Below are positions 1 to 44,505 of a stretch of 44,505 bases of DNA, piece by piece. A program made the position numbers and the translations under genes. The stretch spans positions 1-44,505 of the forward strand of contig JAPLCU010000029.1 in NCBI GenBank assembly GCA_026392045.1. The letters run 5' to 3'. Numbering within the stretch: the first letter of the stretch is position 1; the number at the start of each line of letters is the position of its first letter. The DNA comes from Armatimonadota bacterium. GTDB lineage: Bacteria > Armatimonadota > UBA5829. Under the pieces are notes generated by a model. The model saw only the letters and a program-made list of their open reading frames with translations. It was not told the DNA's origin and ran no database searches.

Positions 1-1
1 G

Positions 2-772
2 GGCGGTATGGAGAAAGTTTACGAGATTGGCCGCGTTTTCAGAAACGAGGGCCTATCTCCCAGGCACAACCCCGAGTTCACTCTTCTTGAGAGCTATGAG
101 GCTTATGCGGACCTCGATGACGTGATGACTCTGGTCGAAGGTCTCTTCCAGCATTTAGTGAAAACCGTCTACGGCGGAACCACGTTCGAATATCAGGGCA
201 CGACCATAGACGTTGCAGGCCCATGGAAGCGGCTTCCGATGCTCGAGGGAATCGAGCAGCAGACAGGTGTCAAACCCGAAGCTTTCAACACGCTCGAAAG
301 CGCTCTCGCCGCAATGGAGAGCCTGGGGCTGCCTACCGAGAAAGAGACCATGATCGGCGGCATAATCGAGAAGATTCACGAGAGATTCGTGCAGCCGACT
401 CTGATGCAGCCGACGTTTATCACAGACTTCTCGCTGGAAACCTCTCCGCTAGCCAAAAAGCGGCAGGATAACCCGAACATGGTGCGCAGGTTCGAGGTCT
501 ACATAGCCAAGCAGGAAACCGGCAACGCCTTCAGCGAGATCAACGACCCCATAGACCAGCGAGAGCGGTTCCTTGGGCAGGTCGAGCAGCGAGCGGCAGG
601 CAACGAAGAAGCGCATCCGATGGACGAAGATTTCATCCGCTCCCTGGAATACGGCATGCCCCCAACCGGCGGCCTTGGCATAGGAATAGACCGAATAGTC
701 ATGATCCTCTGCAACCAGGACAACCTGCGAGACGTGATCTTGTTCCCGCAGATGAAACCGGAGAAGGGGTAG
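2..772 (+). CDS. lysS: Lysyl-tRNA synthetase, class II (C-terminal part)
   Basis: This is the C-terminal part of a class II lysyl-tRNA synthetase, which charges tRNA-Lys with lysine in the cytoplasm. The reading frame is open to the left edge (Gly-Gly before the first Met), so the true start and the OB-fold anticodon-binding domain lie outside the window. Visible class II motifs are YEIGRVFRNEG followed by HNPEFT and LLESY (motif 2), the segment TDFSLETSPLAKKR, GNAFSEINDP, and motif 3 GLGIGIDRIVMIL near the end. The length from motif 2 to the stop and the ending LRDVILFPQMKPE fit LysS. The next gene starts about 190 bp downstream and looks unrelated. The family call is firm; only the missing 5' end is unknown. 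Confidence 0.96.
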   Translation, partial: GGMEKVYEIGRVFRNEGLSPRHNPEFTLLESYEAYADLDDVMTLVEGLFQHLVKTVYGGTTFEYQGTTIDVAGPWKRLPMLEGIEQQTGVKPEAFNTLESALAAMESLGLPTEKETMIGGIIEKIHERFVQPTLMQPTFITDFSLETSPLAKKRQDNPNMVRRFEVYIAKQETGNAFSEINDPIDQRERFLGQVEQRAAGNEEAHPMDEDFIRSLEYGMPPTGGLGIGIDRIVMILCNQDNLRDVILFPQMKPEKG

Positions 773-958
773 GGATTAGGTTATAGGGAACGGTGTCCGC
801 CGTCCTGTTGTCAAAGGGTGTTGGAACCGCCACGTGCGCCGAGGTGGGGTTTATAATGACAAATGCTACACACATATACTAACCTGTATTGCAGTTCAGA
901 CGGAATCACTAACTCCTTTCGAGAAGGATAACGGCGCAATAATGACACTAGCCATAAC

Positions 959-2029
959 GTGAGGTTATCAAAGTTGCCAATGCACGAAGTGACGCACGTA
1001 TCAATTAATCAAGCCCTTCAGGGAACTATCGCTATTCTGCTTGGCGATGCTAATTTAGGTAACTGCCAAGCTACGCGTGAAGGTCTCATGATCATTACCA
1101 CGTGTCTTTCGCGGTACCAAGAGGAAGGTAAGGACCTCTTTCCAAAAGTGATCTTGACCACTAATCTTCAGCAGCTACAAGCGCAGTTGCCGCAATGCGA
1201 GGTTTTGCGCATTGGACATGGCCCGATAGCAGCCACCACGTACAGGGAATGTCTCAAACGCTGTGCTCCTTTGGCTGTAGGGAATTGGTACGTGTACGTG
1301 GAGCGGAATGCAAAAGCTGTAGTTTACGGCCTAGTGCGGAGCGGCGCTAGCCCATTTTCGCCAACACCTGAGCAAAAAATGGCTGAAATGCCCACAGATG
1401 CCCCGGCTATCGTCATAAAGCAAATCGCGGATGGAGTAGTTGAGGCTGCAATTCCGGGCGGGTCTTGTGTTTGTGTCACATTCACTGGCCATAAAGTCAC
1501 AGAGGATGATCGCAGGCCAAAGCTGCATAAACTGTACAAGCACATTACGGAGAATTGCGAATGTGAAATCCAATTACAGCTTGTTAAAGTACTCGATCGT
1601 ATCTTTGAGACTGTTGTTCAGCATCGCCACGGAACGCTCGCAATTGTCACCGATCCCGTTGTTGTGAGTAAGACGCGTGGATTAAAAGATGGTATTTGGT
1701 TACCCGAACCGCTTGATCTTGCAAAACGAGTAGAAACAGAGGTGGTTTTCGCCGATTCTGAGTCCTCAGCCGCAATTTATGCGGCGGAGGACATAGTGGT
1801 AGGGATGCTAATGAGTGATGGCATAACAGTATTCAACACGAAAGGTTGTGTTGTTGGCTTCAATGTATTTGCCAAACCAAGCAATCAAACAGAAAGAAAT
1901 GTCGTGGCAAAAACAGGCGGAGCAAGGCGACGTGCGTTTGAATTACTTCGCCTGTGGCTGGAATGTCCAGTTTTGGCGTGCTTTATGCTGTCACAGGACG
2001 GATCGACACAATATGAGGAACGTAGATGA
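959..2029 (+). CDS. Diadenylate-cyclase-like (DAC/DisA_N fold) protein with N-terminal sensor-like region
   Basis: The protein has 356 residues with no signal peptide or membrane segment. Residues about 213-350 follow the order of a DAC (DisA_N) domain: HGTLAIV (224-230, the usual GALIVIE strand), MSDGITVFN (DG at 287-288, the DGA motif), GCVVGFNVF, then GGARRRAFELL (320-330, where c-di-AMP synthases have GTRHRAA) and a closing strand ending SQDGS. The changes DGA to DGI and RHR to RRR make it a divergent member that may be active or sensory. Residues 1-200 form a separate alpha/beta region, probably one of the sensor domains (for example DACNV) known upstream of DAC domains; that part is inference. 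GTG 959 is the longest start; ATG 980 is possible. The stop overlaps the next start (ATGA), so the two genes are coupled. Confidence 0.62.
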   Translation: MRLSKLPMHEVTHVSINQALQGTIAILLGDANLGNCQATREGLMIITTCLSRYQEEGKDLFPKVILTTNLQQLQAQLPQCEVLRIGHGPIAATTYRECLKRCAPLAVGNWYVYVERNAKAVVYGLVRSGASPFSPTPEQKMAEMPTDAPAIVIKQIADGVVEAAIPGGSCVCVTFTGHKVTEDDRRPKLHKLYKHITENCECEIQLQLVKVLDRIFETVVQHRHGTLAIVTDPVVVSKTRGLKDGIWLPEPLDLAKRVETEVVFADSESSAAIYAAEDIVVGMLMSDGITVFNTKGCVVGFNVFAKPSNQTERNVVAKTGGARRRAFELLRLWLECPVLACFMLSQDGSTQYEERR

Positions 2030-3336
2030 GTAACTCCGAGATTTCCCTATGGGAACCTAACAATGCAGTATATATTCCCCGGCAAGCCAGCAGTGCGGGT
2101 GAGATAGCTAATTTCGCCCAACAATTGCGAAGAGCAGACATAGATAGAATTGTCGCTGCATTCGACGCGGATCTGTGTGAACTGGCAGTTGAATATGTCT
2201 GGAAGCGCACCATGTCAATTCTGAAGAGACAATTGGCAGCCATGGGAATGGGATTTGTGGGTGAAATGTTAGCGCGGCCAGATATTGATAATGAGGCTAA
2301 TGCCGAGTTAGTTCTTACTGATTATGATGCAATTGAATTGGCCCATCAACTTGGAATTGTTAATCGCATTGGAGCATTGGAACTGCGGCAAGCTGCGGAA
2401 TTACTTTCTTACTACGCAAGTCCCGATGCAGACGAATATGACGAATTGAGCCTTGTTCAAGCGGTCAATTTACTTCGGTCTTGTGTGGTGCACATATTGG
2501 CTCGGGAGAAAATCGACGCAGCACTCGACTTTGCCGAGTTCCGCAACAAACTGTCGCAGCAGGTACTTCTTGATGATGACCCGACTTTGGCAACTCTTTG
2601 TGGTTCACAGTATTTCTTCAAGCGCACTACAATTCGTGTACTCTTGGCCGATGTCAAGGCTAATCAAGGAGCGCAGTTAGAGAACGCACTGGCCAATTTA
2701 GATTCCGTGCTTCGACGTATTTGGGTAGAGCTTCAGGATCCTGATAAGTGGCAGATAGGGCAAGCCTATGCGGAGGCTAATGCTAACAACAGGAAATTGC
2801 TGTCGGCTACACTACAACGAATACTTACCTCGCTACACGGTTTCGATTATGTTCCTGAGACCTTGCGATCTAGCACTTACACAAAAGCAGCCAATGATGT
2901 CTTGGCGGCGCATATCGAATTCAATAACTTCTACAATGAACCGATACCTATGAAAATACTAGCTTCGCTCGGGAGTACCATTCCTGGTCCGGCTTTTCAA
3001 ATATGCATGAGAGCCACGCTTGCGGTTAAGCTCGGGAATGCATACGGCAATAGTGCGGCAGCACAAAAGTATGCCGACAAACTACTTAATCTGGTAAGCC
3101 AAGACAGATGGTCCGCTTACCTATCTCGCTCCATTACTTCTGACGAACTTGTACTTAGCAAGCTAACAGATCATAAGCCTGCAACCAGATGGATTAACTT
3201 AGTGGAGGAATTTGGGCTTGCCGATGTTGACGTGAAAGATGCTAGAATTGCCCGGCTGCTTAAGGCTTCCGCTTCCAAAGATATAACCCAGGTTCAGTCA
3301 CAAGCACTCGCTGCCCTAAAACGTTTGGGGCCTTAA
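2026..3336 (+). CDS. Helical protein of unknown function, partner of the DAC-like protein
   Basis: This 436-residue protein is not recognised. It is predicted soluble and almost wholly alpha-helical, with no signal peptide, no long hydrophobic segment and no nucleotide-binding or nuclease motif that I can see. The ATG overlaps the TGA of the DAC-like gene in an ATGA arrangement, and GAGGA at 2015-2019 is a good ribosome binding site, so translation is probably coupled. Such tight pairing suggests that the two proteins act together, for example as regulator or effector of a nucleotide signal. This is inference from context only. The 3' end is followed by a degenerate palindromic repeat and a gene of unrelated function, so the unit seems to consist of just two genes. 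Confidence 0.7.
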   Translation: MSNSEISLWEPNNAVYIPRQASSAGEIANFAQQLRRADIDRIVAAFDADLCELAVEYVWKRTMSILKRQLAAMGMGFVGEMLARPDIDNEANAELVLTDYDAIELAHQLGIVNRIGALELRQAAELLSYYASPDADEYDELSLVQAVNLLRSCVVHILAREKIDAALDFAEFRNKLSQQVLLDDDPTLATLCGSQYFFKRTTIRVLLADVKANQGAQLENALANLDSVLRRIWVELQDPDKWQIGQAYAEANANNRKLLSATLQRILTSLHGFDYVPETLRSSTYTKAANDVLAAHIEFNNFYNEPIPMKILASLGSTIPGPAFQICMRATLAVKLGNAYGNSAAAQKYADKLLNLVSQDRWSAYLSRSITSDELVLSKLTDHKPATRWINLVEEFGLADVDVKDARIARLLKASASKDITQVQSQALAALKRLGP

Positions 3337-3436
3337 CTTGTTGTATCGGCAAAACCCTTTTCCCAATACCGCCGAAAGCATAGCTTTTGAACGCAATAAT
3401 TGGGGAGGGCGAGGCTCCCGCCGAGCTTCCCTTCCG

Positions 3437-3470
3437 GGCTTTCCGCTTTCCACTTTCAGCTTTCCGCTGA
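3437..3470. repeat. Degenerate 7-bp tandem array (CCGCTTT type)
   Basis: Successive heptads read GGGCTTT, CCGCTTT, CCACTTT, CAGCTTT and CCGCTGA. The array ends just before the ribosome binding site of the following gene. It belongs to the set of short heptanucleotide arrays that recur between genes in this window. A degenerate copy of the CCCTTTTCCC palindrome lies just upstream, at about 3346-3375. Confidence 0.6.
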
Positions 3471-3487
3471 TATATCAAGGAGCAATA

Positions 3488-4738
3488 ATGAGTTACCTAT
3501 CAGCCGATCAAAGATACAATATAGAAAACGCCGTATACAAGGCAATTTCCGAGACTAAAATCACGGATATTCATACTCACGTCTACGACCCGGCGTTCGG
3601 CGAGCTGCTGCTTTGGGGGATTGATGATCTGCTGACTTACCATTATCTGGTCTCTGAGGCTTTCAGGTGGATGGACATTTCCTATGATGATTTCTGGGGC
3701 CTGCCAAAGCAATATCAGGCGGATATGGTGTGGAAAGCGCTGTTTATAGACCATTCGCCGGTGAGCGAATCTTGCCGGGGAGTTCTGGCGGTATTGGACG
3801 CTCTCGGGTTGGATGTATCAATGCGGGATTTGGACAGCTATCGGGAGTATTTCGAGAGCCTCCAGCCCTCCGAATATATTGATAAAGTCTTCGAAATCGC
3901 CAATCTGGACAGCGTGGTGATGACCAATGACCCGTTCGATGACCTTGAGCGGCCCGTTTGGCTGGCAGGCTTCGAGCGCGACCCCAGGTTCCACGCGGCC
4001 TTGCGAATGGATGCGCTTCTGAACTCCTGGGAGACCGCCGCGCCTAAGCTAAAGCAATGGGGTTATGATGTCTCCGTGGATTTCAGCGGCGAAACTTGCG
4101 CGGAGGTCAGGCGATTCCTCACTGAATGGATAGACCGAATCGATGCCCTTTATATGGCGGTCTCGCTGCCTCCGAGCTTTGCGTACCCCGAAGAATCCCC
4201 GCGCGGCAGGCTGTTCGCAGAATGTGTGTTGCCCGTTGCGCGTGAAACAAACCTTGCGCTCGGCCTGATGATAGGCGTGAAACGGCAGGTAAACCCCGAT
4301 CTCAAGCTCGCGGGAGACGCTTTCGGCAAATCAGATATCTCAGTGATCGAATGCCTTTGCCGAGAAAATCAGGATATAAGATTCATCGTGACAATGCTCG
4401 CGCGCGATAACCAGCAGGAGCTAATCGTAGCTTCGCGCAAGTTCAGAAATTTGCATGTTTTTGGCTGCTGGTGGTATCTGAACAGCCCGTTTTTCATTGA
4501 AGAATTGACCCGCATGCGCATGGAATGGCTTGGATTAAGCTTCACCCCCCAGCACTCGGACGCCCGCGTGCTTGATCAGGTAATCTACAAATGGGGCCAT
4601 TCGCTGCCGATCATCGCCGATGTGCTGATAGATAAATACGCCAACCTCGCCGCCACGGGTTGGCAGATTTCAGAAGAAGAAATCAAACGAGACATCACAG
4701 GCCTCCTCGGCGGCAACTTCTGGCAGTTTATAAGCTAG
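3488..4738 (+). CDS. Glucuronate (uronate) isomerase-like amidohydrolase-fold protein
   Basis: The protein has 416 residues. It resembles the uronate isomerase family (UxaC-like, TIM-barrel amidohydrolase superfamily), which converts hexuronates to ketoses in pectin and glucuronate catabolism. The N-terminal DIHTHVYDP (His29, His31) is the metal-binding HxH of the superfamily. Near the C-terminus, FTPQHSDARVLDQ followed by YKWGHS matches the conserved end of uronate isomerases. No other uronate pathway gene is nearby, so the substrate is unproven. I chose ATG 3488 because AAGGAG lies about seven bases upstream; the frame extends to 3338, but that part is repeat sequence. The gene appears monocistronic. 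Confidence 0.62.
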   Translation: MSYLSADQRYNIENAVYKAISETKITDIHTHVYDPAFGELLLWGIDDLLTYHYLVSEAFRWMDISYDDFWGLPKQYQADMVWKALFIDHSPVSESCRGVLAVLDALGLDVSMRDLDSYREYFESLQPSEYIDKVFEIANLDSVVMTNDPFDDLERPVWLAGFERDPRFHAALRMDALLNSWETAAPKLKQWGYDVSVDFSGETCAEVRRFLTEWIDRIDALYMAVSLPPSFAYPEESPRGRLFAECVLPVARETNLALGLMIGVKRQVNPDLKLAGDAFGKSDISVIECLCRENQDIRFIVTMLARDNQQELIVASRKFRNLHVFGCWWYLNSPFFIEELTRMRMEWLGLSFTPQHSDARVLDQVIYKWGHSLPIIADVLIDKYANLAATGWQISEEEIKRDITGLLGGNFWQFIS

Positions 4739-4972
4739 GTAAATCTGTGTTCGGGCGGATTTGCAATCCGGCCCGTAAGTGGCCATCACGATCTCAGGGG
4801 GTCTCAGGCCCCCTGAGCTCTCCTTGAAACTCACCCACACAATCCCTTCCCTCACGCTTGCCAACCATAGATTTCCGGGTATGTATAAGCGGTCGACCAC
4901 AATCCCAGTATTTTTAACAGGCCTGGTTGGCACACTTCTTGAACTATATACTTATGGATAACTGAGGACAAG

Positions 4973-5299
4973 ATGACAAGAGGAAAGGCTGGCGCTATGA
5001 AATATAAAATATCGATTGAGAGCCTAATCCTGATAGCTATATGTGTCGCTGATATGCTTGTGACCCTATACTGTGTAGCAATAGGTATCGCAAAAGAGCA
5101 AAACCCCATAATGGCAACTTGTATCAACCACAGTCCGTGGATGTTTGTGTTGATCAAACTGTTGAGCTTTGTGCCATTTGTGATTGCAATAGAATGGTAT
5201 CGCAAAAAGAATCCAAGTTTTGCGCTCAAAGCCTGCCGAAGCGCGATAGCGCTTTATGTGGCTGCTTATGTAGGGCTGACTCTGGGCGTAAATATTTAA
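4973..5299 (+). CDS. Small membrane protein, DUF5658-like
   Basis: The protein has 108 residues and three predicted transmembrane segments (about 15-40, 55-75 and 85-107). ADMLVTLY, then KEQNPIMA, then FVLIKLLSF is the pattern of the DUF5658 family: small inner-membrane proteins with a D-x-x-x-T helix, an N-P-x-M loop and a K in the second helix. Their function is not known. There are two plausible starts: ATG 4973 with GAGGA upstream, or ATG 4997 with AGGAAAGG at 4981-4988. The second gives a shorter, cleaner N-terminus. The gene ends opposite ppdK, with a strong hairpin between them. Confidence 0.72.
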   Translation: MTRGKAGAMKYKISIESLILIAICVADMLVTLYCVAIGIAKEQNPIMATCINHSPWMFVLIKLLSFVPFVIAIEWYRKKNPSFALKACRSAIALYVAAYVGLTLGVNI

Positions 5300-5318
5300 C
5301 ATTCCCTGCCGCTCACAA

Positions 5319-5347
5319 TGACCGGCCGGTTCCGACCCGGCCGGTCA
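5319..5347. terminator. Perfect 11-bp hairpin between convergent genes
   Basis: The arms TGACCGGCCGG (5319-5329) and CCGGCCGGTCA (5337-5347) are perfectly complementary around a 7-nt loop. A short T-rich stretch follows on the plus side. The hairpin lies between the convergent ends of the DUF5658-like gene and ppdK, so a bidirectional terminator is likely. The T tract is weak. Confidence 0.55.
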
Positions 5348-5425
5348 CAATTTTGTACAATGATCAATTGTTGTTGCGCTAAACCCCTTTCCCGAAACCG
5401 ACCCGCTCCGCCGGGGGATTTATTG

Positions 5426-5457
5426 CTATCCCACTATCGGACTATCGTGCCATCCGA
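5426..5457. repeat. Degenerate 8-bp tandem array (CTATCCCA type)
   Basis: Units read CTATCCCA, CTATCGGA, CTATCGTG and CCATCCGA. The array ends immediately before the ppdK stop codon. A degenerate copy of the CCCTTTCCCGAAAC palindrome precedes it at 5381-5398. Confidence 0.5.
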
Positions 5458-5460
5458 CTC

Positions 5461-8139
<2,679 letters not shown>

Positions 8140-8170
8140 TCAGAGTTCCTCCTATTATATATCCGCAAAC

Positions 8171-8252
8171 GGGTGTTGGGTGTTGGAAAAGGGAACTGCT
8201 ATCCGCCAGCCTCCTTTTCCCTCCAACACCCAACACCCAACACCTAACACCC
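8171..8252. repeat. Heptad-repeat hairpin between ppiC-like gene and ppdK
   Basis: GGGTGTT-type heptads at 8171-8186 face AACACCC-type heptads at 8223-8252. With flanking GGAAAAGGGA and TCCCT segments they can fold into a hairpin with a stem of more than 20 bp. It lies in the short space between two genes on the minus strand, where it could stabilise or end the upstream transcript. It combines the 7-bp arrays and the hairpin elements seen elsewhere. Confidence 0.65.
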
Positions 8253-8256
8253 ATTT

Positions 8257-9267
8257 TTATTTCGTTTTGGTTATTGCAGTGGCTTTGGGTTCGCCTTGGC
8301 CGGGCAGAGGCAAGCTCGAGGCTGCCTGCTTCTTGATATACGCAGGTATACCTTTGTAACGATCTGCATTCACGCTAATATCAGCTTCCTTTGTAAACTT
8401 CCGCAGGTCTTCGCGGAATGTGCTGTTCTGGGCTCCCTTGCGCACAGCCAGCTGCTCTTTTATGATGTCTTTAACATCTTCGTATTTGGTCACCTTGGCA
8501 GGTCGAGTGGCATCGGCTTTCACGATAACCCAAGTTCCAGCGACCAGGAATGGCTTGCTATAGCTTTCTTTTTGCAGCCCGAATGCGATGTCTCTGATGA
8601 TCTGCGGGATTCTTTTCTCATCCTTGGACAGCCAGTTTAGCTGGCCCTGGCTCGACTTTGCATCAGGCGCTTCAGAGTACTGCATCGCGACAGCGCTGAA
8701 TTCCGTGCCATTGGTGAGCAATTTATAAGCCTTATCCACCTTGGCTTTTGTCTTTGCAACGATTACGCTGAGTTTGACCTGAGCGGATCTCTTGAATGGT
8801 GAGTTTTTCGCGGCCAATGCCTCATTATATGCCTTTTTCACGTCGGCATCAGGGATATCAACGCCCTTTGAGAGAATGTTGATTAGCGCCTGCTCAGATC
8901 TAATCTTCGTTTTGAGGTCGTCCTCAGTCATACCCTGAGCTGCAAGCATCTGGGGCAAGTCTCCGCCATTCTCTGCACGAAGGGCTTTGATCTTTGTCTC
9001 GATCTGCGCGTCGGTCGGCTCTACATTATTTTTCTTGGCGAGCTGCGCTATGAGCTGCTCGGCAATGATCTGCTCTACTACATATTGACCAGCCAGTTTG
9101 TTGCCTTCCTGAGTTTGGACCGGAATTCTCTCCAGCCTCTGGATGAATTCATCCTTGGATACTTTCTCGCCGTTGACTCTTATGAATCCTTTTCTGCCAC
9201 AACCAGCAAGCGCCGTCGTGAGAATCACCAGCGCCAACAACACCAGATTTACTTTGTTCCTAAACAT
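8257..9267 (-). CDS. PpiC/SurA-type peptidyl-prolyl isomerase lipoprotein
   Basis: This 336-residue exported foldase resembles PrsA and SurA. An N-terminal hydrophobic segment ends in the lipobox LAGC with Cys23 as the lipidation site, so the protein should be anchored to a membrane. Residues about 30-150 are a SurA_N-like helical region. A parvulin domain follows (about 160-260), with VKLSVIVAKTKAKVDKAY, FSAVAMQYSEAPDAKSSQGQL and the IAFGLQKESYSKPF strand. The last 70 residues are helical with a basic tail. It lies 34 nt downstream of the sigma factor gene on the same strand, so co-transcription is likely. GAGAGGG upstream supports ATG 9267. The partner proteins are unknown. Confidence 0.88.
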   Translation of the reverse strand: MFRNKVNLVLLALVILTTALAGCGRKGFIRVNGEKVSKDEFIQRLERIPVQTQEGNKLAGQYVVEQIIAEQLIAQLAKKNNVEPTDAQIETKIKALRAENGGDLPQMLAAQGMTEDDLKTKIRSEQALINILSKGVDIPDADVKKAYNEALAAKNSPFKRSAQVKLSVIVAKTKAKVDKAYKLLTNGTEFSAVAMQYSEAPDAKSSQGQLNWLSKDEKRIPQIIRDIAFGLQKESYSKPFLVAGTWVIVKADATRPAKVTKYEDVKDIIKEQLAVRKGAQNSTFREDLRKFTKEADISVNADRYKGIPAYIKKQAASSLPLPGQGEPKATAITKTK

Positions 9268-9301
9268 TAGTTAATATCCCTCTCTTGGCTCAAATGAGCG
9301 A

Positions 9302-10072
9302 TTAGTGAAACAGCGCCAAATCACGCTGCAAGTAGCCGCGCACCCGTAGGACAGCCTGTGTGTGCAGCTGATAGACTCTAGATTCGGACACTTCGAGAAT
9401 CTTTCCGATTTCCTTAAAAGTAAGACCCTCATAATAGTAAAGTGCGATAACCAGTTTTTCTCTGTCCGGAAGTCTGTCTATGCCTTCACCCAACGATTCT
9501 CTCATTACACCCGACTCAACATCTTTCAATGTATTTGCCGTCTCGTCACGCACAACGTCCGCAAGGTGTATTTTCTCGTTGCCTTCGCTGGAAAGCACCA
9601 CATCATCCAGGCTCAGAAGCGAGGCCCTACCAGTATCTGCAAGCAAAGTATGGAACGCATCTATCTCCAGACCCATAGCCACAGCGACTTCTTCGTCCTT
9701 TGCCGGCCTGCCAAGATGGCTTTCGAGTGCAAGATATGTTCTCTCAAGCGCCTTTACCCGCTCTCTTATCGAGCGCGGAACCCAGTCTTCTTCACGGAGC
9801 ATTTCAAGAATGGCTCCGCGGATCAAAGCGATAGCGTAAGTTTCAAACTTAACTTCACGCTTAGTATCGAACTGGTCTATGGCCTTGATAAGGCCGATAA
9901 TTCCGGCGCTTATCAGATCATCTCTCTCAACATTGGGCGGCAGACTAGACACAACGCGGCCCGCTGTAATTTTGACGAGATATGCATAGTGCTGAATAAG
10001 AGTGTCTCGCGCTCTTGCATCACCGACTATCTTGAAATCATGCCAAACCGTCTGGAGATTCGGAGTGCTCAT
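9302..10072 (-). CDS. RNA polymerase sigma factor, FliA/WhiG family
   Basis: This 256-residue alternative sigma-70 family factor of the sigma-28 class directs RNA polymerase to a specific promoter set. Region 2 includes DDLISAGIIGLIKAIDQFD and FETYAIALIRGAILEMLRE, which binds core and the -10 element. Region 3 begins VPRSIRERVKALE. Region 4 has LPDREKLVIALYYYEGLTF with the helix-turn-helix GKILEVSESRVYQLHTQAV. I chose ATG 10072, with AAGAGG upstream; the frame continues to a TTG at 10135 but that extension is not conserved-looking. No flagellar or anti-sigma (FlgM) gene is nearby, so its regulon may not be motility. It precedes the foldase gene in an apparent operon. Confidence 0.92.
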   Translation of the reverse strand: MSTPNLQTVWHDFKIVGDARARDTLIQHYAYLVKITAGRVVSSLPPNVERDDLISAGIIGLIKAIDQFDTKREVKFETYAIALIRGAILEMLREEDWVPRSIRERVKALERTYLALESHLGRPAKDEEVAVAMGLEIDAFHTLLADTGRASLLSLDDVVLSSEGNEKIHLADVVRDETANTLKDVESGVMRESLGEGIDRLPDREKLVIALYYYEGLTFKEIGKILEVSESRVYQLHTQAVLRVRGYLQRDLALFH

Positions 10073-10499
10073 TCGCCTCTTCCCACTTATGGCTGCCTTT
10101 TTCAAGAGCAGCCTTCTGACCGTGCTCGTCCACAAAGATGACTCGCATTAGTAGCTAGCGCTAATTTTACAGGACATGGAATACCCTGTCAACAGAAGAG
10201 CTAATGTTTACTCGCCAGACGTTCTACAAACTCTTATACGAATACTCATCTGGGGATGTTCCCAATCTCAAACAATTTCTTGCGTAAAAATTCCACAAAT
10301 ACCTGAATACGGGGAAATAGCTGCCGATAATGATCATTGCCCTTTCGGGAGCGGCAATTATTCCTGTTAGAATATCGACAGGAAGCTATGAGAGGTTTAG
10401 GGGCTTAATTGAAGAAAATGCCTATGATTTAGCGGCAGCAGACTCTGGGCTGTCAGCAATTTTGTCTGCTCATGAGCTGGATGCGGGATTGCACGGCAT
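10073..10499. other. Intergenic region upstream of the sigma factor gene
   Basis: About 430 bp lie between the sigma factor start and the end of the phosphoesterase gene, both on the minus strand. It must hold the sigma factor promoter, but I cannot place one with confidence. A plus-strand frame opens at 10330 and runs antisense into the phosphoesterase gene; its first 55 codons look protein-like, but there is no ribosome binding site, so I do not call it. Confidence 0.4.
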
Positions 10500-11363
10500 T
10501 TACAAGGAATGCTTTGTTCGTCTTAGCGTAATAAATGCAATTTCGGGTGGGCAGAAGAGCCTGATGTGGATACGGCTGGTGCCCACTCCACGGTTTACAA
10601 AGAGTGTGCTTGTGCCGACGTCTTTACGCAGGATTTGCTTCAACGCCGATGGAGTGTATAGGCCATCGTTCAGGCGTTTGTTGGCGCGCATGTGTGTCCA
10701 TATCGCGTTGATGCCTGGGAAGCGCACCTGACCGCCGTGTGTGTGACCGGCAAGTATGAGGTCCGCCCCACGCTGGATTCCATCTGGGGTGGTGGATGGG
10801 CAGTGAGTCAGGTATATGATGAAATCGTTTGGATCAACTCCAGCGAATGCAGATTCGAGATCTGCTAAGTTGGAAAAAGCGTCGTCAACTCCCACCAGCA
10901 TCATTCGCTGATCTCCTCGCTCGATTGCCAGTGACGAATTAATGATTATGTGCAGTCCATCGAATGATAGAGCGCTTATGAGCATCTCAGGGTCAAGCCA
11001 GGGCTTGTGCTCGGAGTTGCCGATTATCATATATAGAGAGTCACGGTGGCGGATGGCCGAGCAGATGCGCCTGAAGATATCTGAGGCGCGGGGCTGAGAT
11101 GTGACATCGCCTGTGATCAGGCAGGTATCCACCTCGCGCCTCGACATCAGCTGCATCAGCCGTTTTTCGAGCAGGCCGAGCTTGGTGAGGTGCAAATCGG
11201 AAATCTGCAAAATGCAGTAGCCGTCGAACGCCTCAGGCAGGTTCGGAAAGCTCAGCTCAAGCTCTCTGACTTGCAGCTTGAACTGCTCCACAAATATAGC
11301 GTAGCAGAATGCCGCGGCTGCCGCGGTCGCGCAGACTATGGTGATTATTGTTGTCGCATTCAA
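10500..11363 (-). CDS. Membrane-anchored calcineurin-like metallophosphoesterase (YkuE-like)
   Basis: The protein has 287 residues. An N-terminal transmembrane helix (about 4-25) anchors a calcineurin-like phosphoesterase domain. All metal-binding motifs are visible in order: ISDLHL (D-x-H), TGDVT (GD), IIGNSEH (the GNH(E/D) motif in variant form), LTHCP and AGHTHGGQVRFPG. The layout matches the YkuE/YaeI group, several of which act on phospholipids or UDP-linked lipids at the membrane; the substrate here is unknown. The variant GNSEH keeps Asn but replaces His with Ser at the usual position, which could affect catalysis. The gene is transcribed alone and diverges from the AhpD-like gene. Confidence 0.87.
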   Translation of the reverse strand: MNATTIITIVCATAAAAAFCYAIFVEQFKLQVRELELSFPNLPEAFDGYCILQISDLHLTKLGLLEKRLMQLMSRREVDTCLITGDVTSQPRASDIFRRICSAIRHRDSLYMIIGNSEHKPWLDPEMLISALSFDGLHIIINSSLAIERGDQRMMLVGVDDAFSNLADLESAFAGVDPNDFIIYLTHCPSTTPDGIQRGADLILAGHTHGGQVRFPGINAIWTHMRANKRLNDGLYTPSALKQILRKDVGTSTLFVNRGVGTSRIHIRLFCPPEIAFITLRRTKHSL

Positions 11364-11484
11364 TGTATATAATCGTCCTGGTTCAGAGCGCTATTATCTA
11401 TACTACCATTTTTTTGTACTGTTTACAGCCCCAATCCATAAGGGTAAACGAGGCTTGGCAAAATACATTTGGAGGTGGATTGTG

Positions 11485-11883
11485 ATGACACGCGACGAAG
11501 TCTACAAGGACATGGAAGAGCAATTTGGGATGGCGCCAAGCTGGATAAAGAGCATACCGGACGAATATCTGGCCAAAGAATGGCATTTGATGAAGATGAT
11601 GCAATTGGAAGAGAAAGCTATTCCAAATAAATACAAGCAACTCATAGGGGTTGCGGCGGCAGCTACGGCCAAATGTCCGTATTGCGCATTCTTCCACGCA
11701 GAGGCTGCAAGGCTCAATGGAGCAACGGATGAAGAAATACAAGAAGCCATTCACTTTGCTAAGATGAGCGCCGGATGGAGCGCTTATTTAGTTGGAATGC
11801 AGACTGATATTGAGCAGTTCAAGAAAGAGACCCACGCGATGTTCGCATACGCAAAAGAAAAACATCAACAGAAAGCTGCATGA
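11485..11883 (+). CDS. Carboxymuconolactone decarboxylase / AhpD-like protein
   Basis: This 132-residue protein belongs to the all-helical CMD/AhpD family. The redox motif CPYCAFFH (C-x-x-C followed by His) lies after KYKQLIGVAAAATAK and is followed by AARLNGATDEEIQEAI, the standard AhpD core arrangement. Members with CxxC act as alkylhydroperoxidase reductases or related thiol redox proteins. No peroxiredoxin gene is adjacent, so the partner is unknown. A strong ribosome binding site, GGAGGTGG at 11471-11478, fixes the start at ATG 11485; the frame is open further upstream but without a comparable site. A hairpin terminator follows. Confidence 0.87.
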   Translation: MTRDEVYKDMEEQFGMAPSWIKSIPDEYLAKEWHLMKMMQLEEKAIPNKYKQLIGVAAAATAKCPYCAFFHAEAARLNGATDEEIQEAIHFAKMSAGWSAYLVGMQTDIEQFKKETHAMFAYAKEKHQQKAA

Positions 11884-11903
11884 AGCGTGTGATAATGTCT
11901 TTG

Positions 11904-11935
11904 ATGCGGGGCGGGAAATACTTCCGGCCCCGCAT
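11904..11935. terminator. Hairpin terminator between convergent genes
   Basis: ATGCGGGGC (11904-11912) pairs perfectly with GCCCCGCAT (11927-11935), and TGTTAATT follows. It lies between the convergent AhpD-like and HAD genes and could serve both, although the T tract is weak. Confidence 0.6.
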
Positions 11936-11941
11936 TGTTAA

Positions 11942-12586
11942 TTACCAATTAAGCGCTTCGTCTGGGGCTGCGGCGAGGTCTGCGGCGATCCAATCCGCCG
12001 CAGCGAGGTCAACGGGCGTAAAGCTGGTTGTTACGGCCAGGCAGCGCATTCCCGCGGCCTTGGAGGCTTGCACGCCGTTTATTGCGTCCTCCACCACTAG
12101 GCATTGTTCCGGCTTAATGCCCAGTTTTTCGGCAGCTTTGAGAAATCCCTCAGGATTTGGCTTCTTTTTGGTCACATCAGACCCGCTGACGATGGCGTCG
12201 AATGTTTCCAGGGGGATGCCGATGCCTTTGAGGTTGATATCTATCTTGATCTGATCCGCGCTGGATGCAACCGCCAGTTTCAGCCCTTTTGCGCGAGCTT
12301 TTGCGATAAACTCATGCGCGCCATTCAGCGGTTCGATCTTGCCGTCTACCACATCCGCATAGATTTCGTAGGTGCGGGCTTTATCGCGTACGGGGTCTAG
12401 TGGGAAACCGTATTTTTCGGCAACTCCGCCAATGAATCTGTCTTCGCCGGCGCCAACGAAGGGTTTGAAATCCTCTGGCTGCACTATGATGCCATGCTCG
12501 GCGAACATGCGCATCGCCGCCTCGCGGATGAGAGGTTCGGAGTCCAGCAGGACGCCGTCCATATCGAAAATTACTGCTTTTATCAT
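11942..12586 (-). CDS. HAD-superfamily phosphatase / phosphomutase (subfamily IA, PGMB-like)
   Basis: The protein has 214 residues with the full haloacid dehalogenase set: motif I DMDGVLLDSEPL (nucleophile Asp and acid/base Asp), motif II VASSAD, motif III Lys in SGSDVTKKKPNPEGF, and motif IV VVEDAINGVQASKAAGM. The cap helices between motif I and motif II (EHGIIVQPEDFKPFVGAGED) are of the beta-phosphoglucomutase/phosphoglycolate type. Substrates in this group range from sugar phosphates to phosphoglycolate, so the exact reaction is open. ATG 12586 is preferred because AAGGATGG lies eight bases upstream; the frame extends 13 codons further without a site. It is convergent with the AhpD-like gene. 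Confidence 0.88.
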   Translation of the reverse strand: MIKAVIFDMDGVLLDSEPLIREAAMRMFAEHGIIVQPEDFKPFVGAGEDRFIGGVAEKYGFPLDPVRDKARTYEIYADVVDGKIEPLNGAHEFIAKARAKGLKLAVASSADQIKIDINLKGIGIPLETFDAIVSGSDVTKKKPNPEGFLKAAEKLGIKPEQCLVVEDAINGVQASKAAGMRCLAVTTSFTPVDLAAADWIAADLAAAPDEALNW

Positions 12587-12687
12587 TGAAACCATCCTTA
12601 GTGAGAAGTCAAGAGTCGGCTTCACAGATTATAACATGCCAGGCGGGGCGTTGTGTTATAATAATAGAAAACTGAGAGTGTAAAGCA

Positions 12688-12912
12688 ATGCCGATTTACG
12701 AGTTTATTTGCAGACTGTGTGAACAGCAATTTGAGATATTAACTAGCGTGAGTAAAGCTTCCGAGGCTGAGTGTCCCAAGTGTGGATCGAAGGAATTGAA
12801 GCGGCTGATGTCTATGTTTGCCGTGAAGATCAGCGGCGGGAGTTCGCATTCGGATTGCGCCGGGTGTTCGGCGGACCATTGCGGAACCTCCGCTTGCGGG
12901 TGTGCGCATTAG
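12688..12912 (+). CDS. FmdB-family zinc-ribbon protein
   Basis: This 74-residue protein starts MPIYEFICRLCEQQFE, the hallmark of FmdB-type putative regulatory proteins. The zinc knuckle uses CRLC and, about 20 residues on, CPKC. A second Cys-rich tail (CAGCSADHC then CGCAH) is common in these proteins and may bind another metal. The family is widespread and was first linked to formamide/amide metabolism, but its role is not established. TATAAT at 12657-12662, about 25 bp upstream, may be its -10 element. It precedes the pseudopilin gene by 34 bp, possibly on one transcript. Confidence 0.9.
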   Translation: MPIYEFICRLCEQQFEILTSVSKASEAECPKCGSKELKRLMSMFAVKISGGSSHSDCAGCSADHCGTSACGCAH

Positions 12913-12946
12913 ATACTTTGCAGGAAAAAACTGAGGCTAAGATTTG

Positions 12947-13588
12947 ATGAAAAGAAATGGTTTTTCGTTGATTGAATTGCTGGTTGTAATAGGAATTATT
13001 GCCATCCTGGCGGCAATACTTTTCCCGATGCTTTCAAGAGCCCAGGCTGCCGGTAAGCGTGTAACTTGCATGAACAATCTGATGCAGATGGGCAAGGGAA
13101 TGAGGATGTATCTTCAAGATTGGCCGACTATGCCGTCGTGGGCTGGTGTTATTACGTATGGCAGCGGACAAAGTTGGACCGAGCAATTGATGAAATATAC
13201 CGGAAAATCAAAGAACATGCTGATTTGCCCGATGATTGGAAAGTTTCCGAATGGCTCATTTGCGCCAACGTATGTAATGAACTGGCAGATAACCAGCGCT
13301 GGCGGGTCAAGGCTGGATACAGTGCCTCGACCATCCAAAGTTATTGCGATATATGAGCTTACAAGACGGCCATATACAAATTCTACCGCTGAGTACAACA
13401 TGTATTTTGATGATTGGGATAAGACAAATGAGCCGCAGAGTGATACTGACGTAGTCACCGACACCCACAACTGGTGGTGGTTCAGAACTCCCGGTCCACA
13501 CAATGGCGCCCTTAGCATATTATTATTAGATGCTCATGTGAAATGTATTGAAAACAGGGATCCTATGATGAAGCTGAATCCAATGTAA
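12947..13588 (+). CDS. Prepilin-type (pseudopilin) protein with H-X9-D(G/A) tail
   Basis: The protein has 213 residues. The N-terminus KRNGFSLIELLVVIGIIAIL is a type III (prepilin) signal: cleavage after Gly by a prepilin peptidase and methylation of Phe, then a hydrophobic helix that assembles into a pilus or type II secretion pseudopilus. The C-terminus contains H-N-G then LLLDAHVK, a variant of the H-X9-DG motif found on pseudopilins of Planctomycetota, Verrucomicrobiota and Armatimonadota, here with Ala in place of Gly. Such proteins usually occur in many copies and do not need adjacent assembly genes; none is seen here. I use ATG 12947 rather than the TTG just before it. A terminator-like hairpin follows. 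Confidence 0.9.
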   Translation: MKRNGFSLIELLVVIGIIAILAAILFPMLSRAQAAGKRVTCMNNLMQMGKGMRMYLQDWPTMPSWAGVITYGSGQSWTEQLMKYTGKSKNMLICPMIGKFPNGSFAPTYVMNWQITSAGGSRLDTVPRPSKVIAIYELTRRPYTNSTAEYNMYFDDWDKTNEPQSDTDVVTDTHNWWWFRTPGPHNGALSILLLDAHVKCIENRDPMMKLNPM

Positions 13589-13620
13589 GTTATATTTCCA
13601 GCAAATAGATAAGCAGTGTT

Positions 13621-13658
13621 ATTGAGCGGAGAATGACAATTTCTCGCTCAATTCTCTT
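13621..13658 (+). terminator. Intrinsic terminator after the pseudopilin gene
   Basis: ATTGAGCG (13621-13628) pairs with CGCTCAAT (13645-13652), and TCTCTTT follows. The position just after the pseudopilin stop fits a rho-independent terminator. Confidence 0.6.
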
Positions 13659-13738
13659 TGCAATTGACAATACCGCACTCTACAACATACCATGTAAGGG
13701 TAAAATTACCCAGGCTGAGCTTGAAAGGTTCGATTTAG

Positions 13739-15709
13739 ATGCCGAAAAGCGCTTACTATATTACAACACCCATATACTACGTGAATGATGTTCCGCATAT
13801 TGGCAATGCCTATACTACTATTATTGCCGATGCTGTGGCGCGCTATCACAGGCTCAAGGGCGAGAACACGTTCTTTCTTACAGGTACGGACGAGAACGCG
13901 ATCAAGGTCGCGGCCGCCGCTAAGGATAGGGGAATGGAGCCCAAGGCGTTTGCTGACCAGCTCGCGGAGCAGTTCAGAGAGGTCTGGAAAACCCTAGATA
14001 TCCAATACGATGGTTTTATCCGCACAACCGAGCCAAGGCATATAAAGGTGGTCGAGGCTATTTTTTCTCGATTGCTTGAGCAGGGCGACATCTACAAGGG
14101 CAATTATGAAGGCTGGTATTGCGTTCCATGCGAGACTTTCTTTGCCGAAGGTGAGCTTGAATGCGGGAAGTGTTCTTCGTGTGGGCGTGAGGTCGAGTGG
14201 GTAGCCGAAGAGAATTATTATTTCAGATTATCGGCATTTAGCGAAAGGCTTTTGGCGCATATCGAAGCCAATCCTGGTTTTTTGCAGCCGGAGTTCCGCA
14301 AGAATGAGGTAGTGAACTTCATCAAGCAGGGCCTGCGCGACGTGTCTATTACGCGCAAAAATCAGGGGTGGGGTATTCCCGTTCCGGGTGATCCTGGCAA
14401 AGTGATTTATGTCTGGTTCGATGCGCTCATCAACTATATCAGCGCCATCGGCTATCTGGCCGATGATGAGAAGTTCAATTCTCTATGGCCTGCTGATTTG
14501 CAGCTTATGGGTAAGGATATTTTTGTGCGGTTCCATTGCACATTCTGGCCAGCTATGCTGATGGGGCTTGGCTTGGAGCTGCCGAAGGTTTTCTTTGGGC
14601 ATGGGTTCTGGACGCTTGATGGTGAAAAGATTTCCAAATCCAAGGGTAATGCCATTTCTCCGGCAGAGCTTGCGGGTGATCTGGCTGAGGAATCGGGCGC
14701 GCGGCTTGATATTGCGCTGGATGCGGTGAGATATTTCGTTGCGAGGGAAGTTTCGTTCGGCCTTGACGGCGATTTCTCGATGAAGTCGTTCAGAAATAGA
14801 TTTAACTCTGACTTGGCGAACGATCTCGGAAATCTGCTGAACCGCACCTTGAGCATGCTCAATAAGTATTTCGACGGTGTAATTCCCGATCCAAAGCATT
14901 TTTCCGGCGGGTTGGCGCCCGTGATTGCCGGCGCGTCCAACACGGCTGCTGAGGCGTTCGATAAGCTGGAGTTTACCAAGGGACTAGAGGCCATTTGGAG
15001 CATTATCAGCGCCGGTAATAAGTTTGTTAACGACATGAAGCCCTGGGACCTTGAAAAAGAGGGCAAGACCGACGAGTTGGCTGGTGTGTTATACTCCGCG
15101 CTCGAAGTTGCAAGGGCGGCGGCGATTATGGTTTCGCCGTTTATGCCTGCAACTGCGATGGAAATCGCGCGGCAGTTGGGTATTAAAGACCAGTTCGCAT
15201 CGCTCAAATGGGCGAATGTGAATGATGAGAAGCCGTTTGCAGTTGGAACAAAGACTCAGGGGCCGGACCCGATTTTCCCGAGGCTTGGATCGAAGAAGAA
15301 AGAGGACAAACCAAAAGTGGAGCAAATACCGGAAGAGGTCTCGAAGGCCGTTGAAGCTCAAGAAGCGCCGAAGCCTGCTGATGAGCTGATTTCTTACGAT
15401 TATTTCAGCAAGATGAAGCTGAAAGTGGCCGAAGTGATTGCTGCCGAGCGAATCGAGAAAGCCGATAAGCTTTTGAAGCTGAAAATCAGCCTCGGTGATG
15501 AGGAGCGCGAGATAGTGGCGGGAGTGGCCGAATCTTACGCGCCCGAAGAGCTTGTCGGCAGAAAAATAGTAATTATAGCGAATCTGCAACCTGCAAAGAT
15601 CAGGGGCGTTATCAGTAATGGAATGCTTCTCGCCGCCGAAATCGACGGCAAGGCAATCCTCCTCCAGCCGGAGAACAGCGATGTGCCTGCGGGAACGAAG
15701 GTCAAATAA
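13739..15709 (+). CDS. metG: Methionyl-tRNA synthetase
   Basis: This 656-residue class I synthetase charges tRNA-Met. The HIGH-type motif is PHIGNAY (residues 19-25) and the KMSKS loop reads KISKSKGN (297-304). A zinc knuckle domain is built on CVPC (128-131) and CSSC (145-148), with an additional Cys at 142. The helical anticodon-binding domain follows (about 350-500). A linker rich in Lys, Glu and Pro leads to a C-terminal OB-fold tRNA-binding domain (KMKLKVAEVIAAERIEKADK to the end), as in homodimeric bacterial enzymes of this length. The stop codon is part of the first unit of a heptad array, so the repeats reach into the 3' end. The upstream site is weak (AAAGG). Confidence 0.97.
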   Translation: MPKSAYYITTPIYYVNDVPHIGNAYTTIIADAVARYHRLKGENTFFLTGTDENAIKVAAAAKDRGMEPKAFADQLAEQFREVWKTLDIQYDGFIRTTEPRHIKVVEAIFSRLLEQGDIYKGNYEGWYCVPCETFFAEGELECGKCSSCGREVEWVAEENYYFRLSAFSERLLAHIEANPGFLQPEFRKNEVVNFIKQGLRDVSITRKNQGWGIPVPGDPGKVIYVWFDALINYISAIGYLADDEKFNSLWPADLQLMGKDIFVRFHCTFWPAMLMGLGLELPKVFFGHGFWTLDGEKISKSKGNAISPAELAGDLAEESGARLDIALDAVRYFVAREVSFGLDGDFSMKSFRNRFNSDLANDLGNLLNRTLSMLNKYFDGVIPDPKHFSGGLAPVIAGASNTAAEAFDKLEFTKGLEAIWSIISAGNKFVNDMKPWDLEKEGKTDELAGVLYSALEVARAAAIMVSPFMPATAMEIARQLGIKDQFASLKWANVNDEKPFAVGTKTQGPDPIFPRLGSKKKEDKPKVEQIPEEVSKAVEAQEAPKPADELISYDYFSKMKLKVAEVIAAERIEKADKLLKLKISLGDEEREIVAGVAESYAPEELVGRKIVIIANLQPAKIRGVISNGMLLAAEIDGKAILLQPENSDVPAGTKVK

Positions 15710-15870
15710 GTTCTAAGTTATAAGTTTTAAGTTTTAAGTTGGGGAGAGGCTCAGTTCTGAATTATGAATTATGAATTATGAATGGGGGAAGGCTTTGCGG
15801 GCGAGATTGCAAATCTGCCCGGGAGCTGTTTTTGAGCTGATTGCTGAAAGCTGACTGCTGAAAGCTAGGA
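15706..15870. repeat. Three heptanucleotide arrays between metG and the Lrp-like gene
   Basis: Array 1 (15706-15740) has five copies of (A/C/T)TAAGTT, the first overlapping the metG stop codon. Array 2 (15759-15786) has three copies of GAATTAT and a diverged fourth. Array 3 (15836-15870) reads GCTGATT, GCTGAAA, GCTGACT, GCTGAAA and GCTAGGA; its last unit supplies the Shine-Dalgarno sequence of the next gene. Between arrays 2 and 3 lies an imperfect hairpin, CGGGCGAGATT facing AATCTGCCCG. Confidence 0.8.
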
Positions 15871-15877
15871 GATTCTC

Positions 15878-16363
15878 ATGGACAAACAACAGATATTAAA
15901 GATTTTGGAGCGTGATGCGCGCACCTCGCCCAAGCAGATAGCCGTTATGCTTGGCGAGGAGGAAGAGAACGTCGCGGCGGCCATCGCGCAGATGGAGAAA
16001 AACGGCGTTATACGGCATTATAAAACGATTATAGATTGGGAGAAGGCAGGCAAAGAGCAGGTCTTCGTATTCATAGATGTAAGGGTCAGCCCATCGCGCG
16101 GCGTCGGTTTTGATGATGTCGCTGAGCGGATTTACAGATATCCTGAGGTCCATTCGGTGTATCTTGTCTCCGGTGATTACGATCTGAGAGTGGTTATCGA
16201 AGGCAAGAATATGAAGGATGTGGCGTTTTTTGTGGCAGAGAAACTTTCCACGCTGGAAGGCGTCCTTTCCACGAAATCGAGCTTCTTGCTTAAGAAGTAT
16301 AAGTCCGATGGGGATATGTTTGTTGATGTCGCTGCTGAAGAACGGCTGGCCATAACTCCTTAA
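15878..16363 (+). CDS. Lrp/AsnC-family transcriptional regulator
   Basis: This 161-residue feast/famine regulator has an N-terminal winged helix-turn-helix (about 1-50, MDKQQILKILERDARTSPKQ, recognition helix near EENVAAAIAQMEKNGV) and a C-terminal ligand-binding RAM/AsnC domain (about 65-145, with DVAERIYRYPEVHSVYLVSGDYDL, in which V-S-G-x-Y-D-L is the conserved effector loop). Members form octamers that respond to amino acids. The adjacent downstream aminotransferase gene suggests that it controls that gene and senses its substrate or product; this arrangement is common for Lrp-type regulators and is inferred here. AGGAG at 15867-15871 fixes the start. Confidence 0.93.
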   Translation: MDKQQILKILERDARTSPKQIAVMLGEEEENVAAAIAQMEKNGVIRHYKTIIDWEKAGKEQVFVFIDVRVSPSRGVGFDDVAERIYRYPEVHSVYLVSGDYDLRVVIEGKNMKDVAFFVAEKLSTLEGVLSTKSSFLLKKYKSDGDMFVDVAAEERLAITP

Positions 16364-16430
16364 AGAAAACATCAGTTGCTGGATTCAGTTATCAGCCGGC
16401 AACTGATAATTATAATTCTGGCTGATAACT

Positions 16431-16523
16431 GGTAAGAGCTCACTCTTGCGGTTTTGTCATTCCGAACTTGATTCGGAATCTAAGCCTTAACGGTCACAGA
16501 TCCTGAATCGAGTTCAGGATGAC
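16431..16523. repeat. Dispersed palindromic intergenic element
   Basis: Two hairpins sit side by side: ATTCCGAAC / GATTCGGAAT (16459-16479) and ATCCTGAA / TTCAGGAT (16500-16520), enclosed by GTCAT and ATGAC ends. Directly upstream, GGTAAGAGCTCACTCTTG (16431-16448) occurs as its exact reverse complement at 33582-33599. This looks like a REP/BIME-type element between the regulator and aminotransferase genes. Confidence 0.7.
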
Positions 16524-16583
16524 AGCCAATTGTTACCAAGTCTGAGCTATCCCGATAACTGAGAAAAGGCAGCGGCAGGTCTT

Positions 16584-17744
16584 ATGAAACCAATTTCAGA
16601 TGTGGTGCAGACCACGCCTCCGTCCGGAATACGGAAGTTTTTTGATATAGTATCTCAAATGCAGGATGTTATCTCGCTGGGTGTTGGCGAGCCGGATTTC
16701 GACACCCCATGGCGAATAAGCGAATCATGCATTTTCTCGCTTGAGCGGGGCAGAACGCATTATACCTCGAATTTCGGAACCCCCGAGCTTCGCAAGGCGA
16801 TCTCCGACTATTGGCAGGAGCGCGAGGGGTTGGAGTATAACTGGGAAAACCAGATTCTGATTACCGTGGGCGTGAGCGAGGCCATGGATATAGCCATGCG
16901 CGCCATTCTGAACCCCGGCGATGAGATCATCTGCCCGGAACCGTGCTATGTCTCCTACAAACCGTGCATAACGTTTGCAGGCGGCGTTGCGGTGGCGATT
17001 CCATCCTACATGGAAGACGAATTCAGGGTCACGCCTGATCTCATCAGAGCTGCAATTACCAAGAAGACAAAGGCGATTCTTATCAGTTATCCCTGCAACC
17101 CCACCGGCGCGACCGCAAATCGCGAGATGCTCCAGGAGATAGTGGATATCGCCAAAGAGCACGACCTCTGGATTATTTCAGACGAGATTTATGACCGCAT
17201 GACCTATGACGGAAAGCATATCTGCATCCCGACATTGACCGGCGCTTATGACCGCACGATCTTTATGAACGGCTTTTCCAAGGCTTACGCAATGACCGGC
17301 TGGCGCATCGGCTATGCTTGCGGCAGCGCTGAAGTGATCGAGGCGATGATGAAAATTCATCAGTATACAATTCTCTGCGCGCCGATTATGGGCCAGGTGG
17401 CTGCTGTCGAAGCGATGAAGAACGGCTATGCGGACAGCGAGGCTATGATTGAAGAATACGGCCGCCGCAGACGCGTGATCGTGAAAGGTCTCAACCACGC
17501 CGGTCTGAAGTGCGTTATGCCGGGCGGAGCGTTCTACGCATTTCCGTCGGTTAAAGACACGGGGCTCACATGCGATGAGTTCAGCGAGCGGCTCCTCTAC
17601 GAAGAAAAAGTGGCCGTTGTGCCGGGAAATGCATTTGGTGAGTGTGGAGAAGGCCATATCCGCTGTTCGTACGCGACTTCTATAGAGAAGATAGAAATAG
17701 CGATGGAGCGTATTGCGCGATTTATCAGTAAGCTTAAAGTGTAG
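16584..17744 (+). CDS. Pyridoxal-phosphate aminotransferase, class I/II (aspartate/alanine aminotransferase-like)
   Basis: This 386-residue cytoplasmic fold-type I aminotransferase has SLGVGEPDFDTP at the N-terminus, SYPCNPTGA (Asn172 contacts the cofactor), DEIYDRMTYDG (Asp200, Tyr203), the Schiff-base Lys233 in NGFSKAYAMTGWRIGY, and PGGAFYAFPSV and HIRCSYATSIEKIEIAMERI near the end, where the Arg binds the substrate carboxylate. The I-gamma class includes aspartate, alanine and aromatic aminotransferases, so the amino acid specificity is open. The Lrp-like gene lies 220 bp upstream on the same strand, with a palindromic element between, and probably regulates it. GCAGGT just upstream gives a modest ribosome binding site. 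Confidence 0.92.
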   Translation: MKPISDVVQTTPPSGIRKFFDIVSQMQDVISLGVGEPDFDTPWRISESCIFSLERGRTHYTSNFGTPELRKAISDYWQEREGLEYNWENQILITVGVSEAMDIAMRAILNPGDEIICPEPCYVSYKPCITFAGGVAVAIPSYMEDEFRVTPDLIRAAITKKTKAILISYPCNPTGATANREMLQEIVDIAKEHDLWIISDEIYDRMTYDGKHICIPTLTGAYDRTIFMNGFSKAYAMTGWRIGYACGSAEVIEAMMKIHQYTILCAPIMGQVAAVEAMKNGYADSEAMIEEYGRRRRVIVKGLNHAGLKCVMPGGAFYAFPSVKDTGLTCDEFSERLLYEEKVAVVPGNAFGECGEGHIRCSYATSIEKIEIAMERIARFISKLKV

Positions 17745-17748
17745 AAGT

Positions 17749-17963
17749 CTTATGAGGTGGCGTCCCGAAAGCTTTCGGGACGATCATAACTTAACTATGC
17801 TACTATGCTTTGGTGTTTCGGGATTTGAGTGGAGCGTTTGCGGAACGGAAATCCCGAAACAAACTGCGTAACGATCAACCCTTATGAGGTGGCGTCCGGG
17901 AACAGATTTCCCGGACGATCATAAATCAACTATGCTTCGGGACTGTTTTTCGTCCCGAAGCAT
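17749..17963. repeat. Tandem copies of a long hairpin element with diverged stems
   Basis: Two copies share the frame CTTATGAGGTGGCGTCC, stem, GGACGATCATAA and CAACTATGC/TAACTATGC. Copy 1 (from about 17750) has a perfect 22-bp palindrome at 17761-17782. Copy 2 (from 17881) has the stem CGTCCGGGAA / TTCCCGGACG around CAGAT at 17893-17917. Two more inverted repeats are present: GTTTCGGGATTT with AAATCCCGAAAC (17815-17826 and 17849-17860), and ATGCTTCGGGAC with GTCCCGAAGCAT (17932-17943 and 17952-17963). Confidence 0.8.
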
Positions 17964-17996
17964 CGGCTGACCGCTCTTATTCCAGGAAGGACGCTT

Positions 17997-20705
17997 ATGA
18001 AGATCAGATTGTTGTTTGTGAGTTTAATCATTATGCTGAGCGCGTTTGGCGCATCGGCTGAAGAGGCGGCGAAGGATCAGGCCAAGTGCTTTACCACTTG
18101 GGATGAGAATTACCTTTATCTGGCGGTGAAGGTGGATTCGCCGGATATTATCGCCAGCCACAAATTCGACCTCAAGAATCCGACCGCATCCGTGGGCGAT
18201 GATGACAGCGTCACGCTTTACATCGAGACAGCCGGCAAGCGGCCGGAGAAGATCGATATCTCGTGCGCTTCCTTTGTGGTATCCCCGGCGGGCGGTTTCC
18301 AATTTTGTGTTGGGATGGACGGCAAGCTGGAGCCGAAAAAAGTCCTCACCTGTAAGTATGGTATCAATTTGCAGGGAACCATAAACAACTCCGACGACAT
18401 CGATATGAATTACAGCATAGAAATGGCGATACCCTGGGATGTATTGTATGAAGCTAAGCCTGCGATGGGCAATATCACAAGCTTTAATGTCATCATTCGT
18501 AAACATAACGGCGGCTTCGTGAGTATTGCGCCCAGGGTCAAGATGGAGTCTGATATCCTGAGCCCTGCCAAGTGGTCCAAGCTGGTATTGGCGCCTTATT
18601 CATTCGCGACCGCTACAATGGATCGCGAGAAGATCGTGTCTTCAAAGTATGTCGTGCGCCCTCCGCTGATCAATGGCGTCATCAGCGAGAAAGAATGGAA
18701 CGCGAACACCTCGTTTTTGGTTGATCTTCCGATGCCCGAGGGCGTCGTTTACGAGACTAAGTTTCCCGCGCAGAAGGTGGCGCTTGCGGACTATTTCTTC
18801 TGGGGCAGCCCTGCTGGTAAGTCTGATGCCGCAAATGAGCCTGCGATTTCTCTGGTCGATTTTCCGATAAGGGGCGCAGGGCCGTGGGTCGGTTACGACC
18901 GCACTCAGTATCACAAAGAAGAGCTTGCCGATATAGTGACCGCGGGAATCGACGTTGTGATGGGGCATGTTTCTGCTGAGAAGAAAGACCGAGTCGGCAT
19001 GCTTCGCCTCATTAGCGCGATAGATGAGCTTAAGGCTGAGGGGAAGGCTTATCCTCTTATTGGAATGAATCTCAGCCTGCCCGCGAACCAGGCTGCTGAT
19101 AATAACGCGAACTACAAAGCAATCAAGGATTTCTTTAGCCGGGTGCCGCTGGAATACAGAGCGATGGCGCAGGCGAGCAAGCCCATAAATGGTCAGAGAG
19201 CGAATGTGGTCAAATGCTTGTCGAACCCGGTTGGGTTTGCAGAATATTGTGCAAATGAATATGAAAAGGATTTTGGCTCATCACTCGTTTTCCCCCAGGG
19301 TGTTTCCGGGTCGATACGCATTGATAGCGTTTCCAGGATATCTGGCAACAATTCGCCTATTGCAACAGGAGCGGAGACTGAGCTCTACAACTCCAAATGG
19401 GACAAGGCAATTGCTGACAACCTGAATTGGATCGTGTGCGATAGCTGGAATAATCTCCAAATCGGCAGTGAGCTGTGCGCCACACGCGAATACGGCCGAA
19501 AATTCATAGACTCTACCGCTGCGAATGTGAAGAAGTTCAGAGGCGGTTTTGATTACGATGCGCTATTCGTGCGCTACAATGTGCCGAGTGTGATTCCCGG
19601 GAAGCAGATATCCACGGCTGAGATCGAGATCCGGAATGTCGGCAATATGCCCTGGCGGGTGACTGACAGCATTGCGCTCGGTTATAGATGGTACCGCAAT
19701 GGGAGATACTTTAGCGAGAGCAAGGTTCGCCGACCGCTGGAGCGCGACGTGATGCCCGGCGAAACCATCAAGGTGAACCTGGGCATCGCCACCATAGATT
19801 CCAGGAATGCTGCCATACCCAACGGCGAAGCTGCGGCACGCATCGAGCTGATTAGATTATCCGATGGCAAATGGTTCTCTGCGTTTGGCGATCAGGCGCT
19901 TGTGGTTCCGATTACCATCGGCGCGGCGCCGCAGTGGGCCGCGACTTGGTTATCGGGCCATTTACCTCCGATGATGGGTACGGGGCAGAGTTATCGGACC
20001 CTTATTCGAGTTAGGAACGACGGCTCTCAGCCGTGGCCCAAGGGTCTATCAAAGCTTGGCTGCAAGCTTTTTAAGGTGCAGGATGACTCTGGCGAGGCGG
20101 CAGCCGTCCCGATTAAAGACTGCTCCGCGCTTCTTACAAAAGAATGCAAGTCAGGCGAGATTGCTGAGTTTGCTGTCAATATCAACCTTATCGGCGCGGA
20201 TAAGAAGCCTCTTCCAATATGGAGCGAGAGCGACAATTGGAGCTATAGTATTGGTTTCGACATATACAACGGCCAAAAATGGCTTTCTGAGCTTGGTGTG
20301 AGTAAGCTTGTGCAGACGGTGGCGATTTATGAGAAAGATACCGGCCCGAGGATAGTGGCTTGTGGGCTGGAATCCAAGCTCAAGGCTGGGCAGACTTTAG
20401 ACACCAAGGTTGTGCTTCGCAATGCCGGTAAGGTGATTTGGGACAGGAAGAAAACAAAGATCGGTTACCATTGGTATCATCTGGATGGCAGCGAAATGCT
20501 TTGGGACGGAATTGCAACGCCGCTTACGGCCAATGTGGAGCCGGGTCTGTCGATTGTTACGACTGCCAAGGTGACTACGCCCGAACAAGACGACCAGTAT
20601 GTGCTGGTTTGGGATTTGATGATAGACGGCATCTGGCAATCGACCTTGCCGCTAAACCGCGGCGGGAATACGCTGCCGGTTTTCATTGAGGTGAGTAAAG
20701 GGTAG
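17997..20705 (+). CDS. Secreted protein with CBM9-like domain and three FW/Ig-like repeats
   Basis: This 902-residue exported protein has a signal peptide (about 1-21, ending FGASAEE). Residues about 25-210 form a carbohydrate-binding CBM9-like beta-sandwich: CFTTWDENYLYLAVKVDSP, DDDSVTLYIET, and MNYSIEMAIPWDVL. The middle (about 280-545) is unassigned, possibly a TIM-barrel-like catalytic region (GYDRTQYHKEELADIVTAGI then DWNNLQ-like segments). Three C-terminal repeats of roughly 110 residues each carry the signature RN-x-G-x-x-x-W (RNVGNMPW, RNDGSQPW, RNAGKVIW) followed by a Y-x-W/F strand, like the four-Trp (FW) domain of NBR1 found in many bacterial surface proteins. AGGAAGGA upstream sets the start. 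It stands alone after a repeat-filled spacer. Polysaccharide binding or degradation is inferred. Confidence 0.75.
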   Translation: MKIRLLFVSLIIMLSAFGASAEEAAKDQAKCFTTWDENYLYLAVKVDSPDIIASHKFDLKNPTASVGDDDSVTLYIETAGKRPEKIDISCASFVVSPAGGFQFCVGMDGKLEPKKVLTCKYGINLQGTINNSDDIDMNYSIEMAIPWDVLYEAKPAMGNITSFNVIIRKHNGGFVSIAPRVKMESDILSPAKWSKLVLAPYSFATATMDREKIVSSKYVVRPPLINGVISEKEWNANTSFLVDLPMPEGVVYETKFPAQKVALADYFFWGSPAGKSDAANEPAISLVDFPIRGAGPWVGYDRTQYHKEELADIVTAGIDVVMGHVSAEKKDRVGMLRLISAIDELKAEGKAYPLIGMNLSLPANQAADNNANYKAIKDFFSRVPLEYRAMAQASKPINGQRANVVKCLSNPVGFAEYCANEYEKDFGSSLVFPQGVSGSIRIDSVSRISGNNSPIATGAETELYNSKWDKAIADNLNWIVCDSWNNLQIGSELCATREYGRKFIDSTAANVKKFRGGFDYDALFVRYNVPSVIPGKQISTAEIEIRNVGNMPWRVTDSIALGYRWYRNGRYFSESKVRRPLERDVMPGETIKVNLGIATIDSRNAAIPNGEAAARIELIRLSDGKWFSAFGDQALVVPITIGAAPQWAATWLSGHLPPMMGTGQSYRTLIRVRNDGSQPWPKGLSKLGCKLFKVQDDSGEAAAVPIKDCSALLTKECKSGEIAEFAVNINLIGADKKPLPIWSESDNWSYSIGFDIYNGQKWLSELGVSKLVQTVAIYEKDTGPRIVACGLESKLKAGQTLDTKVVLRNAGKVIWDRKKTKIGYHWYHLDGSEMLWDGIATPLTANVEPGLSIVTTAKVTTPEQDDQYVLVWDLMIDGIWQSTLPLNRGGNTLPVFIEVSKG

Positions 20706-20836
20706 GCTGGCGTTTTGCATCGCAAAGAGCCTGACGGGTGTGACTTTGCCTAAAGAGGCGAAGATGAAGATTTTTGCGATTACGCTGGAGAAGTAGAAGC
20801 GGCTGGCGGCGAATACTAATTGTGAGCTGTATACGG

Positions 20837-20860
20837 AAAAAGGGGCGTGCAATACGCCCC
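20837..20860 (-). terminator. Intrinsic terminator of the LamG-like gene
   Basis: On the minus strand, GGGGCGT pairs with ACGCCCC around a 5-nt loop (stems 20842-20848 and 20854-20860) and is followed by five T (20837-20841). It lies about 115 bp beyond the stop of the minus-strand LamG-like gene. The rest of 20706-20976 shows no gene that I can support. Confidence 0.7.
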
Positions 20861-20976
20861 ACCAACCATTTTCGTTACAGAAAGAAAGCGATAAACCCAA
20901 AACCGCAACGGGACATAATCGCTGAGCAGTAACATCCGGATTTGCTGACTACCGCGAGTAACCACTTAGTAAATTA

Positions 20977-22248
20977 CTACGGATTCTGGTAGAGAACAAC
21001 CTTGCCGCCCTCCCGCCAGAGAACGCCTTTGCGAGTTACAAAGCCACTAGGCACGGCAGCGCCGCCAGCCTTGACAGTGAGGGCTGGACCGAAGATGCTG
21101 TTGCGAATAGTATAGTCTACACCCGGGCCAACGGTACCCCAAACCTTCACTAGTTTTGTTCGGAGCATGGAATAGTTTAGAGCGAACGAGATGCTCACAC
21201 CCACTGGATTGATAACATTGCCGGTTGGCACAACGATCACGGGACAGGTGAGGGTGAGGGTGTATTGGTCGCTGTAAACCGGATCCTGAGATACAACGCC
21301 AATCAGGTCTTTGAGGTAACTGCCAGTGGTAACGATATCGTTGCCAACCACCTTGATGCAGCCCTTGACCCACTTTTCTCCAACGAAGAACAGACCACTG
21401 CTCTTAGAAGTAACGGTAACAGTACCTGTCAGTTTAACACGCACGCCGACATTGAGCTTTAGTGCGGCGATATCAGCCACAGGCTTAGGCGGAATTACGC
21501 CGAACTTTATCATAAGGCTATTTTCCAAAGCGATACGGTCAGCATCAGAGATCGCTATCTTGTAGAGATATACATCTCCTATGTTGCCATTGAAAGTCGT
21601 CCAGGCATCGGGGTAGTTTCGTCCAAGATTGATGTAATTTGCAAAGATGCCGGCAACGCCATTGACAAGTGAAGTCATACCACTTGTAGTGGTGATGTTC
21701 ATGATCTCTGTGCCGTTGGCATAAACCTTGTATTCACCGGTAGGCTGAACAACGAGGCTCAAGACCGCTATCTGGCCTGTAGGAAGCGCCGTGCTCAGGT
21801 TGGCAGTTTCGAGTGAGCCGTTGCGTCTAACATTGACCTGTCCCGTGTCATTTCTAACACCAAGAACAAGCCGATCGTAGAACACATCTACGACTGAAGT
21901 CCAGGCAGTACTTGCCGCTCTAACATCCGCCATCTTAACAACTACGATAGCGGAAGCTCCATTACAAGCAATCGGAGCGGTGTAAGCTGATCCAAATTGA
22001 TAACCTTCGTTATCCACAAAAACATTCTTTTCCCACTTCGTACAGCTGATAATCTGAACAGTAGGCGTGCCTATCGTGTAGAGCACACCACCAACAGGGT
22101 ATGTGGTGTTCCAATTCCCCGTAAGCACACCATTGGTGGCGGGCAGCGAGTCTGTCGATGCAGAGAATATGAGATTTGGATCGCCAAACGCCGCGCTGAC
22201 GATCAGTCCCAGGCAGAAAACGAGCAAATACATGTAGAGCCGTTTCAT
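20977..22248 (-). CDS. Secreted LamG/concanavalin-like protein with C-terminal OB-fold-like domain
   Basis: This 423-residue protein has a clear signal peptide (about 1-22, ending SAAFG). Residues about 60-255 fit a concanavalin A-like (LamG) jelly roll: VVVKMADVRAAS, DRLVLGVRNDTGQVNV, YKVYANGTEIMNI and NGNIGDVYLYKIAISDADR, with the typical final strand before a helix. Residues about 260-420 are a beta-rich domain with ADIAALKLNVGVRVKLTGTV and SSGLFFVGEKWVKGCIKV. This is the OB-fold-like module often attached to secreted proteins of Armatimonadota, and a similar module ends the GEVED protein at the right edge of the window. GGAGAAA upstream supports the start. It has its own promoter, a long leader and a terminator. 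The function is probably surface or carbohydrate binding; no enzyme motif is seen. Confidence 0.7.
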   Translation of the reverse strand: MKRLYMYLLVFCLGLIVSAAFGDPNLIFSASTDSLPATNGVLTGNWNTTYPVGGVLYTIGTPTVQIISCTKWEKNVFVDNEGYQFGSAYTAPIACNGASAIVVVKMADVRAASTAWTSVVDVFYDRLVLGVRNDTGQVNVRRNGSLETANLSTALPTGQIAVLSLVVQPTGEYKVYANGTEIMNITTTSGMTSLVNGVAGIFANYINLGRNYPDAWTTFNGNIGDVYLYKIAISDADRIALENSLMIKFGVIPPKPVADIAALKLNVGVRVKLTGTVTVTSKSSGLFFVGEKWVKGCIKVVGNDIVTTGSYLKDLIGVVSQDPVYSDQYTLTLTCPVIVVPTGNVINPVGVSISFALNYSMLRTKLVKVWGTVGPGVDYTIRNSIFGPALTVKAGGAAVPSGFVTRKGVLWREGGKVVLYQNP

Positions 22249-22517
22249 AATTATTACTTTCTCCTCACATAATGTAATATCCCCACACCTCTAGCAAACG
22301 TGAGGCAACACCAACCGCCACGCAACCGACGCCAGACATCAACGTGCCTTTTCGGCGAGTTTTGCGGCTATATTTGGCTCAATTATCCCATCCGACCAAG
22401 GAGAATAATCGCTGAGCCAAAGCCAGCGCTTAAATGTGAAATGCAGCAGGCAATAGGCGGTATCCGACGGACCCCAACGCTTCTTTCAGGCAGCTTAAGC
22501 GAGACTTACATTCCACA
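22249..22517 (-). promoter_or_regulatory. Long 5' leader of the LamG-like gene
   Basis: If the promoter at 22524-22552 is used, transcription starts near 22517 and the mRNA carries a leader of about 270 nt before ATG 22248. The leader contains many short inverted segments (for example GGCTTTGGCTCAG facing GATAATTGAGCC). I cannot match it to a riboswitch class that I know. A frame on the plus strand here is not gene-like. The 13-mer ATAATCGCTGAGC occurs in this leader and again at about 20918, beyond the gene's 3' end. Confidence 0.4.
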
Positions 22518-22523
22518 TGCTCA

Positions 22524-22552
22524 GGTATACCATGAGAATGTTTGTATGTCAA
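22524..22552 (-). promoter_or_regulatory. Sigma-70-type promoter of the LamG-like gene
   Basis: On the minus strand, TTGACA (22547-22552) and TATACC (22524-22529) are separated by 17 bp. The -35 matches the consensus exactly and the -10 matches at four of six positions. It points at the LamG-like gene. Confidence 0.6.
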
Positions 22553-22607
22553 CCCGTATTTTGCTTGTTGTTATTTTTACATTCTTTGGTTGGTCTTTCG
22601 GGATTTG

Positions 22608-22757
22608 ACAGGCTGTCTCAAAACTCGTAAATCGGGCATATTTTGCATTTTTGACAGGTCTCAGAAATCAAATAATATCCGAGAGGCCCTTTCTTGCCAA
22701 TCCTCGCAAGGCGATTTTCTTTTCGTGTCGGAATACTGTATTTATGAGACAGCCTGT
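22608..22757. mobile_element. MITE-like element with terminal inverted repeats
   Basis: A non-coding segment of about 150 bp is bounded by perfect 13-bp inverted repeats, ACAGGCTGTCTCA (22608-22620) and TGAGACAGCCTGT (22745-22757), continuing imperfectly into A/T-rich bases. Internal sequence has no ORF with a start and ribosome binding site. The ends resemble those of transposon families with GAGACAGCC termini. I see no convincing target duplication. A full copy elsewhere in the genome would settle its family. Confidence 0.7.
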
Positions 22758-22825
22758 TGAGGGTTGGATCACAAACCTATCTAACTATAATCCAAGCGCA
22801 TAACCCAACCCGGAAATCCCGAAAC

Positions 22826-22867
22826 AACTCACAACTCATAACTCACAACTCATAACTCATAACTCAC
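22826..22867. repeat. Six heptads of AACTCA(T/C) next to the M48 gene stop
   Basis: The units are AACTCAC, AACTCAT, AACTCAC, AACTCAT, AACTCAT and AACTCAC, ending one base before the stop codon of the protease gene. This is the cleanest heptad array in the window. Just upstream is GGAAATCCCGAAAC (22812-22825), an arm of the CCCGAAAC palindrome family. Confidence 0.85.
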
Positions 22868-22868
22868 C

Positions 22869-24038
22869 CTACTGCACCGTATCCACCATCTGCTTCCAGA
22901 GCACGTTGCGTATGGCTGTTGTGACGGATTTGGTGAGGTCAGGCAGAGATTTGCCCATGAGTTTGGCGTCGGCCTCAATAATGGTTATAAGGGGCTTGTT
23001 ACGGGCAATTATTATGCCGGCGGCAGGCTCCGATGTAAGTTCCCGCATCTGCAGTCCGCTATCCAGCGCTGCGTTGATGATATCCGCTGCATTTTGGGCG
23101 CGCTGCGCCGCGGTCTTGTCGGCTAACGGCGCGGGGTAATAGACGAGTTTTTCCTGCAAATAGATAGCCGGAGCGTCGGCGCCGTTTAGCATATTGTTTC
23201 TCACCTCGGCTTTGATGGCGTCAGTTGTTGCGCGTCGGTTGATGGGGATCTTAAGCTCACCAAGCAGCGCTTTGGCAGCGCGCACGCGGTCTGCGTGCAT
23301 CGGGTGCGAGCGGTATATGCCCAGTTCAACAAGCTCCGGTTTCAATGAGAGCCGTTCCAGGAATGTAAGCATACCCACCGGGTTAAAGCCCGCTTCTTTC
23401 ATGTAGACTATAGCGCCATGGTCGGCATCGCGCTCAGCCTCTTGCCCGTAGCCATTGATTTTTGCAATCTGAATGAGTTGCACACCCATCAATACATTGT
23501 TCAGGTCGCTGCTGTTCGCGCCGGAGAGCATGCTCGCAAGCAATGCAATCGCCATTTGATTATTGAGCGATGCCTGTTTATCGAGGAGGTAGATCATGTG
23601 ATGATGGCAGGCGTGCGTAATTTCATGCGCGAGGACCGCAGCCAGCTCTTGGTCAGACTGCACGAACTTCAGCAGGCCGGTGTTCACGTAAATGTTTCCG
23701 CCGGGCACGCTGAAAGCGTTGATGTCTGGGTCATCGATTATACTGAACTTATATTCAAACGGGGTGATTTTGGCTGAGCCATAGCTCGCCACCGCCTGCA
23801 TTTTGTTTGCAACCGCGGCCAGTTTTTCGCCCAATGTTTGCACGCGTTTGATGTCATCGGCATTATTGCTGAATTTGTTATCTTTAGCCACCTGCGCGGC
23901 GGCTTCTTCGCCGTATTCTATCTCTTTTGCGCCGAATTTAGATTCGAGTTTAGCCGCAAAGGACGGCGCACATAAACTCAATGCAAGCGCCGCAAACAAA
24001 ACCGTTATAAATCGTTTTAAGAAGCCAGGTCTATGCAT
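22869..24038 (-). CDS. M48-family zinc metalloprotease (BepA/YfgC-like), secreted
   Basis: This 389-residue exported protease has an N-terminal hydrophobic signal (about 8-28, ending APSFAA). The M48 core follows: NAFSVPGGNIYVNTGLL, the zinc motif HEITH (138-142) and the third ligand in GYGQEAERDADHGA. A downstream HPMHADRVRAAK segment is the usual RSHP-x-x-x-x-R motif of the periplasmic BepA/LoiP group, which handles outer-membrane protein quality control. The C-terminal 120 residues are a separate alpha/beta region rather than the TPRs of BepA. It would act in the periplasm or be lipid-free secreted. It stands alone between repeat-rich spacers. Confidence 0.9.
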   Translation of the reverse strand: MHRPGFLKRFITVLFAALALSLCAPSFAAKLESKFGAKEIEYGEEAAAQVAKDNKFSNNADDIKRVQTLGEKLAAVANKMQAVASYGSAKITPFEYKFSIIDDPDINAFSVPGGNIYVNTGLLKFVQSDQELAAVLAHEITHACHHHMIYLLDKQASLNNQMAIALLASMLSGANSSDLNNVLMGVQLIQIAKINGYGQEAERDADHGAIVYMKEAGFNPVGMLTFLERLSLKPELVELGIYRSHPMHADRVRAAKALLGELKIPINRRATTDAIKAEVRNNMLNGADAPAIYLQEKLVYYPAPLADKTAAQRAQNAADIINAALDSGLQMRELTSEPAAGIIIARNKPLITIIEADAKLMGKSLPDLTKSVTTAIRNVLWKQMVDTVQ

Positions 24039-24606
24039 CAGGAATCACCTCTGCCCACTCTATTATAACACGCGAGGTTATCAGTTCCATGTAAGAGCCC
24101 ACTCTCGGTGAGAATAGAGGAATAACCCAGCATCCTGAGCTCCGTCGAAGGGCGCGGCCAAGTTTAGTTACATGTCTCTTCGCAGACGCATACTTCGTCC
24201 TTCGACGCTGCTCAGGATTGTTCAGCATGCTCAAGTTGTACACATCATTTCTGAACTCTTACAGTTCCATGATTACATGTCGATGCTTGATTTCCCAGAT
24301 TGCCGGATCGTTATCCGCAGAAAGCCCCCTGCCCATTAATCCGTTGGTGAAAGGGTAAGCAAATAAATAATTGCGCCATGGTGTTTTACTCATCCGTAAT
24401 GGGGTATAACCTGATCGTATGTTGCGGTGGAGCTTGTCTCCAGGAATTGGGCGATTCAAGGCTTTAGACAACCATATTTCGACCAAGCGTGAGCTCCCCC
24501 GTACTAATACCGGTTTTTTGTCCAAAAGCGAATAGTCGTTATGGCGAAGCGTTTTGGTTGTGGAACAGAATCTATAGCAACGCAGAACGTGCAGGAGAAA
24601 TTGCCC
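24039..24606. other. Intergenic region with a long inverted repeat; no gene supported
   Basis: It holds an inverted repeat, ATCCTGAGCTCCGTCGAAGG (24132-24151) facing CCTTCGACGCTGCTCAGGAT (24199-24218), 18 of 20 bases paired, around a 47-nt centre. This is a dispersed palindrome of the type seen in many environmental genomes. A minus-strand frame at 24259-24525 (88 codons, TTG start) looks faintly protein-like but has no ribosome binding site or family resemblance. The promoter of the CAP-domain gene must lie here but is not evident. Confidence 0.5.
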
Positions 24607-25119
24607 ATGACTAAACTATCGCTTTACTTGGCATCTATGCTGCTTGGTTCGAACTTTTCGGCCACCACCCCGATGATTCAGCCTCCGGCTCATGTTAGTC
24701 AAATTCAGGTGGCGGCTGCCGAAACGCAACTGCTTGATAGCTTGAATGCGGAACGATGGGATCGAGGCTTGAGCATATTATCTGAAAATCCGCTGCTGGT
24801 AGAAGTTGCGCGGGCACACAGCCGCGAGATGTATGAGAAGAGCTACTTCGATCACGTGTCTCCTACGCCGGGCCTCAAGACACCGATGGCCCGTTATCTG
24901 AAAGCTTTGGGGTCGACTCCGGCATGGGCGTGTGTTGGAGAGAATCTGTTCTATTGCTCGATAGTGGATGTCGAGCGAGGCCATCTGGCGTTCATGAAGA
25001 GCCCCAGGCATCGCGAGAATATTCTGAACCCCCGTTTCGAGCAGGTCGGTATTGGGGTGTATATCTCACCTGATGGTCAGTTTTTTGTGACTCAAGTATT
25101 CCTTGCACAGGTGGATTGA
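24607..25119 (+). CDS. CAP-domain (SCP/PR-1-like) secreted protein
   Basis: This 170-residue protein has a short signal peptide (MTKLSLYLASMLLGSNFSAT) and one CAP domain. Signature elements are LLDSLNAERWDRGL, LLVEVARAHSREMYEKSYFDHVSP (His of the CAP cavity), VGENLFY, MKSPRHRENILNPRFEQVGIGVY and the final strand FFVTQVF. The bacterial CAP family (YkwD-like) is widespread and secreted; its biochemical role is not settled. I chose ATG 24607 because AGGAG (24593-24597) lies nine bases upstream and it begins the signal peptide; the frame continues to 24541 without such a site. Confidence 0.86.
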   Translation: MTKLSLYLASMLLGSNFSATTPMIQPPAHVSQIQVAAAETQLLDSLNAERWDRGLSILSENPLLVEVARAHSREMYEKSYFDHVSPTPGLKTPMARYLKALGSTPAWACVGENLFYCSIVDVERGHLAFMKSPRHRENILNPRFEQVGIGVYISPDGQFFVTQVFLAQVD

Positions 25120-25151
25120 CGTAAGGGTTTGACTCTGAGCTCTTAAGTAAA

Positions 25152-25180
25152 TTGACGACCCGGGCAAAATGAGAGATAAT
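25152..25180 (+). promoter_or_regulatory. Sigma-70-type promoter upstream of coaX
   Basis: TTGACG (25152-25157) and GATAAT (25175-25180) are separated by 17 bp and lie about 75 bp before the coaX start. Each hexamer has one mismatch to the consensus. Confidence 0.6.
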
Positions 25181-25254
25181 GGGGGGTGGACAGAATAATG
25201 TCTGCTCCCTTTTTATATGGGATATTCTAATATATATATGATTGGATAACGCAA

Positions 25255-26046
25255 ATGCTCCTGGCAATTGACGTAGGTAACACTAATATCACATTTGCCG
25301 TATTTGATGGTGAGACTATTCGGGCGGATTGGCGCGTGGGCACGGTGACGCGCAGAACTGGCGATGAATACGCCGCGCTTATGCTGGTTTTATTCGGCGA
25401 GCAGGGGCTGTCGTTCTCCGATATTCAGGGTGTGGCGATTTCGAGCGTGGTTCCTGCGACTATTGATGCCCTGGTGCGTTTTTCCCAGAAGCATCTCAAG
25501 GTGACGTCGCCGCTCGTGCTGGGGCCGGATATTGATTTCGGCATAAAGGTGAATTATCATCCGATATCGGACGTGGGCGCGGACCGTATAGCCAACGCAA
25601 TCGCAGCTCATGCTAAATACGGAGGCAGCGTGATAGTGGTCGATTTTGGCACAGCGACCACTCTGGATGCGATCGCAGAGTCGGGCGATTACCTCGGTGG
25701 CGCGATTGCCCCCGGTATCCAAATCTCGCTCGAAGCCCTTTTTTCGAGAGCCGCGCGCCTGACGGGCGTGCAGATTGTCCCGCCAAAGAATGCCATAGGT
25801 ACCTCAACAGCCGAGAGCCTGCAATCCGGTATAGTCTACGGTTTTGCGGGGCAGGTGGATGCGCTTGTCGATAGATTTCAGGCAGAAATGGGCGGGGCAG
25901 CGAAGGTGATAGCCACAGGCGGCCAGGCCGAAATCATTGCCGCGCACAGCCGCACAATCGAATGCTGCGACGAACTCCTCACCCTTGAGGGGCTAAGGCT
26001 GATCTGGGAGCGAAATAATGGCGTTTCGCGCAGTTCTGAATTATGA
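25255..26046 (+). CDS. coaX: Type III pantothenate kinase
   Basis: The 263-residue product carries out the first step of coenzyme A synthesis, phosphorylating pantothenate with ATP. It belongs to the acetate and sugar kinase fold: MLLAIDVGNTNITFAVFDG (phosphate-1 loop with the catalytic Asp), GADRIANAIAAHAKYG (conserved Asp-Arg), VVDFGTATTLDAI (phosphate-2) and YLGGAIAPGI. The length matches CoaX. The C-terminal codons SSEL and the TGA lie within a GAATTAT-type heptad array, so the repeat has shaped the 3' end. A promoter is seen at 25152-25180; the ribosome binding site is weak. Confidence 0.96.
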   Translation: MLLAIDVGNTNITFAVFDGETIRADWRVGTVTRRTGDEYAALMLVLFGEQGLSFSDIQGVAISSVVPATIDALVRFSQKHLKVTSPLVLGPDIDFGIKVNYHPISDVGADRIANAIAAHAKYGGSVIVVDFGTATTLDAIAESGDYLGGAIAPGIQISLEALFSRAARLTGVQIVPPKNAIGTSTAESLQSGIVYGFAGQVDALVDRFQAEMGGAAKVIATGGQAEIIAAHSRTIECCDELLTLEGLRLIWERNNGVSRSSEL

Positions 26047-26117
26047 ATTTTGAATTATGAATGGGGAAGGAATTAATAAAAGGGCTCCGTCCCCTTTTAT
26101 TCGTCCCCTTTTATTTC
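26038..26117. repeat. GAATTAT heptad array followed by a REP copy
   Basis: GAATTAT, GAATTTT, GAATTAT and GAATGGG (26038-26065) span the coaX stop. AAAAGGGCTCCGTCCCCTTT (from 26078) then repeats the REP core seen beside the RAYT gene at 29321, with a further CGTCCCCTTTTATT up to 26117. A GAATTAT array also follows metG. Confidence 0.75.
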
Positions 26118-26141
26118 AGCGAAAGTAAGGAGTCGAACATC

Positions 26142-26441
26142 ATGAAATGGAGTGATAGGCTTGCTATGTATTGCGGAATCTACTACTGCATGTGTGGTTT
26201 AATTTGCCTTGCTATTGATGTGCTTACTACAGGTAAATTAACAGCAGAGGATTCTATCATTGAATCATCTGCGGCCAGTGTGATGCGTTTGTTGTTCCCA
26301 GTGGGATTTTTGATGTCGTTAATAGCATATCTTGGATATCCAACTATGCTTAAATACCGAATAGCTGCTGCAATCTTGCCAGTGTTTTTTGCTCTAGGTG
26401 CCATTTTCTTATGGCTACCACTGTATCTTGCGCGGCTGTAA
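26142..26441 (+). CDS. Small membrane protein of unknown function
   Basis: This 99-residue protein is not recognised. It has three predicted transmembrane segments (about 8-27, 45-65 and 75-97) and a Cys-rich first helix (YCGIYYCMCGLICLA). AAGGAG (26127-26132) fixes ATG 26142; the upstream frame is repeat sequence. It lies 24 bp before the next small membrane protein gene, so both are probably on one transcript. Function unknown; a paired membrane complex is conceivable. Confidence 0.65.
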   Translation: MKWSDRLAMYCGIYYCMCGLICLAIDVLTTGKLTAEDSIIESSAASVMRLLFPVGFLMSLIAYLGYPTMLKYRIAAAILPVFFALGAIFLWLPLYLARL

Positions 26442-26465
26442 CAAAATAATAGAAGGAGGGCTTCA

Positions 26466-26894
26466 GTGACTCTGCTTGAACAGAAATATAGATCAGCATT
26501 CGCTTCACCTGTCTTTGCTGGCGTTTGGATTGTTGGAATGTATGCGGATGCACTTCTATATGCATTCAATGTGCTTACAGGAATTGGCTCTTGGAACAGA
26601 ATCTGCCAATCCGCACAAGCGCTGATCGCATGCACAGCAATGTGGCTTATAGTGTTTGTCGGTGCTTATAAGAAATGGTCTCTATGGAGAGCTATGTTAT
26701 CAGGTGGCTTGATCTTTATGGTCTTTGATATACCATCCGCTCCATCTTTTTGGATACACGCTGAATCTTCATCGCAATTCGGCTGGAGTTTAAGCAAATT
26801 GACTCTGGTGTTTCTTACAAAGCTGTCTACATTGGTTTGGGTTCTACTTAGCGCACGATGGCTGCAAAGGCAGCAAGGCGACAGGTCAGACTAG
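26466..26894 (+). CDS. Membrane protein of unknown function
   Basis: This 142-residue protein is not recognised. It has about four predicted transmembrane segments (19-38, 50-67, 77-95 and 108-132) and a short basic C-terminus (RWLQRQQGDRSD). It starts at GTG 26466, with AAGGAGG at 26453-26459 six bases upstream. It is the second gene of a two-gene unit with the preceding small membrane protein. No motif suggests a catalytic role. Confidence 0.65.
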   Translation: MTLLEQKYRSAFASPVFAGVWIVGMYADALLYAFNVLTGIGSWNRICQSAQALIACTAMWLIVFVGAYKKWSLWRAMLSGGLIFMVFDIPSAPSFWIHAESSSQFGWSLSKLTLVFLTKLSTLVWVLLSARWLQRQQGDRSD

Positions 26895-26929
26895 CGATAT
26901 CGTTTTAGCTAACATGCATGGGTGGATGT

Positions 26930-26957
26930 TTCGTTGCTTCGGCAGCAGTGAATTCTG
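26930..26957. repeat. 28-bp direct repeat, left copy
   Basis: The sequence beginning TTCGTTGCTTCGGCAGCAGT is identical at 27449-27476, so the two copies flank the membrane protein gene at 27020-27439. A related copy at 33497-33514 forms a hairpin with GCTGCCGAAGC at 33550-33560, which suggests that these are arms of a palindromic repeat. Confidence 0.75.
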
Positions 26958-27019
26958 CACTATCTCTGGATTACCAGTCAGGCGGGTTATAATGGGTATA
27001 TAAGAATGGAGTTTTAGGG

Positions 27020-27439
27020 ATGAGCGCAAGACGAATTACACCGCTTATGAATAAGATTGGGGCCCTTGTTATGGGTGTGGCAGTAGGCGCATTGGGAAGT
27101 GGCTTGCTGGGTCTTTTTTTACTGCTGATCGTATTGCACAGTCCATCGTTTTTCCTGCATAGGATCAAGCCTGTTTTGTTTATACTGCTACATTGTTCGA
27201 TAGGGCCTTGTTCTTTACTAGCTGGATTTGTTGCCGGCACTCGTTGGTATGCTGCCAACGATAGAACAAAGACAGCAGTTTATATCGGAACACTTGTTGG
27301 CGTATTCTATGCAGCTGGACTTGTTGGTGTGTTGGCTCCATATTCTTTGGTTGCGCCGAAGATGTTGATAGTAGATGCTGCGCTAGCTCTTGCGACTGGT
27401 CCGGTTTTGTACTGGTGGTGCAGGGAAGTCGCTGAATGA
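27020..27439 (+). CDS. Membrane protein of unknown function
   Basis: This 139-residue protein is not recognised. It has four predicted transmembrane segments: a Gly-rich first helix (ALVMGVAVGALGSGLLGLF), a second around 50-70, and two after residue 85 (YIGTLVGVFYAAGLVGVLA and ALALATGPVLYWW). A Cys pair (HCSIGPCS) lies in helix 2. AGGG before the ATG is a minimal ribosome binding site. It is bracketed by identical 28-bp direct repeats. The profile resembles small TIGR/YIP-type membrane proteins but no family can be named. Confidence 0.6.
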   Translation: MSARRITPLMNKIGALVMGVAVGALGSGLLGLFLLLIVLHSPSFFLHRIKPVLFILLHCSIGPCSLLAGFVAGTRWYAANDRTKTAVYIGTLVGVFYAAGLVGVLAPYSLVAPKMLIVDAALALATGPVLYWWCREVAE

Positions 27440-27448
27440 TGATATAAG

Positions 27449-27476
27449 TTCGTTGCTTCGGCAGCAGTGAATTCTG
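27449..27476. repeat. 28-bp direct repeat, right copy
   Basis: This is identical to 26930-26957, immediately downstream of the membrane protein gene. It runs directly into the G-rich REP array that follows. Confidence 0.75.
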
Positions 27477-27478
27477 TG

Positions 27479-27661
27479 GGAAAAGGGTGCGAAAAGGGAA
27501 AAGGGGACAGGGGGAAAAGGGGGGAAAAGGGGACGGAGCCCTTTATTCGCCAGACGCAAAGCTGCCAGCCTCGGGGTTAACGTAACTGATTGCCGCATCG
27601 AGTATTGGGGACGGAGCCCTTTTTGACAGTAATTCCTCCAAGAATGTACGTCCCCTTTTAA
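27479..27661. repeat. G-rich array and two REP copies
   Basis: GGGAAAAG-type units (27479-27530) lead into GGGGACGGAGCCCTTTATTCG (ending 27550). A second REP, bounded by GGGGACG and CGTCCCC, spans 27607-27654. Its first 40 bp recur at 28607, next to the RAYT gene. Between them, at 27555-27595, lies a motif shared with 33441-33480. Confidence 0.75.
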
Positions 27662-27704
27662 CGTGGACAAGTAAGAATGCAAGTTCTAAGGAGGTAAGAT
27701 TCAT

Positions 27705-28582
27705 ATGTCCCGTTTACTATTGATAACGCTGTTCTTTACTTTAGTCGTGAGCAGCGCTAAAGCAGAGCAAGCGAAATTCGCAAAGGAAGTAATCAAGGAC
27801 GATATAAAACTGGAACTGCAATTGGAGAAATCTGATTTCATCGTGGGTGAGCCAATCTTGATTACGGTAAGTTTAACCAATTGCCAGACTGAAAAACGCT
27901 GGTTGGCCGAAGTCTATTGCGGCTGTACTGTCAAAGTTGCGGTATATGACTGTTCTGGCAAAGATATGCGTTCTTCATTAGTGGATTCCTCCACAATAAT
28001 ACCGCAAGATTTTCGTTGGGAATTTGCGCCTGGGCAGACAAGATCGGTGCAACTCGATCTATATTCCCAGGTTCGCTATCCTTTGTCGGCAGGACAATAC
28101 ACGCTTACTACTTCTTACTTTGCTCCGAAGAATGTTGTTGACGTGTGGCATGGTAGACTAACTACATCAAAGTTGGCGTTTGTAGTCACGGAGCCTAACG
28201 GTGAAGAGAAGGCTGCTGCTGAGATGTTTGCTGAAGCAAGAGCAAGTGACAACGGGCTGAATACAATCCAGGATGCCATAGATAGTTTGAACGCCTTAAG
28301 GACCCAAATGTAGGTGGTCGCTTCGCGCGCTTTGTCGGTTATTTTGAGGCCAAGTGCTATCGAATCACAAAGAACTACACAAAGGAGTTTGAGTTGATGA
28401 AGCAGTATGCGAAAGATCATCCCGATGTACCTTACTATACTAAAGATGCGATTAGCATGGCAGGGAGGTTAGCTGAGAACGTCGGCGATTACAAATTGGC
28501 GCGCGAGTGTTATGAAAAACTGCCTGCCGGTTACGAGCAACAAGAGGCGATAAAGAGGCTTGATGAGAAGATGCGTAAATAG
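27705..28582 (+). pseudogene. Frameshifted secreted protein with C-terminal TPR-like region
   Basis: The first frame (27705-28313) encodes a signal peptide (MSRLLLITLFFTLVVSSAKA), then a beta-sandwich domain (VGEPILITVSLTN, Cys-rich AEVYCGCTVKVAVYDC, PLSAGQYTLTTSYF) and the start of a helical segment, DAIDSLNAL, before a TAG. The protein continues in the next frame from 28286: GGRFARFVGYFEAKCYR, then DVPYYTKDAISMAGRLAENV and DYKLARECYEKLPAGYE, a TPR-like tail ending at 28582. One extra A in the AA at 28298-28299 would join them as NALKDPNVGGRF. So this is a gene broken by a one-base deletion, or a sequencing error. AGGAGG lies upstream of the ATG. Function unknown; an intracellular proteinase inhibitor-like (BsuPI) sandwich is possible. 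Confidence 0.7.
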
Positions 28583-28650
28583 GGAAAAGGGGGAAAAGGG
28601 GGAAAAGGGGACGGAGCCCTTTTTGACAGTAATTCCCCAAAGAATGTATA
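28580..28650. repeat. REP element upstream of the RAYT gene
   Basis: GGGAAAA units lead into GGGGACGGAGCCCTTTTTGA (from 28607). From there to 28648 the sequence matches 27607-27648 with only a few differences, a distance of 1000 bp. It ends about 10 bp before the RAYT start codon. Confidence 0.8.
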
Positions 28651-28658
28651 ATTGACGC

Positions 28659-29321
28659 ATGCCAAGAGTTGCCCGAGCCGTGGTAGACGGCATCCCATAT
28701 CACATAACTCAACGTGGAAACCGTCGGCAAGACGTGTTTTTTGACGATGCCGACCGCCGCCAGTATTTGTCGTATCTGAAAGATTACGCCGACAGATATG
28801 GCCTGGAAATCCTGGCTTATTGTTTGATGACAAATCATGTCCACATCGTAGCTGTTCCTCGCGTCCCTGACGCTATTGCGCTCACTCTTCGATCCGTTCA
28901 CATGCGCCACAGCCAGATGATCAATGCAAGATTCGGTTGGAGCGGCCATCTTTGGCAGGGGCGTTACTTCTCGACCGCTCTGGACGATGCTCATCTTTGG
29001 GCGGCAGTGCGATATGTGGAGCGAAATCCGGTTCGCGCTGGCATCATTTCGAAGCCCGGAGACTACGCTTGGAGCAGCGCTAAGCATCACCTGGGTCTGA
29101 AAATAGACAAGCTGATATCTGGAGATGGTAAGTGGTCCGGCCCAGTGGACAACTGGGACAAAGTATTGCAGGATGAAGAAGACGCAGCGCTTGTCGATTT
29201 GCTGAGGAACAGAACTCGAAGCGGGTTTCCATGCGGCGATGAAGAATTTGTGCACAAACTCTCGACTGCTTTGGGAAGACCATTACTAAACCGCGGCCGT
29301 GGACGACCAAGAAAGCAATAA
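28659..29321 (+). CDS. REP-associated tyrosine transposase (RAYT, Y1_Tnp family)
   Basis: This 220-residue protein is an IS200/IS605-like HUH single-strand transposase of the RAYT group. It has PYHITQRGNRRQDVFFDDADR at the N-terminus, the HUH motif in LMTNHVHIVAVP, then FGWSGHLWQGRYFS and the catalytic-Tyr helix AAVRYVERNPVRAG followed by YAWSSAKHH. RAYTs are domesticated or semi-mobile transposases that recognise and spread REP hairpins. The gene is flanked by REP copies: one ending just before the ATG and one overlapping the stop codon in opposite orientation. Other copies are at 26078 and 27530-27661. The gene appears intact. The C-terminal 50 residues beyond the core (ending GRGRPRKQ) are basic. 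Confidence 0.92.
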   Translation: MPRVARAVVDGIPYHITQRGNRRQDVFFDDADRRQYLSYLKDYADRYGLEILAYCLMTNHVHIVAVPRVPDAIALTLRSVHMRHSQMINARFGWSGHLWQGRYFSTALDDAHLWAAVRYVERNPVRAGIISKPGDYAWSSAKHHLGLKIDKLISGDGKWSGPVDNWDKVLQDEEDAALVDLLRNRTRSGFPCGDEEFVHKLSTALGRPLLNRGRGRPRKQ

Positions 29322-29340
29322 AAGGGCTCCGTCCCCTTAT
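29317..29340. repeat. REP element at the RAYT stop codon
   Basis: AATAAAAGGGCTCCGTCCCC overlaps the TAA and is the reverse complement of the REP core at 28607-28620. The two inverted copies bracket the transposase gene. Confidence 0.8.
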
Positions 29341-29350
29341 AAGGAAAACC

Positions 29351-30559
29351 ATGAAACTCAAGATTCTGGCTCCATTGACTATCATAATTGCTGTTGCCAT
29401 CGCTGTGATGGTGAATCTTCGACCTATGCCTGCGGGCGGCGCTGAGAATGTGCTGGTGGTGCGCAACGGCAACAGCCCTGTCTCATGCCGCATCACTGAG
29501 TATTATATGGCCAAACGCAACATTGCGCGCGGAAATCTGGTCACGGTAAATGTCATCGACTCCAGCCTCAACGCCGCAAACGAGGACATTCCATTGGTTG
29601 ACTATATAGAGAAGATTGAAAAGCCGATCAGCGAATTCCTGAAAAGCAATAAGCTGGAGGAAAAGGTTCAGTATATAGTGCTCACAAAGGGTATTCCTAT
29701 CAGAATTTCATCAGATTCCGCTTCCGGTGTGAATGGTCAGGCGGTGGATAGCATACTTGCCGTATTGGGCTGCGTTAAGCCGATGGTCTTAAAGATGGGA
29801 ACACCGGATAAGCCCATTATAGGTGTTATAAATCGATATTGGCGTTCAAAAGAACCGTTTTCTCACAGCAAATACGGCGGGTATCTTGTTACTCGGCTGG
29901 ACGGCTACACTGAGGCGGATGCGAAGGCGCTGGTCGACCGCGCGCTGGATACGCAGTCTTTCCCAATATATGTGCTGCTGGATGCGAAAACCAAGCCATC
30001 AGCCGATAATGTTTCAAAGCAGCCGATATCAATTCTAAATCCCGATGGTACCACCAACAAGACTTTTGGGATAACTTATGGTGACTTCGATGCAGATATG
30101 CTTTGCGCGAGCCAGGTGATATCCGGTAGAGAAGGGGTTTCAATGCAACTGGATGTGGCAAAGGAGTTTGTTTCAAGTGATAAGCCCCTAACCATATATG
30201 TTTCTTGGGGAAGCAATGGGGGCGCGGAATATAAGGCGGAAATCTATCACAGCCTCAAGTTTGCGCCTCGCAGCATTGTGGAGACGGCGGTATCATCCAG
30301 CGGACGCACACTCTTGCCCACCAAAGGCGGGCAATCGCTCATAGCCGATCTGATTTCGCAGGGCGCCGCTGGGGCGAAGGGTTATGTGTCGGAGCCTTAT
30401 CTGCATGCGATGGCCTCTCCGAGTGTCCTGGTGGACTTCTACACATCCGGGCGCAACCTCGCCGAATCATATTACGCAGCATCGCGCTTCATCGCATGGA
30501 AAGACATAGTGCTCGGCGACCCATTATGCAAATTGGATACACAAAAGGGAGCAAAGTAG
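29351..30559 (+). CDS. TIGR03790-like secreted protein
   Basis: This 402-residue exported protein has an N-terminal hydrophobic helix (about 4-22). The mature start AENVLVVRNGNSPVSCRITEYYMAKRNI, followed by VQYIVLTKGIPIRI and later YVSEPYLHAMASPSVL and DPLCKL, is the pattern of the TIGR03790 family found in Planctomycetota, Acidobacteriota and similar bacteria, of unknown function. The fold looks like a caspase-hemoglobinase or gingipain-like alpha/beta domain: strands ending in TKGIPI, YVSWGSNGG and the GAAGAKGYVSEP turn. No catalytic His-Cys pair can be assigned with confidence. AAGGAAA lies upstream of the ATG. The gene follows the RAYT by 29 bp. Confidence 0.75.
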   Translation: MKLKILAPLTIIIAVAIAVMVNLRPMPAGGAENVLVVRNGNSPVSCRITEYYMAKRNIARGNLVTVNVIDSSLNAANEDIPLVDYIEKIEKPISEFLKSNKLEEKVQYIVLTKGIPIRISSDSASGVNGQAVDSILAVLGCVKPMVLKMGTPDKPIIGVINRYWRSKEPFSHSKYGGYLVTRLDGYTEADAKALVDRALDTQSFPIYVLLDAKTKPSADNVSKQPISILNPDGTTNKTFGITYGDFDADMLCASQVISGREGVSMQLDVAKEFVSSDKPLTIYVSWGSNGGAEYKAEIYHSLKFAPRSIVETAVSSSGRTLLPTKGGQSLIADLISQGAAGAKGYVSEPYLHAMASPSVLVDFYTSGRNLAESYYAASRFIAWKDIVLGDPLCKLDTQKGAK

Positions 30560-30706
30560 GCAATGCGCGGCTGGAGCCCACACGAATGGTCAAGCCAAAC
30601 CTGTTCTGTGCTTCCGTAACAGCATTTTATTTTTGGATACTGGGTAACTTTAAGTGAGCAGATGCGTTAATATCAATGAAATGAACTTTTTCTGAGAGGT
30701 AATAAC

Positions 30707-31882
30707 ATGGCTCGCCTATTTAGACTAATCAGTTGCATATTTATTCTCGTTGTCATTATATGCTCAAACGCTGCCGCTGCCAAAGTGCCCGAAAAGACCC
30801 TGCATTGGGCGGACAGGCTGCTGGCGACAGCAAATCGGCCTTTTTCGCAGTGGAGTGGCGATTGCAGGCGGCCTTGGGATGCATTGGATGCAAAAGATGC
30901 TTATCTTCAAGCGATCAAAAAGTATGGCCGAGACGCTCGATTACTTACAGGCCTCGCACGATCTCAGATGCTCCTTGGCGAGTACAGCGATGCCGTTCGC
31001 AACTATCAAAACGCCCTGCAACTAACACCACGAGACAAAAAGCTGAATAACGAGCTTGGTCTGGTTGTTCTATCGGAATCTGTCTCAAAGCTCGCGATTG
31101 AATCGCTGCCCAAGAGTCACAAGGTAATCAGAGCGCTGCGCTATCCAGATCAAAAAGGCATGGTCTGGTTTGTTTTGTCTGCGGTTCACCAGGAGGGCCA
31201 TTTTGACGACGAGTATAGCGATATCAGGCTGACGGTCTTCCAAAAACGATCAAGTCAACTGAAAAAGCTGTGGCAATCAGATGCGTTGCATCACTCTCAG
31301 CTCGATTCAGCCAACATAATATCGCTATTACTTGAGGACATTACAGCCGATGGAGAGCCTGATATTCTGGTCCCTGCAATCTTTGTAGGCGGCAGTTGGG
31401 CGCCTTCCTATTTGGCTGTTTTTAGATGGCATAACGGCAAGATGCGCAAGCTGCTGGGAGTTAGCAGCGACCTGCCGCTCATAATATCAGATTTCAACCA
31501 TGACGGACGGTACGAGATCAACAATTGGCACGTTGTCGGTTGGAATCTCAGCCACGCGGAACAACCTTATTGGACCAATATTTATGCTTACAAGAATGAT
31601 AAATATCAACTTGCCAACGGTGACTTTCCAAGGCAATACCGCGAGTTAGCTGCAGACATCAAGCAGCGACTCAAGACATACCCAAATGACTGGGAGCTAT
31701 TGAAATACCAGGGCATAATCTGCCAAATCCAACGCCGCCCGGCTATGGCGCTGCGCTATTTCAAACGAGCTCTCAGAATATTCAGGACAACCCTCGGAGA
31801 TGAGACCGATCCAGAGTTCAAGCCGCGCATGAATCATGAAATTCAGGATATCGAGAGAAGAATAGGCGCACTGAGCCGTTAG
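30707..31882 (+). CDS. Secreted TPR protein with FG-GAP/VCBS-like segment
   Basis: This 391-residue protein has a signal peptide (about 1-25, ending CSNAAAA). A TPR pair follows (about 60-120: AKDAYLQAIKKYGRDARLLTGLARSQ and GEYSDAVRNYQNALQLTPRD). The centre (about 150-290) is beta-rich with two Ca-binding-like repeats, LLLEDITADGEPDILVPAIF and IISDFNHDGRYEINNW, like the FG-GAP/VCBS propeller repeats. A final TPR-like stretch (RRPAMALRYFKRALRIF) closes it. It probably acts as a periplasmic or surface scaffold; the partner is unknown. AGAGGTAA precedes the ATG. It stands alone. Confidence 0.65.
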   Translation: MARLFRLISCIFILVVIICSNAAAAKVPEKTLHWADRLLATANRPFSQWSGDCRRPWDALDAKDAYLQAIKKYGRDARLLTGLARSQMLLGEYSDAVRNYQNALQLTPRDKKLNNELGLVVLSESVSKLAIESLPKSHKVIRALRYPDQKGMVWFVLSAVHQEGHFDDEYSDIRLTVFQKRSSQLKKLWQSDALHHSQLDSANIISLLLEDITADGEPDILVPAIFVGGSWAPSYLAVFRWHNGKMRKLLGVSSDLPLIISDFNHDGRYEINNWHVVGWNLSHAEQPYWTNIYAYKNDKYQLANGDFPRQYRELAADIKQRLKTYPNDWELLKYQGIICQIQRRPAMALRYFKRALRIFRTTLGDETDPEFKPRMNHEIQDIERRIGALSR

Positions 31883-31898
31883 TGTCGTCTTGTTTAGT

Positions 31899-31921
31899 TG
31901 TTTCGGCAAACCCTTTTTAAT
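31899..31921. repeat. Partial copy of the CCCTTTTCCCGAAAC palindrome
   Basis: TGTTTCGGCAAACCCTTTTT matches the left half of the 26-bp palindrome at 33341-33366, without the right arm. It lies in the spacer before the encapsulin pair. Confidence 0.5.
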
Positions 31922-32020
31922 CCCCGGAGTCGCTAATCCCCTCAAAGTTTTGTCAGCCTCCCTTACGGGTACACCCAAAGATACACATATAACTTTGCAC
32001 CCTAATACGGAGGTAAATGT

Positions 32021-32434
32021 ATGCCTGCTTTTCCTGATCCCTTTTACGGGAACGTGCCTGATAGAAAAATGGCTCTTGGTGAACTTGTCCGGGCTTTGCG
32101 CTTGAATGTTGCGGCAGAAGAGGAAGCCGCAGCTTTATATGAAGCCCACGCCGACGCCACCGACAACCCCCTCGCGCGCAAAGTTCTGATTGATATAGCC
32201 AATGAAGAGCGTGTGCACGTGGGCGAATTTATCCAACTAATTAACATCCTCTCGGCAGGCGATGAAATTGCCTGGATGCAGAATGGCTATGAAGAAGTTA
32301 GAGAGATGGCTGAGGCAGTTGCGCGCGGAGACCTTGAGCCCGACACCCCCGCCGAAAAAGCGGCTAAAGAACATGGCCTGGCGGCTGGGGGCAATGGAAA
32401 TGGCAATGCGGCTACCATCGGTTCAATGAAATAA
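32021..32434 (+). CDS. Encapsulated ferritin-like cargo protein (EncFtn/Flp type)
   Basis: This 137-residue two-helix ferritin-like protein is the cargo of the encapsulin encoded 25 bp downstream. Helix 1, ELVRALRLNVAAEEEAAALYE (ligand Glu around 33-35), and helix 2, LARKVLIDIANEERVHVGEF (Glu62/63, His66), give the E...E-x-x-H metal set of EncFtn, which assembles as a ring of dimers with a ferroxidase site at the dimer interface. A flexible Gly/Asn-rich linker (GGNGNGNA) leads to a C-terminal targeting peptide ATIGSMK, a variant of the LTVGSLR type peptide that binds the shell interior. GGAGGT six bases before the ATG gives strong translation. The pair would oxidise and store iron in a nanocompartment. 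Confidence 0.92.
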   Translation: MPAFPDPFYGNVPDRKMALGELVRALRLNVAAEEEAAALYEAHADATDNPLARKVLIDIANEERVHVGEFIQLINILSAGDEIAWMQNGYEEVREMAEAVARGDLEPDTPAEKAAKEHGLAAGGNGNGNAATIGSMK

Positions 32435-32459
32435 TGCTTCACAGAAGGGACTGCGAATA

Positions 32460-33266
32460 ATGGCCAACAAATATCTTGGACGTGAAGATGCGCCGTTTGG
32501 CAATGAAATATGGGGAAAGCTGGATGAAGTTGTGATTTTAGCGGCCAAGGCCCAGCTTTCAGGCAGAAAACTACTGGATATAGATGGGCCTTACGGGCTT
32601 CAGATGAAAAGCTTTCCTCTGCTGGATAAGGTCGTAAGCGAGAACTGCGCCACGCTTAGCTCATCGGCTGTAATGCCAGTTCCGATGATCGAGACCACAT
32701 TCAGCCTTGGCTCGCGAGATTTAGCCACTTTCGAGGAGACGGGTTTCTCTCTGGACACCTCCGCGGTTGCCAAAGCCGCGATGACCGCCGCCGTCGCTGA
32801 GGACATGCTCATCTTTGAGGGAAACAAAGCTCTTGGAATAGACGGTCTATTGACAGCCGAGGAAGCGCAGCGCCTCAAACTCGGCAATTGGGATGAGATC
32901 GGAACTGCCGCGAGCGATATAATCAAAGCAGTTACCACGCTCGATGATGCGGGTTTCCACGGCCCTTACCTGCTCGCGCTGGCTCCGGGGCTCTATAACA
33001 TGCTCCACAGGCTCTACCCACAGGGGTATCAGATCGAGCTTCAGCACATCGAGAGCATAGTGGGCAGCAGCGTGATCAAGGCTCCGGGCATCAAAAGCGG
33101 CGGCATTCTCATTGCGGAGGGCAAGCAATTTGCCGCTATACTCATCGGTCAGGATATGACCGTTGGGTTCATTGGGCCTGAGGAATCATCATTGAAGTTC
33201 AAAATCACCGAGAGCCTGGCGCCGTTTATCAAGGCGCCATCGTCTGTTTGTGTATTGAATATTTAG
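32460..33266 (+). CDS. Encapsulin nanocompartment shell protein (family 1)
   Basis: This 268-residue protein has the HK97-like fold and self-assembles into an icosahedral protein shell. Family 1 signatures are visible: the N-terminal arm NKYLGREDAPFGNEIWGKLDEVV, the P-domain helix and the ELATFEETG-like segment RDLATFEETGFSLDTSA, NKALGIDGLL, and the C-terminal GFIGPEESSLKFKITESLAPFI. The ferritin-like cargo gene lies 25 bp upstream, so the operon is cargo then shell, as in EncFtn systems. AGAAGGGA lies ten bases before the ATG. The length matches family 1 T=1 shells (about 265 residues). A palindromic repeat 80 bp downstream could act as terminator. Confidence 0.95.
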   Translation: MANKYLGREDAPFGNEIWGKLDEVVILAAKAQLSGRKLLDIDGPYGLQMKSFPLLDKVVSENCATLSSSAVMPVPMIETTFSLGSRDLATFEETGFSLDTSAVAKAAMTAAVAEDMLIFEGNKALGIDGLLTAEEAQRLKLGNWDEIGTAASDIIKAVTTLDDAGFHGPYLLALAPGLYNMLHRLYPQGYQIELQHIESIVGSSVIKAPGIKSGGILIAEGKQFAAILIGQDMTVGFIGPEESSLKFKITESLAPFIKAPSSVCVLNI

Positions 33267-33613
33267 GATCAGTGCATTCGGCGTCGGGATTAGTTGTTAG
33301 TTGTTGTTAGTTGTTTCGGCGTCGGGATTAGTTGTTAGTTGTTTCGGGAAACCCTTTTCCCGAAACCGCCCGCTACACAAATAAACCCCCAAATCCAGCC
33401 TCATCCCATTCATTCCCTTCAGCGTCTCAGTGTGATTTTTGCAAAGAGCACAGCCTCGATTAACGTAACAGCTCAGTCTTTATGAGTAATTAGCCCCGTT
33501 GCTTCGGTAGCAGTTGGTTTGCAGGGGGTTGACAATCTAAACAAAGGTCGCTGCCGAAGCCGCCGCAAAGTCGGTAATCATCAAGAGTGAGCTCTTACCG
33601 ATTAACTGGAATT
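33267..33613. other. Repeat-filled spacer before the manganese riboswitch
   Basis: No gene. TCGGCGTCGGGATTAGTTGT-type sequence occurs twice in tandem (33278-33305 and 33316-33343). The perfect 26-bp palindrome follows at 33341-33366. GCAAAG with CAGCCTCG and TTAACGTAAC (33441-33480) repeats a motif at 27555-27595. CGTTGCTTCGGTAGCAG (33497-33513) faces GCTGCCGAAGC (33550-33560). CAAGAGTGAGCTCTTACC (33582-33599) is the reverse complement of 16431-16448. Confidence 0.7.
33341..33366. repeat. 26-bp perfect palindrome, intergenic copy
   Basis: Arms GTTTCGGGAAA and TTTCCCGAAAC surround CCCT. An identical 26-bp copy lies inside mnmG at 36679-36704. Degenerate or partial copies are at about 3346-3375, 5381-5398 and 31899-31921. 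Confidence 0.85.
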
Positions 33614-33642
33614 TTGCAATCTAACCCCGCCCCTGCTATAAT
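33614..33642 (+). promoter_or_regulatory. Sigma-70-type promoter of the manganese riboswitch
   Basis: TTGCAA (33614-33619) and a perfect TATAAT (33637-33642) are separated by 17 bp. The predicted start, near 33650, coincides with the 5' strand of the riboswitch P1 helix. Confidence 0.75.
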
Positions 33643-33650
33643 AGAATCTC

Positions 33651-33743
33651 CGTAAAGGGGAGTAGCTGTTCTGGGTAGAGTCAACATACTGGCCTTCGGG
33701 TCTGGTTCTACCGGCCTGATTTTGGCTTAGTGAGACCTTTGCG
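33651..33743 (+). ncRNA. yybP-ykoY manganese riboswitch
   Basis: The conserved core is clear: AAAGGGGAGTAGC at the 5' side and GCTTAGTGAGACCTTTGC at the 3' side, as in the yybP-ykoY class. P1 forms between CGTAAAGG (33651-33658) and CCTTTGCG (33736-33743). This class senses Mn2+ and usually raises expression of Mn exporters. The gene downstream is a GDT1-type transporter, which is a known member of the regulon. The 3' strand of P1 is also the 5' half of the following terminator stem, so ligand binding should prevent termination. Confidence 0.93.
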
Positions 33744-33771
33744 TCCAACTTTGGGCGCAAGGGTCTTTTTT
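33735..33771 (+). terminator. Intrinsic terminator, expression platform of the Mn riboswitch
   Basis: ACCTTTGCGTCC (33735-33746) pairs along all 12 positions (G-U included) with GGGCGCAAGGGT (33753-33764) around AACTTT, followed by C and six T. It overlaps P1 of the aptamer, so the two helices exclude each other. The predicted logic is ON with Mn2+. Confidence 0.9.
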
Positions 33772-33801
33772 ATTGAGCACGGTAATTAAGGAGTTTGGTT
33801 A

Positions 33802-34500
33802 ATGGGCGCATTTTGGATTTCATTGTTTGGCGTTTTTTTTCTTGAAATGGGGGACAAAACGCAGTTGGTGGCTATGAGCCTGGCTTCAAAGTTCAATGCC
33901 TGGATCACCCTCGCGGGGGTCGCCGCCGCAACTTTGGTTGTGCATCTGATTTCCATTGCGCTTGGAGGCGGCGCTGGCAAGTTTATGTCGCCAAATTGGA
34001 TTGGATTTCTGGCGGGAATTGCATTCATTGGCTTTGGGTTGTGGACTTACCGCGGCGACTGCCTGGATGACGACGAAGCGCCAAAGTGCGGCACAAGAGG
34101 CGCATTCGCCTGCGTGTTCACCACATTCTTTTTGGCTGAACTTGGCGATAAGACTATGCTCGGCACCGTTGCGCTTGCGTCCAATCATTCGCTGATTCCG
34201 GTCTGGTTGGGATCATCGCTTGGAATGGTTGTCGCCGATGGCTTGGCTATGTTGGTCGGGTTGTTCCTGGGTAAGAAGCTGCCGGAAAAGGCCATACGCA
34301 TCGGCGCATCGGCAATTTTCCTGGGCTTTGGAGCTTTTAGCGTAATTTCAAAAGGAATACTGCTCCCGCACTACGCATGGGCTATTGCAGGCGTTTCTCT
34401 TGTAGTTCTTGGATGGATATTCCTTCGCCCGCAGCCGAAGCATGTGTGCGTGCTGCCGGTAAATGAACCGCAAGCAGAAGATGTAAAAGCAGGCAAGTAA
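33802..34500 (+). CDS. GDT1/TMEM165-family manganese (cation) transporter
   Basis: This 232-residue inner-membrane protein has two homologous three-helix halves, each with the family signature E-x-G-D-K-(T/S): EMGDKTQL (residues 15-22) and ELGDKTML. Six to seven transmembrane segments are predicted, with an acidic loop (DCLDDDEAPKC) between the halves. Members of this family (formerly UPF0016; Mnx/MneA type in bacteria) export Mn2+, and the eukaryotic ones exchange Ca/Mn for H+. The Mn riboswitch directly upstream supports Mn export. AAGGAG (33788-33793) gives the start. The gene has its own promoter. The C-terminus is a short hydrophilic tail. Confidence 0.93.
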   Translation: MGAFWISLFGVFFLEMGDKTQLVAMSLASKFNAWITLAGVAAATLVVHLISIALGGGAGKFMSPNWIGFLAGIAFIGFGLWTYRGDCLDDDEAPKCGTRGAFACVFTTFFLAELGDKTMLGTVALASNHSLIPVWLGSSLGMVVADGLAMLVGLFLGKKLPEKAIRIGASAIFLGFGAFSVISKGILLPHYAWAIAGVSLVVLGWIFLRPQPKHVCVLPVNEPQAEDVKAGK

Positions 34501-34518
34501 TAGATGCGCGAAAGCGAG

Positions 34519-34567
34519 GCGGAATAGATTTCCGCAATACCTGCGCCCTGGAACAGATTTCCAGGGC
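34519..34567. repeat. Paired hairpins with (C/T)AGAT loops between convergent genes
   Basis: GCGGAA-TAGAT-TTCCGC (34519-34535) and GCCCTGGAA-CAGAT-TTCCAGGGC (34545-34567) lie in tandem. The same loop-closing pattern GGAA-CAGAT-TTCC occurs at 17893-17917. They may end transcription from both sides, as they lie between the GDT1 and rsmG genes. Confidence 0.75.
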
Positions 34568-34590
34568 AATCTGCGAGTAGGCAAATTCAC

Positions 34591-35322
34591 CTATGTCTTT
34601 TTAGCGCCGTTCGCCACAATTCTTGCGTAGGTCCTGGGATACTGCGGGGGAGTCGGCTTGATTTTCTGAATTACAACGAGCTGGCGAATAATCTCTGTGC
34701 CAGGGATTTGAATCTGGCGAATGTTCTCGATCTTTCCGCCAAGTTGACCGATAATCGCCTTGGCGGCAACCAGCTCTTCATCTATGTTCTGGCTCTTTTG
34801 CGCCACCACATACCCGCCCACTCGCACCAACGGCAGACAGAGCTCAGCCAAAACCTTCATATCCGAAAGCGCGCGGGCATAAGCTATATCATATTGCTCC
34901 CGGTATTCCGGTTCGCGTCCGATCTCCTCAGCTCTGGCATTGAGCGCGACTGCATTCTCGAGGCTCAGCCTCTGCATTACGGACGTCATGAAATCAGTTT
35001 TCTTACGAGTCGCCTCCAGCAGCGCTATGGAAATATCCGGCCGGGCGATTTTTATCGGTATCCCAGGAAAACCAGGCCCCGCGCCAACATCTATCACATT
35101 TCCTCGATCACTTATATCGAGCGCGGCAAGGCAGGTGAATGAATCCAGATAATGGAATGTAACAATGTCCTCTGGATCCGTAATGCGGGTGAGGTTGAAT
35201 TGTTTGTTGGTCTCCACTAAAAAGGCGGCGTAACTATCCAATTGCGTCAATTGGCTTTCCGATAGCTCTATCCCCATCTCTGATGCGCCCGCTCGGAGGA
35301 GGTCCAGTGGCAAAAATGTCAT
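34591..35322 (-). CDS. rsmG: 16S rRNA (guanine527-N7)-methyltransferase
   Basis: The 243-residue product (GidB) methylates N7 of G527 in 16S rRNA using S-adenosylmethionine; loss gives streptomycin resistance in several bacteria. The Rossmann core has VIDVGAGPGFPGIPIKIARP (SAM motif I), LLEATRKKTDFM (motif II), and the conserved ARALSDMKVLAEL with YVVAQKS. The N-terminal helical lid contains NKQFNLTRITDPEDIVTFHYLDS. I start at ATG 35322; the frame goes on to 35445, but those 41 codons are unlike RsmG and run into A/T-rich repeats. It lies 184 bp downstream of mnmG on the same strand, the classical gidA-gidB order. Confidence 0.95.
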   Translation of the reverse strand: MTFLPLDLLRAGASEMGIELSESQLTQLDSYAAFLVETNKQFNLTRITDPEDIVTFHYLDSFTCLAALDISDRGNVIDVGAGPGFPGIPIKIARPDISIALLEATRKKTDFMTSVMQRLSLENAVALNARAEEIGREPEYREQYDIAYARALSDMKVLAELCLPLVRVGGYVVAQKSQNIDEELVAAKAIIGQLGGKIENIRQIQIPGTEIIRQLVVIQKIKPTPPQYPRTYARIVANGAKKT

Positions 35323-35506
35323 GCTAAGCTGCAGCCTCCGGCGCCCGTAATGCAGAACAAGCCGCCCTCCGGTATAACCGAAAGCGACTTGCTCAGTGAC
35401 CTGCCAGCCACAGCTTTGAACATATTGTTGAGTTTTATGACGCAAACAATGCGTAAACGCACTATATGCATCGCGTTCATTGCGCGCTCCATTTCTTTAG
35501 ACGACA

Positions 35507-37411
35507 TCATTTGGTTAATGTTCCTTTTTTGGGCTTAGAAAATTCCAAAAACACTGAAAGCATGGCGATATCAGCAGGGGTCACGCCTGGAATTCGCGAT
35601 GCCTGACCGATAGTCACAGGCTGAATTCGCCCCAGTTTCTCCATGGCTTCGCGCGACAACGATTGCATCTGCGCGTAATCAGCGCCTTCAGGTATAATTT
35701 TGTCCTCAAGCTTTTTGGCCTGTTCAACCTGCAAATACTGGCGCTCGATGTATCCCTGATACTTTATTCCCAATTCTACCTGTTCTGCAACATCCGGCGG
35801 CACATGTCCATTACTAATTGCGCGGGCGATATCGGAATAATGCATTTCCGGCCTGCGCAATATCTCTTCAAGCGAACAGGATCGGTCGTTGATTTCCAGC
35901 CCAAGAGATTCAAGCACGGCTTTATCAGACGGTCTTACAAACGTTTCCGCCAACCGCTTGCGCTCGATTTCAATTTGCCTGGTCTTTTCCTGAAAGCGCT
36001 CCCAACGCTCGTCACTTACAAGCCCCGCTTCGCGCCCAATGGGGGTCATGCGGGCGTCGGCGTTATCCTGCCTCAGCAGCAGCCGATACTCCGCGCGCGA
36101 GGTCAGCAGCCTATATGGGTCATTCACGCCCTTGGTAACCAGATCGTCTATCATAACCCCAAGGTAACCCTCGCTGCGCTTGATAATAATCGGCTCTTGA
36201 CCGCGCAGTTTCCTGGCGGCGTTTATCGCGGCCAAAAGCCCCTGGGCGGCGGCTTCCTCATAACCCGAGGTGCCATTGATTTGCCCTGCGAAGAACAGCC
36301 CCGCCACAAGTTTGGTTTCTAATGACGGTTTCAACTGGGTGGGCGGCACGAAATCGTATTCAATTGCATAACCTGGTCTGAACATTCGCACGTTCTCAAG
36401 CCCCGGGATAGTCTTCAAGAACTCCAACTGGACTTCTTCCGGCAGGCTGGTGGACATTCCCTGCACGTAGATTTCGTCGCTGTCCCATCCCTCTTGTTCC
36501 AGGAACACCTGATGGCGTTTTCTATCGGGGAACTTGACGATTTTATCTTCAATAGATGGGCAATACCTGGGCCCGACTCCATTGATCCGGCCGCCATACA
36601 TGGCTGAGCGCAGCAAATTATCTCGGATCACGCGGCTGGTATTTTCATTCGTATATGTGAGCCAGCAGGAGAGCAGATGTTTCGGGAAACCCTTTTCCCG
36701 AAACCGTTTTTCTAGGTCGATCTTATCAGACATAAACGAGAACGGCCCAACCTTGGGTTCGGACTCCTGAATCTCGCATTTATCTATATCTATGGATTTC
36801 TTATCTATGCGCGGGGTTGTGCCGGTCTTCAGCCTGCCCAGCTCGAAACCCAGCCCACGCAGGCTATCCGAAAGCTTCATCGCCGCAAACTCACCAGCCC
36901 GACCTGCTGAAAATTGAGTTTCGCCGATGTGTATCAGGCCATTGAGGAACGTGCCGGTGGTCATTATCACGCACTTGCCGCCGTATTCGATGCCGGTTTC
37001 GGTGCGAATACCAACAACACGAGGCCCATCGGCGATGATTTCTTCCACCATCGCCTGTTTCACATCCAAATGGGCCTGGCGCATGATAGTCAGGCGCATG
37101 AAGTCTTCATAGAGGCGCTTATCCACCTGCGCGCGCAAGGCGTGAACCGCCGGGCCCTTGCCAGTGTTGAGCATGCGGATGTGGGTATAGGTGGCATCTG
37201 TGGCAAGGGCCTGCTGACCGCCCAGCGCATCAATTTCCCGCACCAAATGTGATTTGGCAGGGCCGCCAATGCTGCAATTACACGGCATGTGGGCTATGGT
37301 TGTGATATTTATTGTGGTCAGGAGGGTGTCAAACCCCATCCTCGCAGAAGCCAACGCAGCCTCACAACCAGCATGCCCCGCGCCTATTACTATGACATCA
37401 TATTCTTTCAT
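35507..37411 (-). CDS. mnmG: tRNA uridine-5-carboxymethylaminomethyl modification enzyme (FAD)
   Basis: The 634-residue product (GidA) works with MnmE to install the cmnm5 group on U34 of tRNAs. The FAD-binding motif is [21 protein letters not shown] at the start; the family blocks [21 protein letters not shown], AGPxxG-type [38 protein letters not shown] and [16 protein letters not shown] are all present, followed by the helical C-terminal domain ([20 protein letters not shown]). Residues about 236-245 ([10 protein letters not shown]) come from a 26-bp palindrome and form an insertion of roughly ten residues before [10 protein letters not shown] relative to other MnmG proteins; the frame is intact. 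It is followed by rsmG. The 5' untranslated region is short, with TATAAT on the minus strand about 10 bp before the start. Confidence 0.97.
36679..36704. repeat. 26-bp perfect palindrome inside mnmG
   Basis: This is identical to the intergenic copy at 33341-33366. It is read in frame on the minus strand as RFREKGFPK, between KIDLEK and HLLSCW, and lengthens a loop of MnmG. A palindromic mobile repeat inside a coding region is the pattern known from Rickettsia palindromic elements. Confidence 0.85.
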
Positions 37412-37528
37412 TACATTATAATTATAGCATATGGGGAGGGGAGGATGGCTGCGTTATGTTATGGGAACGCTTGTACGGGCAATTGTGCGAGCGGAATGAG
37501 GGCAGCCACTCCAGAAGCATATTGAAAG

Positions 37529-37557
37529 TTGCAGCTTGCATGCTTTTCTGATACTAT
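37529..37557 (+). promoter_or_regulatory. Possible promoter of the four-gene operon
   Basis: TTGCAG (37529-37534) and TACTAT (37552-37557) are 17 bp apart, about 90 bp before the methyltransferase start. Both hexamers have two mismatches, so this is tentative. The region 37412-37646 holds no other gene. Confidence 0.35.
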
Positions 37558-37646
37558 AAATTGCCGATTAATACTTAGTGCGCTTCTTGCTAGCGACAAC
37601 CGATCACTTCAAGAGATGATTAGGATCAGATTGTGAACTTAGATAT

Positions 37647-39026
37647 ATGAGTTATTCCGGAGACAAAACGACAGTGCTAACTAACGATGGTGCCGTAAAT
37701 TTGCAAGTTTCATTACCTCCAATGACTGACTATGCTGAATACGTCGCGTCACTGGAGCAGAAAGTCAACCGGACTCTTGGTATAGAAAAATTCATTGTTG
37801 AGCAGAGCGAACTTCTAACGGTTCTGAATGGCGAACCAAGTCGTCAACTTAGACGTCTAGTAAAAATAGATGCCCGAAGAGCTTCTGGCGCATTCTTCAC
37901 GGACTCGCAACTGAGAGATAGGGCTCTTGAACATATTGGGAGAACCATTGATGCGCGATCAATCATACTTGATCCTGCATGTGGAGCTGGCGACCTCCTC
38001 ATAGCGGCGTCCAACTATCTTCCTGTGTGCAACAATAACTTAGCTGATACATTGGATTTATGGGGCACGGTTCTGAACGGGTATGACATACATCCTGAGT
38101 TTATTAGGACGACAAAGGCGCGCCTAGTCTTGGCTGCTGTCAAGCGTATGAAGTCATCTCATTATATTGTCGACAGTATAGATCCACGTTGCCTTTTTTC
38201 CAACATTCAAGTGCGAGACAGCCTTGATGGACACAGTTTTCACTGTAAACCGACACATATAGTAGTTAACCCCCCATACTCTTCGATTGACGCCGCAGCA
38301 GATTGTAAATGGGGCGGCGGCAAAGTATCTGTCGCAGGTGTATTCTTGGATGTATGTCTGCGCAGTGCAAAGGACGATACAGTAGTTTGCGCAATCCTTC
38401 CTGACGTATTAAGATCGGGCTCACGATATAAGAAGTGGCGTGAACAAGTGGAATCAAGCGCCAAAATATCGGCTGTGGATATTGTGGGACAATTCGACAT
38501 TTGGACGGATGTGGATGTCTTTGTTCTGCACTTGCAGGTCGACTCAACAAATGCGCGCGGAAGCAGAAGCGCGTGGGGTCAGCCAGAAACCAAGGAAGAT
38601 AACTGTGTAGACGATCTCTTTGAAGTATGCGTAGGAGCAGTCATTCCCCACAGGCATGCGCACACAGGGCCATGGCGCAGGTATATCTGCGCTCGCCAAC
38701 TATCTGGCCTAACCGAGTATGATACTGATACTGCGAAATCGCGTCGTTTTCAGGGACGTGTCTTTAGGCCGCCATTTGTTGTCGTGCGTCGGACAACTCG
38801 CCCAAGCGACTGTGCCAGAGTTTTTGGAACCGTCATTACGGGAGAGCAACCTGTGGCAGTCGAAAACCACCTTATAGTGTTGAGCCCCAAAGATGGGACC
38901 CACGAAACATGCGCGCGACTTATTGATGTGGTGCAGAACCCAAAAGCAACTACGTGGCTAAATCAGCGTATACGCTGCAGGCATTATACTGTTCTTGCCT
39001 TACGAGAACTGCCATGGTGTGAATAA
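37647..39026 (+). CDS. N6-adenine DNA methyltransferase-like protein
   Basis: This 459-residue protein has the layout of gamma-class (type I/IIG) adenine methyltransferases: motif X, RASGAFFTD (79-86); motif I, ILDPACGAGDLLIAAS (107-122, SAM binding); and motif IV, VVNPPYSSI (206-214, catalytic NPPY). An SLD-rich segment and motif VIII-like strands (VVCAILPDVLRSGSRYKKWRE) follow. The C-terminal 150 residues, containing FRPPFVVVRRTTRPSDCARVF and ENHLIVLSPK, look like a target-recognition domain. No endonuclease domain is seen in it, and none is encoded next to it except possibly the MBL-fold protein. It is the first gene of a tight operon; the next start lies 1 nt after its TAA. Confidence 0.8.
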   Translation: MSYSGDKTTVLTNDGAVNLQVSLPPMTDYAEYVASLEQKVNRTLGIEKFIVEQSELLTVLNGEPSRQLRRLVKIDARRASGAFFTDSQLRDRALEHIGRTIDARSIILDPACGAGDLLIAASNYLPVCNNNLADTLDLWGTVLNGYDIHPEFIRTTKARLVLAAVKRMKSSHYIVDSIDPRCLFSNIQVRDSLDGHSFHCKPTHIVVNPPYSSIDAAADCKWGGGKVSVAGVFLDVCLRSAKDDTVVCAILPDVLRSGSRYKKWREQVESSAKISAVDIVGQFDIWTDVDVFVLHLQVDSTNARGSRSAWGQPETKEDNCVDDLFEVCVGAVIPHRHAHTGPWRRYICARQLSGLTEYDTDTAKSRRFQGRVFRPPFVVVRRTTRPSDCARVFGTVITGEQPVAVENHLIVLSPKDGTHETCARLIDVVQNPKATTWLNQRIRCRHYTVLALRELPWCE

Positions 39027-39027
39027 C

Positions 39028-41130
39028 ATGTCCAATGAAGAAAGCATTATAAACGAAGATACAGAGCCAACAGTATCGCTCAAGTTCGCCCCCGACATAC
39101 TGCGAAGGCTGGGTGAAGAGTTGATACCCCACGTCGACCAAGGCATTCTTGAACTCGTACGTAATGCCTATGATGCAGATGCTGTTAATTGCAGTGTTGA
39201 ATTAATTGATGTCGAGAACGCAGGCGGCGCAATCCGTATTGTCGATGATGGCACTGGAATGAGTTATTCTGACATCACAGCAGGGTGGCTAGTGCTTGGC
39301 CGTTCCGGAAAGGTCGGGCGCGAACTAACTAAGAAATTGCAACGGCTTCCTGTGGGTGATAAAGGCCTTGGACGTCTTGCCGCACTTAGGCTCGGAGCGC
39401 AGGCTAGATTAGTTACACGTTCTGCAGATAATCCAGGCATCGAGTACGAATTGACGCTCAACTGGACTGACTTCGATAAAGCTGCTACAGTGGAAAGCGT
39501 GCCTCTAAGAATTGAACAGCGCGTCTCTATTGCCGCACCCGGCACTGAGATTGAGATTATAGGACTACGCATTTCGCTCAATCGCATGGACGTGCAAAGA
39601 CTTGCTCGCTCCTTAGTGCTGCTCGCAGACCCATTCGGCAGCTCAACAGGATTCCGCCCGACACTTCAATCGCCTGAATTTGAAGATATATCAAGGTTAG
39701 TGTCTGATTTGTATTTTGATGATGCAGAGTTTAAATTAGTAGCGGAACTCAACGCTGAAGGACAAGCATCAGCTGTAGTCTACGGATATCCCTCAAGTAA
39801 CGTTCTGTTTCGTACGAACGCGAGCGACCTGAATGCACCATACAAAACTGCTCTTGCCAGTTTTACTATGTGGACATTCGTATTAGACAAACCCACCTTT
39901 TCTCGGCGAAATTCTAGCGTAACCGAGGTCAGAGATTGGCTTCAAGAAGTGGGAGGGGTGCATCTATACCATAGGGGACTAAGGGTCTACCCTTATGGTG
40001 ACAAGGGGCATGATTGGCTGGATATGAACCTGAGGCGTGCACAAAGCCCTGAAGTGCGCCCATCTACAAACACCGTTATTGGACTAGTTAAAGTCGAAGA
40101 TGGCGGCGATGTACTGCTCCAGAAGACAGACAGAACTGGATTTGTTGAAAATGAAGCATTCATAGAACTGAGGCGCTTTGCCCACGATGCGCTTGAGTGG
40201 ATGGCAAAGGAAAGACTCAAGCAACGAGAGATTAGGCGTATCCAAGATAAGACTACCGCAGAGGAAAAGCTTGCGCAGGCCAAGGGGCTTGTTTCAAATG
40301 CGATAAAGGAGCTGCCCAACGAGTATAGATCCAAAGTAGAGAATGCAGTTAAGAAGCTGGAAGACGAAGGAGAGCGGGTAGCGAAATCACTCAAAGAAGA
40401 TTTGCATCTCTACCGCACACTCGCAACAGTTGGAACAACCGCAGCTGTTTTTGCACACGAATCAGCTCAGCCTGTGACACGTATTGAGAGAACGGCCGAC
40501 GAGATTATGCGCCAAGTTAAGGGAGAACTTAACCTATACGAACGCGACAATATCGCTACCTTGGCAGACATTGTCAAAAAAGCCAGTCGCTCGATAAGAA
40601 GCTTCGCGGGCTTACCTATTAATCTGCTTAAACGTGAAAAGCGAAAACTAGGATCCGTCGATATCAATGCTGTAGTCACTGATCTTTCAGAGCTATTTAC
40701 TCCGTTTCTTACTGAATCTAAAATAGGCGTAAAGCTAACGCTTATTGACAATCCTAGCCCGGTGGTGTGGGGTAGCATAACATCCATAGAATCTATAGTA
40801 GCGAATCTGCTGACGAACGCGGCTCATGCGCTAATCTACCGTGGCAGAAAGCGAACTGGAATTAGATCAATTCTAATTGAGACGTCTCTTTCTTCGGACA
40901 AAGTGTTACTCAGAGTTTTGGACAACGGCCCCGGGATAAAGAACATAAATAAGGATGAAATCTGGCTTCCTGGAAGAACCACAAAAACCGGAGGTTGCGG
41001 ACTGGGATTGACTATTGTCAAGGATGTGGCAACTGACCTCAATGGTAATGTTCAGGTCATTTCACCTGGAGAGTTGGGGGGCGCCGAATTCCTGGTTCTG
41101 TTACCGCTGTTTCTGAAAGAAGGAGACTAA
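39028..41130 (+). CDS. Dual-ATPase protein: MORC/HSP90-like GHKL domain fused to a histidine-kinase core
   Basis: This soluble 700-residue protein has two GHKL ATPase domains. The N-terminal one has ELVRNAYDADA (42-52, N box), DDGTGM (73-78, G1) and GDKGLGR (110-116, G2), and is followed by a transducer-like segment with YHRGLRVYPYGDKGHDWLD (about 314-332), as in bacterial MORC/MutL-like ATPases. A coiled coil lies at about 395-460. The C-terminal half is a histidine kinase core: FAHESAQPVTRIERTADEI with His477 as candidate phosphoacceptor, NLLTNAAHA (593-601), VLDNGPGI (630-637) and TGGCGLGLTIVKD (654-666). There is no transmembrane segment, so the N-terminal ATPase may be the sensor. It starts 1 nt after the methyltransferase stop; the receiver gene follows after 7 nt. 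Confidence 0.85.
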   Translation: MSNEESIINEDTEPTVSLKFAPDILRRLGEELIPHVDQGILELVRNAYDADAVNCSVELIDVENAGGAIRIVDDGTGMSYSDITAGWLVLGRSGKVGRELTKKLQRLPVGDKGLGRLAALRLGAQARLVTRSADNPGIEYELTLNWTDFDKAATVESVPLRIEQRVSIAAPGTEIEIIGLRISLNRMDVQRLARSLVLLADPFGSSTGFRPTLQSPEFEDISRLVSDLYFDDAEFKLVAELNAEGQASAVVYGYPSSNVLFRTNASDLNAPYKTALASFTMWTFVLDKPTFSRRNSSVTEVRDWLQEVGGVHLYHRGLRVYPYGDKGHDWLDMNLRRAQSPEVRPSTNTVIGLVKVEDGGDVLLQKTDRTGFVENEAFIELRRFAHDALEWMAKERLKQREIRRIQDKTTAEEKLAQAKGLVSNAIKELPNEYRSKVENAVKKLEDEGERVAKSLKEDLHLYRTLATVGTTAAVFAHESAQPVTRIERTADEIMRQVKGELNLYERDNIATLADIVKKASRSIRSFAGLPINLLKREKRKLGSVDINAVVTDLSELFTPFLTESKIGVKLTLIDNPSPVVWGSITSIESIVANLLTNAAHALIYRGRKRTGIRSILIETSLSSDKVLLRVLDNGPGIKNINKDEIWLPGRTTKTGGCGLGLTIVKDVATDLNGNVQVISPGELGGAEFLVLLPLFLKEGD

Positions 41131-41137
41131 AACCACC

Positions 41138-41830
41138 ATGATCAATGGCATACAGAAGATCGCTATAATCGATGACAAAAGAGATGAAGTCATGCTCACA
41201 GGTATAATGCTGCAAAGAGTCGGTTTTGAACCCATACCGTTTTCCGAACCCGTACAGATGAACGATCTAATTGAGAGAATATTGAAAACCGCTGATGCCG
41301 CTTTGTGCGATAACTACCTACAACCCGGCGGTTTTGACTTTAGCGGAGCGGAAGTAATGGCAGAGCTTTACAAATTGAAGTTTCCGGCTGTTCTGGTATC
41401 GCAATATTTGCAGCAGGATCTGGAAGTGTCCATTCGCAAGGAACGTCGCAGCATTCCAGTTGCCTTAAGTAAGGATGATGTTGATGGCGATAGTATTATC
41501 GAAGGTCTTAAGATATGCGCAAATGAACATCGAGACATGATACTTCCAACTCGGCGACCTTGTCGCACGCTTATCCAAATAGCACGTGTAAAAGATGAGG
41601 ACGGCGAAAAAGTTCTGGATGCCTTCGTGGTATCACGAGGAAGCAAGCGTGCTGTTAGATTTCCGGCATCCTTAATGGGCCAACTCGCTGAACGTGTCGA
41701 ACGAGACGACTATTATATAGTAAGATCGAACACGGGTGCTACACTTGACACTGATCTCTTTTTCTATGACTTTGAGATCGCCCCTGAGCCACCCACGGAG
41801 GAAGAGATTGCACAAAGTAACAATCCTTGA
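41138..41830 (+). CDS. Receiver-domain protein with unassigned C-terminal domain
   Basis: The protein has 230 residues. Residues 1-125 fit a response-regulator receiver: IAIIDDKRDE (Asp12-Asp13), candidate phosphoacceptor Asp58 in AALCDNYLQPGG, VLVSQYLQ (the Thr/Ser position) and the conserved Lys112 in ALSKDDVD. The partner is most likely the kinase just upstream. Residues 140-215 (LIQIARVKDEDGEKVLDAFV, RAVRFPASLMGQLAERV, DYYIVRSNTGATLDTDLFF) form a small beta-rich domain that I do not recognise; it has no DNA-binding motif. AAGGAG (41119-41124) serves the start. The 3' end overlaps the next gene by 23 nt. Confidence 0.78.
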   Translation: MINGIQKIAIIDDKRDEVMLTGIMLQRVGFEPIPFSEPVQMNDLIERILKTADAALCDNYLQPGGFDFSGAEVMAELYKLKFPAVLVSQYLQQDLEVSIRKERRSIPVALSKDDVDGDSIIEGLKICANEHRDMILPTRRPCRTLIQIARVKDEDGEKVLDAFVVSRGSKRAVRFPASLMGQLAERVERDDYYIVRSNTGATLDTDLFFYDFEIAPEPPTEEEIAQSNNP

Positions 41831-42788
41831 TGTGGGACATGGGAACTGTGCTTTAATAAGTGATTCAGCAGGTTCTATTGTCATTGATGGCGGATCACAT
41901 CAGACTCTTCTTCAATATCTCGAATCGGCCAATATCAATATGATTGATGATGTCATAATTTCACATGCCGATGCAGATCATATTGGTGGCCTAATTGATG
42001 TATTTCTTAAATCCAAAATCGTCGTTAAGCGAGTGTTCGTAAATCCAGATGCTTTGCGTACGACTAATATGTGGGCTGAACTTCGCCTTGCTCTATCCGT
42101 CCGTCTCAAGAATAAAACGACAGAGATTCATACAGAATTGACATCAAATGTGTCATCCATACTTACAAGAAAAAGTTTAACAGTTGAGGTCTTGTACCCG
42201 TCTCCAATTTCGGCAATGTCCGGCATTGGAGGTGCCGATCTGGACGGCAAAATCAACGATCCTAATACAATGTCAGCAGTTGTACGCGTGATCGCCGATA
42301 CCGGCTTATCGCTGCTGCTGCCAGGCGATATAGACGATGTCGGATTAGACCGGCTAATCGCTGATAATATTGACATCAACGCGCGAATACTAATATATCC
42401 CCACCATGGCGGTCTGCCCGGTAATGGCGATATCTCCGAGTTTGTTAGTAAGATATGCAACAATGTTAATCCCGAGTTAATAATATTTTCAGTGGGCAGA
42501 GGCAAACACAATAATCCCAAGCCAGATGTCATAAAAGCTATTAGAACCGCCATACCAGACGTTCAAATCATGTGCACGCAACTCTCCGAGATGTGCTCAG
42601 GAAACACTCCCAGCTACGAACGACATCACAATAGTGATCGAGTCGCTCAGGGGCTTGAGACCAACGTATGCTGTGCAGGTAGCATTGAATTGAACTTGGA
42701 TACTGACCAAATAATCTGCTTGCCGTCTTTAGAGAACCATGCCGATTTTGTTAAAGAGTTTGCTCCATCTGCTTTGTGTAATAGTTGA
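41808..42788 (+). CDS. ComEC-like metallo-beta-lactamase-fold hydrolase
   Basis: This 326-residue protein resembles the MBL-fold domain of ComEC/Rec2 and related free-standing hydrolases. It has VTILDVGHGNCALI (usual form DVGQGDA), IVIDGG, the metal motif SHADADHIGGL (His53, Asp55, Asp57, His58), LLLPGDID with a metal-bridging Asp, and YPHHGGLPGN. This group includes nucleases and phosphodiesterases, so nucleic acid or a cyclic nucleotide is the likely substrate. It has no membrane segment. I start at TTG 41808, with GGAGG (41797-41801) six bases upstream and inside the receiver gene; an ATG exists at 41736 but without a site. It is the last gene of the operon; a strong terminator follows. 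Confidence 0.8.
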   Translation: MHKVTILDVGHGNCALISDSAGSIVIDGGSHQTLLQYLESANINMIDDVIISHADADHIGGLIDVFLKSKIVVKRVFVNPDALRTTNMWAELRLALSVRLKNKTTEIHTELTSNVSSILTRKSLTVEVLYPSPISAMSGIGGADLDGKINDPNTMSAVVRVIADTGLSLLLPGDIDDVGLDRLIADNIDINARILIYPHHGGLPGNGDISEFVSKICNNVNPELIIFSVGRGKHNNPKPDVIKAIRTAIPDVQIMCTQLSEMCSGNTPSYERHHNSDRVAQGLETNVCCAGSIELNLDTDQIICLPSLENHADFVKEFAPSALCNS

Positions 42789-42886
42789 GTTGGCGCCGTT
42801 CTCTTAGTGCGGCTGGCAATATCGCCAACCAATAGCCCAACAATTCTCATCAAAAACCCCAATCCCCCCATCATATAAAACATAGC

Positions 42887-42921
42887 AGTGTGGGGTCCGA
42901 AGTTGGACCCCACACTATTTT
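42887..42921. terminator. Bidirectional terminator after the four-gene operon
   Basis: AGTGTGGGGTCC (42887-42898) pairs perfectly with GGACCCCACACT (42905-42916) around GAAGTT; ATTTTG follows on the plus strand. It lies between the convergent ends of the MBL-fold gene and the GEVED gene. Confidence 0.85.
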
Positions 42922-42947
42922 GTACCAGTTGATGGTACGGAGCGGCT

Positions 42948-44505
42948 TTATGGATGAGGCGTAAGATCGGATATGCTCCGCGGCACAAGCAGCCTGATTG
43001 GCACTCCATAGGGAGCCGTTGCGGGTATCGCCTTCAGAATGCCGGTCACAACATACATGCCAACCGGAGGGGCAATTATGCCGCTAGGCGTCACGACCGC
43101 TATGCCATGACTGGGCTCACCGGCATTAGTAGTGTAGCCGTCCATCAGATACGTGCCATCGTCGATCCAGAACACATCGACCCAATTGCCGGGAGTCAAC
43201 TCAACGCCGCCGTAGCCCGTGACATTACCCCAAGTGCGTATTAGTGAACCTACGTTGTTGAGGCTGGTTGCCGGGATCCACTGCGTCCCGGGCGTCAACG
43301 GAGTCAGTTTGTTCCACACGCCCGGCTGAGCGCCGAACGCGCCGCCGCCGGTGGCCTTGTTATTCATACCGAGCGGCGCGATAGTGGGTGTGTCCGTTTC
43401 AGTCAACACCACGAACGGGTTAACCATCAGCTCAGCCGTGTTGAAGAGTTGGGTCCAGCCTAACACGGAGTAGTTGTCACCAATGCTGAGCGGACTGCCC
43501 AGTGTAGTTTTCATCACACCAATACCGGATGCTCTGGTCGGCTCCTCGATATAGAACCAGTTCCACGGCGCCGGCCACACAGGTATTGCCAAGTCTGCTG
43601 TGAGTTCCTTGTCCTTCAGGAACACCAAGTGTGGGCCAAACGGTAGCAGTTTCTTCGCCTGTCCTATTGTAATAGGATCAGGCGCTGTTATCTTATTGGC
43701 GCTTGTCAGCGGCAGACCGGCGATTGCAGCCGGCAACAATGATATCTGCCCTTTTCCGACCGCTGCCGTGGCTACGCAACTGAGTATTTGCATCGGCGGT
43801 GTAGCAGGCGACATCTTATAGGACACTATGGCGCAAATGCTGCCGCTCGCAGGGATCACCGGGGGCGACGACAGCAAAGTGGTAACCGTTCCAGATGGCA
43901 TTGGAATGGAACCGAGAAGCACATCTCCGGGCACATCCACCTGACCATCCAAGTCCATATCCTGCCAAATATCCGCAGCCATAATATTACCAGGGAGACC
44001 GCCGATGAACTGCAGCGTTATGCTATCCCACCTGATCGGCTCGACCCAATCGGCCGACACTGTGAGGCTCAGCATTTCGTTATACTGGTCCGGATCGCTG
44101 GGCCACCAGAAGTGGTCTTTGATGGGCTTGTTCGTCGAGAATGTCAGCGTTCCCACAATCGGTTCGATCCTGACCATGTAGTCTTCGACCTCGCCATCAG
44201 GCGCCGGGCCGAAGAATGGCAATCCACCAATCGAGCTGAATCTGAACCTCGCGTAAGTCATCGTTGGCCAAGGCACACCAGGACCGGGCACAATGAATGT
44301 CAGCGTGTTATTGCCGGCCACCAGAGGCTGCCCTGAGAAGATCTGATCACCCAGGTCGGCCCAACTGCCGTTGCCGTTGAAGTCGACCCACACATCCAAC
44401 ATACCGGCTGCGCTTGCGATGACATTGACGATCGCGGGCTGGCCAGGAACCAGGGGGGTGAGGAAGAACACTCCATCCTCATCATCAGGACCAATTAGCG
44501 GGTTG
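42948..44505 (-). CDS. Secreted GEVED-domain protein with OB-fold-like C-terminus (5' end outside window)
   Basis: The frame is open to the right edge (Asn-Pro-Leu-Ile-Gly-Pro-Asp-Asp-Glu-Asp-Gly before the first visible segment), so the start lies outside. The visible part has about 518 residues. It begins in a GEVED domain: VWVDFNGNGSWADLGDQIF, NNTLTFIVPGPG, ARFRFSS and APDGEVEDYMV. A beta-rich middle follows with a dockerin-like Ca loop (DIWQDMDLDGQVDVPGDVLLG). The C-terminal region (NWFYIEEPTRASGIGV, LIRTWGNVTG, VTGILKAIPA) matches the OB-fold-like module at the end of the LamG-like protein. GEVED domains occur in large surface proteins of Bacteroidota, Planctomycetota and relatives. No catalytic residues are visible. 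It is convergent with the four-gene operon. Confidence 0.8.
   Translation of the reverse strand, partial: NPLIGPDDEDGVFFLTPLVPGQPAIVNVIASAAGMLDVWVDFNGNGSWADLGDQIFSGQPLVAGNNTLTFIVPGPGVPWPTMTYARFRFSSIGGLPFFGPAPDGEVEDYMVRIEPIVGTLTFSTNKPIKDHFWWPSDPDQYNEMLSLTVSADWVEPIRWDSITLQFIGGLPGNIMAADIWQDMDLDGQVDVPGDVLLGSIPMPSGTVTTLLSSPPVIPASGSICAIVSYKMSPATPPMQILSCVATAAVGKGQISLLPAAIAGLPLTSANKITAPDPITIGQAKKLLPFGPHLVFLKDKELTADLAIPVWPAPWNWFYIEEPTRASGIGVMKTTLGSPLSIGDNYSVLGWTQLFNTAELMVNPFVVLTETDTPTIAPLGMNNKATGGGAFGAQPGVWNKLTPLTPGTQWIPATSLNNVGSLIRTWGNVTGYGGVELTPGNWVDVFWIDDGTYLMDGYTTNAGEPSHGIAVVTPSGIIAPPVGMYVVTGILKAIPATAPYGVPIRLLVPRSISDLTPHP

What the first reader, a model, noticed from the sequence alone, without database searches (positions are those of the whole stretch)
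37647..42788. Four-gene operon: DNA methyltransferase, dual-ATPase kinase, receiver, ComEC-like hydrolase
Gene spacing is 1 nt, 7 nt and a 23-nt overlap, with one terminator at the end, so the four proteins are made together. Seen directly: NPPY methyltransferase, two GHKL ATPases in one protein with a candidate phospho-His, a receiver Asp, and an HxDxDH hydrolase. Known: MORC/MutL-like GHKL ATPases occur with restriction-modification systems (described by Iyer, Abhiman and Aravind). Inferred: the methyltransferase marks self DNA, the MORC-like domain senses foreign or unmodified DNA, the phosphorelay carries the signal, and the MBL-fold protein is the effector. I know of no named defence system with this gene set.
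Basis: partly seen in the sequence, partly recalled or inferred. Interest (0 to 1): 0.85.

Follow-up and report, generated by a model that had tools for sequence, protein, structure and literature searches.

The report
Kinase-controlled DNA restriction operon (predicted)
A bacterial four-gene set, shared with many distant bacteria and with phage genomes, appears to couple a DNA-marking enzyme to a DNA-cutting enzyme through a phosphate-passing sensor and relay, which would be a restriction system controlled by cell signalling; the function has not been tested.

Summary
In detail: four tightly packed genes (37647-42788) encode an N6-type DNA methyltransferase, a kinase with two intact GHKL ATPase domains, a receiver protein and a ComEC-type metallo-beta-lactamase (MBL) protein. 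It is a real, mobile unit. Of 58 homologous loci (ten phyla) with room to see, 54 keep kinase-receiver-MBL, 32 of these also the same methyltransferase. It lies on plasmids and inside phage genomes beside portal, terminase, tail or integrase genes. Catalytic residues are invariant (receiver D58; MBL HxDxDH-N-D-H, the ligand set of the ComEC nuclease). Kinase His477 is lost in only two proteins, both lacking receiver and MBL. A sister branch has a PtuB-like HNH nuclease in the MBL position, sometimes with the same methyltransferase. Best reading: a restriction-modification-like defence whose nuclease is gated by a His-Asp phosphorelay, with a MORC/SMCHD1-like module as sensor. Defence, sensing of unmethylated DNA and nuclease activity are inferred. 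Against strict methyl-self protection: a cyanobacterial group lacks the methyltransferase. Closest known: paraMORC systems (2008) and HEF_HK/Response_reg_2 two-component-like systems (2021), whose Pfam models do not match and which were not reported with MBL effectors. New variant of a known kind.

The parts
37647..39026 (+). DNA methyltransferase, N6-adenine type by motif (NPPY; D109-P-A-C-G-A-G SAM motif), 459 aa, with a C-terminal region that may be the target-recognition part
   Evidence: A5 alignment of 32 relatives keeps N208-P209-P210 and D109-P110 invariant; profile matches type I/II N6 methyltransferases such as EcoKI M and BseCI M in the PDB
39028..41130 (+). Sensor kinase, 700 aa: N-terminal MORC/SMCHD1-like GHKL ATPase (~15-180) plus transducer-like domain (~200-360), long helices with phospho-acceptor His477, C-terminal histidine-kinase ATPase (~546-695)
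40456..40458 (+). Codon of His477 (FAHE motif), candidate phospho-acceptor
   Evidence: H in 52 of 54 relatives; lost only in L062 and L063, which lack receiver and MBL
41138..41830 (+). Receiver protein, 230 aa: CheY-like domain (1-134) with D12/D13/D58 and a C-terminal beta domain (~140-220); no DNA-binding domain recognised
41309..41311 (+). Codon of Asp58, phospho-acceptor site of the receiver
   Evidence: invariant in 55 of 55
41808..42788 (+). MBL-fold hydrolase of ComEC type, 326 aa (TTG start, overlaps the receiver gene by 23 nt), predicted metal-dependent nuclease, with a conserved Cys/His cluster in the C-terminal part (C256, C263, C289, H311, C324)
   Evidence: ligand set compared with PMC8579336
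41798..41802 (+). GGAGG, likely ribosome-binding site of the MBL gene
   Evidence: read directly
42887..42916 (.). Terminator-like hairpin (13 bp stem) followed by T-rich sequence on both strands

Best explanation
A mobile restriction-modification-like anti-invader system in which a His-Asp phosphorelay switches the nuclease on. Proposed course: (1) the N6 methyltransferase (in other members another N6 or a C5 methyltransferase) marks host DNA; (2) the MORC/SMCHD1-like GHKL-plus-transducer half of the kinase binds and hydrolyses ATP and clamps on incoming, unmarked or otherwise abnormal DNA; (3) clamping drives autophosphorylation of His477 by the C-terminal kinase domain; (4) the phosphate passes to Asp58 of the receiver, which has no recognisable DNA-binding domain and so acts by protein contact; (5) the receiver activates the neighbouring ComEC-type MBL protein, which degrades DNA. 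Shown by sequence and model: domain content, intact catalytic residues, gene linkage, receiver fold, effector and methyltransferase swapping, presence in phage genomes. Inferred: DNA sensing, the direction of signalling, nuclease activity of this protein, and defence itself.
For: Linkage: 54 of 58 untruncated kinase homologues have kinase-receiver-MBL, 32 of them with the same methyltransferase, whose place varies (upstream, divergent, downstream), so more than operon drift. Reciprocal: among 72,556 plasmids the close kinase, receiver and MBL hits are the same three plasmids, and all four methyltransferase hits lie beside such a kinase, two with MBL and two with HNH. In 291 genomes of the window's phylum only two MBL proteins pass 380 bits (next best 116), both beside receiver and kinase. 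Effector swap: the sister branch has a PtuB-like HNH nuclease in the MBL place. MBL keeps H53-D55-D57-H58, N153, D174, H199/H200 in all 51: the Asp in motif II and Asn in motif III described for ComEC, whose domain is a Mn-dependent nuclease (PMC8579336); best PDB profile hits are ComEC. Phosphorelay: D58 invariant, and H477 lost only in two proteins lacking receiver and MBL. Kinase half matches ZraS/CpxA/HK853; N-terminal half matches SMCHD1 over ~430 columns. Mobility: four distinct phage contigs carry all four genes and a fifth has a C5 methyltransferase, with portal, terminase, tail or integrase genes on the contigs; present in 1 of 15 genomes of the window's family.
Against: No experiment exists. 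19 of 57 MBL systems in the tree set, mostly cyanobacterial, have no methyltransferase beside the operon, and 14 of their genomes hold no homologue of this family or of the L064 methyltransferase (the second had no positive control), so methyl-marking is not universal. The MBL nuclease activity is by homology only; MBL proteins have many substrates. A PADLOC scan of flanking genes was not decisive. The receiver lacks the usual Lys before the invariant Pro107.
Confidence: 0.6

Rival explanations
1. Abortive-infection type defence: the kinase senses a phage product or DNA structure irrespective of methylation, and the MBL enzyme destroys cellular nucleic acid or another essential phosphodiester. 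The methyltransferase only tunes or shields part of the systems.
For: A cyanobacterial group and some others have no methyltransferase near the operon. Related MBL effectors score in Lamassu LmuA, DRT-associated MBL and Avs1a models, which I know as defence systems, some of them abortive.
Against: A methyltransferase of one kind or another is linked to 38 of 57 MBL systems and keeps being replaced by other DNA methyltransferases, which a mere accessory would not explain well.
Confidence: 0.25
2. The kinase and receiver only control expression or timing of an otherwise ordinary restriction-modification pair.
For: Two-component regulators usually act on transcription; the three Streptomyces loci L062, L063 and L069 keep the kinase beside an N6 methyltransferase and, in L062 and L069, a BsuBI/PstI-type restriction enzyme, without the receiver.
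Against: The receiver has no recognisable DNA-binding domain in a high-confidence model, and its gene overlaps or abuts the MBL gene in nearly all members, which suggests coupled synthesis and contact.
Confidence: 0.08
3. Not defence: a cellular response to DNA damage or DNA uptake, with a ComEC-like nuclease.
For: ComEC is a DNA-uptake protein and MORC/MutL-like ATPases act in DNA repair.
Against: Patchy occurrence (1 of 15 family members), carriage by phages and plasmids, exchange of the nuclease and methyltransferase, neighbours such as HerA/DUF4297 anti-phage genes and, in the HNH form, Ppl.
Confidence: 0.07

Closest known systems
HEF_HK / Response_reg_2 two-component-like systems (Bellieny-Rabelo et al. 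2021, PMC8011034)
   Same: HATPase_c_3 plus phospho-His region plus HATPase_c in one soluble kinase, a neighbouring divergent receiver protein, and enriched restriction-modification genes.
   Different: Those are linked mainly to C5 methyltransferases, with HNH_2 or Vsr nucleases; MBL and phage are not mentioned. Kinase and receiver here do not match PF19191 or PF19192.
paraMORC GHKL ATPases of restriction-modification systems (Iyer, Abhiman and Aravind 2008, PMC2292703)
   Same: N-terminal GHKL ATPase with intact motifs followed by an S5-like transducer region, in operons with methyltransferases and nucleases.
   Different: The paper's text mentions no receiver, two-component system or lactamase; here the module is fused to a full histidine kinase.
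VcSduA (Shedu with a GHKL domain, paraMORC3; PMC12137116)
   Same: A GHKL ATPase controlling a nuclease, with shown anti-phage activity that needs the ATPase residue.
   Different: Nuclease fused to the ATPase; no kinase, receiver or methyltransferase.
ComEC C-terminal MBL domain (PMC8579336)
   Same: Same metal-ligand pattern and best sequence match of the MBL protein.
   Different: Here it is a free-standing protein with an extra conserved Cys/His cluster and no membrane channel.
Septu (PtuAB)
   Same: The sister branch's HNH nuclease resembles PtuB (73 bits).
   Different: No PtuA-like ATPase; the HNH protein occupies the place of the MBL effector behind kinase and receiver.
Detocs (from my own knowledge; no paper read)
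   Same: A histidine kinase and receiver used for defence.
   Different: In Detocs the receiver is fused to the effector and no methyltransferase is part of it; the kinase lacks the MORC-like module.

Membership tests
HEF_HK / Response_reg_2 two-component-like systems | Kinase matches the HEF_HK domain model (PF19191) | tested here: not met
   No match at E up to 0.05; the window is not among the hits at E up to 10 in its own genome, nothing over the cut-off
HEF_HK / Response_reg_2 two-component-like systems | Receiver matches Response_reg_2 (PF19192) | tested here: not met
   No Pfam family at E up to 0.05
HEF_HK / Response_reg_2 two-component-like systems | HATPase_c_3 + His region + HATPase_c kinase next to a receiver protein and restriction-modification genes | tested here: met
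paraMORC families (Iyer 2008) | N-terminal GHKL with intact ATP motifs plus S5-like domain | tested here: met
   Invariant E42, N46, D73, G75, G77, G110-K112-G113-G115; model matches SMCHD1 ATPase module
paraMORC families (Iyer 2008) | Placement in one of the numbered families paraMORC1-5 | not tested
   No alignment of those families at hand
Type II restriction-modification system | Methyltransferase and nuclease act on the same DNA site | not testable with these tools
   Needs methylome and cleavage assays
Type II restriction-modification system | DNA methyltransferase present in the unit | tested here: met
   Window and 32 of 58 loci; other methyltransferases in L058, L059, L064
ComEC-type MBL nucleases | HxDxDH motif II, Asn in motif III, Asp in motif IV, His in motif V | tested here: met
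   All invariant in 51 sequences; motif description in PMC8579336
ComEC-type MBL nucleases | Metal-dependent nuclease activity | not testable with these tools
   Needs purified protein
Two-component system | Phospho-acceptor His and Asp with intact kinase and receiver folds | tested here: met
Lamassu / DRT with MBL / AVAST type 1 / Septu | Their companion proteins (SMC-like LmuB, reverse transcriptase, STAND NTPase, PtuA) | tested here: not met
   The other three window proteins match none of these models in PADLOC
Detocs | Receiver domain fused to the effector (definition from my own knowledge) | tested here: not met
   Receiver and MBL are separate proteins in the window and in the relatives

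The most novel reading that the evidence does not exclude
A restriction system in which foreign-DNA recognition by a MORC-like ATPase is converted into a His-Asp phosphorelay that licenses a ComEC-type MBL nuclease, with methyltransferase and nuclease as exchangeable modules around a fixed kinase-receiver core.
Probability: 0.5. Interest if true: 0.85.

Novelty: new variant of a known kind. Interest (0 to 1): 0.72.

Why it matters
Known restriction enzymes find and cut DNA by themselves. Here a signalling relay seems to stand between recognition and cutting, which would explain how such cells delay or gate a dangerous nuclease. The wide spread (ten phyla, phages, plasmids), the exchange of nucleases (MBL, HNH) and of methyltransferases, and the loss of the phospho-His together with its partners give clear, testable predictions. 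It would also give a bacterial setting for what MORC/SMCHD1-type ATPases sense.

Tried and rejected
Single-protein scan of genome contigs found nothing; an alignment was needed. [quoted passage not shown] Search for a described system with this gene set: no paper found; NCBIfam and PADLOC give only distant hits. The idea that methyltransferase-less cyanobacteria keep the same enzyme elsewhere in the genome was tested and not supported (the A5 search had no positive control). Defence-island enrichment by PADLOC on 143 flanking genes: mixed hits, mostly more methyltransferases and restriction enzymes, no control run, so not used as proof. GenBank phage records: no kinase match, although IMG/VR contigs hold it. 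Promoter scan: no excess. [quoted passage not shown] the structural searches listed essentially receiver-domain matches, so its fold is left open. The mechanical ORF start of the MBL gene (GTG 41736) was replaced by TTG 41808 because of the GGAGG in front of it and the N-termini of relatives.
Full report
What is there. The window carries four genes on the + strand between the divergent mnmG gene (35507-37411, -) and a convergent GEVED-domain gene (42948-44504, -). They are a methyltransferase at 37647-39026, a kinase at 39028-41130, a receiver at 41138-41830 and an MBL protein at 41808-42788. The MBL gene starts with TTG at 41808, behind GGAGG. A terminator-like hairpin lies at 42887-42916 and reads on both strands. 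Pfam finds N6_Mtase/Eco57I, HATPase_c_3 and HATPase_c, nothing for the receiver, and Lactamase_B. NCBIfam's best hit for the MBL protein is ComEC/Rec2.

It is a conserved unit. Three plasmids in very different bacteria (Pseudanabaena, Hymenobacter, Burkholderia) hold kinase, receiver and MBL together. The last two also hold the methyltransferase. An alignment-based scan of GTDB genomes gave 80 loci. Of 61 loci in the close kinase group (window and plasmids included), 58 are not cut off by a contig end; L065, L066 and L070 are. Of these 58, 54 have kinase-receiver-MBL and 32 of the 54 also the same methyltransferase family. The methyltransferase lies upstream, upstream on the other strand (L035, L041, L049, L057) or behind the MBL gene (L047, L053). 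It stays linked although its place changes. The systems come from Cyanobacteriota, Chloroflexota, Acidobacteriota, Pseudomonadota, Planctomycetota, Actinomycetota, Bacteroidota, Gemmatimonadota, Thermodesulfobacteriota and Spirochaetota. Receiver and MBL genes overlap or nearly touch in almost all; in 20 loci the receiver stop and the MBL core motif lie at exactly the same distance.

The reverse tests agree. A profile of the MBL family in 291 genomes of the window's phylum gives only two proteins above 380 bits, the window's and one in G063. The next is at 116 bits. Both top hits lie beside receiver and kinase; none of the 28 other MBL stretches fetched does, within loci of about 3-4 kb. In 72,556 plasmids the only MBL proteins at 33% identity or more are on the three plasmids named above. 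The methyltransferase family occurs on four plasmids: the two named and two more (K. variicola, R. phaseoli). The latter two carry kinase-receiver-HNH beside it, with kinase genes broken into several frames.

It moves with phages. A scan of IMG/VR gave four distinct contigs with all four genes in order (L128, L131, L132, L133; L129 is a near-copy of L128) and one with kinase-receiver-MBL and a C5 methyltransferase (L130; its kinase and receiver frames are split). Flanking genes are phage genes: L128 has portal and terminase genes directly behind the MBL gene, L132 has an integrase directly in front of the methyltransferase, L131 and L133 have tail genes, L130 a terminase. From my own knowledge, the stretch beside the portal gene of P2-like phages is a known hotspot for anti-phage genes. 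In the window's own family 1 of 15 genomes has the kinase, and the genes around mnmG differ among relatives.

Catalytic residues. In the kinase, E42, N46, D73, G75, G77 and the G110-x-K-G-x-G motif of the first ATPase, and N593, N597, D632, G636, G658 and G660 of the second, are invariant in 54 sequences. H477 is H in 52 of 54. The two exceptions (L062 Y, L063 R) are Streptomyces proteins that have lost the receiver and the MBL gene (L063 has 9 kb of sequence to look in, L062 only about 1 kb). L069, a third locus without receiver and MBL, still has the His. This is the pattern expected if His477 serves to pass phosphate to the receiver. In the receiver D13 and D58 are invariant and D12 is D or E; the usual Lys before Pro107 is missing, while R100 is nearly invariant. 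In the MBL protein H53, D55, D57, H58, N153, D174, H199 and H200 are invariant in 51 sequences. PMC8579336 describes for the ComEC domain exactly an Asp in place of a motif II His and an Asn in place of the motif III His, and shows Mn-dependent nuclease activity. ComEC chains are also the best profile matches in the PDB. A Cys/His cluster (C256, C263, C289, H311, C324) sits in the C-terminal part and may bind a structural metal; this is inference.

Models. The receiver model (mean pLDDT 96.3) has a CheY fold at 1-134 (Z 13-14) and a C-terminal beta domain whose fold is left open. The kinase model (pLDDT 86.7) has a C-terminal half like ZraS, CpxA and HK853 (Z about 20-22). Its N-terminal half aligns with the ATPase module of SMCHD1, a MORC-like protein, over about 430 columns (E about 1e-12; the attribution to the N-terminal half is by length and domain order).

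Relatives and module exchange. The more distant kinases (25-29% identity) form other branches. One branch has kinase, a receiver of about 215 aa, and an HNH nuclease of about 210 aa, mostly with an N6 methyltransferase. Its receivers are homologous to the window's (hhalign probability 97.8%, over the first ~130 residues). The HNH protein resembles PtuB of Septu (73 bits). Three of these HNH systems in the tree (L085, L134, L152) carry the same methyltransferase family as the window. Another branch has C5 methyltransferase, kinase and a larger receiver-like protein of 340-460 aa, which matches the description in PMC8011034. Inside the MBL branch, L058 and L059 have a C5 methyltransferase less than 5 bp behind the MBL gene and L064 has another N6 enzyme. 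In a kinase tree of 126 rows the MBL systems fall in one group of 62 rows (SH-aLRT 100). The effector label needs 6 changes, the methyltransferase label 18. So the kinase-receiver core is stable, the nuclease is exchanged at times, and the methyltransferase more often. That the MBL protein stands where an HNH nuclease stands in the sister branch is the best sequence argument that it is a nuclease.

How it may work. See Best explanation. The steps marked as shown rest on the calls above. DNA sensing, signalling direction, nuclease activity and defence are inference from families: paraMORC systems in restriction-modification operons (PMC2292703) and VcSduA, where a GHKL ATPase with a nuclease was shown to stop phages and needs its ATPase residue (PMC12137116).

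What speaks against. Nineteen of 57 MBL systems, most of them one cyanobacterial branch, have no methyltransferase beside them. Their genomes show no member of this methyltransferase family (which had no positive control) and no homologue of the L064 enzyme (which found its control). Either they use another methyltransferase of the cell, or methylation is not needed and the system reacts to another trait of foreign DNA. The PADLOC scan of neighbours was not controlled.

Known or new. No model in PADLOC v2.0.0 (2023) or NCBIfam names it, and no paper in the library described the four-gene set. The library lacks most subscription papers, so a description there cannot be excluded. The general association of such kinases, receivers and restriction-modification genes is known (PMC8011034). 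What is new here is the branch with a ComEC-type MBL effector, its carriage by phages, the modular exchange, and the joint loss of phospho-His and partners. I rate it a new variant of a known kind.

Noticed in passing
window 32021-33266: An encapsulin shell gene (Linocin_M18, 236 bits) preceded by a small rubrerythrin/ferritin-like gene of 137 aa whose tail may be a cargo-loading peptide: a likely encapsulin with ferritin-like cargo.
   Followed up: partly
L062, L063, L069 (Streptomycetaceae): Kinases of the same clade without receiver and MBL, beside an N6 methyltransferase and, in L062 and L069, a BsuBI/PstI-type restriction enzyme; two have lost the phospho-acceptor His but keep both ATPase sites.
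   Followed up: partly
L076, L084, L075, L072, L015 and viral L134, L147, L152, L164, L172, L174: Sister system: kinase, short receiver, PtuB-like HNH nuclease and N6 methyltransferase, also on viral contigs.
   Followed up: partly
L011:12848-14801: Pseudanabaena plasmid copy whose MBL gene is interrupted by an IS982 transposase.
   Followed up: no
L200 (K. variicola plasmid) and L014 (Enterobacter mori plasmid): An HNH-type and a large-receiver-type system both lie next to the same PTS glucitol/sorbitol genes, one beside anti-phage Ppl, the other near an AbiJ-NTD4 gene: possibly a shared plasmid site for exchangeable defence genes.
   Followed up: no
L061:11878-12285: In a Thiomargarita contig the receiver is followed by a PIN-domain gene, then a Fic gene, instead of the MBL gene.
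   Followed up: no
window 41808-42788, C-terminal third: Conserved C256, C263, C289, H311 and C324 in the MBL protein, possibly a second metal site.
   Followed up: no

Follow-up and report, generated by a model that had tools for sequence, protein, structure and literature searches.

A dual-GHKL clamp-histidine kinase in a candidate phosphorelay-gated restriction module

What does a MORC-like ATPase do in the sensor position of a histidine kinase, and on which partner might the resulting signal act? The question is raised by a gene in the window, the whole stretch of 44,505 nucleotides analysed here, whose 700-residue product had been claimed in a preliminary description to combine two GHKL ATPase domains and to signal to a receiver. 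We find this gene to be one of a set of four (Table 1), flanked by the genes of a DNA methyltransferase on one side and of a response regulator and an MBL-fold hydrolase on the other, and we hold it to be reasonably probable that the four act together as a mobile, restriction-like module: an ATP clamp would gate a His-Asp relay, and the relay would in turn license a nuclease. The dual-ATPase architecture stands as it was described, while its earlier publication, the methyltransferase and MBL genes of the cassette and the persistence of the ATPase after decay of the DHp domain had all been missed.

Table 1. Positions, in the window, of the cassette genes, of the parts of the kinase and of the downstream hairpin, with the basis of each assignment.
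Feature	Coordinates	Strand	Basis
DNA adenine-type (N6) methyltransferase, 459 aa, motifs DPACGAG and NPPY	37647..39026	+	Pfam, PADLOC, conservation
Dual-GHKL clamp-histidine kinase, 700 aa from ATG	39028..41130	+	ORF call, Pfam, profiles, conservation, AlphaFold2 model
N-terminal MORC/MutL-type GHKL ATPase, residues about 15-200	39070..39627	+	HATPase_c_3, MORC2/3 and MutL matches, model
S5/transducer-like segment, residues about 205-372, K366 in QKTDRTGF	39640..40143	+	Model, Morc3 alignment, conservation
Long coiled-coil helix, clamp-to-kinase linker, residues about 376-468	40153..40431	+	AlphaFold2 model
Phosphoacceptor His477 codon, DHp motif FAHES	40456..40458	+	Invariant in 52 aligned homologues
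C-terminal HATPase_c (CA) domain of the kinase, residues about 541-697	40648..41118	+	Pfam; ZraS, ThkA and CpxA matches
Response regulator, 230 aa: receiver (about 1-131) and C-terminal β-rich output domain (about 139-215)	41138..41830	+	AlphaFold2, structure matches, conservation
ComEC-type MBL-fold hydrolase, predicted nuclease, HADADH and PHHGG	41808..42788	+	Lactamase_B, ComEC_Rec2, solved ComEC chains, conserved ligands
Terminator-like hairpin, 13 pairs, T-rich tail on both strands	42887..42916	+	Position after last cassette gene

Pfam places HATPase_c_3 at residues 39-162 of the kinase (E 4e-19) and HATPase_c at 585-694 (E 1.3e-18), and in a profile built from 52 homologues the N-terminal part matches MORC2, MORC3 and MutL chains, and positions 439-680 match ZraS and other DHp+CA kinases. 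The AlphaFold2 model (mean pLDDT 83.5) comprises a GHKL domain, a transducer, the helix 376-468, the DHp helices 470-533 and the CA domain 541-697, and its coiled coil joins the N-terminal clamp to a full histidine kinase core, as anticipated. Residues 19-400 align with the Morc3 ATPase-CW cassette (Z 19.7, 299 residues, rmsd 4.3); the MutL N-terminus follows closely (Z 18.5, 287 residues, rmsd 3.6), and histidine kinases are matched with Z about 21. Profile and model thus agree with the earlier claim that a MORC-like ATPase with its transducer takes the sensor position. An extension of the ORF from a TTG at 38995 is possible and would overlap the upstream gene.

The N-terminal ATP-site residues E42, N46, D73, G75, G77, K112, G113 and G115 are identical in all 55 MBL-linked homologues, as are H477, E478, N593, N597, D632, G636, G656, G658 and G660, which bears out the assignment of His477; the transducer K366 is kept in 54 of the 55. 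Like MORC and paraMORC ATPases, the N-terminus carries the GHKL catalytic Glu, the N, G1 and G2 motifs and the S5/transducer Lys, and the C-terminal half has the H, N, G1, F and G2 boxes of histidine kinases (the F box judged by eye) together with the DHp+CA fold. Because the catalytic residues are invariant and the folds intact, both ATPase domains are non-degenerate, and inspection of sequence and predicted structure for a domain lacking an ATP pocket yielded none. The N-terminal ATPase is a candidate ATP-driven DNA clamp, and comparison of relatives, as set out below, indirectly supports a kinase half that would autophosphorylate and pass its phosphate on.

The methyltransferase gene ends one base upstream of the kinase gene; its product matches N6_Mtase in Pfam (E 9.6e-5) and MTase_II in PADLOC (E 1.1e-17), and its motif residues are invariant across 25 aligned homologues. 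The response regulator matches no Pfam family up to E 1, Response_reg_2 (PF19192) included, and its AlphaFold2 model (pLDDT 95.8) matches CheY-type receivers with Z about 14. These structure matches span residues 1-134 and stop short of the β-rich C-terminal domain, which none of the searches accounted for. Among the residues of the acidic pair and phosphoacceptor, D13 and D58 are invariant and D12 is nearly so in 52 sequences; the canonical β5 Lys is absent from the invariant and nearly invariant columns of the same set, a point against the relay that we favour. The MBL gene, for which we place the start at the TTG at 41808, overlaps the receiver gene. Its product matches Lactamase_B (E 5.5e-11), ComEC_Rec2 (E 1.3e-14) and solved ComEC chains (E down to 8e-20), and the metal ligands H50, D52, D54, H55, D171, H196 and H197 are invariant in the 47 homologues aligned of 55 found. 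Outside this site, C253, C260, C286, C321 and H308 are nearly invariant and may form an additional metal site.

The hairpin sits between the cassette and a convergent gene for a GEVED-domain protein, and is possibly a terminator shared by both; it is only suggestive, because three terminator-like sites were found against 4.7 expected by chance. Promoter-like sites in the window do not exceed chance, and the window holds no RNA families or tRNAs.

In a scan of a genome collection, 80 loci were kept of at least 559 relatives. We defined as core set the 56 full-length kinases with a profile score of at least 760 bits, drawn from the kept loci, plasmid loci, locus L007 and the window. The receiver gene lies directly downstream of the kinase gene in all 56 core loci, and the MBL gene is present in 55 (the exception being L060); restricted to loci with at least 1.7 kb of downstream sequence, the counts are 54/54 and 53/54. 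The methyltransferase is less constant. Counting only the 54 loci with at least 1.5 kb upstream, a methyltransferase of the same family is found within 3 kb upstream in 31 (27 on the same strand, 4 divergent), and a further one in L041 and two located downstream (L046, L052) bring those with a methyltransferase nearby to 34 of 54. Of the 16 cyanobacterial core loci, 15 extend far enough upstream, and in none of these does it adjoin the cassette; a genome-wide search in 22 genomes of methyltransferase-less loci was positive in three (L041, L046 and L052), none of them cyanobacterial. From the cyanobacterial absence it follows that marking by an own methyltransferase is not essential to the core trio. 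In L057 and L058, a C5-type methyltransferase, recognised by motif match only, directly follows the MBL gene.

By record title, hosts of the loci include Cyanobacteria, Chloroflexota, Actinomycetota, Pseudomonadota, Bacteroidota, Acidobacteriota, Planctomycetota and Spirochaetota. Among 291 genomes of the window's own phylum, kinase, receiver and methyltransferase each occur in the same two, and none of the three was found in the remaining 14 members of the family to which the window belongs. Receiver and close kinase homologues occur on the same three plasmids, and the region of one plasmid copy also has an integrase and a HerA gene named as anti-phage-associated. This patchy spread and the GC content of the cassette (about 44-51%, against about 50-56% in the flanking genes) fit horizontal transfer. 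No relative is encoded on viral contigs, and phage records yielded a single partial match, of 28% identity, in a short unannotated record. Around ten core loci without an adjacent upstream methyltransferase, PADLOC families at E 1e-15 numbered 141 in 72 flank ORFs, as compared to 79 in 83 control ORFs taken from nine regions of these genomes, many of the models being redundant; defence genes occur in both sets, and the flank set includes two methyltransferase-model matches.

Two plasmids merit separate mention. On a Pseudanabaena plasmid (L008:10848-12801, + strand), an IS982 transposase splits the MBL gene, and this copy is probably inactive because of the interruption. On the Campylobacter coli plasmid pCCDM224L (L013:7989-11193, + strand), a distantly related dual-GHKL kinase and its receiver adjoin a dcm gene; related kinases are found on 41 Campylobacter plasmid records.

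On what, then, might the receiver act? A quick tree of 86 kinases, to be read with a long-branch warning, groups 59 of them in one branch (SH-aLRT 100), which includes all 55 MBL loci. In its sister group, the gene after the receiver encodes an HNH nuclease in eight loci, in place of the MBL protein (six called by Pfam, among them L084 slightly below the threshold, and two more by a profile built from these six). Six of the eight receivers from this HNH branch still match the receiver profile of the MBL type, all within the first 130 of its 212 positions, but none of the eight matches its output-domain part. The constant presence of a nuclease-type gene after the receiver, combined with an output half that changes with it, is the best evidence, drawn from comparison of sequences, that the receiver may act on the nuclease.

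The same observations bear on the alternative that the cassette is an ordinary two-component system, whose receiver controls transcription of the methyltransferase and nuclease genes. Two-component systems usually act on transcription, and signalling that controls R-M systems has been speculated upon in the accessible part of an earlier study (Bellieny-Rabelo, 2021, PMC8011034). As a transcription factor, however, the receiver protein was a candidate that we set aside: Pfam recognises no DNA-binding domain in it, although the fold of its C-terminal domain lies outside the structure matches. Loss of the output-half match in the HNH branch is, moreover, expected for direct protein contact and not for promoter binding, and a nuclease-type gene follows the receiver in all but one of the core loci, so that we regard transcriptional control as unlikely.

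A second alternative, in which the MBL protein is no nuclease and hydrolyses a small signal or nucleotide, the module being a switch unrelated to DNA cutting, appears decidedly improbable: substrates of the MBL fold are diverse and there are weak matches to Apyc1 and other hydrolases, but the best matches are ComEC nuclease-type domains with HxDxDH, and the place of the MBL gene is taken by HNH nucleases among the sister loci and, in L060, by a PIN_3 gene.

This last locus (L060:10096-12797, + strand) lies within the MBL branch and has, after the receiver gene, the PIN_3 gene followed by a Fic-family gene. Its receiver protein bears an extra 46-residue tail ahead of the PIN gene, which we suspect, from a resemblance, to be an antitoxin-like remnant. 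A clean effector swap is thus doubtful here, and an inserted toxin-antitoxin pair fused to the receiver is possible; no second copy turned up when that genome was searched. Apparent fusions of receiver and MBL protein in L041 and L047 were rejected, the long MBL ORF and the receiver being separate, overlapping ORFs. The output domain also occurs in other settings, as indicated by a 315-residue ORF in the L061 genome (L122:766-1710, - strand) that matches profile positions 138-212 only, has no match to the receiver half, and has no kinase, MBL or methyltransferase gene within the 4 kb read.

Whether phosphate reaches the receiver at all can be approached through relatives that lack one. Four Streptomyces-group loci (L061, L062, L068 and L108) have neither a receiver nor an MBL gene beside the kinase; the tree places the kinases of L061, L062 and L068 within the MBL branch, and that of L108 is 75% identical to that of L061. 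All four neighbour a methyltransferase and a BsuBI/PstI restriction endonuclease, the latter identified by Pfam in L061, L062 and L068 (E 2e-57 or better) and in L108 by similarity to the L061 enzyme. Their DHp segments measure 45-49 residues, against 80-81 in the receiver-bearing relatives measured, and the phosphoacceptor position holds Tyr in L061, Arg in L062 and His, followed by Asp, in L068, and is deleted in L108. L061, L062 and L068 nonetheless keep the key residues of the ATPase motifs in both domains, save for one Gly-to-Ser change in L062, and in L108 the four residues checked (E42, N46, K366 and N597) are all present. Among 62 clade members, the His is kept in all 58 with a receiver gene and in one of the four without (Fisher's test, p 1e-4, a value that overstates independence, since the four loci without a receiver are closely related), and the Glu that follows the His is likewise invariant in receiver-bearing members (56/56, plus 2 more). 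The genomes of L061 and L068 yielded no full-length receiver of the cassette type.

Decay of the DHp domain where the receiver is missing therefore ties the phospho-His to the receiver, and this coupling is the best evidence here that phosphate may pass from H477 to the receiver. As the ATPase motifs outlast the DHp domain, the clamp probably does more than gate phosphotransfer. The least probable of the alternatives, and a very unlikely one, makes phosphotransfer secondary, with the protein mainly an ATP-driven DNA clamp or nuclease loader and the kinase half serving mostly for dimerisation: it draws on these same BsuBI/PstI-linked relatives, which lose DHp and keep the GHKL motifs, and on the resemblance of the N-terminus to BbrUII/HgiDII-family restriction enzymes (63.6 bits), yet runs against the invariant His and Glu of the receiver-bearing members and the invariant or nearly invariant Asp residues of the receiver. 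We see in the four loci a natural conversion, from kinase to plain ATPase partner of a restriction enzyme, which separates what the clamp does by itself from phosphotransfer and so makes both testable.

Our favoured reading, a relay that licenses a nuclease, builds on catalytic residues that are intact by sequence and comparison, on strict gene linkage, on the exchange of the MBL gene along with a changed receiver output half and on DHp decay without a receiver. The methyltransferase would mark host DNA; the MORC-type clamp would detect a DNA or phage cue, possibly by binding DNA, and close on ATP. Closure would be transmitted through the coiled coil to the DHp helices, where the C-terminal ATPase would phosphorylate His477, and from there the phosphate would move to Asp58 of the receiver, whose private C-terminal domain may then switch on, or release, the putative ComEC-type MBL nuclease. 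The nature of the cue, the binding of DNA, the sign and direction of the signal, the nuclease activity and the purpose in defence are what we infer in this scheme. We propose gating of the kinase by the clamp because a MORC-like fold occupies the sensor position and is joined to the kinase by the coiled coil, and because VcSduA offers a precedent (PMC12137116, as far as that report is accessible); we propose a defensive role because of the methyltransferase, the restriction-enzyme relatives, the patchy spread and the published R-M association.

A broader form of this proposal is more tentative, and we give it slightly less than even weight: phosphorelay-gated restriction, in which a MORC-type clamp acting as kinase sensor would license interchangeable nucleases (MBL, HNH and perhaps PIN) through a receiver output half matched to the nuclease, and in which a kinase that loses its receiver would go back to being simply the ATPase partner of an ordinary restriction enzyme. 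In restriction systems, recognition and cutting are as a rule coupled within one complex. If the proposal holds, His-Asp phosphotransfer would be an added layer of control between the two, and a putatively soluble two-component relay from an ATP clamp to a separate nuclease would follow a different control logic; it would also help to account for the repeated occurrence of MORC-type ATPases in R-M neighbourhoods.

Two-component-like defence is known from Detocs. A figure legend of DefensePredictor names HATPase and REC domains (PMC13092281, accessible part), and the accessible parts of Kaur 2020 (PMC7159879) and of a BREX survey (PMC12839542) do not describe the present system. In the open-licence literature, subscription papers being outside its scope, we found neither the MBL cassette nor a concerted change of output half and nuclease nor DHp decay without a receiver.

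Among ATPases coupled to nucleases, a precedent is VcSduA, a Shedu protein whose N-terminal GHKL domain is required for nuclease-based phage defence, which the E27A exchange abolished; according to the accessible part of the report (PMC12137116), this domain is fused directly to a PD-(D/E)xK nuclease, without the kinase, receiver and MBL protein seen here. The paraMORC ATPases, in the accessible part of their description (Iyer et al., 2008, PMC2292703), likewise have an N-terminal GHKL domain and S5 segment encoded beside DNA methylases and nucleases, but neither a histidine kinase half nor a receiver is described there. BbrUII/HgiDII-family restriction enzymes (NCBIfam NF050001) have a similar N-terminal GHKL domain, which the kinase matches over residues 24-196 only and far under the family cut-off (550 bits). 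The MBL protein shares with the corresponding domain of ComEC/Rec2 the fold, HxDxDH and PHHGG, and matches to solved structures, but stands alone, without the ComEC channel, and has extra conserved Cys and His residues near its C-terminus.

The architecture itself, HATPase_c_3, DHp and HATPase_c in one protein, was published in 2021 together with its link to R-M systems (Bellieny-Rabelo, PMC8011034). As far as that paper is accessible, its HEF_HK/Response_reg_2 systems resemble ours in this combination (174/222 there), in an adjacent receiver gene and in R-M genes nearby; they differ in that their methyltransferases are mostly of the C5 type, as opposed to N6 here, in that the query receiver has 600 residues, as opposed to 230, and in that no MBL third gene is described for them. 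HEF_HK (PF19191) does not match the window's kinase, and its two sub-threshold matches in the genome are both to other genes. The two groups are probably remote kin, because a distant relative of our branch (L086) nears the cut-off of Response_reg_2 (25.2 bits, against 27). Within this published architecture, the present branch is a gene set of its own, made up of an adenine-type methyltransferase, a clamp-kinase, a receiver with a private C-terminal domain and an MBL protein.
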